Of a stretch of 64,000 bases of DNA, positions 1 to 64,000 are shown one piece after another (the first letter of the stretch is position 1; every line of letters starts with the position of its first letter). The stretch is from Streptomyces viridochromogenes DSM 40736 (lineage in GTDB: Bacteria > Actinomycetota > Actinomycetes > Streptomycetales > Streptomycetaceae). A program made the translations under genes and the position numbers. The stretch spans positions 365,291 to 429,290 of the forward strand of contig NZ_GG657757.1 of NCBI RefSeq assembly GCF_000158955.1, given 5' to 3'. The notes beneath the pieces are model-generated. The model saw nothing but the letters and a program-made list of their open reading frames with translations, searched no databases and was not told the origin of the DNA.

Positions 1-1
1 G

Positions 2-391
2 GCCGGAGGCAGCACACGCCCGAGCGTCGTCTGGGTGTCCCAGGGTCCGGACCCGATCACCCCGGACCGGGTCCGGCGCGTCAACGCGCTCTACGAGCAA
101 CGGGCCGACGCGTCGGGCGGCCTCGTGGCCGACGCCGGAAAGGCGGTGAGCCCGGCCACCGGCCGCTACACCTGGACGCAGTACCTGCCCTGCACCCCTT
201 ACGAGCGCGCCCATCCCGACTACTGCACCCAGCCGGGCCGCGGCCGGACGGCCCTGCACCGCGACGACGACTACCTGCACTTCTGCCTGGCGCCCACCAC
301 CTCCACGCCGAAGCCCTGCCCGGTGCGTTCCCCCGGCATCCTGCGCATCGCCCGGGAGATCACCAAAACCATTCGACAGTCGGCCGGCTGA
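2..391 (+). CDS. SGNH-hydrolase-like protein, C-terminal end (partial)
   Basis: The reading frame is open from the first bases of the window to TGA at 391, so only the last ~129 residues are present and the true start lies outside. What is visible includes a Cys-rich stretch (LPCTPYERAH, DYCTQP, HFCLAPTT, KPCPV) ending in a basic tail. A frame entering with VVWVSQGPDP and carrying DDDYLHFCLAP close to the end fits the end of a GDSL/SGNH-type secreted hydrolase, where the last Asp/His block sits near the C-terminus. The assignment is tentative because the catalytic GDS block is not in the window. The four Cys suggest an exported protein. Nothing downstream is co-directional and intact. Confidence 0.45.
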   Translation, partial: AGGSTRPSVVWVSQGPDPITPDRVRRVNALYEQRADASGGLVADAGKAVSPATGRYTWTQYLPCTPYERAHPDYCTQPGRGRTALHRDDDYLHFCLAPTTSTPKPCPVRSPGILRIAREITKTIRQSAG

Positions 392-444
392 CCGCTCGAA
401 TGGCGCCCTGTGCGCACTGCGCATGTATGAGGACGAAAGGGACA

Positions 445-691
445 TCGACATCTGGCTCGTCGGCCGGCTGACCGCGGGACAGTTGCCGCAGCGGTCGGGG
501 CTGACGACCCGGGACCGGTTCGTGCGGGAGGCCCTCGGTCAGCCGGCGGGCCGGGCCGGCACCGCGGCGGTGACGGCCGTGTGGGAGGAGTCCCTGCGCG
601 CCCCCCGGGCACACCGGGCCGCCGGCCTGGGCGCACGGCGACCTGATGGCCGGGAACCTGCTCGTCACGGACGGACGGCCGAGACGGTGTA
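445..691 (+). pseudogene. Decayed phosphotransferase (APH-fold) remnant
   Basis: Two frames together read like the middle of an aminoglycoside/homoserine phosphotransferase. Frame 3 gives IDIWLVGRLT, RDRFVREALG and TAVWEESLRAP up to about base 603. Frame 1 then gives GPPAWAHGDLMAGNLLVTDG, the HGDxxxxN catalytic loop of the fold, from about 607 to 645+. The shift near 600-607 breaks the gene. The N-terminal lobe is missing and the text after the catalytic loop ends within about 10 codons, so neither the DFG-like metal site nor the C-lobe remains. It is a fragment, not a working enzyme. It sits against the terminator hairpin of the next gene. Confidence 0.6.
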
Positions 692-713
692 GGGGCGGAG
701 ACGGCTCCGCCCC
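692..713 (-). terminator. Hairpin terminator of the VOC gene
   Basis: A 9-bp perfect stem (GGGGCGGAG / CTCCGCCCC) with a 4-base loop lies 13 bases past the stop of the minus-strand VOC gene. No long T run follows, which is usual for this kind of genome. Confidence 0.6.
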
Positions 714-725
714 CGTGCCGGCACG

Positions 726-1208
726 TCACTCGCCCGCGTACGCCTTCTCCAGGGCGGCGATGTCGAACTTGCCCATCGCCATGAACGCCTGGGTGACGCG
801 GGCCGCCTTCGCCGGGTCCGGGTCGGTGATCATCTCGTCGAGCCGGTCCGGGACGACCTGCCAGGACACGCCGTACCGGTCCTTGAGCCAGCCGCAGGGG
901 CCGGGCTCGCCACCGTTCTCGGCGAGCCTGGTCCAGTAGTAGTCGATCTCCTCCTGGTTCTCGCAGAAGATCATGAAGGAGACGGCCTCGCTGAACTTGA
1001 ACTCGGGTCCGCCGTTGAGTCCGAGGAACCGGTGCCCGTTGGCCGTGAACTCGACGGTCATCACGCTGCCGGCGGGCTGGGGCGCTCCCTCGGGGTAGCG
1101 GGCGATCTTGCCGACGCTGGAGTTCTTGAAGATCGAGACGTAGAAGTGGGCAGCCTCCTCGGCCTGGCCGTCGAACCAGAGACACGTGGTGAAACCGTCG
1201 GATGCCAT
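726..1208 (-). CDS. VOC-family (PhnB-like) protein
   Basis: 160 residues, starting at ATG 1208 with GGGAGG five bases upstream. The order is TTCLWFDGQAEEAAHFYVSI near the N-terminus, a central TVEFTANGHRFLGLNGGPEF, and GWLKDRYGVSWQVVPD. This is the vicinal-oxygen-chelate fold of the PhnB / '3-demethylubiquinone-9 3-methyltransferase-like' group. These proteins are small cytosolic domains that usually dimerise; the true substrate is rarely known and the methyltransferase name is historical. The D/E-R-Y-G-V-S-W-Q motif near residue 110-120 is the group signature. Monocistronic, with its own terminator, transcribed away from clpP3. A metal-dependent role cannot be decided from sequence alone. 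Confidence 0.85.
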   Translation of the reverse strand: MASDGFTTCLWFDGQAEEAAHFYVSIFKNSSVGKIARYPEGAPQPAGSVMTVEFTANGHRFLGLNGGPEFKFSEAVSFMIFCENQEEIDYYWTRLAENGGEPGPCGWLKDRYGVSWQVVPDRLDEMITDPDPAKAARVTQAFMAMGKFDIAALEKAYAGE

Positions 1209-1558
1209 GAGTACCTCCCGGGGTGTGGGTCGCTGTCATCTGTGTCGACCGGTCCGGGCCCGGAAACTCATCGGCCGTTCCGGCCACCATTACGGGTGGC
1301 GAGTACACCCGGGCGAACCAGCGGACTCGAAGGAGTTGCCGGAGGAGGCGGTCGCTGACCGGGACGGCGGGGTCGCTGGTGGGTGATGTGCGGGCGTTCT
1401 TCCGCCAGTTGCGCGAGAAGGGCTGAGCCCGCGCTCTGCCGGGAGCGGATCTGCCGACGGCAGAGAAATCGCCTGGGGGCGTCGCCCGAGGTCAAGAGTG
1501 GAGTCGACGGCACATCCGCGGCACGTCCGCGGTGCTCCTGCCACGACGAGGAGAACCG
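1209..1558. other. Divergent intergenic region upstream of clpP3
   Basis: 350 bases without a convincing gene, between two divergent starts. It holds the PopR-box-like palindrome at 1450-1464 and the clpP3 ribosome binding site (GAGGAG at 1548-1553). A short plus-strand reading frame ends at 1426 with VGDVRAFFRQLREKG, which has the look of a protein C-terminus and may be a remnant, but I cannot name it. Confidence 0.5.
1450..1464. promoter_or_regulatory. PopR-box-like palindrome upstream of clpP3
   Basis: TCTGCC-GAC-GGCAGA is a perfect 6-3-6 inverted repeat, about 95 bases before the clpP3 ATG. From memory, PopR of S. lividans needs TTCTGC-3N-GCAGAA in the clpP3 promoter. The site here has the same 6-3-6 layout and the same CTGC/GCAG halves, but shifted by one base. 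A second half-like CTCTGCCGGGAG lies just upstream. The call is by position and similarity, not by proof. Confidence 0.5.
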
Positions 1559-2197
1559 ATGACCCCACTCACCACACTCACCCCGCGGGCGGAGGAGGGC
1601 GACACCCCTCCGACCCGGTTCGACGACCACCTCGCCGCCCAGTTGCTCGCGCAGCGCATCGTGCTGCTCGGCACCCAGGTCGACGAGGTCTCCGCGAACC
1701 GGGTCTGCGCCCAGCTGCTGATCCTGTCCGCGGAGGACCCGCGCACCGACATCAGCCTGTACATCAACAGTCCCGGTGGCTCCGTGCACGCGGGACTCGC
1801 CATCTACGACACGATGCAGCTGATCCCCAACGACGTCTCGACGCTCGCCATGGGATTCGCGGCGAGCATGGGTCAGTTCCTGCTCTGCGTCGGCGCGCCC
1901 GGCAAGCGCTACGCCCTGCCGAACGCGCGGATCATGATGCACCAGGGGTCGGCGGGCATCGGCGGCACCACCGCCGACATCGAGATCCAGGCGGAGAACC
2001 TGGAGCACACCAAGCGGACCATGGAGCGGCTCATCGCCGAGCACACGGGCCACTGCGCGCAGACCATCTCCCGGGACGGCGACCGCGACCGCTGGTTCAC
2101 GGCCGAGGAGGCCCGGGACTACGGCATCGTCGACCAGGTCGTGGAGTCGCTCGCCGACATCCGCCCGACCGCCCAGAAGCGACGGATGGGGCTCTGA
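1559..2197 (+). CDS. clpP3: ATP-dependent Clp protease proteolytic subunit ClpP3
   Basis: 212 residues. I chose ATG 1559 because GAGGAG sits five bases upstream; an in-frame GTG at 1532 has no such site. The catalytic triad of the ClpP serine peptidase is complete: Ser103 in [11 protein letters not shown], His128 in [11 protein letters not shown] and Asp177 in [11 protein letters not shown]. The [19 protein letters not shown] oxyanion region is intact. ClpP subunits form two stacked heptamer rings that work with ClpX or ClpC unfoldases in the cytosol. The stop is one base before clpP4, so the two are an operon. Streptomyces clpP3-clpP4 is a backup pair, normally silent and switched on by PopR when ClpP1P2 activity is lost. 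popR lies just downstream and the palindrome above is the likely PopR target. Confidence 0.95.
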
Positions 2198-2198
2198 C

Positions 2199-2801
2199 AT
2201 GGCCAACTACACGATTCCGTACGTCGTCGAGCGGACCGCGCACGGCGAGCGTTCCTCCGACGTCTTCAGCCGGCTGCTGTCCGAGCGGATCATCTTCCTC
2301 GGTACCGAAATCGACGACGGCGTGGCGAACGTCGTGATCGCCCAGCTCCTGCACCTGGAGTCGTCGGCGCCGGAGAGCGAGATCTCGGTCTACATCAACT
2401 CCCCCGGCGGCTCGTTCACTTCACTGATGGCGATCTACGACACGATGTCGTACGTGAAGGCACCGATCTCGACCTGCTGCGTCGGGCAGGCGGCCTCCAC
2501 GGCGGCCGTCCTGCTGGCCGGCGGGGATCCCGGGCGGCGGTTCGTGCTGGAGCACGCGCGTGTGCTGCTCGGCCAGCCGGCCGCGGGCGGCAGCCGGGGC
2601 GCGATCTCCGATCTCGCGCTCCAGGCCAAGGAGATGGTCCGGATCCGCTCCCAGGTCGAGGAGGTGCTGGCCCGGCACACCCACCACGACCTCGCGACCC
2701 TGCGCGCGGACATGGACCGGGACAAGGTGTTCACCGCCGAGGAAGCGGTGGCTTACGGGCTGGCCGACGAGGTGCTCAGCCGGCGCCTCGTGACGGTGTG
2801 A
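2199..2801 (+). CDS. clpP4: ClpP4, Clp protease subunit lacking the catalytic His
   Basis: 200 residues, ATG 2199 one base after the clpP3 stop. The fold is clear: [19 protein letters not shown], nucleophile Ser100 in [12 protein letters not shown], and [20 protein letters not shown] with the Asp near 175. The His that sits 25 residues after the Ser in ClpP3 (MMHQG) is replaced here: the segment reads [10 protein letters not shown], with Gly125 at that place. With the His gone the subunit should be catalytically poor or dead. It may serve as a structural or chaperone-docking ring paired with ClpP3, as in other two-ring heteromeric ClpPs. Whether this is general for ClpP4 in the genus I cannot say from here. 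Convergent with popR, 18 bases apart. Confidence 0.93.
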
Positions 2802-2819
2802 GGCGCCGGCCGGACCGGT

Positions 2820-3242
2820 TCAGGCGGCCAGGCACAGTCCGTCGTACGACGACGGCGACGCCCCGCGGCGGCTGCCGCCCGCGTACCGCGAGGTGACGCG
2901 GGTCAGTTCGCCCTGGGCCCTCGACAGCAGGTCGCCGAGGCCCAGTCCGAGGGCGTGGGCGGCGGCCGCGAGGACCTCCGAGGAGGCCTCCTTGCGGCCG
3001 CGCTCCACTTCCGAGAGGTAGGGCATGGAGATCCGGGCCGCGTCGGCGACGTCCTTCAACGTGCGCTCCTGCGCGAGACGTTCGCGGCGCAGGACGTCAC
3101 CGACCAGGTCGCGCCAGAGGGGCTCCTTCGCGGCCGGGGGTCCGTGGTGTCGCGGAGCGGTGGCGGGTCGGGCGGCCGCGGGGCGTGTGCCGGGCGGACG
3201 CAGCGGGATGACGCGGGCTTCCTCGGGCAGGTGGTTGGTCAC
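2820..3242 (-). CDS. popR: PopR, XRE-type activator of clpP3-clpP4
   Basis: 140 residues from GTG 3242. A Pro/Ala-rich N-terminal arm (about 1-45) leads to an XRE helix-turn-helix at about 48-105: LRRERLAQERTLKDVADAA, then ISMPYLSEVERGRKEASSEV and LAAAAHALGLGLGDLL. The protein ends SSYDGLCLAA. In S. lividans PopR activates the clpP3-clpP4 operon and is itself a ClpP1P2 substrate whose two terminal alanines are needed for degradation; this protein ends in the same Ala-Ala. That makes it a sensor of main Clp capacity: when ClpP1P2 fails, PopR builds up and the backup pair is made. Convergent with its target operon and divergent from the sigma factor gene. Confidence 0.9.
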   Translation of the reverse strand: MTNHLPEEARVIPLRPPGTRPAAARPATAPRHHGPPAAKEPLWRDLVGDVLRRERLAQERTLKDVADAARISMPYLSEVERGRKEASSEVLAAAAHALGLGLGDLLSRAQGELTRVTSRYAGGSRRGASPSSYDGLCLAA

Positions 3243-3378
3243 CGCTCCAGCCTAGAATTCCTGGTCGTGAGGGGAAGGGATCGGCGTTCCGCCTTCAGTG
3301 GAATGGGATGAACGGGGCGGAACGGACGGGCCTGTCCGGTGCTGGTAACAGATTTTCCGCCGGCCGGCGATTCGGCGG

Positions 3379-3403
3379 GCATGTGCGGCGCGTATCCGGG
3401 TAC
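3379..3403 (+). promoter_or_regulatory. SigB-type promoter upstream of the sigma factor gene
   Basis: GCAT at 3379-3382, then 15 bases, then GGGTAC at 3398-3403. This matches the Streptomyces SigB-class consensus GNNT-N14-16-GGGTA(C/T) exactly. It lies about 55 bases before the chosen start of the sigma factor, which is itself SigB-class, so auto-control or cross-control by a paralogue is likely. Inferred from motif and position only. Confidence 0.55.
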
Positions 3404-3458
3404 GCGAAACCCGGAGTGACCCAGGCAGATGCCAGCCGTGACTTTCGTGGGAGAGGTA

Positions 3459-4346
3459 ATGGAGACCGCCGTGATCCGGCCGAAGGTACAGGTCGTGGAG
3501 AAGAACTCCGAGGCCAGCACGGGTGACGGAGCGCTGCCCGGAGTCGTGGACCCCCGGTCCGTCGCTCCGCGGGACGCCAGGGCACTGTCCCGGCAGTTCT
3601 TCCAGCGCCTGACGGAACTCGAAGAGGGCACGCACGAGTACCAGTACGCGCGCAACACCCTGATTGAGATGAACATGTCGCTCGTGCGGTTCGCGGCCGG
3701 CCGGTTCCGGGGCCGCGGCGACGACATGGAGGACATCGTCCAGACCGGCATGATCGGCCTGATCAAGGCCATCGACCGGTTCGAGCTGTCGCGCGAGGTC
3801 GAGTTCACCTCCTTCGCGCTGCCGTACATCGTCGGCGAGATCAAGCGGTTCTTCCGGGACACCACGTGGGCGGTACACGTGCCGCGCCGGCTCCAGGAGC
3901 TGCGGGTGGATCTCGCCAAGGCCCGCGAGGAGCTCGCCAGTCGGCTGGACCGCGAGCCGACGGTCGCCGAACTGGCCACACTGATGAACATCTCCGAGAA
4001 CCAGGTCGTCGAGGGGCAGATCGCCGCGAACGGGTACAACTCGTCATCGCTGGACGCCGCGCTCACCGGCGACGGGCCCGAGGGCGGCGAGGCCGTCCTG
4101 GCCGACTTCATCGGCGTGGAGGAGGACGGGCTGCGGCTCGTCGAGGACTTCCACTCGCTGGCCCCGCTGATGGCGGAGCTCAGCGAGCGCGACCGGCAGA
4201 TCATCCACATGCGCTTCGTGGAGGAAGCCACCCAGGCGGAGATCGGCGAGCGGCTCGGCTGCTCCCAGATGCACGTCTCCCGCCTGATCAAGCGGATCAT
4301 CACGCGGCTGCGCCAGGGCATGCTGGGCGAGCTGGGCTGCGCCTGA
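3459..4346 (+). CDS. SigB/SigF-class RNA polymerase sigma factor (SigL-like)
   Basis: 295 residues from ATG 3459, which has GGGAGAGG just upstream but close; ATG 3429 and GTG 3471 are alternatives. Region 2 is plain: LVRFAAGRFRGRGDDMEDIV then QTGMIGLIKAIDRFELSREV and FTSFALPYIVGEIKRFFRDT. Region 3 follows (VPRRLQELRVDLAKAREEL, EPTVAELATLMNISENQV). Region 4 has ERDRQIIHMRFVEEATQAEI, a DNA-binding GCSQMHVSRLIKRIITRLR and the end LGELGCA. This is the SpoIIA/SigB stress group that actinobacteria have in many copies. In S. coelicolor the sigma gene next to popR-clpP3 is sigL, as I recall. The anti-sigma-type ATPase gene is its convergent neighbour across a shared terminator, a likely but untested partner. 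Confidence 0.9.
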   Translation: METAVIRPKVQVVEKNSEASTGDGALPGVVDPRSVAPRDARALSRQFFQRLTELEEGTHEYQYARNTLIEMNMSLVRFAAGRFRGRGDDMEDIVQTGMIGLIKAIDRFELSREVEFTSFALPYIVGEIKRFFRDTTWAVHVPRRLQELRVDLAKAREELASRLDREPTVAELATLMNISENQVVEGQIAANGYNSSSLDAALTGDGPEGGEAVLADFIGVEEDGLRLVEDFHSLAPLMAELSERDRQIIHMRFVEEATQAEIGERLGCSQMHVSRLIKRIITRLRQGMLGELGCA

Positions 4347-4377
4347 CGCGGCGGCGTACCGGCCCGGCGAAAGACCA

Positions 4378-4417
4378 GCGGGTGCCGTCCCCCACGCGGG
4401 AGTGGGGCGGCACCCGC
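4378..4417. terminator. Bidirectional hairpin terminator
   Basis: A long stem (GCGGGTGCCGTCCCCCAC pairs with GTGGGGCGGCACCCGC, one bulge) sits between two convergent stops at 4346 and 4439. Works for either strand by position. Confidence 0.8.
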
Positions 4418-4438
4418 CGTCATGTCCGCCTCGCGTTC

Positions 4439-4903
4439 CTATCCGTCGGTCTCGCCGTTGAGCGGCAGCACGGCGCGCACCCGCTTGCCCACCGGCACCC
4501 GCTCCACGCTGACCTGCTCCGCGAGCGCGTGGACGATCTCCAGGCCGTGCCGACCGATGCGCTCGGGGTTGCGCGGGAAGATGCGGGGCAGTGCGGAGCT
4601 GCTGTCGTAGACCGACACCGTCACCGAGGTGTCCGTACCCACGAGCTCCAGGATGTACGGCCCGTTGCTGTGCCGGTCGGCGTTGGTGACCAGCTCGCTC
4701 ACCACGAGCTGCACCGCGCCGTCGGCCCGGTCGTCGATGCGCGCGCACCACTCGGTCCTGAGCTGTTCGAGAAAGAGCGCGGCGAAGGACCGCGCTTCGG
4801 CGATACAGCCCTGCTCGCCGGTGTAGTGTGCCGCCCGCCTCAGCGGTTCCACGGGCACGTCGAAACCAGTCGGTATCACTGCCCCGTCCAGGTGGTCGAT
4901 CAT
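4439..4903 (-). CDS. Anti-sigma-type ATP-binding protein (RsbW-like HATPase)
   Basis: 154 residues; ATG 4903 chosen because an AG-rich GAGAG site precedes it and the upstream extension is low-complexity. The conserved blocks of the GHKL/HATPase_c fold in order: AEARSFAALFLEQL, VQLVVSELVTNADRHSNGPY (N-box with the Asn that binds Mg), and RIGRHGLEIVHALAEQVSVE (G-box). Streptomyces has dozens of these single-domain RsbW/SpoIIAB-like proteins. They act in the cytosol as anti-sigma factors or as kinases of anti-sigma antagonists. Convergent with the SigB-class gene, so a functional pairing is reasonable but unproven. Confidence 0.85.
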   Translation of the reverse strand: MIDHLDGAVIPTGFDVPVEPLRRAAHYTGEQGCIAEARSFAALFLEQLRTEWCARIDDRADGAVQLVVSELVTNADRHSNGPYILELVGTDTSVTVSVYDSSSALPRIFPRNPERIGRHGLEIVHALAEQVSVERVPVGKRVRAVLPLNGETDG

Positions 4904-5092
4904 ACTTTTCTCTCTGGGAAGCCGGACTGGCCGGACGCTCTGCACCAGTGCTCGTACCCCGAGCGGGGCTTCGCAGTCCTGACTGGTTCTCGGCCCGTCC
5001 CGCCCCCCGGGGTATTGTCCCCCGCCGACGGGGCACCCGGAAGGAATCAGGACCGGTCGACGGCGGCCGGTCCGGATCGCCGGAGGTGCGCG

Positions 5093-5233
5093 GTGGTCTG
5101 GTGGATATGGCTGGTCGTGGTGATCGCGGCGCTCGCCGTCGTCGCCGTGGTGACGCTCGCCGTGCAGGCCGGCCGACGGTCGGGCACGGTCATCGCGGTA
5201 CGGCGCCGGCCCGGCGGGAAGGGCCCGCGATGA
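5093..5233 (+). CDS. Small single-span membrane protein
   Basis: 46 residues from GTG 5093, with GGAGG six bases upstream. One hydrophobic segment of about 22 residues (WWIWLVVVIAALAVVAVVTL) is followed by a basic tail (GRRSGTVIAVRRRPGGKGPR), which predicts the N-terminus outside and the tail in the cytosol. The stop overlaps the next start as ATGA, so it is translationally coupled to the PRC-barrel gene and is the first gene of that operon. No family recognised. It may tether the PRC-barrel proteins to the membrane; this is inference from coupling alone. Confidence 0.65.
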   Translation: MVWWIWLVVVIAALAVVAVVTLAVQAGRRSGTVIAVRRRPGGKGPR

Positions 5234-5814
5234 CCGAGCTGATGGCAGCACGGAGCCTGACCACCCTGCCGGTGGTCACCCTGGGTGGCGAGGCCGTCGC
5301 CCAGATCAAGGACACCGTCTTCGACGCCGCCGCCGGGCGCATCACCGGCTTCACCCTCAGCGGCCGGGGGCTGCTGTCGGGCCCGCTGAAGCAGAGCCTG
5401 CCCTGGACGGCGGTGCACTCGCTCGGCCATGAAGCGGTCATGATCGTCGACGCGGGTGTCCTCGCGGACACACCGGCCGTGGTGGCGCGCCGTGAGGCCC
5501 AGCAGGGGCGGGTGCTGCACGCGAGGGTGCTGACCGACGAGGGCGCCGAGGTCGGCACGGTGCTCGACGTGGTCGTCGAGGGCGGCACGAGCGGCCGGGT
5601 CGTGGGCTTCCGGATCGCCGCGGGCAAGGCCCTGGTGCGGGGTTCCAGGCGCCGCCGGCACCGGGTGTACGTACCGCGCGGCGAGACGCTCGCGGTGTCC
5701 GGCCGGGCGCTGGTCATCCCCGCGGACGCCACCCGCTACGTCGCCGACGACCTGCCGTCCTTCGCGGCCCGGGTCGGTGCCTTCCACGACGGCCGGGAGG
5801 GGACACCGTCATGA
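5230..5814 (+). CDS. PRC-barrel domain protein (two barrels)
   Basis: 194 residues; ATG 5230 overlaps the preceding stop. Two PRC-barrel units can be read: residues about 8-80 (LPVVTLGGEAVAQIKDTVFD, ITGFTLSGRGLL, LPWTAVHSLGHEAVMI) and about 95-175 (RVLTDEGAEVGTVLDVVVEG, VVGFRIAAGKALV, VYVPRGETLAVSGRALVIPA). PRC barrels are small beta folds seen in photosystem H subunits and RimM. In actinobacteria, stand-alone versions often go with stress regulons, with unknown ligand. The stop overlaps the next PRC gene as ATGATG. A GGGTAT at 5010-5015 in the upstream gap hints at a SigB-like -10, but the -35 spacing does not fit well. Confidence 0.85.
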   Translation: MTELMAARSLTTLPVVTLGGEAVAQIKDTVFDAAAGRITGFTLSGRGLLSGPLKQSLPWTAVHSLGHEAVMIVDAGVLADTPAVVARREAQQGRVLHARVLTDEGAEVGTVLDVVVEGGTSGRVVGFRIAAGKALVRGSRRRRHRVYVPRGETLAVSGRALVIPADATRYVADDLPSFAARVGAFHDGREGTPS

Positions 5815-6227
5815 TGCTCTTCTCGCAGACCCGGGGTCTGCCGGTCCTGACGCTGGCCGAGGCGGACGAGATCGGCGTCGTGAGGTCGCTGACGGTCGAC
5901 GCCCCGTCCGGTGTGGTCACCCATGTCCGGGTCCGCGGCAGGCACACCCGCAAGGACACGGTGCTGGCCTGGGGTGCCCTGCACGCCATCGGGCCGGACG
6001 CCGTGCTCGTCCGTTCGGCCGCTCCCCCGGCCGAGGTGCCGCCCCATCACGAGCTGCCGGGTCTCAGGATCCTCGCTGAGACGGGTGACCAGCTCGGCAC
6101 CGTCCAGGACGTCGTGTTCGAGCCGGAGACCGGCCGTATCGAGGCGGTCCGCACCGCCCAGGGCGATCTGCCGGCCGATCGGCTGCTCGGGCTCGGCGAC
6201 TACGCCCTGGTGGTCCGTTCCGGCTGA
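5811..6227 (+). CDS. PRC-barrel domain protein
   Basis: 138 residues from ATG 5811, overlapping the previous stop by four bases. It repeats the two-barrel plan in shorter form: LPVLTLAEADEIGVVRSLTV then GVVTHVRVRGRHTRKDTVL and WGALHAIGPDAVLV; second unit LRILAETGDQLGTVQDVVFE then GRIEAVRTAQGDLPADRLLG. It looks like a diverged copy of its neighbour. Third gene of the operon with the small membrane protein. No catalytic residues are expected in this fold. Its stop is one base before the stop of the convergent DUF6777-like gene, so no terminator lies between. Confidence 0.85.
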   Translation: MMLFSQTRGLPVLTLAEADEIGVVRSLTVDAPSGVVTHVRVRGRHTRKDTVLAWGALHAIGPDAVLVRSAAPPAEVPPHHELPGLRILAETGDQLGTVQDVVFEPETGRIEAVRTAQGDLPADRLLGLGDYALVVRSG

Positions 6228-6228
6228 G

Positions 6229-7356
6229 TCAGGAGGAAGGGGCCTGCTCGGTCGTGCCGCCCCCCGTGCCGCTTCCCGTGTCGTTCCCGGGCGGGGACTG
6301 CACGGTCTCCGACGTCGGCGGTTCGGACGTCGTCTCCCTGCCGGAGGTCGGCTGTTCGCTCGTGGGCGGCGGCTTCGGCGAGGCCGAACCGGTCGACGTC
6401 GGCGTGGTGCCGGTCACCGACGGCGTCGGCTGGTGCGGCGGCCGGGTCTTGCGGTCCTTCTTGCCCGTGTCGCCCGTGTCGCGCTTGAACCAGTCGCCGT
6501 CGGGCTCGCACATCACGAAGACGTCGATCGGATCCGGAGCGGGTGTCACCACGACGACGCCGGACGACTTGTAACCGGGCCACTTGCTGCCGGTCGTCTT
6601 CGGGGCGGTCTGCTGGGCGACCGGCGGGGTCAGCGGGTTGCCGCACGCGCAGCGCACCCGGGGCACGCCGCGGTCGTCGACGAGTACGGCCGTGCCGGCC
6701 TGGAGGATCGCCTGGTAAGCGGTGGCACGGCCGTCCCGGAAACCGTGGTTGGTGACGCGGGTGTCCATGCGCAGTTGCACGGGAGTGAGCGAGCGGAGGT
6801 AGGAGGGAACGTCCGACGGGTCGATGCGCAGGACCGAGGCGAACGCGCGCTGTTTGTCCGGGGCCCCCTTCAGGTACGTGATCTGCTTCTCCACATCGCA
6901 GCTCGAGACGTTGCGGGTGCCGCCGTACAGGCCGGGCGATCCGCCGTCCACCCCTTGGACGGCGTTCTGCGACGTCGTTCCTGCGGGCGTGGGAGTGGTC
7001 GGCGGGGCGGAACTCTCCTCGGCCGTCGAGTCGGTGAACGGGTCCGGTCCGGTGTCGGCCGCGGGCTGGAGGAAGATCTCACCGTCGGACGTACTGGTGC
7101 CGCCGTCGGACGCGCCGGTGCCGCCGTCGGGCCGGGTGAGCACCACGGCCAGGATCACCGCGGCCACGACCGCACCGGCGATCAGCGCGACCCGGGGCGC
7201 GGACCCCCACCACGGGCGGCGCGGCTCCGGTGACTCGCCGCCCCCGGTCGGTGGTTCGGAGGGCGGGCCGCCGCCGGACGGCGGCTGGGACGGGCCCGAC
7301 AGCGGGCCCGAGGGAGGGCCTGTGGGGCGGCCGGACGACGGCGGTTCGACGCTCAC
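6229..7356 (-). CDS. DUF6777-like membrane-anchored protein
   Basis: 375 residues from GTG 7356. The layout is a Pro/Gly/Ser-rich cytosolic arm (1-50), a single membrane span (about 54-72, RVALIAGAVVAAVILAVVL), a Thr/Ser/Pro linker, and a conserved outer domain of about 110 residues. That domain contains PGLYGGTRNVSSCDVEKQIT, LRIDPSDVPSYLRSLTPVQL, RVTNHGFRDGRATAYQAILQ and VRCACGNPLTPP. It is followed by a Pro/Thr tail. The core matches what I recall as DUF6777 in Streptomyces. Two Cys in CACGN and one in SSCD suggest a disulfide outside the cell. Function unknown. The tail resembles cell-wall-spanning linkers. Confidence 0.75.
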   Translation of the reverse strand: MSVEPPSSGRPTGPPSGPLSGPSQPPSGGGPPSEPPTGGGESPEPRRPWWGSAPRVALIAGAVVAAVILAVVLTRPDGGTGASDGGTSTSDGEIFLQPAADTGPDPFTDSTAEESSAPPTTPTPAGTTSQNAVQGVDGGSPGLYGGTRNVSSCDVEKQITYLKGAPDKQRAFASVLRIDPSDVPSYLRSLTPVQLRMDTRVTNHGFRDGRATAYQAILQAGTAVLVDDRGVPRVRCACGNPLTPPVAQQTAPKTTGSKWPGYKSSGVVVVTPAPDPIDVFVMCEPDGDWFKRDTGDTGKKDRKTRPPHQPTPSVTGTTPTSTGSASPKPPPTSEQPTSGRETTSEPPTSETVQSPPGNDTGSGTGGGTTEQAPSS

Positions 7357-7408
7357 GAGCTCTTCTTCCCACGCGAGTTCTCTGCGGCCTTCGCACAGGG
7401 TATGCGTT

Positions 7409-7434
7409 TGGTCCTGGTCTATGCCACTTGGTCC
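7409..7434. promoter_or_regulatory. TGGTCC-type repeats in a divergent promoter region
   Basis: TGGTCC (7409-7414), TGGTCT (7415-7420) and TGGTCC (7429-7434) occur between two divergent genes. The element resembles half-sites of GntR/DasR-type or chitinase-type repeats. The spacing is irregular and the flanking genes are not sugar genes, so this is a weak call. Confidence 0.2.
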
Positions 7435-7535
7435 ACTATGAGTTCATTGTGTGCTCGGGTTCCGTACGCCCCGCAAGCCGACGCGGACGGACCTTCCGAC
7501 GGGCGCCCGGCACGGGTGCTGCTTAGCGTGGCAGC

Positions 7536-8834
7536 GTGAGTTCGCGCACTCCCTCCAGGCAGGCACGCACCTCCGGCGAGCGGGCGGTCGCCCGCCACGG
7601 CTGGGTGCAGGCCCTCGTCACGGTGGTCGGCGGGCTGCTCGCCATGGCGGTGGTGGCCGCGCTCGGCCTGTGGGCGGCGGGAGCCGCGGACCTCCCGGAC
7701 GGCGCCTTCGTGCCGGTCACCGCGGCGACGATGGTCACGGCCGTCGGGGGCACGGTGAGGCTCTCCGGGAACGCCGGCGACCTCGCCGGCACCCAGGCGG
7801 GCCTGACCGTGACCCCGCTGTCCGTCACGCTCACCGGCGCGCTGGTGGTCGCCTGGGGGTTCCTGCGGCCGTTGCGGCACCGCGCGGTCGCCGGTGCGAC
7901 GGAGCTGGCCGGCTGGGCCGGCAGGGTCGCGGCCCTGTGGCTGCTCGGGCTGATCGGCCTGACGCTCGCCGCACGGCACACGTTCGACGTCTCCCTCGGC
8001 GACGACGAGTTGGGCGAACTCGGTGACCTGTTCGGCGCTTCGCCGCGGATCGGCTTCACCACGGACGTTCCGCTGTCCGTGTTCGTCGGCATGGTGTGGC
8101 TGGCCGGTGTGCTGGTGCTGGCCCTGCTGGTGTCGCGCGGCGCCCCGTTGCCGGGCGGGCTGCTGCGCTTCCAGACCTCGGTGCGTCCGGCCGCGTACGC
8201 GATGGTCGCGCTGCTGCTGGCCTGTGTCGTCATCGGCGTGCTCATCGCCCTGGTCGTCGCGGCGGCCAAGGGACACGCGAGGGAGACGTTCGCGGTGATC
8301 CTGCTGGGCCTGCCCAACGTGGTGTGGCTGGCACTGACGATCGGCCTCGGCGCCACGTGGAACGGCAGGGTGGAGGGGCCGTTCGGGTTGCCCATGCCGC
8401 ACGTCCTCGACGAGGTGTTGCGCACTCCGGACATCGCCGAGCTGAACCTGCGGACCCTCTCCCAGTACGACGGCCGGGTGTGGTGGCTGCTGGTCGTCGA
8501 CGTGGTGCTGCTGGTCGGCGCCGCGTTCGTGATGGCGGCCCGGTCGCCTGCCCGGATCCGGGCCTGGCAGCACGCCGTGCACATGGCGGCCGCCCTCGTG
8601 CTCACCGTGTTCATGATCTGCCTGGTCGGGCGCGTCTCCGCGCACTTCGGCCTGTCGGTGCTCGGCATCGGCGACCTGGGGGGCAGCCTCGGTGGCCGGC
8701 TGTTCCTCAGGCCCCAGGTGTGGGGTGCGGTCGGTCTGGCCGTCCCGTGGGGGCTGGTGACCGGGTTCGCCGGTGCGCTGCTGGCGCGGCACGTCCGGCG
8801 ACGGGGTGAGGTGCGCGCCGAGAGGGCGGGCTGA
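7536..8834 (+). CDS. Streptophobe-family polytopic membrane protein
   Basis: 432 residues from GTG 7536. Hydrophobic segments that look like about ten spans are spread through the chain, e.g. WVQALVTVVGGLLAMAVVAA, VRPAAYAMVALLLACVVIGV and VWWLLVVDVVLLVGAAFVMA. Soluble loops carry PDGAFVPVTAATMVTAVGGT and NAGDLAGTQAGLTVTPLSVT. This pattern is what I recall as the 'streptophobe' family, conserved in Streptomyces and of unknown function, often beside Ser/Thr kinases. No transport or catalytic motif is visible. Convergent with the kinase operon across the tandem repeat at 8836-8935. Confidence 0.7.
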   Translation: MSSRTPSRQARTSGERAVARHGWVQALVTVVGGLLAMAVVAALGLWAAGAADLPDGAFVPVTAATMVTAVGGTVRLSGNAGDLAGTQAGLTVTPLSVTLTGALVVAWGFLRPLRHRAVAGATELAGWAGRVAALWLLGLIGLTLAARHTFDVSLGDDELGELGDLFGASPRIGFTTDVPLSVFVGMVWLAGVLVLALLVSRGAPLPGGLLRFQTSVRPAAYAMVALLLACVVIGVLIALVVAAAKGHARETFAVILLGLPNVVWLALTIGLGATWNGRVEGPFGLPMPHVLDEVLRTPDIAELNLRTLSQYDGRVWWLLVVDVVLLVGAAFVMAARSPARIRAWQHAVHMAAALVLTVFMICLVGRVSAHFGLSVLGIGDLGGSLGGRLFLRPQVWGAVGLAVPWGLVTGFAGALLARHVRRRGEVRAERAG

Positions 8835-8835
8835 C

Positions 8836-8935
8836 GGGAGGCTCACCGGCTGCGCGGTGGTGCCGGGAGGCTCACCGGCTGCGCGGTGGCGGGAGGCTCA
8901 CCGGCTACGCGGTGGCGGGAGGCTCACGCGGTGGC
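8836..8935. repeat. Tandem repeat, ~26-bp unit, 3.7 copies
   Basis: Copies start at 8836, 8865, 8891 and 8917. The core is GGGAGGCTCACCGGC followed by TGCGCGGTGG. Copy 1 has three extra bases, copy 3 has one change and copy 4 lacks the middle. The block fills the gap between the convergent streptophobe and kinase stops. Unit-to-unit identity is high, so it is probably recent and could vary in copy number between strains. Confidence 0.85.
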
Positions 8936-8941
8936 GAGGGC

Positions 8942-9928
8942 CTACTCCCGCTCCACGAAGACGGGTTCGGCCCAGCGCGGCGGTGGCTTCGGCCGCCTCT
9001 CCGGGGGCTGCCGAGTCACCCGGGTGGCCCCGCGCCCAGGGGCGGGTCCGCCGCCCTTCGTCGCGGCGCGCAGAGCGGCGACGAAATCGAGGCAGGACGG
9101 GTACCGGTCGTCGGGGCTCTTGGCGAGGGCCTTGGCGAAGACCGGGTCGGCCTGCGGGGCGACGTCGGGGCGGGACTCGGTCAACGGCGGCGGATCGTCG
9201 TACTGGTGGGCCCAGAGCAGGGCCATGTCGTCGTCCCGGCGGAACGGCGGGTGGCCGGCGAGCACCTCGTAGACGACGCAGGCGAAGCCGTACACGTCGC
9301 AACGGGCGTCGACCGGGCGGCCCGAGATCTGCTCCGGGGCCACGTAGTCGAGCGTGCCGACGAACTGGCCGACCGTGGTGAACCCGGTCAGCGACAGCGA
9401 CTTCTTCGTCAGACCGAAGTCGGTGAGGTAGACGTGCTCGGGGTGGTCGCTGTCGGTGCCACGGGACACCAGGATGTTTCCGGGTTTGACGTCCCGGTGC
9501 ACCAGCCCGTGCTCGTGGGCCGCGTCGAGCGCGGAGGCCACCTGGGCGGCGACGCGCAGGGCGGTCGCGGACGGCAACGGCCCTTCACGGTCGAGAAGAT
9601 GGCGCAGGTCGCTGCCGGCGACGAACCGCATGGCGATGTACAGCACGCCGTCCGTCTCGCCGGCCTCGAAGATCGGCACGATGTGCGGGTGGTCGATCGC
9701 GGCGGCGGCTCTGGACTCGTGGGTGAAACGACGCCGGAAGGTGTCGTTGCGGGCGAGTTCCGGGGCGAGCAGCTTGAGCGCGACGGTGCGTTCCAGACGC
9801 AGGTCGCGGGCCCGGTAGACGACTGCCATGCCGCCGCGCCCGATCTCCTGCTCGATCCGGTACCCGGCGATCTGCTGCCCGATCAGCTCGGACGGCCGCC
9901 CCGAGAACAGGCTCGTCTCGCGGCTCAT
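8942..9928 (-). CDS. Serine/threonine protein kinase (no membrane span)
   Basis: 328 residues; ATG 9928 overlaps the preceding stop. All kinase motifs are present: glycine loop IGRGGMAVVYRA (29-40), Lys52 in ALKLL, HRDVKPGN with catalytic Asp146, DFG at 170-172 and APE at 197-199. A Pro/Arg-rich tail follows the domain and there is no transmembrane helix or PASTA repeat, so it is cytosolic or peripheral. It is last in an operon with an FHA-domain ABC transporter. FHA domains bind phospho-Thr, and the same pairing is known in mycobacteria (PknF with Rv1747). The transporter is the likely substrate. Confidence 0.95.
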   Translation of the reverse strand: MSRETSLFSGRPSELIGQQIAGYRIEQEIGRGGMAVVYRARDLRLERTVALKLLAPELARNDTFRRRFTHESRAAAAIDHPHIVPIFEAGETDGVLYIAMRFVAGSDLRHLLDREGPLPSATALRVAAQVASALDAAHEHGLVHRDVKPGNILVSRGTDSDHPEHVYLTDFGLTKKSLSLTGFTTVGQFVGTLDYVAPEQISGRPVDARCDVYGFACVVYEVLAGHPPFRRDDDMALLWAHQYDDPPPLTESRPDVAPQADPVFAKALAKSPDDRYPSCLDFVAALRAATKGGGPAPGRGATRVTRQPPERRPKPPPRWAEPVFVERE

Positions 9929-10931
9929 CGGGTATCACCCTCGGGCGATACGACCCGGGTCGGCTCGGGCTCCACGACCCGAGTGGGCGGCGCCTCGGCG
10001 GAGTTGTCCCCTTCCTGCGCCTCCTGCCCCTGCGCGGCCTCCTCGGACGACACGACCCGCGTGGGTTCCGCCTCCGCGGGACGGGCGGCTTCCCCGGCCT
10101 CCTCCGGCTCGGGCGCCACCACCCGCGTGGGCTCAGGCCCCTCAGGCGACACGGCCGGCGTGGATGCGGGAGCCTCGGGCGGCACGGCCTGCTCCGGCCC
10201 CAGCTCCTCAGACGCCACCACGCGCGTCGGCTCAGGCGCCTCCGGCGACACCACGCGTGTCGGTTCTGGGGGTTCGGCCGGGGTGAGGGGCGGCTCGGTC
10301 GGGTGGGGGGCTTCCTCGGCGTGGGGCGGCTCTTGCGGACCGGGTGGCTCCTCGGCGGCCACGGGGGGCTCCTCCGTGGGCTCGGGCGGCACCACCCGCG
10401 TGGGGGCGCGCGCCGGGGCCTCGGCCGGGCCGGGCGACGAGTCGTCGGCCCGGGGTGTCTCGTCCGTCGCGTACGTGCTCGCCCCGGCGCCCTCGGCGTA
10501 CACCCAGTGCCCGTGCGCGGCGTCGTAGAGCCACACGGACTCGCCGTCGACGACGACACCGATGCGCAGCCCGCGTGTGCGGGTGTGGAACGACTCCCGG
10601 TCGAGGCCGTTCGCGAGATCCTCGACCGCCGAGCGGTAGCGCGCCAGCGCCTCCTGCGCGCGCCCCAGCAGCGGACGCGGGTCGGCGGTGCGGGTGAGCG
10701 GGCCGTCCGCCGAGGGCGGGTCCTGCGGTACGGCGACCAGGCGGCGGCCGTCGACCAGGCCGACCAGCCGTTTAAGCACAGCACATGCCCCCAGTCGCCC
10801 TGCCGTTCGAGGAGCTGCACGGGCAGCAGGGGGTCGAGGTCCACGGTGGGCCGCGCCGGGTCGGGGGCCTCCCAGGCCGGCATCCCGTGCTGCGGGACGA
10901 CGTGGGTGGGGCGGAAATCGGGAGTCGTCAC
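9925..10931 (-). pseudogene. Pro/Glu-rich kinase-operon protein, frameshifted
   Basis: From GTG 10931 one frame reads TTPDFRPTHVVPQHGMPAWE and GDWGHVLCLNGWSAW. The sense continues in another frame with VDGRRLVAVPQ, ARYRSAVEDLANGLDRESFH and GVVVDGESVWLYDAAHGHWV. A single G is missing near 10755 (TGG-TCGAC where TGG-GTCGAC is needed to give W-V-D-G). Past the join comes a long low-complexity part with many copies of P/E-PTRVV, ending at TGA 9925, which overlaps the kinase start. The folded part is one SH3-like 'NGWSAWVDGRRL' unit and a second 'WLYDAAHGHWVYAE' unit. The PTRVV repeats carry Thr residues that a kinase could modify. One base decides whether the gene is broken or misread. Confidence 0.8.
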
Positions 10932-10940
10932 GGGCGCCCT

Positions 10941-13271
10941 CTACTTCCGCATCACGGCCGGTTCGTGCCGGCGCAGCAGGCGGGACACGAGGAAGCCGAA
11001 GAGCACCGACAGCACGACCAGCATCCCGACGTCGAGCAGCCACGTGCCCGCCGAGTGGTCGAAGAGCGGGTCCTTGGTCAGATCGTCGGGCACGATCCGG
11101 GCCAGGTCGACGGTGCCGGCCATCGCGGCCAGCGCCCAGCGCGCCGGCACCAGCCAGCCGAGTTGCTCAAGCCCGGGCACGCCGTCCAGTTTCAGCAGGG
11201 CACCGCAGAAGACGACCTGGACGATGGCGACGAGCACCAGCAGCGGCATCGTCACCTCTTCCTTGCGCACCAGCGCCGAGATGAGCAGCCCGAGCATCAT
11301 CGCCGTGAACGCCAACAGGGCGACGGCGACGGCTATTTCCACCAGGGGCGGCATCATCACACCTTCGTCGCCGGGCGCGCCGAGGTCGACGCCGAGCAGG
11401 GCGACGACGGTGAGCACCAGGGCCTGCAGCACGGTGATGACGCCCAGTACGACGACCTTGGACATCAGGTACGCCGATCTGGACAGGCCCACCGTCCGCT
11501 CCCGCTGGTAGATCACGCGTTCCTTGACGAGTTCGCGCACGGCGTTCGCGGCGCCGGTGAGCACCGCGCCGACGCACAGGATGAGCAGCGTGTTCATCGC
11601 CGTGTCAGCGGTCAGCTCGCCGCCGGACAGGGCCCGCGCCATCACCCCCATCACGAACGGCAGGGCGATCATGATGATCAGGAACGTGCGGTCGGCGCTG
11701 AGCGCGGAGGCGTACCGGCGCACCAGCGTGTTCAGCTGGGCGGTCCTGCTGCGCGGCCGGGGCGGCGCGGTGATGACGACCGGCCCGGACCGCGGCTGCC
11801 GGGGCTGGGCGGTGGAGTCGGCGATGTACCGGCCGTAGAAGGGCGAGGCGCGGTACTCCTCGGCCCAGTCCCGGTCCGTGTCCCGGTCGAACGCCTCGAA
11901 GGCCTCCGGCCACTGCTCGAAGCCGAAGTACGCCAGGGCGTCCTCGGGCGGCCCGTAGTAGGCGATCTTCCCGCCGGGTGCCAGCACGAGGAGCCGGTCG
12001 CACACGTCGAGGCTGAGCACGCTGTGGGTGACCACAATGACCGTCCGGCCGTCGTCGGCGAGGCCGCGCAGCATGTGCATCACGGAGCGGTCCATGCCGG
12101 GGTCGAGGCCGGAGGTCGGCTCGTCGAGGAAGAGCAGCGACGGTTTGGTCAGCAGTTCCAGGGCGACGCTGACGCGTTTGCGCTGGCCGCCGGAGAGGCT
12201 GTGCAGGTGCTGGTCGGCGCGCTGTTCCAGGCCCAGTTCACGGATCACCTCGTCGACCCGGGCGCGCCGCTCGGCCTTGGCGGTGTCCTGCGGGAAGCGC
12301 AGTTCCGCGGCGTAGGAGAGGGCTTTGCGGACGGTCAGCTGGGCGTGCAGGATGTCGTCCTGCGGCACCAGGCCGATGCGCTGGCGCAGCTCGGCGTAGT
12401 CGCGGTAGAGGTCGCGGCCGTCGTAGAGCACGGTGCCGTGGTCGGCGGGCCGCTGGCCGGTGAGGGCGTTGAGGAGCGTGGACTTGCCGGCGCCGCTCGG
12501 GCCGACGACGGCGAGCAGGCACTTCTCCCCCACCGGGAACGACACGTGGTCCAGCAGGGTCTTGCGGCCGTGGTCGACACTGACCGTGAGGTCCTGCACG
12601 TCGAGCGAGATCTCGCCGGTGTCGACATACTCCTGGAGTTCGTCGCCGACCAGGCAGAACGCCGAGTGGCCGATGCCGACGATGTCGCCCTGGCGGACCG
12701 GTGCGCTGGTCACGGGGCTGCCGTTGAGGTACGTACCGTTGTGGCTGCCGACGTCGGTGATCTCGTACGTGCCGTCGGGCAGGGCGCGCAGTTCGGCGTG
12801 CCGGCGGGAGACCACCAGGTCGTCGATGACCAGGTCGTTGTCCGCGGCACGGCCGATACGGACGGTCCGGGTGGGCAACGGGCGCACGGTGGTGGGCCGC
12901 CGGTAGGTGCCGGTCATGGCCGGCATGGAGACGCCGGAGGGGCGTTCCGGTGCGGGCGGGGGGCGGCCCAGCAGGACCATGCGCGGCCCGTCGGCCGGGT
13001 TGCCGAAGCGGATGACGCTGCCGGGGCCGACGTCCCGCTCGCGGATGCGCCGCCCTTCGGCGTAGGTGCCGTTGGTGCTGTTCTCGTCCTCGATGGTCCA
13101 GTGTCCGTCTTCGGGCCGTAGCACGGCGTGGTGCCAGGAGACCCGGTCGTCGTCGATGACGATGTCGCTCAACGGGTCGCGTCCCACGTGGTAGTCGTGG
13201 CCCGGCAGCATCACCGTGGAGCCCGTCTCGGTCTCCAGGACGAGTTCTGGTGCTACCGACGGTTGCGCCAT
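10941..13271 (-). CDS. ABC transporter with two FHA domains (ABCG-type half transporter)
   Basis: 776 residues from ATG 13271. FHA1 at about 15-95 (HVGRDPLSDIVIDD, SWHH, NSTNGTY) and FHA2 at about 130-205 (IGRAADNDLVIDD, SRRH, SHNGTYLNG) are both complete for phospho-Thr binding. The ATPase domain has Walker A GPSGAGKS (257-264), signature LSGGQ (359-363) and Walker B LLFLDEP (379-385). About six ABC-2-type membrane spans follow (e.g. FLIIMIALPFVMGVMARALS). This is the architecture of mycobacterial Rv1747, an exporter controlled by a Ser/Thr kinase through its FHA domains. It is first in the operon; the next start is 9 bases past its stop and the kinase is third. Substrate unknown; a lipid or cell-wall component is usual for the family. 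Confidence 0.93.
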   Translation of the reverse strand: MAQPSVAPELVLETETGSTVMLPGHDYHVGRDPLSDIVIDDDRVSWHHAVLRPEDGHWTIEDENSTNGTYAEGRRIRERDVGPGSVIRFGNPADGPRMVLLGRPPPAPERPSGVSMPAMTGTYRRPTTVRPLPTRTVRIGRAADNDLVIDDLVVSRRHAELRALPDGTYEITDVGSHNGTYLNGSPVTSAPVRQGDIVGIGHSAFCLVGDELQEYVDTGEISLDVQDLTVSVDHGRKTLLDHVSFPVGEKCLLAVVGPSGAGKSTLLNALTGQRPADHGTVLYDGRDLYRDYAELRQRIGLVPQDDILHAQLTVRKALSYAAELRFPQDTAKAERRARVDEVIRELGLEQRADQHLHSLSGGQRKRVSVALELLTKPSLLFLDEPTSGLDPGMDRSVMHMLRGLADDGRTVIVVTHSVLSLDVCDRLLVLAPGGKIAYYGPPEDALAYFGFEQWPEAFEAFDRDTDRDWAEEYRASPFYGRYIADSTAQPRQPRSGPVVITAPPRPRSRTAQLNTLVRRYASALSADRTFLIIMIALPFVMGVMARALSGGELTADTAMNTLLILCVGAVLTGAANAVRELVKERVIYQRERTVGLSRSAYLMSKVVVLGVITVLQALVLTVVALLGVDLGAPGDEGVMMPPLVEIAVAVALLAFTAMMLGLLISALVRKEEVTMPLLVLVAIVQVVFCGALLKLDGVPGLEQLGWLVPARWALAAMAGTVDLARIVPDDLTKDPLFDHSAGTWLLDVGMLVVLSVLFGFLVSRLLRRHEPAVMRK

Positions 13272-13317
13272 GGCCAAGATTCTACCGATCTGCCCGGTAT
13301 CTGACTCGGCGAGCGGG

Positions 13318-13728
13318 TCAGGCCACGGGGATGCCCAGGACGGGCGCCGCCCGCTGCATCCGGAGGGCGTCCACGGACTCGGCGAGCAGTTCGTACTCGG
13401 TGGTGTCGTCACTGGTGGCGATCCGTACCAGCCGTCCGGCCGCCAACTCCTCGGCGACCCGCTCCTGCTGGGCGGGATCGGCGCACCAGGCGCGCAGCAG
13501 CGTGGGCACGTCGGGTACGGTCTCGGCGACCGGCACGAGCGCGCCCGGCGGTAAGTGCTCGGCGTCGGGCCGGGGGTCGAGGCGCTGGGCGATCCAGGAG
13601 GCGCGGTCGCGCAGCCACCACAGGGCGAGGGCGAGGGTGGGCGCCCGGTAGGTTCCCAGGGGGACGCCGATGCGGCGGCCGTCGCAGACTCCGTAGGCCG
13701 TGACATGGCACAGAAACTCGTCGTGCAC
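13318..13728 (-). CDS. Conserved hypothetical protein
   Basis: 136 residues; GTG 13728 chosen because GGGAGGG lies about six bases upstream. The N-terminal part reads HDEFLCHVTAYGVCDGRRIG then APTLALALWWLRDRASWIAQ; the rest is helical (PDVPTLLRAWCADPAQQERV, ELLAESVDALRMQR). No transmembrane segment, signal peptide or recognisable catalytic motif. It sits 46 bases upstream of the FHA-ABC gene on the same strand, so it may be the first gene of that operon. Codon use is normal for the window. I do not recognise the family. Confidence 0.6.
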   Translation of the reverse strand: MHDEFLCHVTAYGVCDGRRIGVPLGTYRAPTLALALWWLRDRASWIAQRLDPRPDAEHLPPGALVPVAETVPDVPTLLRAWCADPAQQERVAEELAAGRLVRIATSDDTTEYELLAESVDALRMQRAAPVLGIPVA

Positions 13729-14063
13729 GTGACCCTCCCCCGTCGCCCGCCCGTCTGCCGGCCCGGCCAAGTCGTCCCGCGACTCGCGTGCTGTGCGTGA
13801 GGGCGCCGTCGCTGGATGTGAAAACGCTCTCGCAGGTCAGTATGTTCACTGCTGAAACACTGTCACCATGTCTTTCCGGCCAGTCTCCTGGCATATTCAC
13901 ACCTCGAGTTGGCCGAAACGCGTCGGGCTGCCCTCGGGCGCATGACTCCGGAGGTAATCGACGCTCTTGCCGGGCCCGGGCAGGGTGGTGGGTGCCGGGT
14001 TCACCGCGAGCGTCGATCCGGCTCCCGACCAGCAGACCCGACCTCCCTGGAGGCTGATCGCCC
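13729..14063. other. Divergent intergenic region
   Basis: 335 bases between divergent starts. A lower-GC patch at about 13800-13900 (GATGTGAAAACGCTCTCGC, TGTTCACTGCTGAAACACTG) probably holds the promoters. The hairpin-like TGCCGGGCCCGGGCA lies near 13970. No gene is seen. Confidence 0.4.
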
Positions 14064-14447
14064 ATGTCCGCAACCACCCGCCGTTACGAGGACGCCGTCG
14101 CCCGCTACTTCGAGGCCTGGAACGCCGAGGACCCGGCCGCACGGGAGAAGGCGGTGGCCGCCGCCTGGACCGAGGACGGCGGCTACACCGACCCCCTGGC
14201 CGACGTCAGCGGCCACGAGCAGATCGCCGCGGTGATCACGGCGGCCCACGAGCAGTTCCCCGGGTTCGTGTTCCGGCTCTCCGGCGCTGTCGACGGCCAC
14301 CACGACATCGCGCGCTTCTCGTGGGAGCTGGTCAGCGCGGCCGACGGCTCGGCACCGGTCGCCGGCTCGGATGTGATCACGCTCGACGAGCAGGGCCGGA
14401 TCAGGGCCGTGCTCGGATTCCTGGACCGGGTGCCCGCCGGCGCCTGA
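14064..14447 (+). CDS. SnoaL/NTF2-like fold protein
   Basis: 127 residues from ATG 14064 (CTGGAGG about seven bases upstream). Order: VARYFEAWNAEDPAAREKAV, AWTEDGGYTDPLADVSGHEQ, ITAAHEQFPGFVFRLSGAVD, HHDIARFSWELVSAADG, ending AVLGFLDRVP. This is the cone-shaped NTF2/SnoaL fold used by small cyclases, isomerases and many proteins of unknown role. Pocket residues (W, D of YTDP, H of HHDIARF) are kept, so ligand binding is possible. Monocistronic or paired with the DUF1905 gene downstream (78 bases). Confidence 0.8.
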   Translation: MSATTRRYEDAVARYFEAWNAEDPAAREKAVAAAWTEDGGYTDPLADVSGHEQIAAVITAAHEQFPGFVFRLSGAVDGHHDIARFSWELVSAADGSAPVAGSDVITLDEQGRIRAVLGFLDRVPAGA

Positions 14448-14525
14448 GACCGAAGGGAGCGATGAGTTTCCCGGCTCCCGGGGGTCTTTTCCGTGAGAGG
14501 CCACCGGGAGCGAAGGACGCACGTC

Positions 14526-14813
14526 ATGACCACGCACGGAAAACTGGACACGGAATTCACCGCGACCCTGCGCAAGAGCCCCGCCGGCGGCGGCTGGACC
14601 TACCTGGTCTGGCCCCGGTCCGCCGAGTTCTTCGGCACCCGCGGCCTGGTCAAGGTCCGCGGGACCATCGACGGGCACCCGTTCCGCAGTTCCTTCATGG
14701 CACTGGGCGACGGCACGCACAAGCTGCCGGTGAAGGCCGATCTCCGCAGGGCCATCGGCAAGCAGGAAGGCGACACGGTGACCGTGCGCCTGGAGGAGCG
14801 GATCGGCTCCTAG
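14526..14813 (+). CDS. DUF1905 domain protein
   Basis: 95 residues from ATG 14526 (AAGGA upstream). Signature: [51 protein letters not shown] and [20 protein letters not shown], then VRLEER. DUF1905 is a small beta fold, often alone or fused to YdeI/OmpD-associated domains. No enzymatic residues are known. Ends in front of the strong hairpin at 14820-14853. Confidence 0.88.
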
Positions 14814-14819
14814 ACCTCT

Positions 14820-14853
14820 CCGGCCCGGGGGCGGGCAGCCGCCCCCGGGCCGG
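14820..14853. terminator. Bidirectional hairpin terminator
   Basis: A perfect 15-bp stem (CCGGCCCGGGGGCGG / CCGCCCCCGGGCCGG) with loop GCAG between the convergent stops at 14813 and 14864. Confidence 0.85.
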
Positions 14854-14863
14854 GCGCAGCGGG

Positions 14864-15856
<993 letters not shown>

Positions 15857-15973
15857 CGCGACTCCAGAGGGGTTGGCACGGTCGGGAAACAACCGCTGCC
15901 CACTCTGGCGTGACCTGCTCCCATGCGTCCAACAGAAGAATCCGATGGAATTCAGCGGCTACGCTTCTCAGTC

Positions 15974-16858
15974 ATGGAACTGCGTCACCTGCAGCACTTC
16001 GTCGCGGTCGCCGAGGACCAACACTTCACCCGGGCGGCGGAACGGCTCCTGGTGTCCCAGTCGGGCCTGTCGGCCTCCATCCGGGCGCTGGAGCGGGAGC
16101 TCCAGACGCCGCTGTTCGTGCGCACGACCCGCCGGGTGACGCTCACCCCGGCCGGGCGGGCACTGCTCGTCGAGGCGGAGCGCATCCTGGCCCAGGTGCG
16201 GACGGCCCACGAGGCGGTGGCGGCGGTGCAGGGTGTGCTGCGCGGCATGCTCACGCTGGGCAGCGAGCAGTGCATCGCCGGGGTGCATGTGGCGGGGCTG
16301 CTCGCCGCATTCCGGCACCGGCATCCGGACGTGGAGATCTGTCTGCGGCAGGCCGGCTCTGGCGCGCTCGCGGAGGACGTCGAGGCCGGGCGGCTCGACC
16401 TGGCGTTCGCCGTGCGGACACAGGCGGACACCGACCAGCTGCGGTCGGTGCCGCTGACCTGCGAACCGATGACGCTGCTGTGCCACTCCAGTCACCCGCT
16501 GGCCGCCGCCGGCGCGGCGGTCACACCGCAGGAGCTGGGCGGTGAGGTGTTCGTCGACTTCCACCCGGACTGGGGTCCGCGCCGCACCACCGACACGGTG
16601 TTCGCCGCCGCGGGGGTACGGCGGACCGTGGCCCTGGAGGTGAACGACGTGCACACGCTGCTCGACCTCGTCGACGAGAACCTCGGCGTCGCCGTCGTGC
16701 CGCGGCACTTCGCGCACAAGCGCTCCTCCCTGACCGCGCTGCCCGTGAAGGGCACCGGTGAGGCCGTCTACGAGACGGTGGCGCTGCTGCCGCCCCGGCA
16801 GGCCACCAGCCCGGCGGCCCGGGCACTGATGGCGCTGCTGGAGACCACGGGCGGGTAG
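15974..16858 (+). CDS. LysR-family transcriptional regulator
   Basis: 294 residues from ATG 15974, the usual [14 protein letters not shown] start. The winged helix-turn-helix is at 1-60 ([35 protein letters not shown]). The effector-binding domain runs from about 90 to the end ([35 protein letters not shown]). LysR genes typically act on the divergent neighbour, here the aldo/keto reductase, 117 bases away start to start. The gap would hold the operator, but I could not fix a clear T-N11-A site. Ligand unknown. Confidence 0.93.
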
Positions 16859-16899
16859 ACGGGGACGCACGGCACGCGGCGATGCGCGATGGTGGAGCC

Positions 16900-17415
16900 A
16901 TGCATGCGAAGGACATCCTCATCGAGGGCTACAGCCGCGTCCAGGAAGAAGTCCACGCCACCGTCGAGGGGCTCGGGCCGGACGAACTGAGCGCCCGCCC
17001 CTCCCCCGACACCAACTCCGTCGCCTGGCTGGTATGGCACCTCACCCGCGTCCAGGACGATCACATCGCCGACGCCTTCGACCTCGACCAGGTGTGGCTG
17101 TCCCAGGACTGGGAGAAGCGCTTCGGGCTGGGCCTGCCCCGCCACGACACGGGCTACGGCCACAGCCCGGCCAAGGTCGCCAAGGTCCGGGTCGACTCCG
17201 GCGACCTGCTGACCGGCTACTACGACGCGGTGCACGCGCAGACCCTCGGCGCCCTGCGTTCACTGGCCGCCAAGGACCTGGAGCGCGTGGTCGACGACCG
17301 CTGGGACCCGCCGGTCACCCTGGGCGTGCGGCTGGTGAGCGTCCTGTCCGACGATCTGCAGCACATCGGACAGGCCGCCTACCTCCGGGGACTGCTTCAG
17401 ACGCTCGCCTCGTAA
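16900..17415 (+). CDS. DinB/DUF664-family (mycothiol-transferase-like) protein
   Basis: 171 residues from ATG 16900 with TGGAG upstream. Four-helix DinB pattern with metal ligands: [20 protein letters not shown] (His), [17 protein letters not shown] (His), and [16 protein letters not shown] (His). DinB/DUF664 proteins in actinobacteria are bacillithiol- or mycothiol-dependent S-transferases in several proven cases. The three His suggest a bound divalent metal. Its 3' end overlaps the adenosine deaminase stop by 19 bases on the other strand. Confidence 0.85.
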
Positions 17416-18476
17416 CCCGGCAGCACCACGTCCCGGATGAGCGCGTTCCGCTCGTCGAACGGGAGGAACGCGCTCTTCAGCGCGTTGACGGTGACCGTGC
17501 GCAGGTCCTCCATGGTCCAGCCCGCCTGCTCGACCATCAGGGACATCTCGCGGGTCATCGTCGTGCCCGAGACCAGCCGGTTGTCGGTGTTGAGGGTGAC
17601 GCGGAAGCCGAGGTCCTTCAGCGCGGTGATCGGGTGCTCGGCGATGGAGGTCGCGGCGCCGGTCTGGAGGTTGGAGGTGGGGCACATCTCCAGCGCGATC
17701 CGGCGGTCACGGACCCAGCCGGCGAGCCGGCCGAGCTTGCCGACCGCGAGGTCGGGGATGTCGTCGGTGATGCGCACACCGTGCCCGATGCGCTGGGCGC
17801 CGCACACCTGCAGGGCCTGGTGGATGCTGGGCAGGCCGTGCGCCTCACCCGCGTGGATGGTGAACGGCACGTTCTCGCGGCGCAGGTGCTCGAAGGCCGC
17901 GAGGTGGTCGGCGGGCGGAAACCCGTCCTCGGCGCCGGCGATGTCGAAGCCGACGACACCGGCGTCCCGGAACGCCACGGCCAGGTCGGCGGCCTCGCGC
18001 ACGCGGTCGAACATGCGCATGCCGCACAGCAGGGTGCCGACCCGCACCGGCGTGCCCGCGGCGGCCGCCTTGGCCATCCCGGACGCGAGGCCCTCCTGGA
18101 CGGTCTCCACGACCTCGGCCAGGGTCAGCCCGCCGTTCAGCATCAGCTCGGGGGCGTAGCGCACCTCGCCGTACACGACGCCGTCCGCGGCGAGGTCGAG
18201 GACGTACTCCTCGGCCGTGCGCAGCAGCCCCTCGCGGTTCTGCATGACGGCGAGGGTGTGCTCGAAGGTGGCTATGTAGCGCACCAGGTCGCCGGAGTTG
18301 GCGGCCTCGTAGTACCAGTCGGCGAGCCCGCCGGGGTCGGTCGTCGGCAGGGTGTGGCCGACCGCGTCCGCGAGCTCCACCACGGTCGCGGGGCGCAGGC
18401 CGCCGTCGAGGTGGTCGTGCAGCACGGCCTTGGGGAGGCGGCGGATCACGTCAGCGTCTACGCGCGTAGCAGTCAT
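17397..18476 (-). CDS. add: Adenosine deaminase
   Basis: 359 residues from ATG 18476 (GAGGAAAG about nine bases upstream). The metal and substrate sites are complete: [20 protein letters not shown] (HxH zinc ligands), [12 protein letters not shown] (zinc His and catalytic Glu), [22 protein letters not shown] and NTDNR. Converts adenosine or deoxyadenosine to inosine in purine salvage, cytosolic. Length is normal. 48 bases downstream of a VOC gene on the same strand, likely one transcript. Streptomyces often has several add paralogues; which one this is cannot be told here. Confidence 0.95.
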
Positions 18477-18524
18477 GGCGGGTCTTTCCTCGAGCGGGTG
18501 GTTCGAATCGAAGGGAGGAGAGGG

Positions 18525-18917
18525 TCAGCCGGCGGGCTGGAGCAGGTCCCAGCGGTTTCCGTACAGGTCCTGGAAGACGGCGACGGTTCCGTAGGGCTCG
18601 TGTCGCGGCTCCTCCAGGAAGGTCACGCCCGCGGCTGTCATCCGGGCGTGGTCGCGGGCGAAGTCGCCGGTGTGCAGGAAGAACCCGACCCGCCCGCCGG
18701 TCTGGTCCCCGACCCGGCCGGCCTGGCCCTCTCCCTTGGCGCGGGCGAGCAGCAGGCCGGTGCCCGCTCCCGGGGTGCCGGGTTCGACGACGACCCAGCG
18801 GGACCCGTCGGGCCGGGGCGCGTCCTCGGCGAGCCTGAATCCGAGGGCCTCGGTGTAGAAGCGGATCGCCTCGTCGTAGTCGTCGACGACGAGGGTGACC
18901 AGGGCGATACGTCTCAT
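18525..18917 (-). CDS. VOC/glyoxalase-family protein
   Basis: 130 residues from ATG 18917 with GAGAGG upstream. VOC pattern: LVTLVVDDYDEAIRFYTEAL, GFRLAEDAPRPDGSRWVVVE, HTGDFARDHARMTAAGVTFL and FQDLYGNRWDLLQP. Small dimeric fold for glyoxalase or dioxygenase-like proteins; substrate unknown. First gene before add. The promoter region at 18918-19034 contains the TGTACACA tandem block. Confidence 0.9.
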   Translation of the reverse strand: MRRIALVTLVVDDYDEAIRFYTEALGFRLAEDAPRPDGSRWVVVEPGTPGAGTGLLLARAKGEGQAGRVGDQTGGRVGFFLHTGDFARDHARMTAAGVTFLEEPRHEPYGTVAVFQDLYGNRWDLLQPAG

Positions 18918-19008
18918 CGGGGCCTCTCGGAGGGTGGGGTTGACGCGAGAGGTTATACGTAAAACCCGCAGGACGCCAACCACGCTCCAACTTTTGTAAC
19001 CACTGGTG

Positions 19009-19032
19009 TGTACACATGTACACATGTACACA
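19009..19032. repeat. Three tandem TGTACACA units, operator-like
   Basis: Three exact 8-bp units. The result is overlapping palindromes (TGTACA separated by CA) in the divergent region between the VOC-add transcript and the PPOX gene. Locally AT-rich compared with the surroundings. The pattern suits a dimeric GntR/TetR-type repressor, but no such regulator gene is adjacent. Confidence 0.5.
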
Positions 19033-19213
19033 TACGGGCATCCCGCCCGACGACCCGTTCCAGGTCCTGGTGGACCACGACGGCACGGGCAGCATCCTCC
19101 GGTACGACGACTACCAGAAGCACGTGTTCGTCGTCCCCAGAAGCTCAACGTCCGGAAGACCTAGGCCCACAGCCCGAGGCGGGACACCCGGCCCGCACGC
19201 TAGCGTCCCGACC

Positions 19214-19672
19214 ATGAAGATCACCCAGCCGTCCCGCACGCCAGGGCAGCGCAAGACGGACCTGCTGGAGCGCCTGCGGCGGGAAATGGACATCTGGGTC
19301 GCCACGGCCGACACCGACGGTCTGCCGTGCCTCGTCCCGCTGTGGTTCGTGTGGCATGAGGAGTCCGTGTGGCTGTGCACCCGGCTGACCAATCCCACCG
19401 GCCGCAATCTGCGGGACGGCCGACGCGCCAGGCTGGCCCTCGGGGACACCAGGGACGTCGTGCTCGTCGATGGTGACGTGGAGACCTTCACGACCGCCGA
19501 GGCACCACGGACAGCGGTCGAGGCCTTCCACGCGAAGACCGGCTGGGACCCACGCGAGGACCACGCCTCGTACGCGTTCTTCCGGGTACGGCCGTACGCG
19601 GTGCAGGCGTGGTGCGAGGCGCACGAGCTGCCCCGGCGGCACCTCATGCGGGACGGGGCCTGGGTGGTCTGA
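19214..19672 (+). CDS. Pyridoxamine 5'-phosphate oxidase (PPOX/split-barrel) family protein
   Basis: 152 residues from ATG 19214. An upstream in-frame ATG at 19016 would put the tandem repeat inside the gene, and the added 66 residues are not family-like. Motifs: MDIWVATADTDGLPCLVPLW, FVWHEESVWLCTRLTNPTGR, RLALGDTRDVVLVDGDVETF and YAFFRVRPYAVQAWCEAHEL. Split-barrel flavin-binding fold, either FMN or F420 in actinobacteria; real substrate unknown. Followed by a hairpin terminator. Confidence 0.88.
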   Translation: MKITQPSRTPGQRKTDLLERLRREMDIWVATADTDGLPCLVPLWFVWHEESVWLCTRLTNPTGRNLRDGRRARLALGDTRDVVLVDGDVETFTTAEAPRTAVEAFHAKTGWDPREDHASYAFFRVRPYAVQAWCEAHELPRRHLMRDGAWVV

Positions 19673-19965
19673 GCGCCTGACCGGCGTGAGCGGTCAGGCA
19701 GCGGACGGCCACCACGAGCCATACGACCGCCGCGGCCCGGATCGCCAGGGGCACCACGGCCGACGGCCCGACACCCCTGTGCGTGGCGGCCAGTTGGGCG
19801 GTCGCCGTGGCGTACATGCCCAGCGGGAAGACGATGCACCACTAGGCCGGCTCGTAACCGAGCGGCACGCGGTGGCGCTGGTGGCGCCAGATGCCCGCGA
19901 CCAGCGGTACGGGGATCAGGGCGGTGGCCCAGGCCCACAGCTTCAGGCCAGCGTGTTCATCGTCC
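19644..19965 (-). pseudogene. TehA/SLAC1-type (TDT family) transporter, C-terminal remnant with in-frame stop
   Basis: On the minus strand, GLKLWAWATALIPVPLVAGI and WRHQRHRVPLGYEPA are followed by TAG at 19844-19842, and then WCIVFPLGMYATATAQLA and IRAAAVVWLVVVRCLTAH to a natural TGA at 19646. The VPLxYxPALW-SxVFPLGMYxxAT pattern is the conserved end of tellurite-resistance/C4-dicarboxylate (TDT) transporters. The stop replaces a Trp codon. The N-terminal two thirds are missing; the homology ends abruptly at about 19965. It overlaps the terminator and the end of the PPOX gene on the other strand. Confidence 0.75.
19676..19698 (+). terminator. Hairpin terminator of the PPOX gene
   Basis: Perfect 8-bp stem CCTGACCG / CGGTCAGG with a 7-base loop, four bases after the PPOX stop. 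Confidence 0.7.
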
Positions 19966-19966
19966 T

Positions 19967-20225
19967 GGCCACCCCGACCCACGGGCCGAGGCAGACCGTC
20001 TCGACGCGGCCGACGCCGCCCTCGACGACAGCGTCGATCCCCATGACCCGCAAGTCGAAGAACTCGCCGCGCAGCACTGCGCCCACCACAAGGCCCTGCT
20101 CCAGGCCATGGAAGCGGCCGGACTGGACGCGGCCGAGGAGAAGCTCTTCGACCTCTACGACGCCGAGGCGAGCGACGAGGAGCCGCGCCGGGAACAGGCG
20201 GGCCGGCCGGCACGGTTGCATCAAC
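19967..20225 (+). pseudogene. Unidentified protein remnant (helical C-terminus)
   Basis: An open plus-strand frame without a believable start reads HPDPRAEADRLDAADAALDD, SVDPHDPQVEELAAQHCAHH and KALLQAMEAAGLDAAEEKLF, then DLYDAEASDEEPRREQ. It is amphipathic-helical and acidic, and looks like the C-terminal part of a regulator or small cytosolic protein. No family can be named. It starts exactly where the TDT-transporter remnant ends, so 19965/19967 looks like a recombination junction. The frame runs on toward the Mca-like gene, but the 20230-20345 part is not protein-like. Confidence 0.35.
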
Positions 20226-20359
20226 CGAGGGACCGGACCGCACGGGCGGGGAACACGGGGATCGCAAGGTCGTCCGCCCCGGCAGGATCCGGGCCCTGCG
20301 ATCGCGGGATGCCCGCGGCGCACTCGGACCAAGACGTATTTCTGCAGGAGGACTGCTTG

Positions 20360-21193
20360 ATGACTGACCGGCCCTTGACGCTCATGGCGGTGCACGCCCA
20401 CCCCGACGACGAGGCCACCGGAACCGGAGGGGTCCTCGCGCGGTACGCGGCGGAAGGCATCCGCACGGTTCTCGTGACATGTACCGACGGCGGTTGCGGT
20501 GACGGACCGGGGGGTGCCAAGCCGGGCGACCCCGGGCACGATCCCGCCGCGGTCGCCCTGATACGCCGTCAAGAACTCGAGGCGAGCCGCGACGTCCTGA
20601 AGATCAGCGATCTGGAGATGCTGGACTATGCCGACTCCGGGATGATGGGCTGGCCGAGCAACGACGCCCCCGGGTCCTTCTGGCAGACCCCCGTGGAGGA
20701 AGGCGCGGCCCGACTCGCGGAACTCATGCGGCACTACCGACCTGATGTGGTCGTCACCTACGACGAGAACGGCTTCTACGGCCACCCTGATCACATCCAG
20801 GCCCACCGCATCACGATGGCGGCGCTGGAGATGACCGCGCTGACACCGAAGGTGTACTGGACCACGATGCCCCGCTCCGGGATGCGCCGGTTCGGGGAGA
20901 TCATGCGCGAGTTTCATCCGGACATGCCGGAGCCGGATCCTGCCGAAGCCGCCGCGATGGCCGAGATCGGTCTGCCCGACGATGAGATCACCACGTGGGT
21001 GGACACCACCGCGTTCAGTGGTCAGAAGTTCGACGCGCTGGCCGCGCACGCCAGTCAGGGCGAGAACATCTTCTTCCTCAAGATGGGCAAGGAGAGGTTC
21101 GGCGAGCTGATGGGCATGGAGACCTTCGTACGTGTCAAGGACCCCACCGGAGCGGCCGTACCCGAGAACGATCTCTTCGCCGGACTGCGCTGA
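20360..21193 (+). CDS. PIG-L/LmbE deacetylase, Mca-like (mycothiol conjugate amidase)
   Basis: 277 residues; ATG 20360 has a clear GCAGGAGG 8-15 bases upstream. Zinc ligands: AHPDDEATGTGGVLARYAAE (H, D, D, E) and NGFYGHPDHIQAHRITMAAL (His). TCTDGGCGDGPGGAKPGD and ISDLEMLDYADSGMMGW are typical of the Mca/MshB branch. The long C-terminal part (DDEITTWVDTTAFSGQKFDA, HASQGENIFF) is the Mca-type extension. Mca cleaves mycothiol S-conjugates to mercapturic acids plus GlcN-Ins in detoxification. A housekeeping mca probably exists elsewhere, so this may be a paralogue with another amide substrate. Confidence 0.85.
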   Translation: MTDRPLTLMAVHAHPDDEATGTGGVLARYAAEGIRTVLVTCTDGGCGDGPGGAKPGDPGHDPAAVALIRRQELEASRDVLKISDLEMLDYADSGMMGWPSNDAPGSFWQTPVEEGAARLAELMRHYRPDVVVTYDENGFYGHPDHIQAHRITMAALEMTALTPKVYWTTMPRSGMRRFGEIMREFHPDMPEPDPAEAAAMAEIGLPDDEITTWVDTTAFSGQKFDALAAHASQGENIFFLKMGKERFGELMGMETFVRVKDPTGAAVPENDLFAGLR

Positions 21194-21276
21194 TCCACCC
21201 ATCCGGAGCGGAGCCCGGGAAAGCTCATCGGCCGCACGGCGCGATAGTCATCACGGAAACGCGGTCAGAACCCCTT

Positions 21277-22188
21277 TCACGTCTCGGCCCCGCCCCGCGA
21301 CGCGCCCAGCCGCTCCAGTTCCTCGCCGGTGAGGCGGATCGCACCCGCTGCCACGTTCTCCGCGAGGTGGTCGGGGTCGCCGGTGCCCGGGATGGCGAGG
21401 ACGTGCGGGCCCTGGTGCAGTGTCCAGGCGATGCGGATCTGCGCCGGACTCGCACCGTGAGCCCGGGCCACGGCACGCACCTCCTCGTCATGGGCGGTGG
21501 TGGCGCCGCGCTCCCCGACCTCGCCGGCGACGGCGTAGAACGGCACGAAGGCGATGCCCTGTCGGCCGCAGATCCGCAGCAGTTCGTCGGTGGCCGGGTC
21601 CGGGCGGTCGATGGCGTACCGGTTCTGCACGCAGACCACCGGCGCGACCGCCTGTGCCTCGGCGAGGTGGCGGGGCTCGACGTTGGATATGCCCAGGTGC
21701 CGGATCAGGCCCGCCTCGCGCAGTTCCGCGAGGGCACCGAAGTGCTCGGCGATCGAGTCGTACTTCGGCATCCGGCGCAGGTTGACCACGTCGAGGTGGT
21801 CGCGGCCGAGCTGGCGCAGGTTCTCCTCCACGTGCCCGCGCAGTTCGTCGGGACGGGCCGAGGTACCCCACTCCCCCGAGTACGTCCGGTGCGGGCCCAC
21901 CTTGGTCACGATCACCAGGTCGTCCGGGTACGGCGCCAGCGCGCTGTTGATGAGTTCGTTGGCGGAGCGCACCGACGAGAAGTAGAAGGCGGCCGTGTCG
22001 ATGTGGTTCACACCGAGGTCGATCGCCCCGCGCAGGACGGCGATCGACCGGTCGCGGTCGCTCGGGGTGCCGTGGTGGAAGGCGGCGCTGCCCGTCAGCC
22101 GCATCGCGCCGAACCCGAGGCGGTGGACGGGCAGGTCGCCGAGTTTCCAGGTGCCCGCGGCGTCCGCGGTGATCGTCTGTGAGCTCAT
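21277..22188 (-). CDS. Aldo/keto reductase
   Basis: 303 residues from ATG 22188. TIM-barrel AKR signatures: LGFGAMRLTGSAAFHHG, DLGVNHIDTAAFYFSSVRSA (Asp, Tyr), LVIVTKVGPHRTYSGEW (Lys), HLGISNVEPRHLAEAQAVAP and VLAIPGTGDPDHLAENVAAG. The catalytic His region reads DVVNLRRMPKY, where the usual His is Arg or displaced, which may lower or change activity. NADPH-dependent carbonyl reduction is expected. Monocistronic; convergent with the Mca-like gene. Confidence 0.88.
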   Translation of the reverse strand: MSSQTITADAAGTWKLGDLPVHRLGFGAMRLTGSAAFHHGTPSDRDRSIAVLRGAIDLGVNHIDTAAFYFSSVRSANELINSALAPYPDDLVIVTKVGPHRTYSGEWGTSARPDELRGHVEENLRQLGRDHLDVVNLRRMPKYDSIAEHFGALAELREAGLIRHLGISNVEPRHLAEAQAVAPVVCVQNRYAIDRPDPATDELLRICGRQGIAFVPFYAVAGEVGERGATTAHDEEVRAVARAHGASPAQIRIAWTLHQGPHVLAIPGTGDPDHLAENVAAGAIRLTGEELERLGASRGGAET

Positions 22189-22230
22189 CGGCGGAGTCTC
22201 ACACGGGGCGCGTGGACCGGCATAGCCGTT

Positions 22231-23592
22231 TTACGGATACGTGTACGAGTTGAGGGTGGCGACGGCGGAGGCCGGGTTGCCGAGGTCGTAGTGGTCCACG
22301 GCGAGGAAGGTGGGCTTCTTCCGGGCGGCGGGCTGGCAGAACCGCCGGGCCCGGTCGGCGAGTTTGGTGTTGTCCGTGCCGGCCGTGCCGGCGATCGGGA
22401 CGTCACGGAAGTGGTTCATGACGAACAGCGGGCGGAATCCGGGTTCGGTGCGGGTCAGCGGGATGTTGGTGCCGGCGTCGTACCAGCGGCTGTAGCAGGA
22501 CCAGTCGGAGGAGCCGACACCGGAACCCATGGACCAGTAGTTCTCGACGGTCCATTCGCGCTGGTACATGACGCCGAAGCTGTCCCGGGTCAGGCCCGCG
22601 GACTGGTCGGCCGAGCGGCTGTGGTCGGTGAAGATCAGGAGCCGGTCGTTCGCGGCGATCAGGTCGGCCATGGCGGGCCAGCCGTTCTGCCGGACGCCGG
22701 TGCGGTCGGGCCGGTACAGCACGTCCGACAGGCCGTCGACACGGGCGAGTTCGGCGCGCAGGACTCCCGGGTCGACGTAGTCCTCCAGGAAGACGGTGAC
22801 GAACTGGTCGGGGTGGGCCTCGAGGAAGTCGACCATGCGCTGGAGGTCGACCCACAGGGCGACGGGCCTGCTGACGAGGGTGCAGCTGTTGTGGCAGAGG
22901 ATCGCGCCGTCCGGGGTCTGGTGGATGTCCAGCATGAATCCGCGGACACCGTCGGAGAGTTGCCGCTCGATGCCGCGGGTCTGGTTGGGCACGAGGTTGA
23001 CGAAGGGCGGGGCGAAGCCGCCGTCGACGCCGTTGGCGTACGCGTTGTGCGCGGTGAGAAACGTGACCTGGTCCAGGGTGCGCCGGTCCTCGGGCGGCAT
23101 GGGGGCGGTGGCGGGGTCGACGGGGGTGAGGTACCAGGTGGCGAGGTCGCCCGCCCCGCCGACACCGAGGCGGGCGGGGTAGGTTGCGCCTGACGGTTTG
23201 GGGGCCACCGTGAGGTGACGCGTGGTGCCCGGGGCCGTGAGCGTGTACCGGTCGTCCCCGGCCGGGGTGATCTCCCAGGCGGCGTCGGCGCTCGCACACG
23301 TGACGGTCGCGGCCTGATCGCCGCTGCGGCCGAGGCAGTTGCCCGGCGCGTCGGTGTTCTCCAGCAGGTGGGAGGTCCCGTTCGGCTTCAGCCGCCACTG
23401 CTGGCGGTCCTCGTTGCCGCGGGGTCTGTGCTGCTCGACGGCTCCGCCGCTGTCGGCCGCGTTGAGCCCGGTCGTGGCGCTCTGGACGTAGTACGTGCCC
23501 GGCGCCGGGACAGCGGCGGCGGCAGGCTGAGGTGCCACGACCGCCGCGGCCAGCGCGACGGTCGTGGCGAGCAGTGCGTGGGGGGTGCGCAT
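22231..23592 (-). CDS. Secreted PI-PLC X-domain protein with N-terminal lectin-like domain
   Basis: 453 residues from ATG 23592. Signal peptide 1-27 (LLATTVALAAAVVAPQPAAA, cut after AAAA). A ricin-like domain at about 30-155 carries GTYYVQSATTGLNAADSGGA, DRQQWRLKPNGTSHLLEN and NCLGRSGDQAATVTCA. The C-terminal catalytic domain has QVTFLTAHNAYANGVDGGFA (first His), GVRGFMLDIHQTPDGAILCH (second His region) and VTVFLEDYVDPGVLRAEL. This fold cleaves phosphatidylinositol or related phosphodiesters without metal. Secreted; the lectin module may hold it on glycans or cell walls. Length and order fit Streptomyces homologues. 66 bases upstream of the chitinase stop, same strand. Confidence 0.85.
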   Translation of the reverse strand: MRTPHALLATTVALAAAVVAPQPAAAAVPAPGTYYVQSATTGLNAADSGGAVEQHRPRGNEDRQQWRLKPNGTSHLLENTDAPGNCLGRSGDQAATVTCASADAAWEITPAGDDRYTLTAPGTTRHLTVAPKPSGATYPARLGVGGAGDLATWYLTPVDPATAPMPPEDRRTLDQVTFLTAHNAYANGVDGGFAPPFVNLVPNQTRGIERQLSDGVRGFMLDIHQTPDGAILCHNSCTLVSRPVALWVDLQRMVDFLEAHPDQFVTVFLEDYVDPGVLRAELARVDGLSDVLYRPDRTGVRQNGWPAMADLIAANDRLLIFTDHSRSADQSAGLTRDSFGVMYQREWTVENYWSMGSGVGSSDWSCYSRWYDAGTNIPLTRTEPGFRPLFVMNHFRDVPIAGTAGTDNTKLADRARRFCQPAARKKPTFLAVDHYDLGNPASAVATLNSYTYP

Positions 23593-23658
23593 GGGAGGTG
23601 CCCTTCATCCAACTTGGGTCAGGTGCATGACATCCCGCATGACACCACGCCCGGGGCG

Positions 23659-24549
23659 TCAGCAGTAGAGGTTGCCGCCGGCCGACGTCCCGAGGATCTG
23701 CGTGAACCGCTGGTAGTTGCTGACGCGGCTCTGCACCTGCGCCGGGTTCTTGCCGTCGCACTCCAGGGAGCCGTTGATGCTGCGGATGGTCTGGCCGAAA
23801 CCGGCGCCGTTGACCATGGCGTTGTGCGGGGTCATGGTGCCGGGGCCGGTCTGGGTGTTCCAGTACCACAGGGCCGTCTTCCAGGCCACGGCCGCGTCGT
23901 TCTGCACCAGCCAGGGGTTGTTCAGCAGGTCGATGCCGAGCGCGTCGCCCGCGGCCTTGTAGTTGAAGTTCCAGCTCAGCTGGATCGGGCCGCGCCCGTA
24001 GTAGGCGGCCTGGCCCGCCGGACAGCCGTAGGGCCGGTTCCAGTCGCAGTAGTGCGGGTAGTTGGCGGTGTTCTGCTCCACCACGTGCACCAGACCGCCG
24101 GTCTCGTGACCGACGTTGGCGAGGAAGGCGGCGGCCTCCTGCTTCTTCACGGTGTCGCTGCCGGTGTTGGCGAAACCGGGATAGGCACTCAGGGCCGCGG
24201 TGAGACCGCTGTAGGTGTAGAACGCATTCCGGTTCGGGAACATCTGGTTGAACTGTGCCTCGCTCACCACGAAGCGCGCGTTGGGCGTGCCCGGACCGCT
24301 GTCGCAGGCGTACGGCTCCCAGTACCAGGTGCTGATGGTCGGGTCGTAGCCCGGGTTGGCGTGCTCGGCGATGTACGCCTTGCCGTCGGTGTAGCGGACG
24401 ATGTCACCGGCGGCGTACGACCTCCCCGCCACCCAGCTCGGGTAGCTGGAGCAGGCGGCGGCGGAGGCGCTGGAGGCGGGCAGGAGGACGGGCGCGGTGC
24501 CCGCGAGGACGAGAGTAGCCAGGACGGCGGAGACACGGCGTCTCGACAC
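23659..24549 (-). CDS. GH19 chitinase with N-terminal chitin-binding module
   Basis: 296 residues from GTG 24549 (AAGGAG about eight bases upstream). Signal peptide 1-31 (MSRRRVSAVLATLVLAGTAP then ASSASAAA). A CBM5/12-type module at about 32-82 (YPSWVAGRSYAAGDIVRYTD, STWYWEPYAC). The GH19 domain from about 90 has FLANVGHETGGLVHVVEQNT (catalytic Glu in HETGG), YYGRGPIQLSWNFNYKAAGD and WKTALWYWNTQTGPGTMTPH. Exported; hydrolyses chitin with inversion, releasing chitooligosaccharides. Two chitinase-type repeats lie upstream at 24686-24717, so DasR/chitin control is likely. Confidence 0.95.
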   Translation of the reverse strand: MSRRRVSAVLATLVLAGTAPVLLPASSASAAACSSYPSWVAGRSYAAGDIVRYTDGKAYIAEHANPGYDPTISTWYWEPYACDSGPGTPNARFVVSEAQFNQMFPNRNAFYTYSGLTAALSAYPGFANTGSDTVKKQEAAAFLANVGHETGGLVHVVEQNTANYPHYCDWNRPYGCPAGQAAYYGRGPIQLSWNFNYKAAGDALGIDLLNNPWLVQNDAAVAWKTALWYWNTQTGPGTMTPHNAMVNGAGFGQTIRSINGSLECDGKNPAQVQSRVSNYQRFTQILGTSAGGNLYC

Positions 24550-24685
24550 GGATCAACTCCTTTGCGGAGCACGGCCGCACGCCGACAAGGGCAGGGCGGA
24601 GCAGAGCCTTGACCGCACGCACCGGTGGACCGGTCACGGCGTGGGGCGGCCGTGGGTGGGGGGTGTGGAGGCACACTCAACCGCG

Positions 24686-24717
24686 TTGGTCTGTACCAGT
24701 CAAGGGTGTAGACCAGT
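24686..24717 (-). promoter_or_regulatory. Paired chitinase/DasR-type sites
   Basis: On the minus strand, ACTGGTCTACACC is followed by ACTGGTACAGACCAA, 137-170 bases upstream of the chitinase start. The second fits the DasR dre pattern A(C/G)TGGTCTAGACCA. The pair also fits the 12-bp direct repeats (TGGTCCAGACCT type) known in Streptomyces chi promoters. Position between the MarR stop and the chitinase fits a promoter-proximal operator. Confidence 0.65.
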
Positions 24718-24734
24718 CATCGTGCGACGGGGCC

Positions 24735-25172
24735 TCAGACGTGGGCCTGTTCCTCCAGCGTCGCCGCCAGCCGGGCCAGCAGGGACCGCAACAGGTCGTC
24801 CTCGTCGTCACCGAGAGTCGGCCGGCCGGCGCGGACCGCGTGGTCGACGCGCTGCCAGTACTCCCGGCCGCGCGGGGTGAGATGGGCGAGGACGCGGCGG
24901 CGGTCGTACGGGTCGACCCGCCGGTGCACGAGGTTCTGGTCGACGAGCTGGTCGATCAGCTTGGTCAGCGTCGGGGGCGGCAGAAGGGCGGCCTCCGCGA
25001 TCGCCGTCATGTGGTACCCCTCGCCGTCGGACAGCAGGGCCAGCACCCGCCACGCGTCGAGCGAGCAGCCCTCCACCTCCAGCACGGCCTGCAGCCGCCG
25101 CGCCGCGAGCCGCTCGGCCCGTGTCAGCAGATGCACGAGGTCGTCGGGCCGACGCGGGGTTGGGGTCAGCAT
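24735..25172 (-). CDS. MarR-family transcriptional regulator
   Basis: 145 residues; ATG 25172 chosen because AGGAG lies six bases upstream. An ATG ten codons earlier lacks a site. Winged helix: LLTRAERLAARRLQAVLEVE, CSLDAWRVLALLSDGEGYHM, TAIAEAALLPPPTLTKLIDQ and LVDQNLVHRRVDPYDRRRVL (wing with D-x-R-R). Acts as a homodimer repressor. Divergent from the AmiC-like protein, with about 80 bases between; that pair may be regulator and sensor. Not obviously related to the chitinase promoter behind it. Confidence 0.9.
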   Translation of the reverse strand: MLTPTPRRPDDLVHLLTRAERLAARRLQAVLEVEGCSLDAWRVLALLSDGEGYHMTAIAEAALLPPPTLTKLIDQLVDQNLVHRRVDPYDRRRVLAHLTPRGREYWQRVDHAVRAGRPTLGDDEDDLLRSLLARLAATLEEQAHV

Positions 25173-25251
25173 CCCTGCTCCTAGCTCAAGAGGGATGTCC
25201 ATCGTAGGAGACGCACTGGAGTTCGTACGGGCGAGCCGTAATCATGACGCC

Positions 25252-26355
25252 ATGTTCCGGCACGACCTCACCGCGCCCGAGTGGTTCACGGCCGACGACT
25301 CCGTGCTCGGTGTGGCGCTCGTCTTTCCGCTGCAGGGGCCGGCCGGTATCTTCGGGCCCACCTGCGAGCTGTGCGCGCGGCTGGCCGCCGAGGAGGTCAA
25401 CCGGGACGGCGGCGTGCTCGGCAGGGAGCTGCGGCTGGTGCCGGTCGACGGCTCGGGCCCGCCGGGCGAGGTCGCCGGGCACGTCGAGGCGCTGGTGGAC
25501 CTGGGCGTCGTCCAGGGCGTCACGGGCTGGCACATCTCCTCGGTGCGCCGGGCGGTGGCACCGAGGGTCGCGCACCGCGTTCCGTACGTGTACACCGCGC
25601 TGTACGAGGGCGGTGAGCACACCGCGGGCGTGTTCCTGACCAGCGAGACCCCGCGCGACCAACTGCGGCCCGCGATGGACCTGCTGGCGCGCGAGCGCCG
25701 GGTGCGGCGGTGGTTCGTGGTGGGCAACGACTACGTGTGGCCGCGGCGTACGGCTCGGGCGGCCCGCGGGTATGCGCGGGCGTCCGGCGGATGCGTCGCC
25801 GACGAGGCGTATCTCCCGCTCGGCACCCATGACTTCGAGCCGGTGATGCGGCGCATCGAGCACGCGGAGGCCGACGGGGTCCTGATGCTGCTCGTCGGCA
25901 GCGACGCGGTGCGCTTCAACCGGGCCTTCGCGACGCACGGCCTGCACGCGCGCTGTCTGCGGCTGAGCACGCTCATGGACGAGAACATGCTGATGGCGAG
26001 CGGCCCGGCGGCCACCGAGGACCTGTACAGCACGGCCGGTTTCTTCGCCTCGCTGGCCAACCGGGACACCCTCGACTTCCACGGCCGGTACGCGGCCCGC
26101 TTCGGCGTCGAGGCGCCCGCCGTCGGCAGCCTCGGTGAGTCCTGCTACGAGGGCGTGCTGCTGCTGGCCGCACTGTTGAGGAGGGCCGGGACACTGGACG
26201 TGGCGGCCATCGGGGCGGCGGCGGGCGCGGTGTCGTACGAGGGCCCGCGCGGGCTGCTGCACCTGCGGGACGCGCATGTGCGCCAGCGGATCTACCTGGC
26301 TCGGGCCGGCGGGCTCGACTTCGACGTGCTCACGGAGCTGGATCCGCGTCGGTGA
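25252..26355 (+). CDS. AmiC/UrtA-type ligand-binding protein without signal peptide
   Basis: 367 residues from ATG 25252; ATG 25195 is an alternative start. The two-lobed Peripla_BP_6 fold of AmiC/Urt[101 protein letters not shown] and [20 protein letters not shown]. Neither start gives a signal peptide or lipobox, so it stays in the cytosol. AmiC of Pseudomonas is such a protein: it binds short amides and blocks an antiterminator. Here no amidase, AmiR or transporter gene is near, only the divergent MarR. A sensor role is more likely than transport. Confidence 0.8.
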
Positions 26356-27562
26356 CCGGACCGTCCGGTCCGCGTCGCCGGGCGAGCGCCCTCCCGCGGC
26401 CGGCGAGGAACGCGCGTTCCGCGGGGTTCCCGGCGAGCGTGGCGGCCTCCTCGTAGGCCTGGACGGCGTCGCTGACACGGCCCAGGCGGCGCAGCAGGTC
26501 GGCGCGGACGGCGTGGAAGACGTGGTAGCCGTCGAGGTCGAGGGCGTCCACGAGGGCGAGGGCGGGCCCCGGACCGTCGGTCTCGGCCACGGCGACGGCC
26601 CGGTTCAGCGCCACGACCGGGCTGGGCGCGATCGCCATGAGCTGGTCGTACAGCTGCCGGATCTGGGCCCAGTCGGTGGCTTCCGCGCGGGGCGCGTCAC
26701 TGTGGACGGCCTGGATGGCGGCCTGGACCTGGTAGGGCCCGGGCCGGTTCTGGCGCAGGCAGCGGCGGACGAGTGCCTGCCCCTCGGTGATCAGGTCGCG
26801 GTCCCAGCGGGCCCGGTCCTGTTCGGGCAGCGGCACCAGGTCGCCCCGGTCGCTCTCGCGGGCGTCGCGACGTGACTCGACGAGGAGCATCAGCGCGAGC
26901 AGGCCGGTCGCCTCGGGTTCGTCCGGCATGAGTGCGGCCAGCAGCCGTCCCAGCCGCAGCGCCTCCGCGCACAACTCGGGCGAGCCCTCGTACCCCTGGT
27001 TGAAGATCAGGTAGACGACGGCCAGGACGCCGCCGAGCCGGTCGGGCAGGTCGGCGTCGCGGGGCACCCGGTACGGGATGCCGGCGTCGCGGATCTTCGC
27101 CTTCGCGCGGACCAGCCGCTGCGCCATGGTCGGCTCCGGCACCAGGAAGGCACGGGCGATCTGCGCCGTGGTGAGGCCGCCGAGGAGCCGGAGGGTCAGG
27201 GCGACCCGGGTCCGGAGGGCGAGCGCGGGGTGGCAGCAGGTGAAGATCAGGCGGAGCCGGTCGTCGCGCACGGGGCCCTCCTCGGGCGGTGCGTCGGGGG
27301 CGTGCAGCAGGGCCGCCTCGGCGTGCCGGGCGGGCCGGGACGACTCGCGGCGCAGACGGTCGACGGCCCGGTTGCGGGCGGTGGTGATGATCCACCCGGC
27401 CGGGCTCGGCGGGACGCCGGTCTCCGGCCAGCGCCGGACCGCCGTGGTGAAGGCGTCCTGGACCGCTTCCTCGGCGAGGTCGATGTCACCGAGGAAGCGG
27501 ACGAGGACGGCGACCGCGCGGCCGTACTCCGCGCGGAAGACCGCCTCGACATCCACATCCAT
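26330..27562 (-). CDS. ECF42-type RNA polymerase sigma factor
   Basis: 410 residues from ATG 27562, overlapping the YCII stop by four bases (ATGA). Sigma region 2 at about 10-75 ([59 protein letters not shown]). Region 4 at about 105-160 ([40 protein letters not shown]). The long helical C-terminal extension of ~230 residues is typical of ECF42 ([38 protein letters not shown]). ECF42 factors have no anti-sigma factor and are cotranscribed with DGPF/YCII genes, as here. The tail is needed for activity in the studied member. Its 3' end overlaps the convergent AmiC-like gene. Confidence 0.9.
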
Positions 27563-27912
27563 CAGTCGGCGTCTCCCATGAAGGGGCGCACCTCGATCGG
27601 CAGGGTGGTGGCCAGGGCCGCCTTGCGTCCCCACTCCAGAGCGGCGTCCAGGTCGGGTGCCTTGAGCAGGCAGATACCGCCGAGCATCTCCTTGCCCTCG
27701 GCGTAGGGGCCGTCGGTGATCAGGACGTCGCCGTCGCCGGGCCGCAGCACGGTGGAGGACTCCGGACCGTGCAGCCCTCCGGCGAAGACCCACGCGCCCG
27801 CCTCGCGCAGTTCCCGGTGGAAGGCGCCGAGATTCTCGCCGATCTCCTCGAGGACCTCGGGGGCGGGCGGGTCGCCGACCGGCTGCATCACGCTGAGCAG
27901 GTAGTACTTCAT
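27562..27912 (-). CDS. YCII/DGPF-family protein (ECF42 partner)
   Basis: 116 residues from ATG 27912, which has GAGGAGG nine bases upstream. Pattern: [60 protein letters not shown] (DGPF/Y motif) and [19 protein letters not shown] folds resemble ferredoxin-like dimers with a conserved His-Asp pair; catalysis is unproven. DGPF proteins sit next to ECF42 sigma factors as presumed targets or partners. First gene of the pair. Confidence 0.92.
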
Positions 27913-27960
27913 GACGGGCCTCCTCGGCCTCTGGTCGTCCGGGTGTCCTTGCACCTCCTA

Positions 27961-27987
27961 CACGAACGACACACCCCCGGATCGACA
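27961..27987 (-). promoter_or_regulatory. Putative ECF42 promoter
   Basis: On the minus strand, TGTCGA (27987-27982) is followed by 17 bases and CGTG. I recall TGTCGA as the ECF42 -35 element and a CGA/CGT-like -10. About 50-75 bases before the YCII start. Auto-control would be typical. Confidence 0.4.
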
Positions 27988-28019
27988 ACCCGCGCAGCGC
28001 GAGCGCGAGAATTCCCCTC

Positions 28020-29069
28020 ATGACCACCGCACCCCATCCCCTCGTCGCCGCCGCGCGGCGGCTGGCGCACGAACTCCTCGTCCCGCACGCCGAGCGCGTC
28101 GACCAGGAAGGTGTGCCGGCGAGTCATATCGAGGCGGTGAAGCGGTCGGGGCTGCTCGGGATGGGCGCGCCCCGGGAGTACGGCGGGGCGGACGCGCCCG
28201 TCGGCGTGGCGCGGGAGACCGCGGAGATCCTGGCGGGGGCGTGCTGCTCCACATGGTTCGTGCAGACACAGCACCACACACCGGTGAAGCTGCTCGCCAC
28301 ATACGACTCGCCGGTCCGGGAGAAGCTGTTGCGCCCGCTGGCGACCGGCGAGGTGCTGGCCGGCATCGCGTACGCGCATGTCCGTGCCTTCCCCCGCGTT
28401 CCCGTGCGGGCCGTGCCGGAGCGGGGCGGCTGGCGCTTCGAGGGCACGGTGCCCTGGTACACGGGCTGGGGTCTCAACGACGTGCTGCTGCTGGCGGGGG
28501 TGACGGACACGGCCGAGGTGGTGTTCGTCATCACCGAGGCCCGCGAGCAGCGGGGGATGCGCCCGTCGGCGCCGCTGCGGCTCGCGGCCCTCGGCGCCGC
28601 CCGTACGGTCTCCCTGGAGCTGGACGGCCTGTGGGTGCCGGAGGGGGACGTGGTGCTGCGCACCCCGCGGGAGGAGTTCGCCCTGGTCGACCTGCCCAGG
28701 GCCGCCAACGCCAGTCCGGCCGTGTTCGGAGTGGCCGAGGCGGCGCTGGACCTGCTGGCACGCAGCCCCGACGGCGAGGGGCCGGCACAGTCGCTGCGGG
28801 CCCGGCTCGACGAGGTCCGGCGTGAGGCCTACGCCCTGGCCGACCACCCCGCCCCGCACGAGTCCGTCCCGGAACGTCTGGCGGTGCGGACGAGGGCGTA
28901 CGACGTGCTGCGCGCGGCCACGACCGCGGCGATCGTGTCCGGGGGCGGCCGGTCCATGACCCTGGACAGCCGGGCCCAGCGGCTGGCACGCGAGGGGATG
29001 TTCCTGCTGGTGCAGGGGCAGACGGCCGAGGCACGCCGGGCGCACCTCGGCGCGCTGGCGTCCGGCTAG
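28020..29069 (+). CDS. Acyl-CoA dehydrogenase-family protein
   Basis: 349 residues from ATG 28020. ACAD/DszC-like pattern: [20 protein letters not shown] (N-terminal domain), [40 protein letters not shown] and [20 protein letters not shown] (middle beta domain), and [20 protein letters not shown] (C-terminal helices). The catalytic Glu of true dehydrogenases is not obvious. It may be a flavin monooxygenase-like member (DszC/HpaB group) rather than a beta-oxidation enzyme. Cytosolic. The stop overlaps the convergent serine hydrolase stop (CTAG). Confidence 0.8.
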
Positions 29070-30265
29070 CCGAGCTGGGGCGGCGCCGGCCGGCCGGCGC
29101 GGGCCGGTACCTTGCCGCAGAACTCCGCTTCGATCACGTCGGTGTAGAGCGTGGAGTCCTGGAGCCAGTCGCCGTTGATGTTGAACGTCAGCTGGTGCTC
29201 CCCGTCCGGGGTGCCGACCATCGCGGACAGGGAGCCGTTCGTACGGCCGCTCTTGCCCACCACCCGCACACCGCAGGACAGCTCGGCGAACTCGACGCCG
29301 AGTCCGTACCCGAACCCGCCCCCGGCCGGGACCTCTTCGAGCATCTCCCTCATCTGCGCCCGGGGCAGCAACTCGCCCTTGATCAGGGCCCGCTGGAAGC
29401 GGTTGAGGTCGCCGCTGGTGGAGATGGCGTCACCTGCCGCGCCCAGCCAGGTCATGTTCTGTTCGGTGGCGTCGTGGATCTCGGCGTCGGGCGTCTCCTG
29501 GTGGAGCCGGGAGTAGCCGACGGGGTGCGGCTTCGGCATCTGCGGCGCCGTACCGGGGAAGGACGTGCCCCTCAGCTTCAGCGGCCGGATGATGCGGTGG
29601 GTGATCTCGTGCGCGTACGAGTGCCCCGACGCCTTCTCGATGACCATGCCTGCGATGACGAAGTTGGTGTTCGAGTACGAGGGTGCCGCCCGCTGGTCGG
29701 GCCGGGGCGGGTATTTCAGGGCGATCGCCACGAGTTCTTCGGGCGTGTGCGTGTCGTACCGGTGTTCCGGGAAGCCGGGGCCGGCGGCGCCGTGGATGAA
29801 CGCGGGGTCGTCGGTGTAGTCGGCTATGCCGCTGGTGTGGTTGAGGAGCTGACGCAGGGTGATCTCGCCGCCGTCGTAGCCGTTGCCGCGCAGCAGCCCC
29901 GGCAGCCACTTCTCGACGGTGTCGTCCAGGCTCAGTCCGCCTTCCGCCTCCAGTTGGAGCAGGACGGTCGCGACGAACGTCTTGGTGATGCTGGCGCCGC
30001 GGAAGTGGTCGGCGGCCGAACGCTCCCGTCCTGTGGCGGTGTCCGCGTGGCCGTAGGCCGCGAACCAACTGCCTCTGCTGTCGCGGACCTTCGCGGCCAC
30101 TCCGGGGAGTCCGCCCTGGTCGACGATGTCGCGCAGTGCGGCTCTGGTCGCCTCATGTCGATGCCCCTGCTCTGCCGCCTGCGCCGCCGGGGCGAGTGCC
30201 GCTCCGGCGGCGGACAACGCCACGGCAAGGGCTGACGAGACAGTGCGCGCGGCCCGCTGCTTCAT
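29066..30265 (-). CDS. Secreted serine hydrolase (class C beta-lactamase/DD-peptidase fold)
   Basis: 399 residues; ATG 30265 has GGGAGG about nine bases upstream. Signal peptide 1-31 (KQRAARTVSSALAVALSAAG then APAAQAAE). Catalytic SxxK in FRGASITKTFVATVLLQLE, second motif YSNTNFVIAGMVIEKASG (YxN), third motif near KSGRTNGSLSAMVGTPDG (K-S/T-G). HTSGIADYTDDP follows the first helix. The family includes D-Ala-D-Ala carboxypeptidases and esterases acting on the wall or on exogenous substrates. Exported, no lipobox, no C-terminal anchor. Confidence 0.9.
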   Translation of the reverse strand: MKQRAARTVSSALAVALSAAGAALAPAAQAAEQGHRHEATRAALRDIVDQGGLPGVAAKVRDSRGSWFAAYGHADTATGRERSAADHFRGASITKTFVATVLLQLEAEGGLSLDDTVEKWLPGLLRGNGYDGGEITLRQLLNHTSGIADYTDDPAFIHGAAGPGFPEHRYDTHTPEELVAIALKYPPRPDQRAAPSYSNTNFVIAGMVIEKASGHSYAHEITHRIIRPLKLRGTSFPGTAPQMPKPHPVGYSRLHQETPDAEIHDATEQNMTWLGAAGDAISTSGDLNRFQRALIKGELLPRAQMREMLEEVPAGGGFGYGLGVEFAELSCGVRVVGKSGRTNGSLSAMVGTPDGEHQLTFNINGDWLQDSTLYTDVIEAEFCGKVPARAGRPAPPQLG

Positions 30266-30365
30266 GGATGTGTGCCTCCCGGTCACCGAGGGGCAACGCC
30301 TGCCCCTGATGCCGAGGACGCCGAACGCGGGCCACGGGGTTGATCGTTGGGTGCGGCGATGGCCG

Positions 30366-30920
30366 TCACCCTGCCACGGCCAGCAGCGGGGTGCGGCCGA
30401 GTGCCGTGGAGAACTGGTCGACGACCTGGACGAGCGCCTCGGCGGCGGACGGCGCGATGGTCAGGGAGCCGTCGTCGTGCACGGTGAGGTCCGTGTCGAG
30501 GGTGAACCAGCCCTGCACCGTGTGGGCCGCGCCCATGGAGGTGAGCACGGGCCGTAGGGCGTAGTCGATGGCCAGCACATGGGCGATGCTGCCGCCGGTG
30601 GCGAGGGGCAGCACGGTCTTGCCGGTGAGCGCGTACTGCGGGAGCAGATCCAGCAGGGCCTTGAGGACACCGGAGTAGGACGCCTTGTAGACGGGGGTAC
30701 CGATGACGACGCCGTCGGCCCGCGCGAACAACTCGGTGGCCTCGACGATGGCGGGGTGCCTGAAGTCCGCGCCGAGCAGGGCGTCGGCCGGGATGGTGCG
30801 GACGTCGAGCGGGATCACGTCATGCCCCTGGGCGACGAGCCGTTCGTCCAGGTGGCGCAGCAGCCGGCCGGTGCGGGAGGAGGCGGAGGGGCTTCCGGAG
30901 ACGGACAGGACGGTGGCCAT
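30366..30920 (-). CDS. NADPH-dependent FMN reductase, SsuE-like
   Basis: 184 residues from ATG 30920. Flavodoxin-like fold: VLSVSGSPSASSRTGRLLRH (FMN phosphate loop), GVVIGTPVYKASYSGVLKAL (flavin loop), LLDLLPQYALTGKTVLPLAT and GGSIAHVLAIDYALRPVLTS. SsuE supplies FMNH2 to the alkanesulfonate monooxygenase SsuD in sulfur scavenging. No ssuD or ssuABC is next to it. Upstream lies a short Cys-ending ORF of the kind found before sulfur-assimilation genes, which supports a role in sulfur limitation. Called SsuE-like on sequence; the physiological partner is unknown. Confidence 0.85.
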   Translation of the reverse strand: MATVLSVSGSPSASSRTGRLLRHLDERLVAQGHDVIPLDVRTIPADALLGADFRHPAIVEATELFARADGVVIGTPVYKASYSGVLKALLDLLPQYALTGKTVLPLATGGSIAHVLAIDYALRPVLTSMGAAHTVQGWFTLDTDLTVHDDGSLTIAPSAAEALVQVVDQFSTALGRTPLLAVAG

Positions 30921-30964
30921 GGGTTCTCTTTTCCGGGAGAGGCGCGACTGCACGTGGCAGCGCC

Positions 30965-31009
30965 GAATCCGGGGGCGCGCGGGGAAAAGGCGTGATGGAC
31001 ACCGGATTC
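30965..31009 (-). promoter_or_regulatory. Candidate attenuator hairpin in the ssuE-like leader
   Basis: GAATCCGG and CCGGATTC form an 8-bp inverted repeat with a 29-base spacer. It lies between the stop of the small upstream ORF (31106) and the ssuE-like start (30920), where a translation-dependent switch would be expected. No U run is present, so the mechanism is open. Confidence 0.35.
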
Positions 31010-31105
31010 AGGCGGGAGGGGAAGCACCGCCCATGACGGCCCGGGCGAAGCGGAGTTCGGCCGGCCGCGGATACGGCGGTGTGGAGAAGCGGCGAGCCGG
31101 GAGAC

Positions 31106-31183
31106 TCAGGCTGCGGCGCGACAGAAGGCGCTGGATACGCGTGCGAGGTCGACGTGGCGTCGCCGCGTGAGGTCCAGTCGCAT
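31106..31183 (-). CDS. Putative cysteine-responsive leader peptide (uORF)
   Basis: 25 codons, ATG 31183 (or 31189) to TGA 31106. It reads MRLDLTRRRHVDLARVSSAF then CRAAA. The core RRRHVDLxRVxSAxC with a late Cys is what I recall from actinobacterial 'putative leader peptides' upstream of sulfur genes, where ribosome stalling at Cys codons controls the downstream operon. It lies 185 bases before the SsuE-like start, with an inverted repeat between them. Basic, no other role apparent. Normally too small to be called, so easily missed. Confidence 0.7.
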   Translation of the reverse strand: MRLDLTRRRHVDLARVSSAFCRAAA

Positions 31184-31310
31184 GGTCATGCCATCGATCG
31201 TCGCAGTGGCGAGCGAGGCCCGTCAAGGAATCCGCGGCTCATCTCGTATCCCGGACCAGGCGTTTCGGCGATGGGCTCCCGGAATCGCCTGGTCGCCCCG
31301 GCAGTTGCGT

Positions 31311-31487
31311 TCAGTCGTCGTCCGACGGGACCACCACGAGGAAGGCGTCCGACTCCAGGTCCATCACGACGGTGGCGGGCTCGCCCTCCGCGCGGCGGCG
31401 TGCCGCGTACTCCTCCGCCGGCCACGATCCGCGCGGTGCTCCCGCCGGAAACCGCTCCAACACCTTCGCGCTCGTGGCCGCTGACAC
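31311..31487 (-). CDS. Small conserved hypothetical protein
   Basis: 58 residues; GTG 31487 has GGGAGGG about eight bases upstream. Reads VLERFPAGAPRGSWPAEEYA, ARRRAEGEPATVVMDLESDA and FLVVVPSDDD. Acidic C-terminus, an EGEPATVVMDLESDAFLVVV beta-hairpin-like segment, no membrane span. The LERFPAGAPRGSWPAEEYA motif is shared with small Streptomyces proteins as I recall, without known function. An ATG at 31553 would add a low-complexity arm. Followed by a long leader region toward the SPW gene on the other strand. Confidence 0.6.
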   Translation of the reverse strand: MSAATSAKVLERFPAGAPRGSWPAEEYAARRRAEGEPATVVMDLESDAFLVVVPSDDD

Positions 31488-31620
31488 GTCCGCTGCCCTC
31501 CCTGTCCCGGGCCGCCCGCCGGGGCGGCGCCGATCGGTCGCTGTCGTACACATCCGGCTGCCCCCGATCCGCCCGGACATGTACCGCCCGGTAAGACACC
31601 ACAGCCCCCACGGACCTCTA

Positions 31621-31662
31621 CACATAAAGGAAAAATAAGAGCAGAATGAGCTTTACGCGGCG
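31621..31662. other. AT-rich promoter patch
   Basis: CACATAAAGGAAAAATAAGA and nearby bases are very AT-rich for this genome. The patch lies between the divergent small hypothetical gene and the SPW gene. Probably a promoter region for one or both. No named motif beyond composition. Confidence 0.35.
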
Positions 31663-31716
31663 TTTACCGCATACCCCACCAGACGCGGTCGCCCTGTAAG
31701 ACGAAGGAGACGAGTC

Positions 31717-32157
31717 ATGGCCAACGTCTCGCCCAGCAGAGGTGACATAACCAGCCACCCTGATGCCTCCGAAATGCGGGCCCGGTACGCCCGCATGCTC
31801 GGTGGTCGTGATGTGGCGCTCGTGGACGGACCGGTGTTCCTGCTCGGTCTGTACTGCGCCACCTCCCCGTGGATACTCCACTACACGACCAGCCAGCCGC
31901 CGCTCGTCACCCACAACCTGATCATGGGGATCGCGATCGGCCTGCTGGCGCTCGGGTTCACGCGCGCTCCCGAGCGTATGTACGGCCTGAGCTGGGCCAT
32001 GTGCGCCCTCGGGGTGTGGATGATCATCGCGCCGTGGATCGTCGGCGACAGCCCGGACGCCGGTGTCGTGTGGAACAACATCGTCATCGGCGCACTGGCC
32101 GTGATCCTGGGGCTGGTGTGCGCCGGCACGGCGGCGAAAGCGGCCCCGAGTCCCTAG
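31717..32157 (+). CDS. SPW-repeat integral membrane protein
   Basis: 146 residues from ATG 31717 (GAAGGAG upstream). Four membrane spans, in two pairs, each pair with the SPW-like motif: FLLGLYCATSPWILHY and CALGVWMIIAPWIVGD. Other spans: NLIMGIAIGLLALGF and NNIVIGALAVILGLVCAG. SPW proteins are small actinobacterial membrane proteins of unknown function, sometimes in stress or vitamin-related regions. The N-terminal ~40 residues are soluble. A strong terminator follows. Confidence 0.88.
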   Translation: MANVSPSRGDITSHPDASEMRARYARMLGGRDVALVDGPVFLLGLYCATSPWILHYTTSQPPLVTHNLIMGIAIGLLALGFTRAPERMYGLSWAMCALGVWMIIAPWIVGDSPDAGVVWNNIVIGALAVILGLVCAGTAAKAAPSP

Positions 32158-32192
32158 ACCCCGCTGACATGACTCTGCCGGAAGGGAGCAGA

Positions 32193-32219
32193 GGGCCGGT
32201 CCGCGCTCCGGACCGGCCC
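32193..32219 (+). terminator. Hairpin terminator after the SPW gene
   Basis: Perfect 11-bp stem GGGCCGGTCCG / CGGACCGGCCC with loop CGCTC, then CTTCC. 36 bases past the stop at 32157. Confidence 0.8.
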
Positions 32220-32331
32220 CTTCCGTGTGCGCACCAGGCCGCGAGCCCACGAGAGGGCCCCGGGCCCGGAGTGTCCCGGCCGCCAGGGGGCACACGCACT
32301 ACTGCGGGGGTTCTGAGGAGAAGGGGCGGAG

Positions 32332-32595
32332 ATGGAGATCGGCGGGATCATCAGTGCCATCGTGATCGGCATCGTCATCGGCGTCCTGGGCCGCCTCGTG
32401 GTCCCGGGCCGTCAGCGGATCGGCATTCTGTGGACGATCCTCGTCGGCATCCTTGCCGCGCTGGTCGGCTCCGCGCTCGCCGCCGCGCTCGGCGTGGCGG
32501 ACACCGACGGAGTCGACTGGGTCGAGTGGCTCATCCAGATCGCTCTGGCCGCGCTCGGCGTGGCCGCTCTGGACCGCGCGAAGGCACGTCGCTGA
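32332..32595 (+). CDS. GlsB/YeaQ/YmgE-family small membrane protein
   Basis: 87 residues from ATG 32332 (GAGGAGAAGG upstream). Transglycosylase-associated protein pattern: IISAIVIGIVIGVLGRLVVP, GRQRIGILWTILVGILAALV and GSALAAALGVADTDGVDWVE, then WLIQIALAALGVAALDR. Three membrane spans. The family is stress-linked in many bacteria; the transglycosylase link is not proven. Convergent with the epimerase gene. Confidence 0.9.
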   Translation: MEIGGIISAIVIGIVIGVLGRLVVPGRQRIGILWTILVGILAALVGSALAAALGVADTDGVDWVEWLIQIALAALGVAALDRAKARR

Positions 32596-32745
32596 CAGCG
32601 TAGGACAGCGGCGGCGCACCCGCGGCGCACCATGCGTGCGCGACAGGAGAACCCGGCATCCGGTGTGCCGTGGCCCGGCGGCCCGGCACACCTGGCCCAT
32701 ACCGTCGGCCGTGGTGGCGGCCATGGCGGCGGCCGGGTCCGGGTG

Positions 32746-33705
32746 TCAGCGGTCGGCCGGCACCATCGCGTCGAGCCCCTCACGGGTGGACGGGTAGCGC
32801 GGCGTCCAGCCCAGTTCGTGATCCGCCCTGGCGCTGGAGACCCGGAGCCGTGACGCCATCACGGTGTGCGCGTACGACATCGGTCTCATCAGCCACAGCG
32901 GTACGGTCATCGGCTTCGGCAGCCCGAAGGCCATGGCCACGGTCTCGACGTGGGCGCGGAAGCCGAGCGGTGTGCCGTCCGCGATGTTGTACGCCCGGCC
33001 CGGCCGCCCGCGTTCCACGGCGGCGGCCACCGCGCGGGCTGCGTCGGTGAGCTCCACCCACGGCAGCACCCGTCCGTGGTCGGCGGGCATGGGCAGTTGC
33101 CGCTTCCGCAGCAGAGGCAGCAGGGCTTCGGTGCCGCCGGGGCCGTAGAACAGGCCGAAGCGGAGCGCGACGCCCTCCAGCCCCTCCGAGTCGAAGGCGA
33201 GCCGCTCCTTGGTCCGCATGGCCGCGATGTGCCGCTCCAGCCTCGCTGTCCGGCCGCGCGGGCCGAACGGGGTGTCCTCGGTGAGCGGGCGGTCCCCGTG
33301 GTCCCCGAAGCCGTAGCCGAAGACCATCGACTCCACGACGAAGCGCCGGGCACCGGTGAGCCGGGCGGCTTCGACGAGGTGGGCCGTGCCCTCGGTGCGC
33401 AGCGCGTCGGTGGCATACATGTCGCGGTCGCGCACGGGGGGCTTGCGCAGGGCCGTCGCGGCGTGGATCACGGTGTCGAAATGCCGGCCGTCGATGGCGC
33501 GCAGCAGCGCGTCGCGGTCCCCCAGGTCGGCGCGGACGCCGTTGTCCGGGCCCCGGCCGAGTCCGGTGACCTTGTGGCCCGCCCCGGTCAGGGCGTGGGC
33601 GACGTGCCGTCCGAGGACTCCGCTCGCACCGGCGAGGAGGATGCTCTGTTTCTTCTGGTCCCTGTGGTCCTTCTGGTCCTTCTGGTCCTTCTGGATCGTC
33701 GTCAT
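32746..33705 (-). CDS. NAD(P)-dependent epimerase/dehydratase-family protein
   Basis: 319 residues from ATG 33705. Rossmann start ILLAGASGVLGRHVAHALTG (GxSGxxG), FDTVIHAATALRKPP, and the middle of an atypical extended SDR: RFVVESMVFGYGFGDHGD, where the usual S-x-Y-x-x-x-K is S-M-V-F-G-Y-G. LRFGLFYGPGGTEALLPLLR and RAYNIADGTPLGFRAHVETV follow. NAD(P) binding is clear, catalytic type is not. The first ~20 residues are a Lys/Asp/Gln repeat made by a 9-bp DNA repeat (see the repeat entry). Confidence 0.8.
   Translation of the reverse strand: MTTIQKDQKDQKDHRDQKKQSILLAGASGVLGRHVAHALTGAGHKVTGLGRGPDNGVRADLGDRDALLRAIDGRHFDTVIHAATALRKPPVRDRDMYATDALRTEGTAHLVEAARLTGARRFVVESMVFGYGFGDHGDRPLTEDTPFGPRGRTARLERHIAAMRTKERLAFDSEGLEGVALRFGLFYGPGGTEALLPLLRKRQLPMPADHGRVLPWVELTDAARAVAAAVERGRPGRAYNIADGTPLGFRAHVETVAMAFGLPKPMTVPLWLMRPMSYAHTVMASRLRVSSARADHELGWTPRYPSTREGLDAMVPADR
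33652..33696. repeat. 9-bp tandem repeat in the 5' end of the epimerase gene
   Basis: TGGTCCTTC units and variants, about four to five in a row, encode K-D-Q/H repeats at residues 6-19 on the minus strand. In-frame (9 bp), so copy changes keep the frame and would only change the N-terminal tail length. Confidence 0.7.
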
Positions 33706-33797
33706 GACGATGCGACGGATCGGGCGGGCGCGGATGTGACATCCGGGCCGCGGCGAGTCGGCCAGGGCTTGCGTCGGCTCCCGGTTCCGGCTCGCGG

Positions 33798-34583
33798 CTA
33801 CGGCCTGTACACGTACGGCGTCGTCGTGGTCAGCGGTACGAAGCCGATGCGTTCCAGGATGGGGCGGCTCTGGCTGGTGGCGTCGACCTGGAGACAGCGG
33901 TAGCCGCGTGCCGCGGCGACGTGGGCGCGATGGGCCACCAGGGAGCGGTAGATCCCGCGTCCGCGCCAGCCCTCGACGGTACCGCCGCCCCACAGGCCGG
34001 CGAACCGCGTGCCCGGTACGAGTTCCATACGGGCCGCGCTCACCGGCTCGTCCCCGGCCATCGCCACCACGGCGACGACGGTGTCCGGATCGGCCGCGAG
34101 CCGGGCGAGAAGCTGGTGGCGCAGCCAGGAGCTGTCCTCGCCGAACGCCTTCTCGTGGACGTCGGCGACGAGATCGACTCCGGCCCGGTCGGTGACCGGC
34201 ACGACGCGGACGCCCTGCGGCGGTGTGGCGCCGAGGTCCAGGTCCGCGATCTCGCCGACCATCACGGTCTCCTCGGGATCGGGTGTGAACCCGGCGGCGC
34301 GCAGGCGGGGCCCGAGGTCGGCGGGGCGGTCGTGTCCGTAGAGCTTCCACTCGAAGTCCAGGCCGAGCGCGGTGTAGTCCTTTATCTGCCCGGCGATCGC
34401 CGCGTCCGCCGTGGCCTCGTCGAGGGCGGACCACACCACGCCGTTCCAGCCCTGCGCGGTGCTGACGCAGCGCACCACGTCACCGGTCCGCTCGACCCGC
34501 GCGCCGGGGCCGTCCGGCCGCGCTCCCTCCCGCAGCTCGCGATCGAACAGGGCGAGCAGCGCGGCGTGATCCACAGATGGCAT
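33798..34583 (-). CDS. GNAT-family N-acetyltransferase
   Basis: 261 residues; ATG 34583 (GGTGGGG upstream) preferred over GTG 34589. C-terminal GNAT core at about 130-255: VVAVVAMAGDEPVSAARMEL, FAGLWGGGTVEGWRGRGIYR (motif A, V-x-x-x-x-R-G-x-G-x-x), YRCLQVDATSQSRPILERIG (motif B) and FVPLTTTTPYVYRP. The N-terminal part (WNGVVWSALDEATADAAIAG) resembles a second, degenerate lobe. Acetyl-CoA binding is expected; substrate unknown. Divergent from the deaminase gene. Confidence 0.88.
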   Translation of the reverse strand: MPSVDHAALLALFDRELREGARPDGPGARVERTGDVVRCVSTAQGWNGVVWSALDEATADAAIAGQIKDYTALGLDFEWKLYGHDRPADLGPRLRAAGFTPDPEETVMVGEIADLDLGATPPQGVRVVPVTDRAGVDLVADVHEKAFGEDSSWLRHQLLARLAADPDTVVAVVAMAGDEPVSAARMELVPGTRFAGLWGGGTVEGWRGRGIYRSLVAHRAHVAAARGYRCLQVDATSQSRPILERIGFVPLTTTTPYVYRP

Positions 34584-34698
34584 GGGCACACCCCACCATC
34601 GGCCGGGCGGCCCGGCAACGGGTTTTCCCGTACGTCCGCGGGCCCCGCCCGCCGTAGAGTCCTGTTGATCACGTCGTCACGAGGAAGGGCCCGGCACC

Positions 34699-35184
34699 AT
34701 GGTCGTCAAGGACACGGAACTGCCGTACCTGCGCCGCTGCGTGGAGCTCGCGGCCGAGGCGCTGGACGCCGGGGACGAGCCGTTCGGTTCGGTTCTGGTG
34801 GGCGGAGACGGCACGGTCCTCGGTGAGGACCACAACCGGGTGGCCTCGGGCGATCACACCCGGCACCCCGAGTTCGAACTGGCCCGCTGGTCGGCCTCTC
34901 ATCTCACGCCCGAGGAGCGAGCGGCGGCCACGGTCTACACCTCCGGCGAGCACTGCCCGATGTGCGCGGCCGCGCACGCCTGGGTCGGCCTGGGACGCAT
35001 CGTCTACGTCGCCTCGTCGGAACAACTCGCGTCCTGGCTGGACGAGTTGGGAGTCCCCGCCCCGCCCGTGCGGACACTCCCCGTCCACGACGTCGCGCCC
35101 GGCGTGGTCGTGGACGGCCCGGTGCCCGAACTGGCGGAGCGGATCCGGGAGTTGCACGCGCGCTTCCACAGCGGACGCGTCTGA
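34699..35184 (+). CDS. Nucleoside deaminase (CMP/dCMP deaminase fold)
   Basis: 161 residues from ATG 34699 (GAGGAAGGG upstream). Zinc and catalytic motifs: FGSVLVGGDGTVLGEDHNRV, DHTRHPEFELARWSA (H-P-E: zinc His and proton-shuttling Glu) and YTSGEHCPMCAAAHAWVGLG (C-x-x-C). Guanine deaminase/TadA-like group by motif order, but the exact base is not certain: length and the C-terminal PVRTLPVHDVAPGVVVDGPV differ from tRNA TadA. Cytosolic. Terminator follows. Confidence 0.88.
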   Translation: MVVKDTELPYLRRCVELAAEALDAGDEPFGSVLVGGDGTVLGEDHNRVASGDHTRHPEFELARWSASHLTPEERAAATVYTSGEHCPMCAAAHAWVGLGRIVYVASSEQLASWLDELGVPAPPVRTLPVHDVAPGVVVDGPVPELAERIRELHARFHSGRV

Positions 35185-35197
35185 GCCGCCGACCGGG

Positions 35198-35248
35198 ACG
35201 GCCGGGGCGGTGTGAGGGGTGCTGTTCCCCCCTCACCGCCCCGGCCGT
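35198..35248. terminator. Bidirectional hairpin terminator
   Basis: Long GC stem (ACGGCCGGGGCGGTGTGAGG with its complement CCTCACCGCCCCGGCCGT) and a short loop, between convergent stops at 35184 and 35253. Confidence 0.85.
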
Positions 35249-35252
35249 GCGA

Positions 35253-35921
35253 TCAGTCGTCCGCCCCGGAGCGGAAGCGGCGGCGGAGGGCCACTCCGCC
35301 GAGCACGAGCGCCGCGCTCGCCGCCACGGCCGGGAGGGTGTGGTCCGCACCCGTGTGGGCCAGGGCCTGTGTGTGCCGCGGGGTGTGCGGGGCCGGTTCG
35401 GGGGCCGTCCGCGCCGGGGGCGGCGTCGACGGTTCGGGCGTCGGCTTCTGGTGCCGGGGCCGGTCCGGGCGCACGGGGCGGTCGCCCGGGGTGTTCGAGG
35501 ACTCGTTGCCCACCGACGCGTTGCCGACGCCGACCACGTTCACGGTGTTGCCGGTGACGTTGACCGGCAGGTCGACGGGCAGTTGCACGCTGTTGCCGGA
35601 GGCCACGCCCGGTGAATGCTTTCCGCTGCCCTCGGCGACCGCACCGCCGCCGGGCCCGCCGCCCGGCCGGTCGCCCGGCCGGTCTTTGTTCGCGCACGTG
35701 TTTCCCGCGGCCGGATTGAGCAGTCCCACCACGTTCACGGTGTTTCCGCACACGTTCACCGGGACGTGCACCGGCAGCTGAACCGTGTTGCCGGAGACCA
35801 CCCCGGGCGAACCGGCCGCCGAGCCGTCCGCCCCGGAACCGGCGTACGCGGGTACGGTCACGGCCATCGCGCCCGAGGCGGCGGCGACAGCGATCACACC
35901 CTTTCGGGTAACCCGTCTCAT
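35253..35921 (-). CDS. chpB: Long chaplin with sortase signal (ChpB-like)
   Basis: 222 residues from ATG 35921. Signal peptide 1-27 (KGVIAVAAASGAMAVTVPAY, cut after AYA). Chaplin domain 1: SPGVVSGNTVQLPVHVPVNV, then CGNTVNVVGLLNPAAGNTC, with the usual two Cys. Domain 2: SPGVASGNSVQLPVDLPVNV, then TGNTVNVVGVGNASVGNES, without Cys. A Pro-rich spacer leads to a sorting signal LAHTG, a membrane span and a basic tail, so a sortase should link it to peptidoglycan. Long chaplins anchor short chaplins on aerial hyphae to make the hydrophobic sheath. The symbol is given from remembered synteny (chpB near nsdB), so treat it as probable. The upstream 298 bases hold its promoter. Confidence 0.85.
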   Translation of the reverse strand: MRRVTRKGVIAVAAASGAMAVTVPAYAGSGADGSAAGSPGVVSGNTVQLPVHVPVNVCGNTVNVVGLLNPAAGNTCANKDRPGDRPGGGPGGGAVAEGSGKHSPGVASGNSVQLPVDLPVNVTGNTVNVVGVGNASVGNESSNTPGDRPVRPDRPRHQKPTPEPSTPPPARTAPEPAPHTPRHTQALAHTGADHTLPAVAASAALVLGGVALRRRFRSGADD

Positions 35922-36219
35922 AGGGTCCCTGCCTTCCAGACATCGTCGCGGGCACTCACCCGCACGGGGTAGAACGCGGACGCCCGATCCTGGTTAGTGG
36001 CTAATCGGCCTTTCACTCCATCGAGCGGCCCGGTTGTCGAACTAGCGGTAAAGCCCTTCGTATGTGCGACGCCCTCACGCGGCGCAGGCCTCCGCCCCGC
36101 CCGGTTCACCGCCCCGACCGGCTCCCCGGCTCGCCCGGAGGCGGGGCTTCCGGTGCCCGCATATGGTGAGCGAGGGCGCCGGTACCCGGTCCGCTGTGGG
36201 GCGCCCCCTGGAGGCATTG
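35922..36219. other. Divergent region upstream of the chaplin
   Basis: 298 bases. A short palindrome TTAG-TGG-CTAA lies at 35994-36004. No convincing BldN-type -35/-10 pair seen by eye, although one would be expected for a chaplin. No gene. Confidence 0.35.
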
Positions 36220-37788
36220 ATGCTGGCCAAGCTGTCCGTGCGCCCCTCGGTCCGGCGCTGCGCCGTCGCCGGCGCGGCCGGGCTCGCACTGCTGGGTGCG
36301 GGGCTGCCGGCCGCGGACGACCCCCCGCCCGGCCTGTCGCGCTTCTACGACCAGAAGGTCACCTGGTCGGCCTGCGAGGGCACGGACATGCCGAAGGACC
36401 TCCGGTGCGGGAAGGTCACCGTCCCGCTCGACTACGCCGCACCCGGGAAGGGGACGCTCGATCTCGCCGTGGCCCGCTTCCGGGCCACAGGGAAGTCCCG
36501 GGGCTCGGTGCTGCTGAACTTCGGCGGCCCCGGCGGTCAGGGCGTGGGACAACTCGCCATCGCGGGCAAGGAGTTCATGGGCCTGACGAACGGGTACGAC
36601 GTGGTCGGTTTTGATCCCCGCGGCGTCGGTCGCTCCTCGCCGGTCAGCTGCGGGAACGCCCCCGACGACGCGCTGGGCGAGACGGACGCCGCCGTGGCCG
36701 ATCCGCAGGCCGTACTGGAGAGGCTGCGCGACGCCGCGGCCGAGTGCACCGAGCACTCGGGCCCCGTCCTGCCCCACATCGGCACGGTGAACGCGGCACG
36801 CGACCTGGACGTCATACGCGACGCGCTCGGCGACTCCAAGCTGAACTACCTGGGCTTCTCCTACGGAAGCCGGCTGGGCGCGGTGTACGCGGCCCAGTTC
36901 CCCGGCAAGGTCGGCAGGATGGTGCTGGACGGCGTCGACACACTGACCGAGCCGCTGTCCGAGCAGGGTGTGGTGAGCGCGCAGAGTCAGCAGACCGCTC
37001 TGGAGAACTTCCTCACCTGGTGCACCGAGGACATCGCCTGTCCGTTCGGGCAGAACCCGCGGGAGGCCAGGGAGGACATCGTCCAGGTGGTCGAGTCGCT
37101 CGACGAGGACCCGGTGCCGACGGACTTCGGCGAGGCGTTCTCCGGCCAGGACTTCGTGGGGGCCCTCGCTCAGGGGCTCTACAGCAGAGAGCTGTGGCCT
37201 TCACTCCAGCGGGCCATCGCGCAGCTGCTGGAGGACGGCGACACACGCGCTCTGGAAGTCTTCGCCTCCGGGGGCGTCACGCTGCCGCCGCTGCGCCCCC
37301 ACCGCGGGCTGGTCGACCCGGAGGACGTGCCGCTGGACAACCTGCCGGCGGCGCTGATGGCGGTCAACTGCGCGGACGATCCCGACCGCCCCGCCGCCGC
37401 GCAGGTCGCCAGGGACCTCGGCCGGCTGCGCACCCGGTACGAGCAGGCGTCCCCGGTCTTCGGCCGGTACCGGCTCACCCAGGTGCTGATGTGCTACGGC
37501 CGCCCCAAGGGCACCGACTTCATCCGGGACGAGGTCAAGGACCTCGACACTCCGAGGATGCTGCTCGTGGGCACCCGGGGCGATCCGGCCACCCCGTACC
37601 GATGGACGGTGGAGACGGCCGAGCGGCTCGGATCGTCGGCCGTGGTGCTCGACAACCGGGGCGAGGGTCACACCGGCTACGGCTCCTCCAAGTGCGTGCA
37701 CCGCAAGGTCGACGCGTTCCTGCTGTACGGCACTCTCCCGCCGAACGGCAGTTCCTGCGGTCCCGACCGTGACACCGAGCCTTCCTGA
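36220..37788 (+). CDS. Secreted tripeptidyl aminopeptidase-like alpha/beta hydrolase
   Basis: 522 residues from ATG 36220 (GGAGG about six bases upstream). Signal peptide of ~30 residues (VRRCAVAGAAGLALLGAGLP, then AAD). Catalytic serine in LNYLGFSYGSRLGAVYAAQF, Asp in RMLLVGTRGDPATPYRWTVE, His in NRGEGHTGYGSSKC. VLLNFGGPGGQGVGQLAIAG is the oxyanion loop of the Tap/Slp group, and the C-terminal Cys-containing region (QVLMCYGRP, SSKCVHRKV, SCGPDRDTEPS) fits. These enzymes remove tripeptides from secreted proteins or cut peptides in the medium. No lipobox, so released rather than mycelium-bound. Confidence 0.9.
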   Translation: MLAKLSVRPSVRRCAVAGAAGLALLGAGLPAADDPPPGLSRFYDQKVTWSACEGTDMPKDLRCGKVTVPLDYAAPGKGTLDLAVARFRATGKSRGSVLLNFGGPGGQGVGQLAIAGKEFMGLTNGYDVVGFDPRGVGRSSPVSCGNAPDDALGETDAAVADPQAVLERLRDAAAECTEHSGPVLPHIGTVNAARDLDVIRDALGDSKLNYLGFSYGSRLGAVYAAQFPGKVGRMVLDGVDTLTEPLSEQGVVSAQSQQTALENFLTWCTEDIACPFGQNPREAREDIVQVVESLDEDPVPTDFGEAFSGQDFVGALAQGLYSRELWPSLQRAIAQLLEDGDTRALEVFASGGVTLPPLRPHRGLVDPEDVPLDNLPAALMAVNCADDPDRPAAAQVARDLGRLRTRYEQASPVFGRYRLTQVLMCYGRPKGTDFIRDEVKDLDTPRMLLVGTRGDPATPYRWTVETAERLGSSAVVLDNRGEGHTGYGSSKCVHRKVDAFLLYGTLPPNGSSCGPDRDTEPS

Positions 37789-37877
37789 TCAGGGCGTACA
37801 CGCCCCTGACACCCGGTGCCGCATTCAGATCGATTACCCCAAATGCCCTAACGGTGAATTGGCTCTATCGTGCTGTC

Positions 37878-38972
37878 ATGGAGCACGTTCTGAGTCCAGC
37901 GACCCTCACCGAGCTGCGGCGCCCGCGCCCCTACCCGGCGGTCTCCGTACTGACGCCGACGCACCGGCGCGAGCCCTACAACGCCCAGGACCAGGTCCGG
38001 CTGCGCAATGTCGTGGCCGAGGCCAAACGGCAGCTGGAGGCCGATCCGGCGGTCAGCCGGGAACGACGGGCCGAGGTCGCGCGGCGCCTCGACCGGGCCC
38101 TGTCCGAGGTCGACCTGACGCACGCCGAGGACGGCCTGGTGATCTTCGCGGCTTCCGGCGAGCACCAGGTGTGGTCGCTCGCCCGGAGCGTGCCCGAACG
38201 CGTCGTACTCTCGGACACGTTCCTCACCCGCAACCTCGTCTCCGCCCAGACGGCCGACCGGCCGTACTGGGTGCTGTCGCTCGCCGCCGACCGCGTCACG
38301 CTGTGGAACGGCGGCGCGGACCGCGTCACCGAGGCGCGCGTCGGCGGCTTCCCGCTGACCCGGCGGGTGGAGAACTTCGACCCGGAACGGCAGCAGCGGG
38401 TCGGTGACCTGCCGAGCGCCTTCCGGGAGGAGCGCACCCGCCAGTTCCTGCGCGAGACCGATGCCGCGATGAGCGCCGTCCTGCGCGACCACCCGCGACG
38501 GCTGTACGTGACCGGCGAGCCGGCCGCGCTGACGCTGCTGGACGAGGTCGGCGGCACCGCCGGGGGCGCGGTGCACGTCCCGCGCGGCGGACTCGCGCAC
38601 GGTACGCCCGAGGCGGTGTGGCAGGCCATGCGGCCGGTTCTCGAGGCGGAGGCCCGCAGGAGCACGGACGCCGTGGCGCGGGCCCTCGAAACCGCCCGCG
38701 GGCGACGGGAGTTCGCCGCCGGCGTCGACGAGCTGTGGCAGAGCGCCCGGGACGGCCGCGTCCGGCTGCTGGCCGTCGAGGAGAACTACCGCGTGTCGGC
38801 CCACGACGCCGGGGACCACCTGATCCTCACCGAGAGCGGCGATCTCGGCTCCCGCGAGGACGTCGTGGACGAGATCGTCGAGCAGTGTCTGGAGACCGGA
38901 GCAGACGTGCGCTTCGTACCGGACGGCATGCTCGGAGAGGCGGACGGCATCGCCGGAGTACTGCGGTACTGA
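37878..38972 (+). CDS. baeRF3-like protein (bacterial relative of eRF1/Dom34)
   Basis: 364 residues from ATG 37878. The order VSVLTPTHRREPYNAQDQVR, LRNVVAEAKRQLEAD, ALSEVDLTHAEDGLVIFAAS, GQ-poor middle and ARRSTDAVARALETARGRRE then AGVDELWQSARDGRVRLLAV with EENYRVSAHDAGDHLI fits what I recall as the 'bacterial archaeo-eukaryotic release factor family'. The family is predicted to act on stalled ribosomes or RNA but is little studied. A GGQ loop is not visible, so peptide release as such is doubtful. Cytosolic. Single gene. Confidence 0.6.
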   Translation: MEHVLSPATLTELRRPRPYPAVSVLTPTHRREPYNAQDQVRLRNVVAEAKRQLEADPAVSRERRAEVARRLDRALSEVDLTHAEDGLVIFAASGEHQVWSLARSVPERVVLSDTFLTRNLVSAQTADRPYWVLSLAADRVTLWNGGADRVTEARVGGFPLTRRVENFDPERQQRVGDLPSAFREERTRQFLRETDAAMSAVLRDHPRRLYVTGEPAALTLLDEVGGTAGGAVHVPRGGLAHGTPEAVWQAMRPVLEAEARRSTDAVARALETARGRREFAAGVDELWQSARDGRVRLLAVEENYRVSAHDAGDHLILTESGDLGSREDVVDEIVEQCLETGADVRFVPDGMLGEADGIAGVLRY

Positions 38973-39162
38973 AAGCGTCGAACACAGGGCCGTCGAACAC
39001 CCGGGGCAGTCGCGTCCCAGGTTACCGACGGGTCGTCAATTCGCCTGTGTAACCTACGACTTGGACCTTCCGGTAGGGCGCCCCGCACCTACCTCGGAGT
39101 AACTCCGCGAGACTGTGGCATATGCCAGAAGCACCACCGTATCGTGTGTTGCCAAATCCCTT

Positions 39163-39181
39163 ACAGGCCGTGGCGGCCTGT
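39163..39181. promoter_or_regulatory. Inverted repeat upstream of the PP2C gene
   Basis: ACAGGCC-GTGGC-GGCCTGT, perfect 7-5-7, about 65 bases before the start at 39245. May be an operator or a hairpin. A second, longer-spaced pair AGGTTAC/GTAACCT lies at 39019-39055. Confidence 0.4.
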
Positions 39182-39244
39182 GCAACAGTCGTAACGGTCC
39201 CTCCGTCCGCCTTTGGCCGTACCGTCCCCGCATCGGAGTGCGTC

Positions 39245-40651
39245 ATGCCGTCCCACCTCTCCGCGGACCGCCCCGCCGCCCAGCCGCCCGGACGCGGCTC
39301 GGTCGACGCGCTCATCTCGCAGACGCGGCGGCTCAAAGGCGATGTGGACGCGGTGCGGCGCGACGCCGAGGGGGAAGAGTCGGACCACCCGCGGGGACGC
39401 TGGCAGCGCGCCCTGTACGACCTGGCCCTGCACCAGCTCAACGATCTCGACGAGCACCTGGCCCAGCTGCGGGACGGGCCGTTGCCCACGGCGTCCGCAA
39501 AACCCCCCGCACCCGCACCCGGCTCGCTGCTCAGCAGGGTGGGCAGCGCCGAGTGGAACCTGCTGACGGACGAGGCCAGTTGGTCGGGGGAGCTGTACCA
39601 CATCCTCGGCCGTGACCCCGACGCTCCCCCACTCACCCTCGACGAGCTGCCGTCGGTGGTCCTCGACGAGGACCGGCCGAAGCTGACGGCGATGGTCACC
39701 GACTGCCTCGTCGACGCCCGGCCCATCGACGGCGAGTTCCGCATCGCACGCCGGGACGGTGACGTACGGACCGTGCACATGATGGGCGAACCGGTACTCG
39801 ACGCCGACGGCAGCACCGCCTCGATGTGGGCCGTGCTGCGCGACGTCAGCGAACTGCGCCGCAGCCAGCGGGTGGTGAGCGAGACCCGTGACTCGCTCCA
39901 CGACCAGCGGCAGGCCGCGCGGACCGAGCACCGGCTCGCGGTCGAGCTGCAGGAGGCCGTGCTGCCGCCGTGGCGCGGCTCCCTGCGGCTCCCGCAACGC
40001 GGCCCCGGGGCCCTGGACGTCGCGACCCACCAGTTGCCGGCGTCCACCGCCACCCTGATCGGCGGTGACTGGTACGACGCGCTCGAACTGACCGACGGCG
40101 AGACCCTCCTCGGCGTCGGCGACCTCACCGGGCACGGCGTCGGAGTCACCTCGAACATGACCATGCTGCTCGGTGCCGTGCGCGGAATGGCGATGGCGGG
40201 TGCACGGCCGGGAGAACTGATGGCCCTGCTGAACCAGTTACTCGACGCCACCGTGCAACCCGCCCTCGGCAGCGCCGTCTGCTGCCGCTACCGGCCCGCC
40301 ACGCGCACCCTGGTGTGGGCACAGGCCGGACACCCCGCCCCGCTGCTGTTCCGCGACGGGACGGGGCGCGCCCTGAGCGCACCGGACGGTGTCCTGCTCG
40401 GCGCCACCTCGAGCGCCTCCTACGGGCAGGCCGAGGAGACCCTCGAGGTGGGCGACCTGCTGCTCCTGCACACCGACGGCCTGGTACCCGGGCACACCGG
40501 CACGGCGGCCGCGGCCCTCCTGCTCGACCTGGCCCCGCGTCTGGCCGGGAACCGCACGGCGGAGGACTGCGTGCGCACGGTCGTCCAGGAGTTCGGCGAG
40601 AGCGCGCGCGAGGACAATGCCTGCGTGCTCGTCGCCAAGGTCATGTCATAG
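39245..40651 (+). CDS. PAS-SpoIIE/PP2C-type serine phosphatase
   Basis: 468 residues; ATG 39245 chosen (GGAG upstream, family-like start) over an ATG at 39122. The N-terminal arm (1-95) is helical. A PAS/PAC domain at about 98-205 (VGSAEWNLLTDEASWSGELY, FRIARRDGDVRTVHMMGEPV, ASMWAVLRDVSELRRSQRVV). Then the RsbU/SpoIIE phosphatase at about 225-465: RLAVELQEAVLPP, ATLIGGDWYDALELTDGETL (metal Asp), LLGVGDLTGHGVGVTSNMTM, VWAQAGHPAPLLFRDG and EDNACVLVAKV. It would dephosphorylate an anti-anti-sigma factor in the cytosol in response to a PAS-bound signal. A SigB-class circuit is present at the other end of the window, but no direct link is shown. Confidence 0.93.
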   Translation: MPSHLSADRPAAQPPGRGSVDALISQTRRLKGDVDAVRRDAEGEESDHPRGRWQRALYDLALHQLNDLDEHLAQLRDGPLPTASAKPPAPAPGSLLSRVGSAEWNLLTDEASWSGELYHILGRDPDAPPLTLDELPSVVLDEDRPKLTAMVTDCLVDARPIDGEFRIARRDGDVRTVHMMGEPVLDADGSTASMWAVLRDVSELRRSQRVVSETRDSLHDQRQAARTEHRLAVELQEAVLPPWRGSLRLPQRGPGALDVATHQLPASTATLIGGDWYDALELTDGETLLGVGDLTGHGVGVTSNMTMLLGAVRGMAMAGARPGELMALLNQLLDATVQPALGSAVCCRYRPATRTLVWAQAGHPAPLLFRDGTGRALSAPDGVLLGATSSASYGQAEETLEVGDLLLLHTDGLVPGHTGTAAAALLLDLAPRLAGNRTAEDCVRTVVQEFGESAREDNACVLVAKVMS

Positions 40652-40656
40652 GAAAC

Positions 40657-42150
40657 TCAGGCCGATGTGCTGTTCCCGCCCCTCCCTTTCGTCTTCGGCA
40701 GAGCGAGCTTGATCTCCTCCCGCAGCTCCTGGATCCTCGGGTAACCGGAGTACTCGGCCGTGAGCCGGTACATCTGGCGCAGCCGGTCCCAGGTGCGGTG
40801 GGAGGAGTTGGATCCCATCGACACCAGGGCCAGCCGCGCGTACCGGTCCGCCTGTTCGGGGTCGTCGGCGATGAAGCAGGCCGAGGCCATCGACAGGTAG
40901 TCGAAGATCTTCGACCGCTGCCGGCCGTCGACCCGCAGGGCCAGCGCCTTCTCCGCGTAGTGCCGGGCATGCGCGGCGGCGCCCGGCTCGAACTCGGCGA
41001 GCGTGCGGTAGGCCAGCGCCTGCATGCCGTACAGGTCCTCCTCCTTGAAGGTCTGCATCCAGTCCGGCGGGGGTACGTCGGCCTTGTCGGAGACGAACAG
41101 GTCCTCCGCCTGCCCGAGGGTGCGGCGCATCGCCTGGCCCTTGCCCATGGCGGCCTGTGCCCAGGCCTCGATGGTGTAGAGCATCGCCCGGGTACGGGGC
41201 AGCACCTCGTCGCCCGAACCGGACGTGGCGAGCTTCATCAGGTCCAGGGCGTCGTCGGGCCGGCCCAGGTGCACCATCTGGCGGGCCGCGCGGGAGAGGG
41301 CCTCGCCCGCGCGGGGCCGGTCCCCGCCCTCTCTGGCCGCGTGCGCGGCGATGACGAAGTACTTCTGGGCCGTGGGCTCCAGGCCGACGTCGTGCGACAT
41401 CCAGCCCGCGAGGACGGCGAGGTTGGCGGCGACGCCCCACAGGCGCCGCTGGAGGTGGGGTGGGTGACGGTAGGCGAGCATGCCGCCCACCTCGTTGAGC
41501 TGGCCCACCACGGCCTTGCGCTGGAGCCCGCCGCCGCGGGCCGCGTCCCAGGCGCGGAACACCTCGACCGAGCGCTCCAGTTCCTCGATCTCCTGCGACC
41601 CGATGGGGGCGGCCTCGTAACGGTCGAACCCAGCGGGGTCGGCGTGCAGGAAACGGTCCGGGTCGGGGGCGTCGGCCGCCAGGGCAGGGTCGGTGTGCAG
41701 CCAGTCGTACATGGCGTTGCTGAGTGCGGATCCCGCGGCGAGCGCGGCGCCCGCGCCCACCAAGCCGCGTCGGTTGAGCATGAGGTCCATTCCCGTGAAT
41801 TCGGTGAGGACCGCGGCGGTCCGCTCGGGCGCCCACGGCACTCCGTCGGGAGGCTCCGCGCTCCCGCCGCCCTGCCGTTTCCCCGCACGCCCGTGCCGGA
41901 CCAGACCGAGGTCCTCGATGGTCACGACACGGCCGAGACGCTCGGTGAACAGAGCCGCCAGCACCCGCGGCACCGGATCGCGCGGGATCTCTCCCGTGTC
42001 GATCCACCGCCGCACCCGGGAGGTGTCGGTCGACAGCTGGGGATGGCCCATGGCCGCCGCCTGCCGGTTGACCAGCCTCGCGAGTTCGCCCTTGGACCAG
42101 CCGGCCAGACCGAACAGATCCGCGAGCCGGGTGTTGGGTTGTCCGCTCAC
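40657..42150 (-). CDS. nsdB: NsdA/NsdB-type TPR regulator
   Basis: 497 residues from GTG 42150. The N-terminus TRLADLFGLAGWSKGELARL and TDTSRVRRWIDTGEIPRDPV is an HTH-like segment typical of this family. The rest is a helical TPR-like solenoid: LWGVAANLAVLAGWMSHDVG, QKYFVIAAHAAREGGDRPRA, RAARQMVHLGRPDDALDLMK and KALALRVDGRQRSKIFDYLS. NsdA and NsdB are negative regulators of antibiotic production and sporulation in S. coelicolor. The symbol nsdB rests on remembered location near chpB, not on a search. Divergent from the kinase-fold gene, with the 10-bp repeats between. Confidence 0.75.
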   Translation of the reverse strand: MSGQPNTRLADLFGLAGWSKGELARLVNRQAAAMGHPQLSTDTSRVRRWIDTGEIPRDPVPRVLAALFTERLGRVVTIEDLGLVRHGRAGKRQGGGSAEPPDGVPWAPERTAAVLTEFTGMDLMLNRRGLVGAGAALAAGSALSNAMYDWLHTDPALAADAPDPDRFLHADPAGFDRYEAAPIGSQEIEELERSVEVFRAWDAARGGGLQRKAVVGQLNEVGGMLAYRHPPHLQRRLWGVAANLAVLAGWMSHDVGLEPTAQKYFVIAAHAAREGGDRPRAGEALSRAARQMVHLGRPDDALDLMKLATSGSGDEVLPRTRAMLYTIEAWAQAAMGKGQAMRRTLGQAEDLFVSDKADVPPPDWMQTFKEEDLYGMQALAYRTLAEFEPGAAAHARHYAEKALALRVDGRQRSKIFDYLSMASACFIADDPEQADRYARLALVSMGSNSSHRTWDRLRQMYRLTAEYSGYPRIQELREEIKLALPKTKGRGGNSTSA

Positions 42151-42211
42151 ATCAAGCCCCCAGGTTCTCGGCTGAGTTGACAGTAGCCCGGCCAGACTTG
42201 CCGGGCGACTA

Positions 42212-42241
42212 TTCGCCAGGGTTCGCCAGGGTGCGCCAGAT
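42212..42241. repeat. Three 10-bp direct repeats in the nsdB divergent promoter
   Basis: TTCGCCAGGG at 42212 and 42222, then TGCGCCAGAT at 42232. Exactly one helical turn apart, 60-90 bases before the nsdB-like start. Reminiscent of SARP-type binding sites (heptamer repeats at 11 bp spacing), but here the period is 10. Confidence 0.5.
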
Positions 42242-42384
42242 GGTGTGCCACGTGCCATCCGGTGTCAGGTAGGAACGCGCCACCCCGACCCGGTCGCCGC
42301 AGGGACATTCCCCAGGGTGCTCCCGGGCGTCCGGGCCGGGTGGTGCGCTGTCGTCGCAGGCACACGAAGGGATCTGTCTCGCCC

Positions 42385-43524
42385 ATGTACGCAGCATCGT
42401 CCTCCGTGTCCGCACCGCCCCGGTCGCTCCACCCCCGTCCCACGGACAGCGGCCCCTACCTCGCCCCCGCGCGGCCGGTGGCCCCCGTGCTCGGTGCGGG
42501 CAGGGCACGGCGCGGCGCGGTCCTCGGCTCCCAACCGCTCAGCGGGAGACTCGACTTGTCCGGCGCCCAGGGCGCGCAGCTGCGCACGGCGATCGCGTCG
42601 GTGCACCGCATCTGCCCGGAGTTCGCCCCGGTGCAGGTCCTGCGCCGCAGCGGACGGGCCGTGCTCCTGGTCGGTACGACCGGTCGCAGCTCGGCCGTCG
42701 CCAAGTGTTTACTGGACCACTCCCCCGCATGGTCCGAGCGGATCCGCCACGAAATAGTGGCGTACCGCTCGTTCGTCCGGCACCGCCCTCCGGTGCGTGT
42801 GCCGAGGCTGATCGCGGCGGACCCGGACAACTGCACACTGGTCATCGAACGGATGCCCGGGCGGGTGGCGGCGCTCCAGCGGCACCCGGCCGAGGCGCCG
42901 CCCCGGGCGGACATCAGAGCGGCACTCGGCGCGATCTGCCGGCTGAACGCCTGGCGGCCGCCGGCGGGCACGTTCGACGCCCCGCTGGACTACGCGACCC
43001 GGATCTCCCGGTACCACGAACTGGGCCTGCTCACCGACCGGGACCTGGGCGACCTGCAGAAGCTGCTGCACGGCATCGCGCAGGCGTCCGGGCGGCAGGG
43101 CATGGGCCAGTTCTGCCACGGCGACGCGCTGCTGTCGAACATCCTCCTCTCACCGGCCGGTCCAGTGCTGGTGGACTGGGAGCACGCGGGCTGGTACCTG
43201 CCGGGGTACGACCTGGCGACGCTGTGGTCGGTGCTCGGGGACGCACCGGTGGCCCGTCGCCAGATCAGCCAGATCGCGCAGTCGGCGGGCCCGGCGTCCA
43301 GGGATGCCTTCCTGGTGAACCTGATGCTGGTGCTGACCCGTGAGATCCGCACCTACGAGACGGCCGTGCAGCGTTCGATGAACGACGCGACCCCGGCGGC
43401 ACCGGGGGCGGCCCAGCCCGGTGCCGTGCCGTCCGGCGAGGAGCAGCGGCTGCTGCTGCGGCGGCTGCACGACGACTGTCAGCTGGCCCGGCGGGCGGTG
43501 CGCGCGGCGGTCGGTACTCGCTGA
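42385..43524 (+). CDS. APH-fold phosphotransferase/kinase-like protein
   Basis: 379 residues from ATG 42385; ATG 42262 is a less likely start. Protein-kinase-like small lobe ([40 protein letters not shown], Lys-Glu pair) and large lobe with [20 protein letters not shown] (catalytic HGD and Asn) and [20 protein letters not shown] (metal Asp). The substrate is unknown: aminoglycoside, sugar or small alcohol. The N-terminal 45 residues are Pro/Ser-rich. Beside an NsdB-like regulator, which suggests a developmental role rather than resistance. Terminator follows. Confidence 0.85.
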
Positions 43525-43530
43525 CGCATC

Positions 43531-43576
43531 CGAAGGGGCCGCTGCGTGCCTGGTCAGGCGCACAGCGGCCCCTTCG
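43531..43576. terminator. Bidirectional hairpin terminator
   Basis: Perfect 14-bp stem CGAAGGGGCCGCTG / CAGCGGCCCCTTCG with an 18-base inner loop, between the convergent stops at 43524 and 43599. Confidence 0.85.
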
Positions 43577-43598
43577 TGTATGCGTCTTTCGCGGGGGC

Positions 43599-44096
43599 TC
43601 AGCCCTGCTGGAACAGCTCCGCGGGCAGTGGTTTGAGGAGGGCGTACAGGTCGTCCGTGATGGGGCGGTCCCAGGCGGCGATGGTCACCAGGACGTTGTC
43701 GCTGCGGTCGAACTGCACGCAGGAGATCCGGCCCTCGGAGAGCTTCACGCGGCGCACGATCAGCAGGTTGTCGCCCTGCATCACCGGCACGTCCTCGGTG
43801 CTGACGACGGTGACCTCCTCGTCGTTCTCCAGCGCGAGCAGCAGCTGGGCCACCTCGAAGGGGACCTGTCCCTCGGGGACCTCGCGGGCCGGGGAGCCCT
43901 CCGGCAGGTTGCCGATGATCATCGCGGGACCGCGGCCGCCGAAGAGGTCGTAGCGCAGGAAGACGCCCTGGCAGGTGCCGTCGGGCGCGGGCAGCAGTCC
44001 CGCACCGAGGTTGCCGGGCCAGTCGCCCGGGTCCATGGCCAGTACGTCGAAGTCGGGCCCGGCGGGGGTGGCGCTGCGGCGGCGGAGGAACGACAT
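43599..44096 (-). CDS. Conserved hypothetical protein
   Basis: 165 residues from ATG 44096. Reads SATPAGPDFDVLAMDPGDWP, GNLGAGLLPAPDGTCQGVFL, RYDLFGGRGPAMIIGNLPEG, FEVAQLLLALENDEEVTVVS, VMQGDNLLIVRRVKLSEGRI and AAWDRPITDDLYALLKPLP. A compact soluble alpha/beta protein, no signal or span. I recall no named family. Single gene; no obvious promoter motif in the 190 bases upstream. Confidence 0.65.
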   Translation of the reverse strand: MSFLRRRSATPAGPDFDVLAMDPGDWPGNLGAGLLPAPDGTCQGVFLRYDLFGGRGPAMIIGNLPEGSPAREVPEGQVPFEVAQLLLALENDEEVTVVSTEDVPVMQGDNLLIVRRVKLSEGRISCVQFDRSDNVLVTIAAWDRPITDDLYALLKPLPAELFQQG

Positions 44097-44287
44097 GTCG
44101 CCATGGTACGTGCCCCGGCCTGCGAAGTGCCGGGCGGGCGCCGACCCGATCCGCTGTGCCGTCGCCCTGTGCCGTTCGAGGTTGGGGGCCACCTTGGCCC
44201 GGCTGCCGCAGGACGGCTTGGCGTCCCCGCTGATCTGTTCGCGCACGGTGCTGATGGCAGGCCTGCCGGTGTTGATCGCCCCCGGGG

Positions 44288-45190
44288 TCAGCTCTCGGGC
44301 GGCGCCGGCGGGACCACGGCCACGGGGCTCGCCGCATGCAGCAGGACGGCCTGGGTGACCGAGCCCATCATGCGGGCGGGTGCGAGCAGGTGACGTCGGT
44401 GGCGGCCCACGACGACCAGATCGGCGTCCCGGGAGGCCGCCACGAGCCGGCCGGCCGCGTCGCCGGCCACCGCGACCGTCTCGGTGGGGACCTCGGGGTG
44501 CCGCTCGCGGTACGGGGCGAGGAAGCCCTCGGCGAGGACCCGGGCCTCGTCCTCGATCACGTCCTGGTCGACGGTCGGCGGCGGCAGTTCGCCGGGCATC
44601 ATCCAGGGCTGCGCCGGCCACGGGTAGGCGGCGACCGCCTGGAGCCGGGCTCCGCGACGGGCGGCCTCGGCGAAGGCGAAGGCAAGTGTGGCCTCGTCGG
44701 GGCCGTCCACCTTCAGGCCGACGACCACGCGCGCCCCGGGGCCGGCCGGGGTCTCGTCCCGCACCTCGCCTGCCGATCGCGGCACCACCACGACGGGGCA
44801 CTCGGCGTCGCGGGCGGCGGCCATGCCGGTGGACCCGAGCAGCAGACTGGCGAAACCACCGCGGCCCCGCGAGCCCAGCACCAGCAGTCGGCCGGAGGCG
44901 CCCAGTTCGGGCAGGACGGCGCCGGGCGCGCCCTCCAGTCCCAGATACTCCGTGTCGGGCGGGTCGGCGCGGCCCTCCAGACGGGTGCGGACCTGTGCGA
45001 GGACCGGGTCGTCCTGCGGGTCCGGGGGTCCGGCGGTGAGCACCTCGGGCTGTGCCCAGTGGGCGTACTGGCGTACGTGCACCACGCGCAGCGGCGCCGA
45101 GCACCTGCGGGCGGCGTCGAGGGCCCACTCCAGGGCGCGCAGGCTGTCGTCCGAACCGTCGACCGCCGCGATGACCGGCAGGGTGCTCAT
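44288..45190 (-). CDS. Universal stress protein, two UspA domains
   Basis: 300 residues from ATG 45190. Two UspA domains in tandem: residues 1-140 (IAAVDGSDDSLRALEWALDA, LRVVHVRQY, LLVLGSRGRGGFASLLLGST with the ATP loop GxxGxxG-like, CPVVVVP) and 155-300 (RVVVGLKVDGPDEATLAFAF, LQAVAAYPWP, DLVVVGRHRRHLLAPARMMG, HAASPVAVVPP). Cytosolic dimer-like stress protein, ATP binding likely for the first domain. Usually hypoxia or starvation induced in Actinobacteria. Single gene. Confidence 0.92.
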   Translation of the reverse strand: MSTLPVIAAVDGSDDSLRALEWALDAARRCSAPLRVVHVRQYAHWAQPEVLTAGPPDPQDDPVLAQVRTRLEGRADPPDTEYLGLEGAPGAVLPELGASGRLLVLGSRGRGGFASLLLGSTGMAAARDAECPVVVVPRSAGEVRDETPAGPGARVVVGLKVDGPDEATLAFAFAEAARRGARLQAVAAYPWPAQPWMMPGELPPPTVDQDVIEDEARVLAEGFLAPYRERHPEVPTETVAVAGDAAGRLVAASRDADLVVVGRHRRHLLAPARMMGSVTQAVLLHAASPVAVVPPAPPES

Positions 45191-45352
45191 GTGTTCCTCA
45201 CCTCCGGGATACGGACCGTCCCTCCTGGGGCCGACGTGGCTCAGGGGCCGGCCCCGGGAGGATGTCTCCGGTCTCGTGTCCGGAAAAGCGGGCGGAACAC
45301 CCCCGGATCGGCCGTCGGATCACGGCCGCCGGGCTGACTCGCCGCCCCGTCT

Positions 45353-45595
45353 TCAGGTGAGGTCGAACTCCCCTTCCCGCGCCCCCGACACGAACGCGCC
45401 CCACTCGGCGGGCGTGAAGATCAGGGAAGGGCTCTGCGGGCGGGCACTGTTCCGCATGGCGATGAAGCCCTCCACGAAGGCGATCTGGACATCCCCCAAG
45501 CCTCGGCTGCTGGACTGCCACGCCGCGTTGCTGAGGTCCAGCTCCGGCTTGTCCCAGCCCGTGAGCGGGCGCTGCTGGATGGTGGTCTCGGCCAC
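45353..45595 (-). CDS. DUF397 domain protein
   Basis: 80 residues from GTG 45595 (GGGAGGAG upstream). DUF397 core: QSSSRGLGDVQIAFVEGFIA, MRNSARPQSPSLIFTPAEWG and AFVSGAREGEFDL. DUF397 genes usually sit beside an XRE-type DNA-binding gene as a toxin-antitoxin-like or regulatory pair (BldB/WhiJ-like systems). Here no XRE partner is adjacent, so it is an orphan copy. Confidence 0.9.
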   Translation of the reverse strand: MAETTIQQRPLTGWDKPELDLSNAAWQSSSRGLGDVQIAFVEGFIAMRNSARPQSPSLIFTPAEWGAFVSGAREGEFDLT

Positions 45596-45677
45596 GTCCG
45601 TGCTCCTCCCGATTCGTCGAACGCGGCCAGCCTAGCGATCGTGCCCCATGGCCAACAGGGCACGTGAAGGGGACCTT

Positions 45678-46844
45678 TCAGGAGTCGGGTGGCTGTGCTC
45701 CCACGAGCCACATCGAGAAGAACTGCGATCCACCGCCGTAGGCGTGGCCGAGTACCCTGCGGGCGCCCTCCACCTGGTGTTCTCCGGCCTGTCCCCGCAC
45801 CTGGAGGGCCGCCTCCGCGAAGCGGATCATGCCGGAGGCGCCGATGGGGTTGGTGGACAGCACGCCGCCCGACATGTTGACGGGCAGGTCCCCGTCCAGT
45901 TCGGTCACGCCCGCCTCGGTGAGTTTCCACCCCTCGCCCTCGGCGGCGAAGCCGAGGTTCTCCAGCCACATCGGCTCGTACCAGGAGAACGGCACGTAGA
46001 TCTCGGCGCCGTCGATCTCGCGGCGGGGGTCGGTGATCCCGGCCTGCCGGTAGACGTCGGCCGCGCAGTCCCGGCCGGCCCGCGGGGAGACGAAGTCCTT
46101 GCCGGCGAAGAGGGTCGGCTCGCTGCGCATCGCGCCGCCGAGCATCCAGGCGGGCGGCCGGGGGGCCCGGGCTGCTCCGGCGCGGTCGGTGAGGATCATG
46201 GCGCAGGCGCCGTCGGAGGAGGGGCAGGTCTCCGAGTAGCGGATCGGGTCCCACAGCATGGGCGAGGACGTCACCCGCTCCAGGGTGATGTCGTGCTCGT
46301 GCAGGTGGGCATAGGGGTTCTTGAGCGCGTTGCGCCGGTCCTTGTAGGCGACCAGGGCTCCGACCGTCTCCGGGGCGCCGCTGCGCCGCATGTACGCGCG
46401 CACGTGCGGGGCGAAGAATCCGCCGGCCCCGGCCAGCAGGGGCTGCTGGAACGGGATGGGCAGGGACAGCCCCCACATGGCGTTCGACTCGGACTGTTTT
46501 TCGAAGGCGAGGGTGAGGACGGTGCCGTGGACTCGGGCAGCGACGAGGCCCGCCGCGACGAGCGCGGTGGAGCCTCCGACCGAGCCGGCGGTGTGCACTC
46601 GGAGCATGGGTTTGCCGACGGCGCCGAGCGCGTCGGCGAGGTAGAGCTCCGGCATCATGACGCCCTCGAAGAAGTCGGGCGCCTTGCCGATCACGACGGC
46701 GTCGATGTCGGCCCAGGTCAGCTCGGCGTCGTCCAGGGCCCGGCGGGCCGCCTCCCGGACGAGCCCGGCGATCGACACGTCCCGGCGGGCGGCGACGTGC
46801 TTGGTCTGGCCGATACCGACGACGGCCACGGGCTCCTTGCTCAT
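45678..46844 (-). CDS. Thiolase-family (SCP-x/lipid-transfer type) protein
   Basis: 388 residues; ATG 46844 overlaps the previous stop (ATGA). Thiolase N-terminal fold: VAVVGIGQTKHVAARRDVSI, DAVVIGKAPDFFEGVMMPEL, and the nucleophile region RVHTAGSVGGSTALVAAGLV, where the usual Cys is Ser/Ala-like. CPSSDGACAMILTDRAGAAR and LPVNMSGGVLSTNPIGASGM, then RVLGHAYGGGSQFFSMW, complete the C-terminal half. This is the non-decarboxylating, SCP-x-like set that pairs with DUF35 proteins, as in steroid side-chain aldolases (Ltp2-type). Last gene of the operon. Confidence 0.88.
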   Translation of the reverse strand: MSKEPVAVVGIGQTKHVAARRDVSIAGLVREAARRALDDAELTWADIDAVVIGKAPDFFEGVMMPELYLADALGAVGKPMLRVHTAGSVGGSTALVAAGLVAARVHGTVLTLAFEKQSESNAMWGLSLPIPFQQPLLAGAGGFFAPHVRAYMRRSGAPETVGALVAYKDRRNALKNPYAHLHEHDITLERVTSSPMLWDPIRYSETCPSSDGACAMILTDRAGAARAPRPPAWMLGGAMRSEPTLFAGKDFVSPRAGRDCAADVYRQAGITDPRREIDGAEIYVPFSWYEPMWLENLGFAAEGEGWKLTEAGVTELDGDLPVNMSGGVLSTNPIGASGMIRFAEAALQVRGQAGEHQVEGARRVLGHAYGGGSQFFSMWLVGAQPPDS

Positions 46845-47905
46845 CGGGGCTCCCCTTCGAGTACGGCGACCAGGTTCTGCTGGAGGCAGGGGCCGGACGT
46901 GGCGTGGGCGAGGGCGCGGTCGGACTCCCCCCGGTGGATGCGGGCGGCGGCCTCGCCGACGCGGATCAGGCCGGCCGCCATGATCGGGTTGGCGGCGAGG
47001 ACTCCGCCGGACGGGTTGACGTGCACGTCGTCGCCGAGGCGGAGCGCCGTGCGCAGGACGATCTCCTGCGCGGTGAAGGGCGCGTGCAGCTCGGCGGTGT
47101 CGACGGGTCGCTCGAAGGCTCCGGCCCGTTCGGCGGCGAGGCGGGTGGAGGGTGAGTCGGTCAGGTCGCGCACGCCGAGGCCGTGGGCCTCGATGCGGTG
47201 GTCGATGCCCCGGATCCAGGCGGGACGTGCGCACAGGTCACGGGCCCGGTCCCCGGCCGCAAGGATCACGGCTGCGGCGCCGTCGCCGATGGGCGGACAG
47301 TCGCCGGTGCGCAGCGGCCGCACCAGGTATTCGCCGTGCGGCACGGTGCCCTTGAGTTGCGCGTGGGGGTTGGCGGACGCCGCCTCCCGATTGCGTGCGG
47401 CGACGGCCGCGAGGGCGGGCTCGTCGGTGTCGCCGGTGTCGATGAGGGCCTGCGTCTGGAGGGCGGCGAGCGCCACGGAGTCGGGCCACAGGGGTGCCAC
47501 GTAGTACGGGTCGAGCTGGCGGGTCAGGACGTCGCGGACCGAGCCGGGGGAGGACTTGCCGTACGCGTAGACGAGGGCGGTGTCGGCGTCGCCGGTGAGG
47601 AGTTTGGTCCAGGCCTCGTAGAGGGCCCAGGCGCCGTCCATCTCGACGTGCGACTCGGAGATCGGCGGCCAGGCGCCGACACCGTCGAGGGCGAGGGTGA
47701 AGGAGAAGGCGCGTCCGGCGAGGTAGTCGCTGGAGCCGGAGCAGGTGAAGTCGATGTCGGCGGTCTTCAGTCCGGTCCGGTCGAGGACTTCGTGCAGCAC
47801 CGGCATGAGCATCTCCACCTCGGAGAGCTCCTCGCTGGTGCGACGGTGCGCGGTCTGGGCGAAGGCGACGACGGCGATCTCGCGGTCCCGCGGTGCGCTC
47901 GTCAC
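46841..47905 (-). CDS. Thiolase-fold protein, partner of the neighbouring thiolase
   Basis: 354 residues from GTG 47905; overlaps both neighbours by four bases. Pattern: REIAVVAFAQTAHRRTSEEL, IDFTCSGSSDYLAGRAFSFT, the central HVEMDGAWALYEAWTKLLTG, PPIGDGAAAVILAAGDRARD and LGDDVHVNPSGGVLAANPIM. Catalytic Cys is not clearly in place, and it is shorter than standard thiolases (~390). It probably forms a heteromer with the downstream thiolase, with one subunit structural. Such split thiolase pairs with a DUF35 gene occur in steroid and fatty-acid clusters. Confidence 0.82.
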   Translation of the reverse strand: MTSAPRDREIAVVAFAQTAHRRTSEELSEVEMLMPVLHEVLDRTGLKTADIDFTCSGSSDYLAGRAFSFTLALDGVGAWPPISESHVEMDGAWALYEAWTKLLTGDADTALVYAYGKSSPGSVRDVLTRQLDPYYVAPLWPDSVALAALQTQALIDTGDTDEPALAAVAARNREAASANPHAQLKGTVPHGEYLVRPLRTGDCPPIGDGAAAVILAAGDRARDLCARPAWIRGIDHRIEAHGLGVRDLTDSPSTRLAAERAGAFERPVDTAELHAPFTAQEIVLRTALRLGDDVHVNPSGGVLAANPIMAAGLIRVGEAAARIHRGESDRALAHATSGPCLQQNLVAVLEGEPR

Positions 47906-48852
47906 AGCAGCTCCTTGTAGGTGTCGTAGTCCGCGTCGGGCTCGCCCGTGGGCCGGTAGTGGTCGGGATAGCGGGCGCCCTCCGTCCACACCGGTTCGAC
48001 GCGCAGCCCCATGCGGACCTCGTCGTACGGGATGCCGCCGATACGGCCGTGCAGCGCGAGACCGGCGCCGTCGAGGGCGATGTGGGCGTATACGTAGGGC
48101 ACTTCGATGTCGAGATTCGCCGTATGCGCAGCCTTGATGTTGACGATGCAGAAGGTGGTGACGGTGCCGCGCGGCCCCACCTCGACCTGTTCGGATGTGG
48201 CCACCCCACATGTGGGGCACGCACCCCTCGGGGGGACGTACACCTTCCGGCAGGACGGGCAGCGCTCGCCGACGGTCCGCCGGCCGGCGAGGGCGTTGAT
48301 GTAGGCGGTCTGGGCGCGGCCGGGTGAGTAGGTGTAGTCGAGGCGGGCGGCGGCCACGATGCCGGTGACGGGATCTTCGAACTCGCCGGTGTGCCCGCTG
48401 GGTTGTGGTGGGTCTCCGTCGTACGGCTCGAAGCAGGCGATGTCCGTGATGGCTCCGGTGCGGTCCGTCGCCCAGCGGACGCGGACGCGCATGCCGGTGT
48501 GCACGGCGTCGGGGCCCGGGGCGTCGAGGGCGTGCAGCAGGGCCGTGTCGGCGCCGTCGAGGCGGACCAGGACCCAGGCGAAGGGGGTGGTGAGGGGCTG
48601 GCCGCGGCGGGGGGCGTGGTTCCAGGCCCAGGTGGTGACCGTGCCGGTGGGGGCGACCTCGACGAGGTCGCGTATCTCCTCGGCGGTGACGGGGTCGTAC
48701 TCGACGGGCGGGACGAGGGTGCGGCCGTCGCCGGTGCGCACGCCGAGGACGACGCCTTCGCGCAGGCCGGTCAGGAAGGCACTCTGGACGGGGCCGAGGG
48801 AGCGGGTGAAGGGGAACTCGACGACGAGGGGGGCTTTGAGGACTTCGGGCAT
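47902..48852 (-). CDS. DUF35 OB-fold/Zn-ribbon protein
   Basis: 316 residues from ATG 48852 (GGAG nine bases upstream). Two OB-like halves: VTTWAWNHAPRRGQPLTTPF and VTTFCIVNIKAAHTANLDIE. A rubredoxin-like zinc ribbon between them: RCPSCRKVYVPPRGACPTCG (CxxC...CxxC). DUF35 proteins bind acyl-CoA and pair with thiolases or hydratases, e.g. the ChsH2/Ltp2 steroid aldolase. Third gene from the end; stop overlaps the thiolase-fold gene (GTGA). Here the two OB domains in one chain are notable, since the usual DUF35 has one. Confidence 0.87.
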   Translation of the reverse strand: MPEVLKAPLVVEFPFTRSLGPVQSAFLTGLREGVVLGVRTGDGRTLVPPVEYDPVTAEEIRDLVEVAPTGTVTTWAWNHAPRRGQPLTTPFAWVLVRLDGADTALLHALDAPGPDAVHTGMRVRVRWATDRTGAITDIACFEPYDGDPPQPSGHTGEFEDPVTGIVAAARLDYTYSPGRAQTAYINALAGRRTVGERCPSCRKVYVPPRGACPTCGVATSEQVEVGPRGTVTTFCIVNIKAAHTANLDIEVPYVYAHIALDGAGLALHGRIGGIPYDEVRMGLRVEPVWTEGARYPDHYRPTGEPDADYDTYKELL

Positions 48853-48883
48853 GCCGGAGGGCTCCTTCGGTCGGCGCACCCGG

Positions 48884-49684
48884 TCAGGCGCGCTTGTAGA
48901 CGGGGGGTCGTTTCTCCGCGAAGGCGCGGGCGCCCTCCTTGGCGTCGGCGGTGTCGAACACCGGCCAGCCCCTGGTGAGTTCGGCCGCGAGGCCGTCGGA
49001 CTCCGTCATCTCGGCGGTCGCGTAGACGGAGGCCTTGACGGCTTCGACGGCCAGCGGGCCGCAGGAGTTGATCCGTTCGGCGATCTCCAGTGCCTTGCCG
49101 AGCGCCGTGCCGTCGGGGACGACGTGTCCGACCAGGCCGACGGCGGCGGCCTCGCGGGCGCTGTAGGGGCGGCCGGTGAGGAGCATCTCCAGGGCGTGGG
49201 TGCGCGGGATCTGGCGTTGCAGCCGGACCGTGGAGCCGCCGATGGGGAACAGGCCGCGCTTCACCTCGAACAGGCCGAAGGTGGCGGACTCGCCCGCCAC
49301 CCGGATGTCGGTGCCCTGGAGCATCTCGGTGCCGCCCGCGACGCAGTACCCCTCGACGGCGGCGATCACCGGCTTGCGCGGCCGGTGGTGACGCAGCATC
49401 GCCTTCCAGTGCAGGTCGGGATCGGCCTTGAGCCGGTCCCGGTACTCCTCGCCCGCCATGCCGTTCCCGGCGAGGGCCTTGAGGTCCATGCCCGAGCAGA
49501 ACGAGCCGCCCGCGCCGGTGAAGACGATCGAGCGGACCGAGTCGTCCGCGTCGGCCTCGAGCCAGCCGTCGTAGAGGCCGACGAGCATCGGCAGCGAGAG
49601 CGCGTTCCTGGCTTCGGGCCTGTTGAGCGTGAGCACCAGTGTGGCGCCTTCGCGCTGCACGGTGAGGTGTTCCGTCCCACCCAT
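48884..49684 (-). CDS. Crotonase-family enoyl-CoA hydratase
   Basis: 266 residues; ATG 49684 has GGGGAG about seven bases upstream. Crotonase motifs: LVLTLNRPEARNALSLPMLV, VFTGAGGSFCSGMDLKALAG (oxyanion hole), VIAAVEGYCVAGGTEMLQGT (second oxyanion loop) and the Glu-containing GLFEVKRGLFPIGGSTVRLQ. EMLLTGRPYSAREAAAVGLV is usual. It hydrates trans-enoyl-CoA, or isomerises, in the cluster. First gene of the four-gene minus-strand operon, 31 bases before the DUF35 gene. The shared operator lies just upstream. Confidence 0.92.
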   Translation of the reverse strand: MGGTEHLTVQREGATLVLTLNRPEARNALSLPMLVGLYDGWLEADADDSVRSIVFTGAGGSFCSGMDLKALAGNGMAGEEYRDRLKADPDLHWKAMLRHHRPRKPVIAAVEGYCVAGGTEMLQGTDIRVAGESATFGLFEVKRGLFPIGGSTVRLQRQIPRTHALEMLLTGRPYSAREAAAVGLVGHVVPDGTALGKALEIAERINSCGPLAVEAVKASVYATAEMTESDGLAAELTRGWPVFDTADAKEGARAFAEKRPPVYKRA

Positions 49685-49748
49685 GGCCAACTCCCCTCTG
49701 GAAGAACGAGAACAGGTTGCAGTAGGGCGGGAGGCACTTCAAGGGTTT

Positions 49749-49765
49749 TCTGACAGGTAGTCAGA
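49749..49765. promoter_or_regulatory. Palindromic operator of the CoA cluster
   Basis: TCTGAC-AGGTA-GTCAGA is a perfect 17-bp palindrome halfway between the crotonase and acyl-CoA ligase starts. It is typical in size and position for a TetR-family repressor controlling both directions. No regulator gene is in the cluster. Confidence 0.65.
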
Positions 49766-49860
49766 TTTTCTCGCGCGGGCCCTTCACAGTTGGACCGCCC
49801 TTTGCTCTGATGACCGGCGAACCGTCCGATGCCAGGCACGTCCCGGGGTCAGGAGGAGCG

Positions 49861-51480
49861 GTGGAGTTCAACCTTGCCGACCTGTTCGAGTCGGTCGTCG
49901 ACGTCGTCCCCGACCGTGAGGCGCTCGTCCACGTCGACCATCCCGGTACGGGCGCGGAGCGCCGCCTGACGTACGCGGAGCTGGACGCGGCGGCCAACCG
50001 GGTCGGACACCATCTGCTCGACGCCGGGATACGGCCCGGCGAGCACCTCGGTCTGCACCTCTACAACGGCGTGGAGTACCTCCAGACGGTGCTGGGCTGC
50101 CTGAAGGCACGGATCGTCCCGGTCAATGTCAACTACCGATATGTCGAGGAGGAGTTGGTCTACCTCTACCGGGACGCGGATCTCGCGGCGCTGGTCTTCG
50201 ACGCGGAGTTCACGGACCGGGTGGCCGCGGCGCGGCCGCGGGCGGAGAAGCTGCGGCGGCTGATCCGGGTGGGGGCTCCGGCGCCGGATGCCGCGGAGGT
50301 GACGTGCACGGAGTTCGCGGACGCCGAGGCGGCGGGATCGCCGGCGCGTGACTTCCCGGCACGCTCGGCCGACGACCAGTTCATCATCTACACCGGCGGT
50401 ACGACCGGGATGCCCAAGGGCGTCATGTGGCGACAGGAGGACCTGTTCTTCGCGGGTCTCGGTGGGGGGGCGCCGACCGGTGAGCCGGTGAAGAAGCCGG
50501 AGGAACTGGCCGAGCGGGTCGCGGCCGGCGGAGCGGGGATCACCTTCTTCCCGACGGCGCCGCTGATGCACGGTACGTCCACCCTCACGGCGTTCATCGG
50601 TTTCGGCTTCGGGCAGCGGGTCGTGATCCACCGCAAGTTCGTGCCCGAGGAGGTGCTGCGGACCGTGGAGAAGGAGAAGGTCAGCAGCATCTCGCTGGTG
50701 GGCGACGCCATGCTGCGGCCGCTGATCGACGCGCTGAGCGGACCGCTGCGGCACATCGACCGCTCGTCGCTGTTCAGCGTGTCGTCGTCCGGCGCGATCA
50801 TGTCGGACACGGTGCGCCGGCAGTTCCAGGAGCTCGTGCCGCACGCCGTGCTGCTGAACAACTTCGGTTCCTCGGAGTCGGGTTTCAACGGTACGGCGAC
50901 CGAGGACTCGGGCCCGGAGCGTGGCTTCAGGGTCCGTGTCAACGCCCGCACCCAGGTGGTGGATCCGGCCACCTTCGAGCCGGTGGCGGCCGGGGAGGTG
51001 GGCCGCGTCGCCCAGTGCGGACACGTACCGCTCGGCTACTACAACGACCCGGCCAAGACCGCCGAGACCTTCTTCGAGAAGGACGGCGAGCGGTGGGTGC
51101 TGCTGGGCGACATGGCCACCGTCGACGAGGAGGGTGTGGTCACCGTCCTCGGGCGTGGTTCGCAGTGCATCAACACCGGCGGCGAGAAGGTGTACCCGGA
51201 GGAGGTCGAGCAGGCCCTCAAGGCCCACCCCGACGTCTACGACGCGTTGGTGGCCGGGGTGCCCGACCCCCAGTGGGGCCACCATGTGGCGGCCGTGGTC
51301 CAGTTGCGCGCGGGTGCGGCGCGGCCGTCGCTGGAGGACATCCGCACGCACTGCCGTGACCGGCTGGCCGGCTACAAGATCCCGCGCCAGCTGGTGATCA
51401 CGGAGTCGGTCCAGCGGTCGCCGAGCGGCAAGGCGGACTACCGGTGGGCACGTGAGGTGGCGACGGCGGCGGACGCGTGA
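49861..51480 (+). CDS. Acyl-CoA synthetase (AMP-forming), FadD-like
   Basis: 539 residues; GTG 49861 has AGGAGG five bases upstream and gives the normal family start (VEFNLADLFESVVDVVPDRE). ANL signatures: YTGGTTGMPKGVMWRQEDLF (ATP loop), FGSSESGFNGTATEDSGPER, WVLLGDMATVDEEGVVTVLG (hinge Asp) and the catalytic Lys in RSPSGKADYRW. It activates a carboxylic acid (fatty, steroid or aromatic acyl) with ATP and CoA. Divergent from the thiolase/DUF35/crotonase operon and sharing its operator, so it likely feeds that pathway. Confidence 0.93.
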   Translation: MEFNLADLFESVVDVVPDREALVHVDHPGTGAERRLTYAELDAAANRVGHHLLDAGIRPGEHLGLHLYNGVEYLQTVLGCLKARIVPVNVNYRYVEEELVYLYRDADLAALVFDAEFTDRVAAARPRAEKLRRLIRVGAPAPDAAEVTCTEFADAEAAGSPARDFPARSADDQFIIYTGGTTGMPKGVMWRQEDLFFAGLGGGAPTGEPVKKPEELAERVAAGGAGITFFPTAPLMHGTSTLTAFIGFGFGQRVVIHRKFVPEEVLRTVEKEKVSSISLVGDAMLRPLIDALSGPLRHIDRSSLFSVSSSGAIMSDTVRRQFQELVPHAVLLNNFGSSESGFNGTATEDSGPERGFRVRVNARTQVVDPATFEPVAAGEVGRVAQCGHVPLGYYNDPAKTAETFFEKDGERWVLLGDMATVDEEGVVTVLGRGSQCINTGGEKVYPEEVEQALKAHPDVYDALVAGVPDPQWGHHVAAVVQLRAGAARPSLEDIRTHCRDRLAGYKIPRQLVITESVQRSPSGKADYRWAREVATAADA

Positions 51481-51595
51481 TTCTCCGGCCGGTCGATTGA
51501 ACCTAAGGTGACGTGCGGACGTACTGGTGGTGGCAGGCCCCTTCCACCGGGCTCTGTTTGCCATGCCTAGCAAGACCGCACGGAAGGACCACCGG

Positions 51596-53662
51596 GTGTC
51601 GCTCTTCGCTCGCTCCCGTCAGCTGCCGGACTCGACCGCGAGCGGGGCGGAACCGGATGACGACACGACGGAGAAGGACCCGGGCGAGGAACGGACGGCT
51701 GAGGCAGAGCAGCGGGAGGAGGCGGAACCGGAGACGAGCCCGGCCAAGGCCTCCGGCTCCGGCGACGCCCCGGACGCGGACTCGGACAGCAGCCCTGGCA
51801 AGGACCAAGACGCGATCCCGGACACCGGATCCGACGGCACCCGGACCGATGCCGCCTCGGGCACCGGGGCCGAGAAAACCCAGGCCGAAGCCACCTCGGA
51901 CACCAGTGCCGAGAACACCAAGGCCGAAGCCACCTCGGACGCCATTGCGAATAACACCCAGGCCGAAGCCATTCCTGACACCGGATCCGGACCGGCCTCG
52001 GACACCTCGCGGCCCGGCTGGTTCGGCTGGCGACGTCGCTGGCCCCGTACGGCGCGCGGCGTCTCGGTGGGGACGACCGTCCTGGCGGGGGTGCTTGTCG
52101 CCTTCGCACTGCTCGTACCGAACCGGATCGAAAAGATCGAGTTCGCCTCGTTCGTCCGGATCCCGGCCGAGGGTGTACTGCTCGCGGGTCTGCTGCTGGC
52201 GCTGCCGCCGAGGCCCCGTCGGATCGCGACGGTCGTCTCGGGCGTGTTCCTCGGGCTGGTCACGGTCCTGAAGTTCGTCGACATGGGCTTCTACCAGGTG
52301 CTGGCCAGGCCCTTCGACCTGGTGCTGGACTGGATCCTGCTCGACGACGCCACGGACTTCCTGCGCGAGTCGTTCGGCCGGACCGGGCAGGTGCTGGCCG
52401 TGATCGGTGTGCTCGCCCTGCTCGTCGCGGTGCTCGTCCTCACCACGCTGGCCGTGGTGCGGCTGACGAAACTGATGGTCCGGCACCGTCCCGTCGCGGC
52501 CCGTACGATCCTGATCCTCGGCACGGCATGGATCACCTGCATGACCCTGGGCGTGCAGATCGGCACCGTGCCGATCGCGACCAAGGGCAACGCGGAGTTC
52601 CTCGGCAACCGGGTGGACCAGGTCCGGGCGGGCCTGAAGGACGCGCGGGTCTTCGACAAGCAGGCCTCGGTGGACGCGTTCGCGAAGACGCCCCCCGACC
52701 AGTTGCTGACCGGACTGCGCGGCAAGGACGTCCTGTTCACCTTCATCGAGAGCTACGGCCGGGTCGCGATCGACGACCCGGCGATGGCGAAGCAGACCGA
52801 CGCCGTGCTCAAGGAGGGCACCGGCAGGCTGAAGGCCGCCGGCTTCGAGTCGCGCAGCGGCTGGCTCCAGTCGCCGGTGACGGGCGCCGGCAGCTGGCTC
52901 GCCCACTCGACCCTCCTGTCCGGCCTGTGGATCAAGAACCAGCAGCGGTACCGCAGCCTGACCACCAGCGACCGCATGACCCTCACCAAGTACTTCGGGA
53001 AGACGGGTGCCTGGCGGACCGTCGGTATCGTCCCGGGCGTGCGCCGCGCCTGGCCGGAGGGCAAGTTCTTCGGCCTGGACCACATCTACGACTCCGAGCA
53101 CCTCGGATACAACGGCCCGTACTTCAGCTGGACGCCCGTGCCCGACCAGTTCAGCATGGAGGCCTTCCAGCGCCTGGAGCACGGCAAGAAGGACCGCGAT
53201 CCGATCATGGCGGAGATCATCCTGGCCTCCAGCCACAACCCCTGGTCGCCCATCGCCCACATGATCGACTGGAAGGACCTCGGCGACGGCTCGGTGTTCC
53301 ACCGGATCAAGAAGGAGGGCACCAACCCCACGGAGGTCTGGAAGGACCCGGAGAAGGTGCGCGCCGAGTACCGGAAGGCCATCGAGTACTCGATCCGGAG
53401 CCTGACCGAGTGGCTGGAGCGCTACGGCGACGAGGACACGGTGCTGGTCTTCCTCGGCGACCACCAGCCGGTGCCGACCGTCCTCGCCGGGGACACCGGC
53501 AAGGACGTGCCGATCACCATCGTCGCCAAGGACAAGAAGGTCCTCGACCGGGTCGCCGACTGGGGCTGGACCGACGGCCTCAAGCCGGCCCCCGACGCGC
53601 CCCGGTGGGGCATGGACAAGTTCCGCGACCGTTTCATGACCGCGTACGGTCCGCAGGGCTGA
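51596..53662 (+). CDS. Membrane sulfatase/LTA-synthase-like enzyme with repeat-rich N-terminus
   Basis: 688 residues from GTG 51596 (GGAAGGA about seven bases upstream); ATG 51563 and GTG 51527 are alternatives. The first ~135 residues are an acidic Ala/Thr/Ser/Asp tail with three 13-residue repeats (AEATSD cores). Membrane spans at about 160-310: VSVGTTVLAGVLVAFALLVP, EGVLLAGLLLALPPRP, GRTGQVLAVIGVLALLVAVL. The extracellular alkaline-phosphatase-fold domain from about 370: DVLFTFIESYGRVAIDDPAM (metal D/E), TGAGSWLAHSTLLSGLW (Thr/Ser nucleophile region) and DTVLVFLGDHQPVPTVLAGD (D-H). It fits phosphoglycerol-transferase/sulfatase family members that modify cell-wall polymers. Overlaps the next, convergent gene by 29 bases. 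Confidence 0.85.
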   Translation: MSLFARSRQLPDSTASGAEPDDDTTEKDPGEERTAEAEQREEAEPETSPAKASGSGDAPDADSDSSPGKDQDAIPDTGSDGTRTDAASGTGAEKTQAEATSDTSAENTKAEATSDAIANNTQAEAIPDTGSGPASDTSRPGWFGWRRRWPRTARGVSVGTTVLAGVLVAFALLVPNRIEKIEFASFVRIPAEGVLLAGLLLALPPRPRRIATVVSGVFLGLVTVLKFVDMGFYQVLARPFDLVLDWILLDDATDFLRESFGRTGQVLAVIGVLALLVAVLVLTTLAVVRLTKLMVRHRPVAARTILILGTAWITCMTLGVQIGTVPIATKGNAEFLGNRVDQVRAGLKDARVFDKQASVDAFAKTPPDQLLTGLRGKDVLFTFIESYGRVAIDDPAMAKQTDAVLKEGTGRLKAAGFESRSGWLQSPVTGAGSWLAHSTLLSGLWIKNQQRYRSLTTSDRMTLTKYFGKTGAWRTVGIVPGVRRAWPEGKFFGLDHIYDSEHLGYNGPYFSWTPVPDQFSMEAFQRLEHGKKDRDPIMAEIILASSHNPWSPIAHMIDWKDLGDGSVFHRIKKEGTNPTEVWKDPEKVRAEYRKAIEYSIRSLTEWLERYGDEDTVLVFLGDHQPVPTVLAGDTGKDVPITIVAKDKKVLDRVADWGWTDGLKPAPDAPRWGMDKFRDRFMTAYGPQG
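51875..51991 (+). repeat. 39-bp tandem repeat in the sulfatase gene
   Basis: Three 39-bp units encode A-E-[KN]-T-[QK]-A-E-A-T-S-D-x-x (13 residues each); the third is diverged. In-frame, so unit gain or loss keeps the reading frame. Confidence 0.7.
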
Positions 53663-54347
53663 GGAACCCCTCCACGGCCGCGAGGAACTCCCCGGGCCTG
53701 GCCGCGTGCACGAGGTGCCCCGCGTCGAGGGTGACGTGCCGGGCGTCGGGGAGCACCTCGGCGAGGACGGCTATGTGCTCCTGGGGGATCAGGCTGGTCG
53801 GTCCGCCTCCGATCAGCAGCGTGGGCATGGTGATCCGCCCCATGTGGTCCCACCACACGGGGTTCGGGGCGTTGCGCTGTTCGTCGGTGGCGAGGATCAT
53901 CGCCCAGTCGTACGGCAGGTCCCCGCCGGGGCGTTCGGCCGGCGGGCGCGGCGGGTCCAGCGGGAAGGGTGCGGGCACGTCCTCCAGGACGAGCCGCCGT
54001 ACGAGCGCCGGGCTGTGCTGGGCGAGCAGGTAGGCGACGGCTCCGCCCAGCGAGTGGCCCACGACGTCGGTACGGGCGATGCCGAGCGCGCCGAGGAAGG
54101 CGAGCACGTCGTCACGCATCGCCTCATAGGCGTATCCACCGGGCCAGTCGCTGCGGCCGTGCCCGCGCAGGTCGGGGGCGTACACCCGGCGGGGCCCGGC
54201 GGCCAGGGCGGAGGCGATCTCCGTCCAGTCGGCCCCGTCGGCTCCGCGGGCGTGCAGCAGCACCATGGGGGGCGCGTCCTGCGGCCCCCAGACCCGGTAG
54301 GCCAGAGTGATGCCGTTCGCTCGTAGGGTGCGCGGTTCGGTCTCCAT
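53634..54347 (-). CDS. Alpha/beta hydrolase
   Basis: 237 residues from ATG 54347. Strand order: ITLAYRVWGPQDAPPMVLLH, ARGADGADWTEIASALAAGP, RVYAPDLRGHGRSDWPGGYA, VVGHSLGGAVAYLLAQHSPA (nucleophile Ser in GHSLGG), MPTLLIGGGPTSLIPQEHIA (acid region) and ARHVTLDAGHLVHAARPGEF (catalytic His). A small esterase/dienelactone or haloperoxidase-like member, cytosolic. Convergent overlap of 29 bases with the sulfatase-like gene, a sign of tight packing. Confidence 0.92.
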   Translation of the reverse strand: METEPRTLRANGITLAYRVWGPQDAPPMVLLHARGADGADWTEIASALAAGPRRVYAPDLRGHGRSDWPGGYAYEAMRDDVLAFLGALGIARTDVVGHSLGGAVAYLLAQHSPALVRRLVLEDVPAPFPLDPPRPPAERPGGDLPYDWAMILATDEQRNAPNPVWWDHMGRITMPTLLIGGGPTSLIPQEHIAVLAEVLPDARHVTLDAGHLVHAARPGEFLAAVEGFLSPADRTRS

Positions 54348-54480
54348 GCCGGGCACGGTAGCGAGGTGATCCCGGCCGACCGGGCTCGCTCTGCCCACAG
54401 CAGACAGCAGAAGGCCGCCTTACCACCGTCCGGAGAGGAAGGCGGTCACGCGCCGTGGTGCGCCGGCCTCGGGGTCCGCG

Positions 54481-57400
54481 TCAGAAGGAGTGCATGGAGG
54501 GGAGGTCGGGCAGTCCTTCAGGAGCGCCGAGCCATGCGGCCAGTGCCACCGGGTCCGGTTTCGCGCATGGCTCGACGACGATGCGGGCGAAGATCGCTCG
54601 CACTGCTTCCGGACAGTGGACCAGTGCCCGTGCCGCCACGGCGTCGGTGCTGCCAGGAGACGCCGTCCGAGCGTCTCGGCGTAGAGCGAGAGCGAGCCGG
54701 GCCCAGCGGCCAGGCTGCTGAAGACGTCTGGTCACCTGGCTCGTGGCGAGGCGGCGGGAGTCGTGCTGTCGTCCTTGGAGGCGGGCCAGGTCGGCGGGAT
54801 CGATGGCCGTGCCCTCGGCCGGGACGCCCGTCGCCCATTGGCACAGCCGGGCCGTGTACTGGTTCAAGGAGGGGACGGCTGTGTCGGGCAGCAGCACACC
54901 GGCCACGCTCTTCGGGGGTGCTTCCGCTCCGGAGCGCCACGCGTCCGCCAGCTCCGACACGGCGTGCGGGTCGGGACTCACATGGTGCAGTCGCCAGCGG
55001 ATGCGGTGCGCGACGACAGCCTCTGTGGCGAGCGCGGTGATTTCCTCCGGCACGGCCTCGGGAACAGTCCAGCAGGCCGTGCGGTCGTCCAGTCCGGCGA
55101 GGAGTTCCCGCCCGGAAGTCGTGAGACGTGCTGTCGATGACAGGGCCTCGAAGGCATGACTCGTCTGTATGCGCCAGTACGCGTACTGGAACTGGGCCCG
55201 CCGCCGCAGGTGCCGACTGCCGGCGAGGTGGGTGAGCTCCCGCCAGAAATCGACGACTGCGAAGAAGGCGAAGACACCGTGCAGAAATCCCGGCAGCGGG
55301 CGCGGGGTGTCGCGCCACGGCGCATAATAGAGCTCCTCATCGGCCCCTTCGCGTCCGGTCTCGTATAGGTCGAGGGAATCCAGGACCGCGTCCAGCTCCA
55401 TGTGGCGGAACTCGTGGATCAGGGTAGCGGCGAGTTCCACCGCGTCCGGGGGCATGCTGAGTACGACGCCGCCGAACGCCTCGCTCGACGACATCGACGT
55501 CATCGTCTCTGCGGTCGGCTCCGCGTCCGGCCGGGGTGTGAGGGCCGTGAGGGTCACCGTGAGGGCGTCGGCCTGCCCGGGCCTGAGATCGGCGAGTAGC
55601 CTTCCCGCATCGCGGATCGTCCGCCGCCAACGGGTCAGCGCCACCGGTCCCAGACGGTCGGGCGGCGCGAGAGCGTCATTCTCGCGGTAGGGGTCCATGT
55701 CCTCCAGGACGAAGTCGAAGTGGCGGCGGCCGACGGGCGTGCGCACCCGGTGCACGGGCATCCAGCCCGGCGGGTTCGGATCGCTCGGGCTCGGCAGCCG
55801 CACCTCCACGCCATCGCCCTCGACGACGGCCGCGGTCCCGTGGGAGACGACACGGGCCACGTCGGTCCCGGACGCGTGCAGGTCGGCAGCTCCCAGGCCG
55901 GGCAGATGGACATGACCGCCGTGCACGGGGACAGGCAGGGTGAAGGACAGCCGGGCCCGGACGCCGACCGCCGCCGCGATCGAGTGGAGACGGAGGAGGT
56001 CGGCCGGCGGAGTTCCGGCCCAGGTGCTCGGTCCACCCGGTGGTTCGTGCATTGCGCGTAGAGCCCAGCTCAGCCAGCGGCCCACGGACGGGTGGAGCAG
56101 CACGGCCGTCACCGCATTCGAGTCGGCCCGTTCCGCCCGCACAAGCAGGTCCCGTACCTCCGGGACCCTGAGTGCCTCGGTCTCGCCGGAATGTGCGACC
56201 ACGGCTGTCAGGTCGAGGAGTTCGTCCAGGACCACGGCTCGGGCGCCGCGTTGCTGGGCTCGCATGCGCTGGGCCAGGACCCTGTCCTCCGCGCCCGCGG
56301 CCATCGTCCGTAGATCGGCGGATGTGGGAAACGGCGGTCTGACCATGCCCTGAGCGAGCTCTCGTTGTGGGAGACGGTCAGCGGGCATCGGTGTGTAGCT
56401 CACCGGCCGCCCGGCGGAGCCTGAGTAGCTGCTTCCCGAGTAGCCACCGCCTCCGCCTCCCTCTCCGCTCCGGTTCACCCGGGGCCGGACGTACCGTGCC
56501 ACGAGGCGTCCGGCGGCGGAGTGGGAGGGGCTGGTCAGGGCCTGTTCCAGGGAGAGGTTCGCCAGGTCGGGGGTGTCGCTCGTTCGCGCGTCCTGGTCGG
56601 CCGGGCGGTTGTCGTCCATCGGGTGGCCTCCTCGAAGTGTCGCCGCACCGGCGTCCGTTTCCCTGCCTGAGGCGACCTTGCGCTCCACGAGTTCCGCTCG
56701 CACGGCGGCCAGATTGCCTGCACAGCGCAGAACGTCGGGATGCTGGTCTCCCAGCCGTCGCCCGCCGGCTTCGAGGACGGCCTTGTAGTGCTCAGCCGCC
56801 AGATCCGGCCGGCCGAGCAGATGCCAGGTCGTGGCGAGTTCGTGCCGGGCGGCAAGGGTGTCGGGGTGGTCGGGACCCAAGTGGCGTTCGTTGAACTGCC
56901 AGATGTCGGCGAACTCGTCCCGTGCCCGCTGCAGGCATTCGGGATCCGACTCATGGTCGCGGATCAGCCGGGCGCGTTCGTGGCGGGCCATCATCACGTC
57001 GGGGTGCTCGGGCCCCAGCATCTCCAGATAGCCCCGTACGGCGATCTCGATGGCCTCTTCCGCTTCCGTGGCGTGACCGGCCTCGCGCAGGGCACGGGCG
57101 AGGGTCACCCGGTTGGCCAGGGTGTCCAGGTCGTTCTCACCGACCAGCTCTGTGAACTCCCTCGACAGGCTGCGCAGTTCAGCCACGGCCTCCGCATGGC
57201 GGTCGCGCTTGTGGGCCAGGATCGCCAACTCGTGCCGGATGCGCAGGATGCCGCGCGGGTAGCTCCCGGCTCGCAGGCGCATGGCCAGGGCCGCGCGCAG
57301 CTCTTCCTCGGCGGACTCGTACCGTCCCAGCTCCCGCAGTACCCGGGCCCGGCCCGTCTTCGCGGACTGCAGGTAGGCGTGGCCGTTCGGCAGGGCGCGT

Positions 57401-59751
57401 GCGCACGCCCTGGCCACGTGCCGGTACAGCTGGTCCGCCTCGGTGAGGGCACCGGTCTGGCGCACCGCCCAGGCGCGGTGGAGGGCAGCGGCGATGGTGG
57501 CCGGGTGATCGTCGCCGAGCAGTCGGGCCCGGATCGAGCCGAGTACGTCGAGCTCGACGCTGGCTTCGCGGTACATGCCGAGGTTGGTGCGGTACTGCGC
57601 GGTCCGCACAGCGGGCTCGGTGGCCGCGACAGCCAGGTCCGGGTCCACGCGGTCGTCTTCGGACAGCAGGGACAGGACCGCGGCACAGTGCGGAGCGACG
57701 GCCTGCCAGCGAGGCCAGTCGTTGGGGTCGAAGGAGTCGAGCGGGCCGGTGTGCCTCTGCAGCAGTGCTGTCACGAGGCGCAGCATCACGGGCATCTGGG
57801 CGGTGAAGTCCGCATGGGCCCGGCAGGCGGCCCGGACCATCGGATGAATGGTGATCCAACGCTGGGGACGGCCCTTCGCTCCGGTGGCGGCGCCGGTTGT
57901 CTCGATCGTGATCAGCTGAAGGCCGGCGAGGCCCTTCACGGCCTCCTGGAACCGCTCTCCCGTCGGGGCGGTGAACAGCTCGCTCTCGGCCAGGAGTTCC
58001 GGTGCGATGAGTTCCCGGTACGGGATGGGTGCCGGCCCCAGGGCCGAGAGCAGCCGCAGAAGGGGGCGAGCCAGATCGGTGCCCTGCCGGTGCAGCAGGT
58101 CGAGGGAGAGCTCCCAGGTGCTGACGATCGCACGTCGGTTGCGCTCGTCGGGGCCCAGGTCCTTGTCGGGGTCGAACGCCATATCGGCCAGGCGGTAGTC
58201 GAAGCCGGATCGGTACGCGTCGAAGGTCTCGGGTGTCGAGGGCATCGGCCAAGGGTCATCCAGGGCACGTGCCAGATAGGAGCCGGCGAGATTGAGGGCG
58301 AGGGGCAGACCTCCGAGGTGTTCGGCGAGCTCCCGGGCTTCCTCCGTCGTTCCGGCACCCGGTGCGAGATCGTGGAGGACTCTGGCTCCGTCGGAGCCCG
58401 AGAGAATGCCCACGCCGACCATGTGCACCCAGTCGCCCCAGCGTTCACGGCGAGACTCGCGGCTGGTGAGCAACACCGTCCCCCAAGGGTGCGCGGGTGG
58501 CCTCAGCCAGCCCCGCCCCTCGGCGGGGCGCGCCGGTTCGGCCGCCAGCACCGAGGGATCGTCGACGTTGTCCAGGACCAGCAGCCAGGGCGTGGTGAGG
58601 GTGTTGAGGAACCGCCACAGCACATCGGCGGGGTGGGATGGCCCGGCGAAGTCGGCGACCAGGGCACCCGCGTCGAACGCGACCGCCCGCAGAGTCAAGG
58701 AGAGGACCTCCGCGTCGGCGGCCGACACCCACCACACCCGTGTCATGCCGGCGGCCAGCCGGTGTGCCGCCTCCAGGGCGAGGGTCGTCTTGCCGCAGCC
58801 GCCCATGCCGGACAGCAGCCACACGCCCGGCCGGGCGGCGTCGCCCTGGGCCCGCCGGGTGATCGCAGCGGTCAGTTCGCCGACCGTCTCGTCGCGTCCG
58901 CGCAGCCGGTCCGGTGCGATCCTGCGCTGCGGAAGGGCGAGCGGTACGGCTGCGGGTCCGGACGCGGGAAGTGAGGGGGACCGGCCGAACGGTCCGCCGA
59001 TCCCGTCCGCGGGCGACATGCTCTGAACGGTCGCCTCGGTGACGTCGGGCAGTGCCGCGGGCGCCAGTCGCCGCCCCAGCACATGCTCCAGTGCGGCGAG
59101 TTCGGCTCTGGTCAGGGTCTCGGCCCAGCGGTCCACCCGGCCCGCGGCGATCCGGCCCGCGCCGTCGCCGTGGTGGTGGCGGGAGACGACTCCCACGAGG
59201 TGGCCTTCGCAGAAGACGGCCGCACCGGACATGCCTTCCCAGGCGTCCTTGGCGGGATCCGGGTCGTCGGGCGGGGGTGAGGTCACCTTCAGGTCGAGCG
59301 TGCCCTCGCCCCGGTTGGACAGGGCCGCGCAGGTGGTGTCGGCGTGCTCGGCGTCCCGGTAGAGCGAACCGTCGGTGTCCGTGCGGAGTTTGAAGCGCGG
59401 GAAGCCCAGCGCGGTACAGCGCAGGACGACGTCCCGCTCCCCGATCCGGCCGTAGACCGCGCCGGTCACCGCCCCGGCGGTCGTCCCGCCCAGCCGGACC
59501 GGTACCACCAGTACGGCGACGTCGATGCCGGTGTGCCGCCACTCCACGGAGGCGGCGACGGCCAGTTCGTCGGGACGGTCGGCCTGGAAGCGGATCTCGA
59601 TGGTCGCCGCGTCCTCGACGACGTGGGCGGCGGTGAGCACGCGTCCCGCCGAGACGAGGTAGCCCGAGCCGCGCCGGCTTGGCCCGCCGTTCGCCGGTGT
59701 GACGACGATCTTGGCGACCCGCTCCGGCATGAGCCCGCGGTCGAACCGCAT
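54481..59751 (-). CDS. Trypsin-like protease/NB-ARC NTPase/TPR/HExxH peptide-modification fusion protein
   Basis: 1,756 residues from ATG 59751. (1) Residues 1-200: trypsin-like protease with a full triad, His43 (LTAAHVV), Asp77 (GIDVAVLVV), Ser175 (GMSGAAVF). (2) 270-660: NB-ARC NTPase with Walker A GMGGCGKTT (315-323), Walker B WLLVLDN (389-395), TVLLTSRESR, GLPLAL (482-487) and an MHD-like IHPMV (635-639). (3) 700-1020: TPR units of the GDDHPATIAAALHRAW and GPEHPDVMMARHERARL kind. (4) 1045-1756: Gly/Ser/Tyr linker (1095-1114), then a HExxH domain with LIHEFRHMELDAV (1446-1450) and YYAPWRDTPRPLPGFLHG, as in the putative alpha-ketoglutarate-dependent peptide beta-hydroxylases of FxSxx-COOH RiPP systems. 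Trypsin plus NB-ARC plus a Trypco2 neighbour is a known predicted conflict-system layout; joining it to the modifying enzyme is, to my knowledge, unusual. Confidence 0.88.
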   Translation of the reverse strand: MRFDRGLMPERVAKIVVTPANGGPSRRGSGYLVSAGRVLTAAHVVEDAATIEIRFQADRPDELAVAASVEWRHTGIDVAVLVVPVRLGGTTAGAVTGAVYGRIGERDVVLRCTALGFPRFKLRTDTDGSLYRDAEHADTTCAALSNRGEGTLDLKVTSPPPDDPDPAKDAWEGMSGAAVFCEGHLVGVVSRHHHGDGAGRIAAGRVDRWAETLTRAELAALEHVLGRRLAPAALPDVTEATVQSMSPADGIGGPFGRSPSLPASGPAAVPLALPQRRIAPDRLRGRDETVGELTAAITRRAQGDAARPGVWLLSGMGGCGKTTLALEAAHRLAAGMTRVWWVSAADAEVLSLTLRAVAFDAGALVADFAGPSHPADVLWRFLNTLTTPWLLVLDNVDDPSVLAAEPARPAEGRGWLRPPAHPWGTVLLTSRESRRERWGDWVHMVGVGILSGSDGARVLHDLAPGAGTTEEARELAEHLGGLPLALNLAGSYLARALDDPWPMPSTPETFDAYRSGFDYRLADMAFDPDKDLGPDERNRRAIVSTWELSLDLLHRQGTDLARPLLRLLSALGPAPIPYRELIAPELLAESELFTAPTGERFQEAVKGLAGLQLITIETTGAATGAKGRPQRWITIHPMVRAACRAHADFTAQMPVMLRLVTALLQRHTGPLDSFDPNDWPRWQAVAPHCAAVLSLLSEDDRVDPDLAVAATEPAVRTAQYRTNLGMYREASVELDVLGSIRARLLGDDHPATIAAALHRAWAVRQTGALTEADQLYRHVARACARALPNGHAYLQSAKTGRARVLRELGRYESAEEELRAALAMRLRAGSYPRGILRIRHELAILAHKRDRHAEAVAELRSLSREFTELVGENDLDTLANRVTLARALREAGHATEAEEAIEIAVRGYLEMLGPEHPDVMMARHERARLIRDHESDPECLQRARDEFADIWQFNERHLGPDHPDTLAARHELATTWHLLGRPDLAAEHYKAVLEAGGRRLGDQHPDVLRCAGNLAAVRAELVERKVASGRETDAGAATLRGGHPMDDNRPADQDARTSDTPDLANLSLEQALTSPSHSAAGRLVARYVRPRVNRSGEGGGGGGYSGSSYSGSAGRPVSYTPMPADRLPQRELAQGMVRPPFPTSADLRTMAAGAEDRVLAQRMRAQQRGARAVVLDELLDLTAVVAHSGETEALRVPEVRDLLVRAERADSNAVTAVLLHPSVGRWLSWALRAMHEPPGGPSTWAGTPPADLLRLHSIAAAVGVRARLSFTLPVPVHGGHVHLPGLGAADLHASGTDVARVVSHGTAAVVEGDGVEVRLPSPSDPNPPGWMPVHRVRTPVGRRHFDFVLEDMDPYRENDALAPPDRLGPVALTRWRRTIRDAGRLLADLRPGQADALTVTLTALTPRPDAEPTAETMTSMSSSEAFGGVVLSMPPDAVELAATLIHEFRHMELDAVLDSLDLYETGREGADEELYYAPWRDTPRPLPGFLHGVFAFFAVVDFWRELTHLAGSRHLRRRAQFQYAYWRIQTSHAFEALSSTARLTTSGRELLAGLDDRTACWTVPEAVPEEITALATEAVVAHRIRWRLHHVSPDPHAVSELADAWRSGAEAPPKSVAGVLLPDTAVPSLNQYTARLCQWATGVPAEGTAIDPADLARLQGRQHDSRRLATSQVTRRLQQPGRWARLALALRRDARTASPGSTDAVAARALVHCPEAVRAIFARIVVEPCAKPDPVALAAWLGAPEGLPDLPSMHSF
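56410..56469 (-). other. Gly/Ser/Tyr-rich linker inside the fusion protein
   Basis: Residues 1095-1114 read SGEGGGGGGYSGSSYSGSAG. A flexible link between the part starting at the internal ATG and the HExxH domain. It looks unlike its neighbours and could be a tether or an in-cis substrate. No experiment can be read from sequence. Confidence 0.6.
56619..56633 (-). promoter_or_regulatory. Internal ribosome binding site and ATG in the fusion gene
   Basis: On the minus strand GAGGAGG (56633-56627) is followed by seven bases and ATG (56619-56617), in frame with the fusion. It marks residue 1045 exactly at the TPR/HExxH boundary. Initiation here would give a 712-residue protein with only the linker and the HExxH part. 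The strength and spacing are as good as for any gene in the window. Confidence 0.6.
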
Positions 59752-59761
59752 ACGCCCTCGG

Positions 59762-60073
59762 TCAGCGCTCGCCGGGGGCCTGGTCGCCCGCGATCATGGC
59801 GGGTCGCGGGGGCTCTCCGGCGACCGGGACGGCGGTAGGCGTGAGGGTGAGCTTGACGCGCTGCGTCTGCGCGTTCGCGGAGCTGCCCTTGCTGCTCGCG
59901 TCGACCACCCAGAACCGGATCTTGGCGTCCGCGCCCGCCTCGCGGGTGACGGCGACGGTCGCCTCGATCTCGACGGGGCCGGCCTCGAACCGGATGGCCT
60001 CACCTGCGCCGTCCGTCAGCGCGGTGGTCAGCTGGCTCCTCAACTCCTGGATCATGTCAGACAGTTCGATCAC
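59762..60073 (-). CDS. Trypco2-like protein (trypsin-co-occurring domain)
   Basis: 103 residues from GTG 60073 (GAGGGGGG upstream). Reads LSDMIQELRSQLTTALTDGA, GEAIRFEAGPVEIEATVAVT, REAGADAKIRFWVVDASSKG and QTQRVKLTLTPTAVPVAG. The pattern 'I-Q-x-L-R-x-Q-L ... I-R-F-x-x-G-x-V-E-x-E ... A-x-I-x-F-W-V-V' is what I recall as Trypco2 from the conflict-system survey of Aravind's group, encoded next to trypsin/STAND genes. Its stop is 10 bases before the fusion start, so the two are an operon. Function unknown; likely a binding partner or inhibitor of the protease or NTPase. Confidence 0.75.
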   Translation of the reverse strand: MIELSDMIQELRSQLTTALTDGAGEAIRFEAGPVEIEATVAVTREAGADAKIRFWVVDASSKGSSANAQTQRVKLTLTPTAVPVAGEPPRPAMIAGDQAPGER

Positions 60074-60099
60074 GACGGCCCCCCTCGTGCACCTACGCG

Positions 60100-61623
60100 C
60101 TACCCGGATGCTATCGACCCGGGCCCCTCTCCGAGGTCTTTCCTGAGCTCCCGCTTGAGAATCTTCCCGCTGGCGTTGCGCGGGAGTTCGTCCACGAACA
60201 CCACGCGCTTGGGCGCCTTGAAGGGGGTGAGGTGCTCGCGGACGTGGTCGATCAACTCGGACTCCGTGACGTCGCCGCGCGGGACGACGACGGCCGTGAC
60301 CGCCTCGATCCAGCGTTCGTCGGGCAGGCCCACCACCGCAGCCTCCGCGACTTCCGGATGGGTGTACAGGGCGTCCTCGACCTGACGGGAGGCGACCAGG
60401 ACGCCACCGGAGTTGATGACGTCCTTCACCCGGTCGACGATCGTGTAGTAGCCGTGCGGGTCGCGCACCGCGAGGTCACCGGAGCGGAACCATCCGTCGC
60501 GGAAGGCCGCTGCGGTCTCCTCGGGCTTGTCCCAGTAGCCCTCGCAGAGTTGCGGGGAGCGGTAGACGATCTCGCCGGGGGTGCCGTCGGGTACGTCCTC
60601 GCCGTCCTCGTCGACCACCCGCGCGTCGACGAACAGCACGGGGCGGCCGCAGGAATCCATGCGGCCCTTGTGTTCGTCCGGCGCGAGGACCGTCGCGAGG
60701 GGGCCGATCTCGCTCTGCCCGAAGCAGTTGTAGAACGCCAGTCCCGGCAGGCGTTCCTTCAGCCGTTCCAGTACGGGCACCGGCATGATCGAGGCCCCGT
60801 AGTACGCCTTGCGCAGGCCGCTCAGGTCGCGGGTCGCGAAGTCGGGGCGGTTGGCGAGGGCGATCCAGACGGTGGGCGGGGCGAACAGGCTGTCCACGCG
60901 GCCCGCTTCGACGAGGTCGAAGAGCCGGTCGCCGTCGGGCGCGTCGAGGATGATGTTCGTCGCGCCGACCGCGAGGTAGGGCAGCAGGAAGACGTGCATC
61001 TGCGCCGAGTGGTACAGGGGCAGCGAGTGCGCGGGGCGGTCGCCCGCGCTGAGGTCGAGCGCGGTGATCGCGCTCAGGTACTCGTGCACCAGGGCCCGGT
61101 GCGTCATCATCGCGCCCTTGGGCAGGGCGGTCGTGCCCGAGGTGTACAGCAGTTGCACGAGGTCCTCGGTGCGCGGTTCAGGCCCGTCGTACACGGGGGC
61201 CTCGGCCAGCCGCGCGAGCAGCGAGCCGTCGGCGTCGCGCAGGGGCAACGTCCGTACGCCGTCGGGAAGTCGGGCTGCGAGGTCCGGGTCGGTGAGGACC
61301 AGGGAGCTGCCGGACTGGCCGACGATGTAGGCGAGGTCGTCGCCGGTGAGGTTCTGGTTGACGGGTACGTGCACCAGCCCCGCGCGGGCGCAGGCCAGGA
61401 AGGCGATCAGGTAGGCGTCGGAGTTGTGGCCGTAGGCGCCGACCCGGTCGCCCGGGGACAGCCCCTGGTCGAGGAGGACGCTCGCCGCACGGGAGACGGC
61501 GGTGTCCAGTTCGTCGTAGGTCCAGCTCCGCTCGCCGTACTCCACAGCGACGCGCGCCGGGGTGCGCCGGGCGCTGCGCCGTAGGACTCCGTCGACCGTG
61601 CTGCCGTGTCCGGGCGTCGTCAT
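60100..61623 (-). CDS. AMP-forming acyl-CoA synthetase (long-chain/benzoate-like)
   Basis: 507 residues from ATG 61623. ANL motifs: LLYTSGTTALPKGAMMTHRA (ATP loop), FYNCFGQSEIGPLATVLAPD, WFRSGDLAVRDPHGYYTIVD (hinge) and the catalytic Lys in PRNASGKILKRELRKDL. It activates a carboxylic acid to acyl-AMP and then acyl-CoA. No acyl carrier or catabolic partner is adjacent; the Trypco2 operon ends 27 bases away on the same strand but is unlikely to be related. Divergent from the penicillin-acylase gene with 155 bases between, where the promoters lie. Confidence 0.92.
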   Translation of the reverse strand: MTTPGHGSTVDGVLRRSARRTPARVAVEYGERSWTYDELDTAVSRAASVLLDQGLSPGDRVGAYGHNSDAYLIAFLACARAGLVHVPVNQNLTGDDLAYIVGQSGSSLVLTDPDLAARLPDGVRTLPLRDADGSLLARLAEAPVYDGPEPRTEDLVQLLYTSGTTALPKGAMMTHRALVHEYLSAITALDLSAGDRPAHSLPLYHSAQMHVFLLPYLAVGATNIILDAPDGDRLFDLVEAGRVDSLFAPPTVWIALANRPDFATRDLSGLRKAYYGASIMPVPVLERLKERLPGLAFYNCFGQSEIGPLATVLAPDEHKGRMDSCGRPVLFVDARVVDEDGEDVPDGTPGEIVYRSPQLCEGYWDKPEETAAAFRDGWFRSGDLAVRDPHGYYTIVDRVKDVINSGGVLVASRQVEDALYTHPEVAEAAVVGLPDERWIEAVTAVVVPRGDVTESELIDHVREHLTPFKAPKRVVFVDELPRNASGKILKRELRKDLGEGPGSIASG

Positions 61624-61777
61624 GACAAGTGATCCTCGGCCGACCGCCGGAGGAGGTCAAGGACCGACCGGCTCAACCCTGCCGTCGTCAGAAGCGTCCG
61701 ATGCAATGGCACTGACGTACGAACGCAGCACATTGCACACTCAAGCCTCTTTTCCCCCAATGATGTTGGAGGGCACG

Positions 61778-64000
61778 ATGCGCAGCCGCCTGAGACGACT
61801 CGTTCTCGGAGCCACGGCCCTGTTCACGGCCGCGTCCGCGTTACCCGCGGCCGCCGCCCCGAGTCAGGCACGAGCGGAGCAGCACCCTTCCCGCGACGGC
61901 ATGTCCGCCGTCATCCGCTACACCGAGTACGGCATCCCGCACATCCTCGCGAAGAACTACGCCGACCTCGGCTTCGGCACGGGCTGGGCGCAGGCCGCCG
62001 ACGAGGTCTGCACGCTCGCGGACGGGTTCGTGACCCTGCGGGGCGAGCGCTCCCGGTACTTCGGCGCCGGCACGGCAGCCGACGGCGCCCTCTCCGGGGC
62101 CAGGACGAACCTCGCCAGTGACCTGTACTTCCGCGGGGTCCGTGAGACGCGCACCGTGGAGAAGGTGCTCGCCGAGCCCGCTCCCCTGGGCCCGAGCCGC
62201 GACGTCCGGGGCATGATGCGGGGCTGGGCGGCCGGTTACAACGCCTGGCTGAAGAAGAACAGGATCACGGATCCCGCCTGTGCGGGCGCTTCCTGGGTCC
62301 GGCCGGTCACCGAGGTCGACGTGGCCGCGCGTGGGCTCGCCATCGCCGCGATCTCCGGCGAGGGACGCTTCGTGGACACGATCACGACCGCGCGGCCCCC
62401 GACCCCGGCCACGTCCACCGGCGCCCGGTCCGCCCGCCCCGACGCGAAGGCCGTGGCGAAAGCGGCGGACGAGCTGTGGGGCGATCCCGGCATGGGCTCC
62501 AACGCGGTCGCGTTCCGCGGCGACACGACGGCGAACGGAAGCGGTCTGCTGCTGGGCAACCCGCACTACCCCTGGCAGGGCGGGCGCCGGTTCTGGCAGT
62601 CGCAGCAGACGATCCCCGGCGAGCTGAACGTCTCCGGCGGCTCCCTGCTCGGCACTCCGGCCATCTCCATCGGGTTCAACGCACATGTGGCGTGGAGCCA
62701 CACCGTCTCGACCGGTGTCCCCGCCAGCGTCCACCAGCTGACGCTGGATCCGGCCGATCCCACGACGTACCTCGTGGACGGCAGGCCGGAGCGGATGAGG
62801 AAGCGGACCGTGACGGTCGCCGTGAAGGACGGCACGCCGGTGACCGGCACCCAGTGGTGGACCCGCTACGGCCCCGTCGTCACCTCGCTCAACTCCCAGG
62901 TGCCGCTGCCGTGGACCGCCACGACGGCGTACGCGCTGTACGACCCGAACGCGGCGAACCTCCGCTTCGCGGACACCTCGCTCGGGTTCGGCAAGGCGCG
63001 GAGCACGGACGACGTCCTCGCCTCCCTCGCCCGGAACCAGGGCATCCCCTGGGTGAACACCCTCGCCGCCGACCGCGCGGGACACTCGCTCTACACCCAG
63101 TCCCAGGTACTCCCCCGCATCACCGACGAACTCGCGGAGCGCTGCTCGACGGAGCTCGGCCGGACGACGTACCCGGCGTCCGGGATCGCCGTCCTCGACG
63201 GCTCGCGCGGCGACTGCGCCCTCGGCAGCGACCCGGACGCGGTGGCGCCGGGCATCTTCGGGCCGGCGAGGATGCCGACGCTGAAGGACGCGCCGTACGC
63301 GGAGAACTCGAACGGCACCGCGTGGATGACCAACGCCGACCGGCCGATCACCGGCTACGAGCGGGTCTTCGGCACCGTGGGCACGCAGCTCGGCCTGCGC
63401 ACGCGCGGCGGGATCGAGGACGTGGCGGCGATGGCCGACCGGGGCGGACTGACCGTACGCGATCTGCAACGGCAGCAGTTCGCCAACCGGGTCCCCGCGG
63501 GCGATCTCGCCGCCGGGGACGTGGCCAAGGCGTGCGCGGCGCTTCCCGGGGGCACCGCGACGGGCAGCGACGGCAAGGCCGTCGACGTGTCGGAGGCCTG
63601 CGGGGTACTGAAGGCCTGGGACCGCACCATGGACACCGGCAGCCGGGGCGCGCTGCTGTTCGACCGGTTCTGGCGGAAGCTGGAACGGGCCGTGCCGGAG
63701 GACCGGTTGTGGAAGGTGCCGTTCTCGGCGGCGGACCCGGTGCGCACGCCGAACACGCTGAACACGGACGCCCCCAGCCTCGCCGGAGCCCTCGCCGACG
63801 CGGTGGCGGAACTGCGTGGTGCGGGCATCGCGCTCGACGCGCCGCTGGGCGCGCACCAGTTCGTCGTCCGCGGCGGCGAGCGGCTGCCGGTGCCGGGCGG
63901 CGCGGGGCAGCTCGGCGTGTGGAACGTCATCCAGCCGACGTGGGACGCGGCCGGCGGCGGCTACACGGAGGTGCCGTTCGGCTCCAGCCATCTCCAGGCG
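61778..64000 (+). CDS. Penicillin acylase-family amidase (AHL/lipopeptide acylase type), partial
   Basis: From ATG 61778 (GGAGGG five bases upstream) the frame stays open to the window end, so at least 741 residues are present and the C-terminus is missing. Signal peptide ~1-27 (RLRRLVLGATALFTAASALP, AAAAP). Ntn-hydrolase plan: alpha part with RYTEYGIPHILAKNYADLGF and GTGWAQAADEVCTLADG, a linker, then the beta-subunit start at WGDPGMGSNAVAFRG, where the Ser of GSNA is the N-terminal nucleophile after self-cleavage. HYPWQGGRRFWQSQQTIPGE and NAHVAWSHTVSTGVPASVHQ complete the site. Members remove acyl chains from cyclic lipopeptides, AHLs or penicillins outside the cell. Substrate cannot be told. 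Confidence 0.92.
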   Translation, partial: MRSRLRRLVLGATALFTAASALPAAAAPSQARAEQHPSRDGMSAVIRYTEYGIPHILAKNYADLGFGTGWAQAADEVCTLADGFVTLRGERSRYFGAGTAADGALSGARTNLASDLYFRGVRETRTVEKVLAEPAPLGPSRDVRGMMRGWAAGYNAWLKKNRITDPACAGASWVRPVTEVDVAARGLAIAAISGEGRFVDTITTARPPTPATSTGARSARPDAKAVAKAADELWGDPGMGSNAVAFRGDTTANGSGLLLGNPHYPWQGGRRFWQSQQTIPGELNVSGGSLLGTPAISIGFNAHVAWSHTVSTGVPASVHQLTLDPADPTTYLVDGRPERMRKRTVTVAVKDGTPVTGTQWWTRYGPVVTSLNSQVPLPWTATTAYALYDPNAANLRFADTSLGFGKARSTDDVLASLARNQGIPWVNTLAADRAGHSLYTQSQVLPRITDELAERCSTELGRTTYPASGIAVLDGSRGDCALGSDPDAVAPGIFGPARMPTLKDAPYAENSNGTAWMTNADRPITGYERVFGTVGTQLGLRTRGGIEDVAAMADRGGLTVRDLQRQQFANRVPAGDLAAGDVAKACAALPGGTATGSDGKAVDVSEACGVLKAWDRTMDTGSRGALLFDRFWRKLERAVPEDRLWKVPFSAADPVRTPNTLNTDAPSLAGALADAVAELRGAGIALDAPLGAHQFVVRGGERLPVPGGAGQLGVWNVIQPTWDAAGGGYTEVPFGSSHLQA

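What the first reader, a model, noticed from the sequence alone, without database searches (positions are those of the whole stretch)
54481..60073. Two-gene putative conflict system that fuses trypsin, NB-ARC, TPR and a peptide-modifying HExxH enzyme
Seen: a Trypco2-like gene, then 10 nt later a 1,756-aa gene with an intact Ser protease triad, intact Walker A/B, TPRs and an intact HExxH. Known: trypsin, STAND NTPase and Trypco2 co-occur in predicted NTP-dependent conflict systems, and HExxH beta-hydroxylase domains occur in FxSxx-COOH RiPP-like systems, usually as separate genes. Inference: sensing by TPR/NB-ARC is coupled to proteolysis and to hydroxylation of a target peptide in one chain, an architecture that may be undescribed.
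Basis: partly seen in the sequence, partly recalled or inferred. Interest (0 to 1): 0.9.

Follow-up and report, generated by a model that had tools for sequence, protein, structure and literature searches.

The report
One-protein protease, sensor and peptide hydroxylase
A soil bacterium carries one giant protein that joins a protein-cutting domain, an ATP-driven sensor and a peptide-hydroxylating enzyme, parts that its relatives make as separate proteins of a suspected immune system, and the joint between them may be a leftover of the peptide that the enzyme normally modifies.

Summary
dN/dS against the S. violaceus ortholog is 0.34. Six fusions including this one were found; the five put in a tree form one clade. 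They are rare (3 of 219 sampled genomes of the genus). Trypsin and Trypco2 occur in two (window, S. violaceus); the other four have neither and instead follow a small gene without a Pfam match. Related trypsin, Trypco2, STAND-TPR and HExxH proteins occur as separate genes in VMAP-type 'peptide-processing' conflict systems, where a FxSxx/RxD-like precursor lies directly upstream of a HExxH gene in 18 of 20 loci. New here: the linker before the fused HExxH domain resembles that precursor's leader in 3 of 6 fusions and is modelled as an ordered island in both models made; but BLASTP is insignificant (E 0.38) and 3 of 6 show nothing. Best reading: a single-chain condensation of a known conflict system, possibly with a precursor-derived leader in cis. 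Function is inferred, not shown.

The parts
59762..60073 (-). Trypco2 protein, 103 aa, GTG start
   Evidence: PF19631 1.9e-28; S. violaceus ortholog 89% identical in the same position
54481..59751 (-). 1,756-aa fused protein trypsin / NB-ARC / TPR / precursor-like linker / aKG-HExxH hydroxylase
   Evidence: dN/dS 0.34 against S. violaceus
59188..59670 (-). Trypsin_2 domain, residues 28-188; triad residues H43, D77, S175
   Evidence: Pfam 1.5e-8; 40-52% identical to 8 trypsins of unfused systems, 33% to the S. clavuligerus trypsin-STAND-TPR protein; alignment
58270..58830 (-). NB-ARC (STAND) ATPase core, residues 308-494
   Evidence: Pfam 1.5e-5; NF040586 FxSxx_TPR 2.1e-76 but 258 bits, under its cut-off of 300
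56692..57597 (-). TPR region, about residues 719-1020
   Evidence: TPR_12 9.2e-18, four stretches
56476..56583 (-). leader-like segment of the linker, residues 1057-1092
   Evidence: precursor profile: 0 of 2000 shuffles (23 precursors), 1 of 2000 (21 precursors); residues 1064-1073 mean pLDDT 91 between stretches under 50; against: BLASTP to the own-genome precursor E 0.38, dN/dS 0.87
56386..56475 (-). core-like Gly-rich segment, residues 1093-1122, predicted disordered
   Evidence: Gly run then [YF]-S in 6 of 6 fusions (GG-[YF]-S in 5, GGPAYS in L053) and Y-[RT]-P in 6 of 6; pLDDT under 50; dN/dS 0.73
55012..56328 (-). aKG-HExxH hydroxylase fold, residues about 1142-1580
   Evidence: VIA-align Z 29.9 to 22ob SjiH (403 aligned, rmsd 2.6) and Z 19.4 to 8s5f ChlBH HExxH domain (317 aligned, rmsd 3.2)
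55402..55416 (-). HEFRH motif, residues 1446-1450
54502..54810 (-). C-terminal helical domain, residues about 1648-1750, perhaps TPR-like, alignable in standalone relatives
   Evidence: alignment; structural neighbours are TPR chains with Z under 8, weak
54484..54540 (-). C-terminal tail with LPxM motif, residues 1738-1756
   Evidence: LPxM in 5 of 5 fusions whose C-terminus was in A1, 0 of 20 standalone rows; the sixth fusion, G536, ends before it; dN/dS 0.16 over 19 codons

Best explanation
This is a single-chain condensation of a known, uncharacterised class of actinobacterial conflict systems, the VMAP-type 'peptide-processing' systems. In the ordinary form separate genes encode a VMAP protein, Trypco2, a trypsin-EAD2 protease, a long protein ending in NB-ARC-TPR, a short FxSxx/RxD-like precursor peptide and an aKG-HExxH hydroxylase. 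Here a STAND-TPR sensor has been joined to the precursor-hydroxylase pair, leaving a precursor-derived leader-like segment as the linker, and in the lineage of the window and S. violaceus a trypsin of the system was joined to the front with Trypco2 as neighbour. Likely working: the TPRs sense an invader or stress signal; NB-ARC nucleotide exchange drives oligomerisation, which brings the protease domains together and activates them (Trypco2 as regulator); the leader-like segment docks on the HExxH domain in cis and keeps it competent, so that the oligomer both cuts and hydroxylates target peptides. Shown: domain identity, intact motifs, predicted fold of the hydroxylase, selection, rarity, one clade, gene order of unfused relatives. 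Inferred: descent of the linker from a precursor, sensing, oligomerisation, activation, docking, the substrate, and defence as the purpose.
For: Domains and motifs. Fold of HExxH. dN/dS: trypsin 0.22, NB-ARC 0.23, TPR 0.29, HExxH 0.34-0.37. Unfused loci: VMAP-C, VMAP-M0 and EAD2 in one gene, trypsin-EAD2, NB-ARC-TPR and HExxH in others (L112; also a VMAP gene in L051); a precursor, picked by eye, directly upstream of a HExxH gene on its strand in 18 of 20 loci, the same order as linker then HExxH in the fusion. The trypsin is closer to those of the unfused systems than to the S. clavuligerus one. The 12 best of 464 overlapping windows from six fused proteins (S. violaceus by its middle piece) are all linker windows, of L053, P0001 and L020. 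Of 23 free precursors, 8 align to the P0001 linker better than all but 21 or fewer of 1000 shuffles, the own-genome one with 0 of 1000. Ordered island at the leader-like segment in two models. Five fusions in one clade, SH-aLRT 100.
Against: No activity, target or phenotype is known. The linker signal fails in L054, L060 and G536 (194, 122 and 388 of 2000 shuffles reach it; with 21 precursors 282 and 175 for the first two). Composition-adjusted BLASTP to the own-genome precursor gives E 0.38 against the whole protein, 0.015 against the linker. In the free search of 2,490 ORFs the P0001 linker was not listed, L053's was at E 0.00063. Profile-profile probability is only 59% and 45%. NCBIfam finds no TIGR04268 in linker pieces. 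The leader-like stretch has dN/dS 0.87, although free precursors in four pairs ranged from 0.28 to 1.40. The P0001 linker holds no R-x-D, against 10 of 23 free precursors near their end. NF040586 is under its cut-off. No VMAP, MoxR, vWA or radical SAM was found in the neighbour genes scanned and no free precursor in the window, so the conflict-system role rests on homology.
Confidence: 0.6

Rival explanations
1. Self-modifying sensor: the linker is a true in-cis substrate. The HExxH domain hydroxylates its own Gly-rich/[YF]S or YRP segment or its LPxM tail, and the trypsin cuts at flanking Arg residues to release a signal or toxin peptide when the STAND part fires.
For: A Gly run with [YF]-S and a following Y-[RT]-P are kept in 6 of 6 linkers; LPxM tail in 5 of 5 fusions in A1 and 0 of 20 standalone rows, tail dN/dS 0.16 over 19 codons; several Arg lie around the segment.
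Against: Core-like stretch dN/dS 0.73; of the residue types named as targets of this family in PMC13060819 (His, Asp, Phe, Gln, Pro; passages) only the Pro of Y-[RT]-P is aligned in all six; 4 of 5 other fusions have no trypsin and G536 has no tail; specificity of the trypsin is unknown.
Confidence: 0.17
2. The linker is an ordinary flexible tether; its likeness to precursor leaders is chance or composition, and the fusion simply tethers a hydroxylase that acts in trans on other proteins.
For: BLASTP E 0.38; no signal in 3 of 6 fusions; dN/dS near 1; Gly-rich and in part disordered.
Against: 0 of 2000 shuffles for P0001 and L053, top 12 of 464 windows; ordered islands at the same place in models of two proteins 46% identical; same order as precursor and HExxH genes.
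Confidence: 0.28
3. A metabolic or regulatory protein rather than a conflict system: neighbouring acyl-CoA ligases, enoyl-CoA hydratase and alpha/beta-hydrolase form a pathway and the fused protein modifies a protein of it.
For: Neighbours are two AMP-binding enzymes, an ECH, a ChsH2-like and an alpha/beta-hydrolase and a penicillin amidase on the other strand; an AMP-binding gene ends 26 nt before Trypco2 in the window, and a gene ends 28 nt before it in S. violaceus.
Against: In the four fusions without trypsin the gene upstream is the small one instead; alpha/beta-hydrolases of window and L054 are 38% identical over 114 aa and placed differently. Whether ligases lie near the other fusions was not tested.
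Confidence: 0.1
4. The fused gene is a decaying relic or an assembly artefact.
For: S. violaceus has runs of N in the gene and the G536 frame ends early.
Against: Open 1,756-aa frame in a one-contig genome, GC3 0.84, dN/dS 0.34, five further records.
Confidence: 0.03

Closest known systems
VMAP-ternary systems with peptide-processing module (PMC7159879; section 24 read in full; other passages)
   Same: The paper names trypsin, Trypco2, AP-ATPase with TPRs, short FxSxx or RxD precursor and a zincin-like protein; our unfused loci fit it
   Different: Here one chain plus Trypco2; no VMAP, MoxR, vWA or free precursor gene found beside it; the paper reads the zincin-like protein as a peptidase
aKG-HExxH peptide hydroxylases: ChlBH/ChlH (PDB 8s5f), SjiH (22nu, 22ob), PflC/PosC (PMC12636437, passages), PesO (PMC13060819, passages)
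   Same: Domain fold and HExxH motif
   Different: The fusion named in those passages is to a radical SAM domain; no protease or STAND fusion appears in what we read
FxsT, NF040586 FxSxx_TPR
   Same: NB-ARC-TPR profile matched at 2.1e-76
   Different: 258 bits, under the cut-off of 300; the same genome has a separate FxsT at L051:8201-11230 (783.5 bits)
Trypsin-NB-ARC-TPR next to Trypco2, e.g. S. clavuligerus pSCL2
   Same: Two-gene layout and first three domains by BLAST and annotation
   Different: 1,103 aa; its match to P0001 ends at residue 1031, before the HExxH part; trypsin only 33% identical

Membership tests
aKG-HExxH peptide hydroxylase (TIGR04267) | profile score over curated cut-off | tested here: met
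   151.3 bits against 40
aKG-HExxH peptide hydroxylase (TIGR04267) | HExxH motif and family-conserved YAPWR..PRPL..G region | tested here: met
   H433, E434, H437 and neighbouring near-invariant columns kept
aKG-HExxH peptide hydroxylase (TIGR04267) | 2-oxoglutarate and Fe(II) dependent hydroxylation of a peptide | not testable with these tools
   needs biochemistry
Trypsin-like protease (Trypsin_2) | profile and His-Asp-Ser triad | tested here: met
NB-ARC STAND ATPase with TPR | NB-ARC over gathering score, P-loop, TPR repeats | tested here: met
   24.8 bits against 23.5; TPR_12 64.7 bits; GMGGCGKTT
Trypco2 | PF19631 over gathering score next to a trypsin gene | tested here: met
FxsT (NF040586, equivalog) | score over 300 | tested here: not met
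   258 bits; 269.4 and 276.7 in L053 and L054
FxSxx-COOH precursor (TIGR04268) in the linker | profile match | tested here: not met
   no match of two linker pieces at E up to 10
FxSxx-like precursor in the linker | likeness to free precursors of HExxH loci beyond composition | tested here: inconclusive
   3 of 6 fusions yes, 3 no; BLASTP E 0.38
VMAP-ternary system | VMAP, MoxR and vWA genes beside it | tested here: not met
   none in 7 neighbour genes between 47902 and 64000; one further frame (61841-63991 -) overlaps the amidase and is probably not a gene; the rest of the window was not scanned
FxSxx-COOH cyclophane system | FxsB radical SAM gene in the locus | tested here: not met
   none in the same neighbour genes; one lies at 6.69 Mb in the same genome

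The most novel reading that the evidence does not exclude
A bacterial immune-like sensor that carries its own RiPP precursor in cis: a built-in leader docks on the fused hydroxylase, the enzyme modifies a segment of its own chain, and activation of the STAND part lets the fused protease release that modified peptide as signal or toxin. Sensor, effector, precursor and maturase would be one molecule.
Probability: 0.17. Interest if true: 0.85.

Novelty: new variant of a known kind. Interest (0 to 1): 0.55.

Why it matters
I know of no worked-out mechanism for the peptide-processing branch of bacterial ternary conflict systems, whose parts are spread over several genes. A two-gene version that keeps protease, sensor and hydroxylase in one chain suggests by itself which parts work together and offers a small, expressible model. 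It also supports reading the HExxH protein as a hydroxylase rather than the peptidase proposed in 2020, and gives a test of whether RiPP-like precursors are the signals of these systems.

Tried and rejected
Other names for the trypsin: MarP-like and Avs1b partial matches, LmuA 4.3e-9 over the trypsin part only. Filing the protein as FxsT: under the cut-off. A free precursor gene in the window: none listed with a significant score. A link to radical SAM: none beside it; the FxsB of this genome lies at 6.69 Mb. The alpha/beta-hydrolases beside the window fusion and L054 as a shared part: placed differently, 38% identical over 114 aa. Called ORFs of L053 and L054 start far upstream; their first 370-400 residues run over the small upstream gene in another frame and were given no weight. 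TIGR04268 over the whole genome gave 40 places, none over the cut-off. Structure neighbours of the C-terminal helical domain are TPR chains at Z under 8, which may be only a common arrangement. Pfam has no family for the small gene of L054 at E 0.01. No vWA domain was seen by Pfam in the long STAND proteins of L112 and L119, although PMC7159879 describes one. Dropped rows: 5 of 86 HExxH sequences before the tree; G536 was found later and is not in the tree; L060 and L126 were left out of the structure alignments. Free precursors were picked by eye, and the linker was chosen after seeing it.
Full report
OBSERVATION. The window (64 kb of an 8.65-Mb single-contig genome, at 365291-429290) holds on its minus strand a 103-aa Trypco2 gene (59762-60073) and, after 10 nt, a 1,756-aa gene (54481-59751). 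Pfam and NCBIfam give Trypsin_2, NB-ARC, TPR_12 and mod_HExxH, each over its curated score. NF040586 (FxSxx_TPR) matches at 2.1e-76 but scores 258 bits, under its cut-off of 300. The genus is not named; the one named relative found by the search for related loci is Streptomyces violaceus.

RELATIVES. S. violaceus L020 has both genes, 80% identical in the best segment, interrupted by runs of N. Of 150 genomes of the genus, 118 have a mod_HExxH match; in the listed (capped) matches the three longest open frames are G003, G083 and G000, and the first two, L053 and L054, are NB-ARC-TPR-HExxH fusions. With residues 1000-1756 as query at E 1e-60, 19 of 219 genomes of the genus match, and 3 of them (G000, G003, G083) match from the TPR end on into HExxH; the other rows begin in or after the linker. 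In 216 genomes of the class 21 match at 1e-45 and of the rows listed only G000's spans the linker. In 220 of the family 2 match at 1e-90, G000 and G536. These samples overlap. Among plasmids, 1 of 100 records with a match holds most of the query, that of Streptomyces sp. NBC_01483 (L060). That makes six fusions. By tblastn, L053, L054, L060 and the G536 stretch (L131) hold no trypsin of this kind and no Trypco2, and all four hold the same kind of small gene (about 155-170 aa where whole) upstream; S. violaceus has trypsin and Trypco2 and not the small gene.

TREE AND SELECTION. In a tree of 81 HExxH domains the five fusions then known are one side of a branch with SH-aLRT 100 (quick method, no bootstrap), so a single origin is not excluded. 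Against S. violaceus dN/dS is 0.22 for trypsin, 0.23 NB-ARC, 0.29 TPR, 0.34-0.37 HExxH, 0.34 overall.

HYDROXYLASE. Two solved sequences match: 22nu (E 1.3e-33) and 8s5f, ChlH (1.2e-12). A model of residues 1014-1756 (mean pLDDT 81.1, pTM 0.83) matches 22ob, SjiH, at Z 29.9 and the ChlBH HExxH domain at Z 19.4. Family-conserved residues are kept. PMC12636437 and PMC13060819 (passages) describe this family as 2-oxoglutarate dependent hydroxylases, with backbone cleavage by PflC and PosC. The founding paper (Nat Chem 2024) is not held and is known to me here only through these passages and PDB titles.

UNFUSED SYSTEM. Of 20 loci fetched around separate HExxH genes, 18 have a short FxSxx-like precursor, picked by eye, directly upstream of a HExxH gene on its strand (L116 and L120 read; the L120 and L128 HExxH genes are placed); in L126 and L129 I found none. 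Eleven have a trypsin gene related to ours and seven a Trypco2 gene. Pfam was run on three genes of L112, one of L119 and three of L051: VMAP-C, VMAP-M0 and EAD2 in one gene each of L112 and L051, Trypsin_2 with EAD2 in another of L112, NB-ARC with TPR in the long genes of L112 and L119. This fits the peptide-processing VMAP-ternary system of PMC7159879 (section 24), with its RxD type of peptide: 10 of 23 free precursors have R-x-D in the last eight residues. Our trypsin is 40-52% identical to eight of these trypsins but 33% to that of the S. clavuligerus trypsin-STAND-TPR protein.

LINKER. Between TPR and HExxH P0001 reads PDLANLSLEQALTSPSHSAAGRLVARYVRPRVNRSGEGGGGGGYSGSS. A free precursor reads LVDLSGVSLQALRSLDGPDFTESLERLLHHVDGPQGLTASNFNGSRFDGSTG (L117; TIGR04268 E 1e-4, 22.5 bits, under the cut-off of 28). 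For: with a profile of 21 precursors 0, 1 and 17 of 2000 shuffles reach the linkers of L053, P0001 and L020, with 23 precursors 0, 0 and 6; the 12 best of 464 overlapping windows from six fused proteins are linker windows of these three; 8 of 23 free precursors align to the P0001 linker better than all but 21 or fewer of 1000 shuffles, and that of the same genome (L051) scores best in P0001 at 1058-1101 with 0 of 1000; P0001 residues 1064-1073 and the L053 blocks 61-80 and 91-100 are modelled at mean pLDDT 82-91 between stretches under 50. Against: L054, L060 and G536 show nothing (194, 122, 388 of 2000; 282 and 175 for the first two); composition-adjusted BLASTP gives E 0.38 against the whole protein and 0.015 against the linker alone; profile-profile probability is 59% and 45% (P 9e-5 and 2e-4 for the single comparison); NCBIfam finds no TIGR04268 in linker pieces; in 2,490 ORFs scanned only L053 of the fusions was listed; the segment has dN/dS 0.87, while free precursors in four pairs ranged from 0.28 to 1.40. 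I put descent from a precursor at about 0.65. The linker was chosen after seeing it, so the shuffle counts flatter it.

MECHANISM. Shown: parts, predicted fold, selection, gene order. Inferred: TPR sensing, ATP-driven assembly, protease activation by proximity with Trypco2 as regulator, and a leader in cis that keeps the hydroxylase competent. PflC did not hydroxylate peptides truncated at the N-terminus and hydrolysed them instead (PMC12636437, passages), which makes a built-in leader sensible. The substrate is unknown; an own segment (Gly-rich [YF]S, YRP, LPxM tail) is the boldest option.

NOVELTY. Trypsin fused to STAND proteins is described (PMC7159879 and PMC8195603, passages) and the parts co-occur in PMC7159879, but no paper found joins HExxH hydroxylase to STAND or protease (open-licence PMC only; subscription papers not seen). 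I call it a new variant of a known kind.

Noticed in passing
G000:C1 6.762-6.782 Mb (L051): The same genome has a VMAP system with separate FxsT (783.5 bits), caspase-like, precursor-like and HExxH genes.
   Followed up: partly
G000:C1 6.680-6.700 Mb (L050): A third HExxH system of this genome, with FxsB radical SAM, a divergent FxsA-like ORF (8269-8595 -) and a 1,510-aa protein with a caspase-like part.
   Followed up: partly
L113, L114, L115: Two precursor-HExxH gene pairs per locus lie divergently beside one trypsin gene, with two precursor types.
   Followed up: no
L053, L054, L060, L131 upstream of the fusion: A small gene family (MLEQAL..GTDxWxGLR..) without a Pfam match takes the place of trypsin and Trypco2; by eye a similar gene precedes the STAND gene in L052. 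Possibly an adaptor.
   Followed up: partly
window:60100-61623 and 53634-54398: AMP-binding enzyme (acyl-CoA ligase-like) 26 nt before Trypco2 and an alpha/beta-hydrolase after the fusion, same strand; genes with alike C-termini lie at the same places in S. violaceus.
   Followed up: partly
G003 (L053 and L112): One genome holds both a fusion and an unfused VMAP-type system.
   Followed up: no
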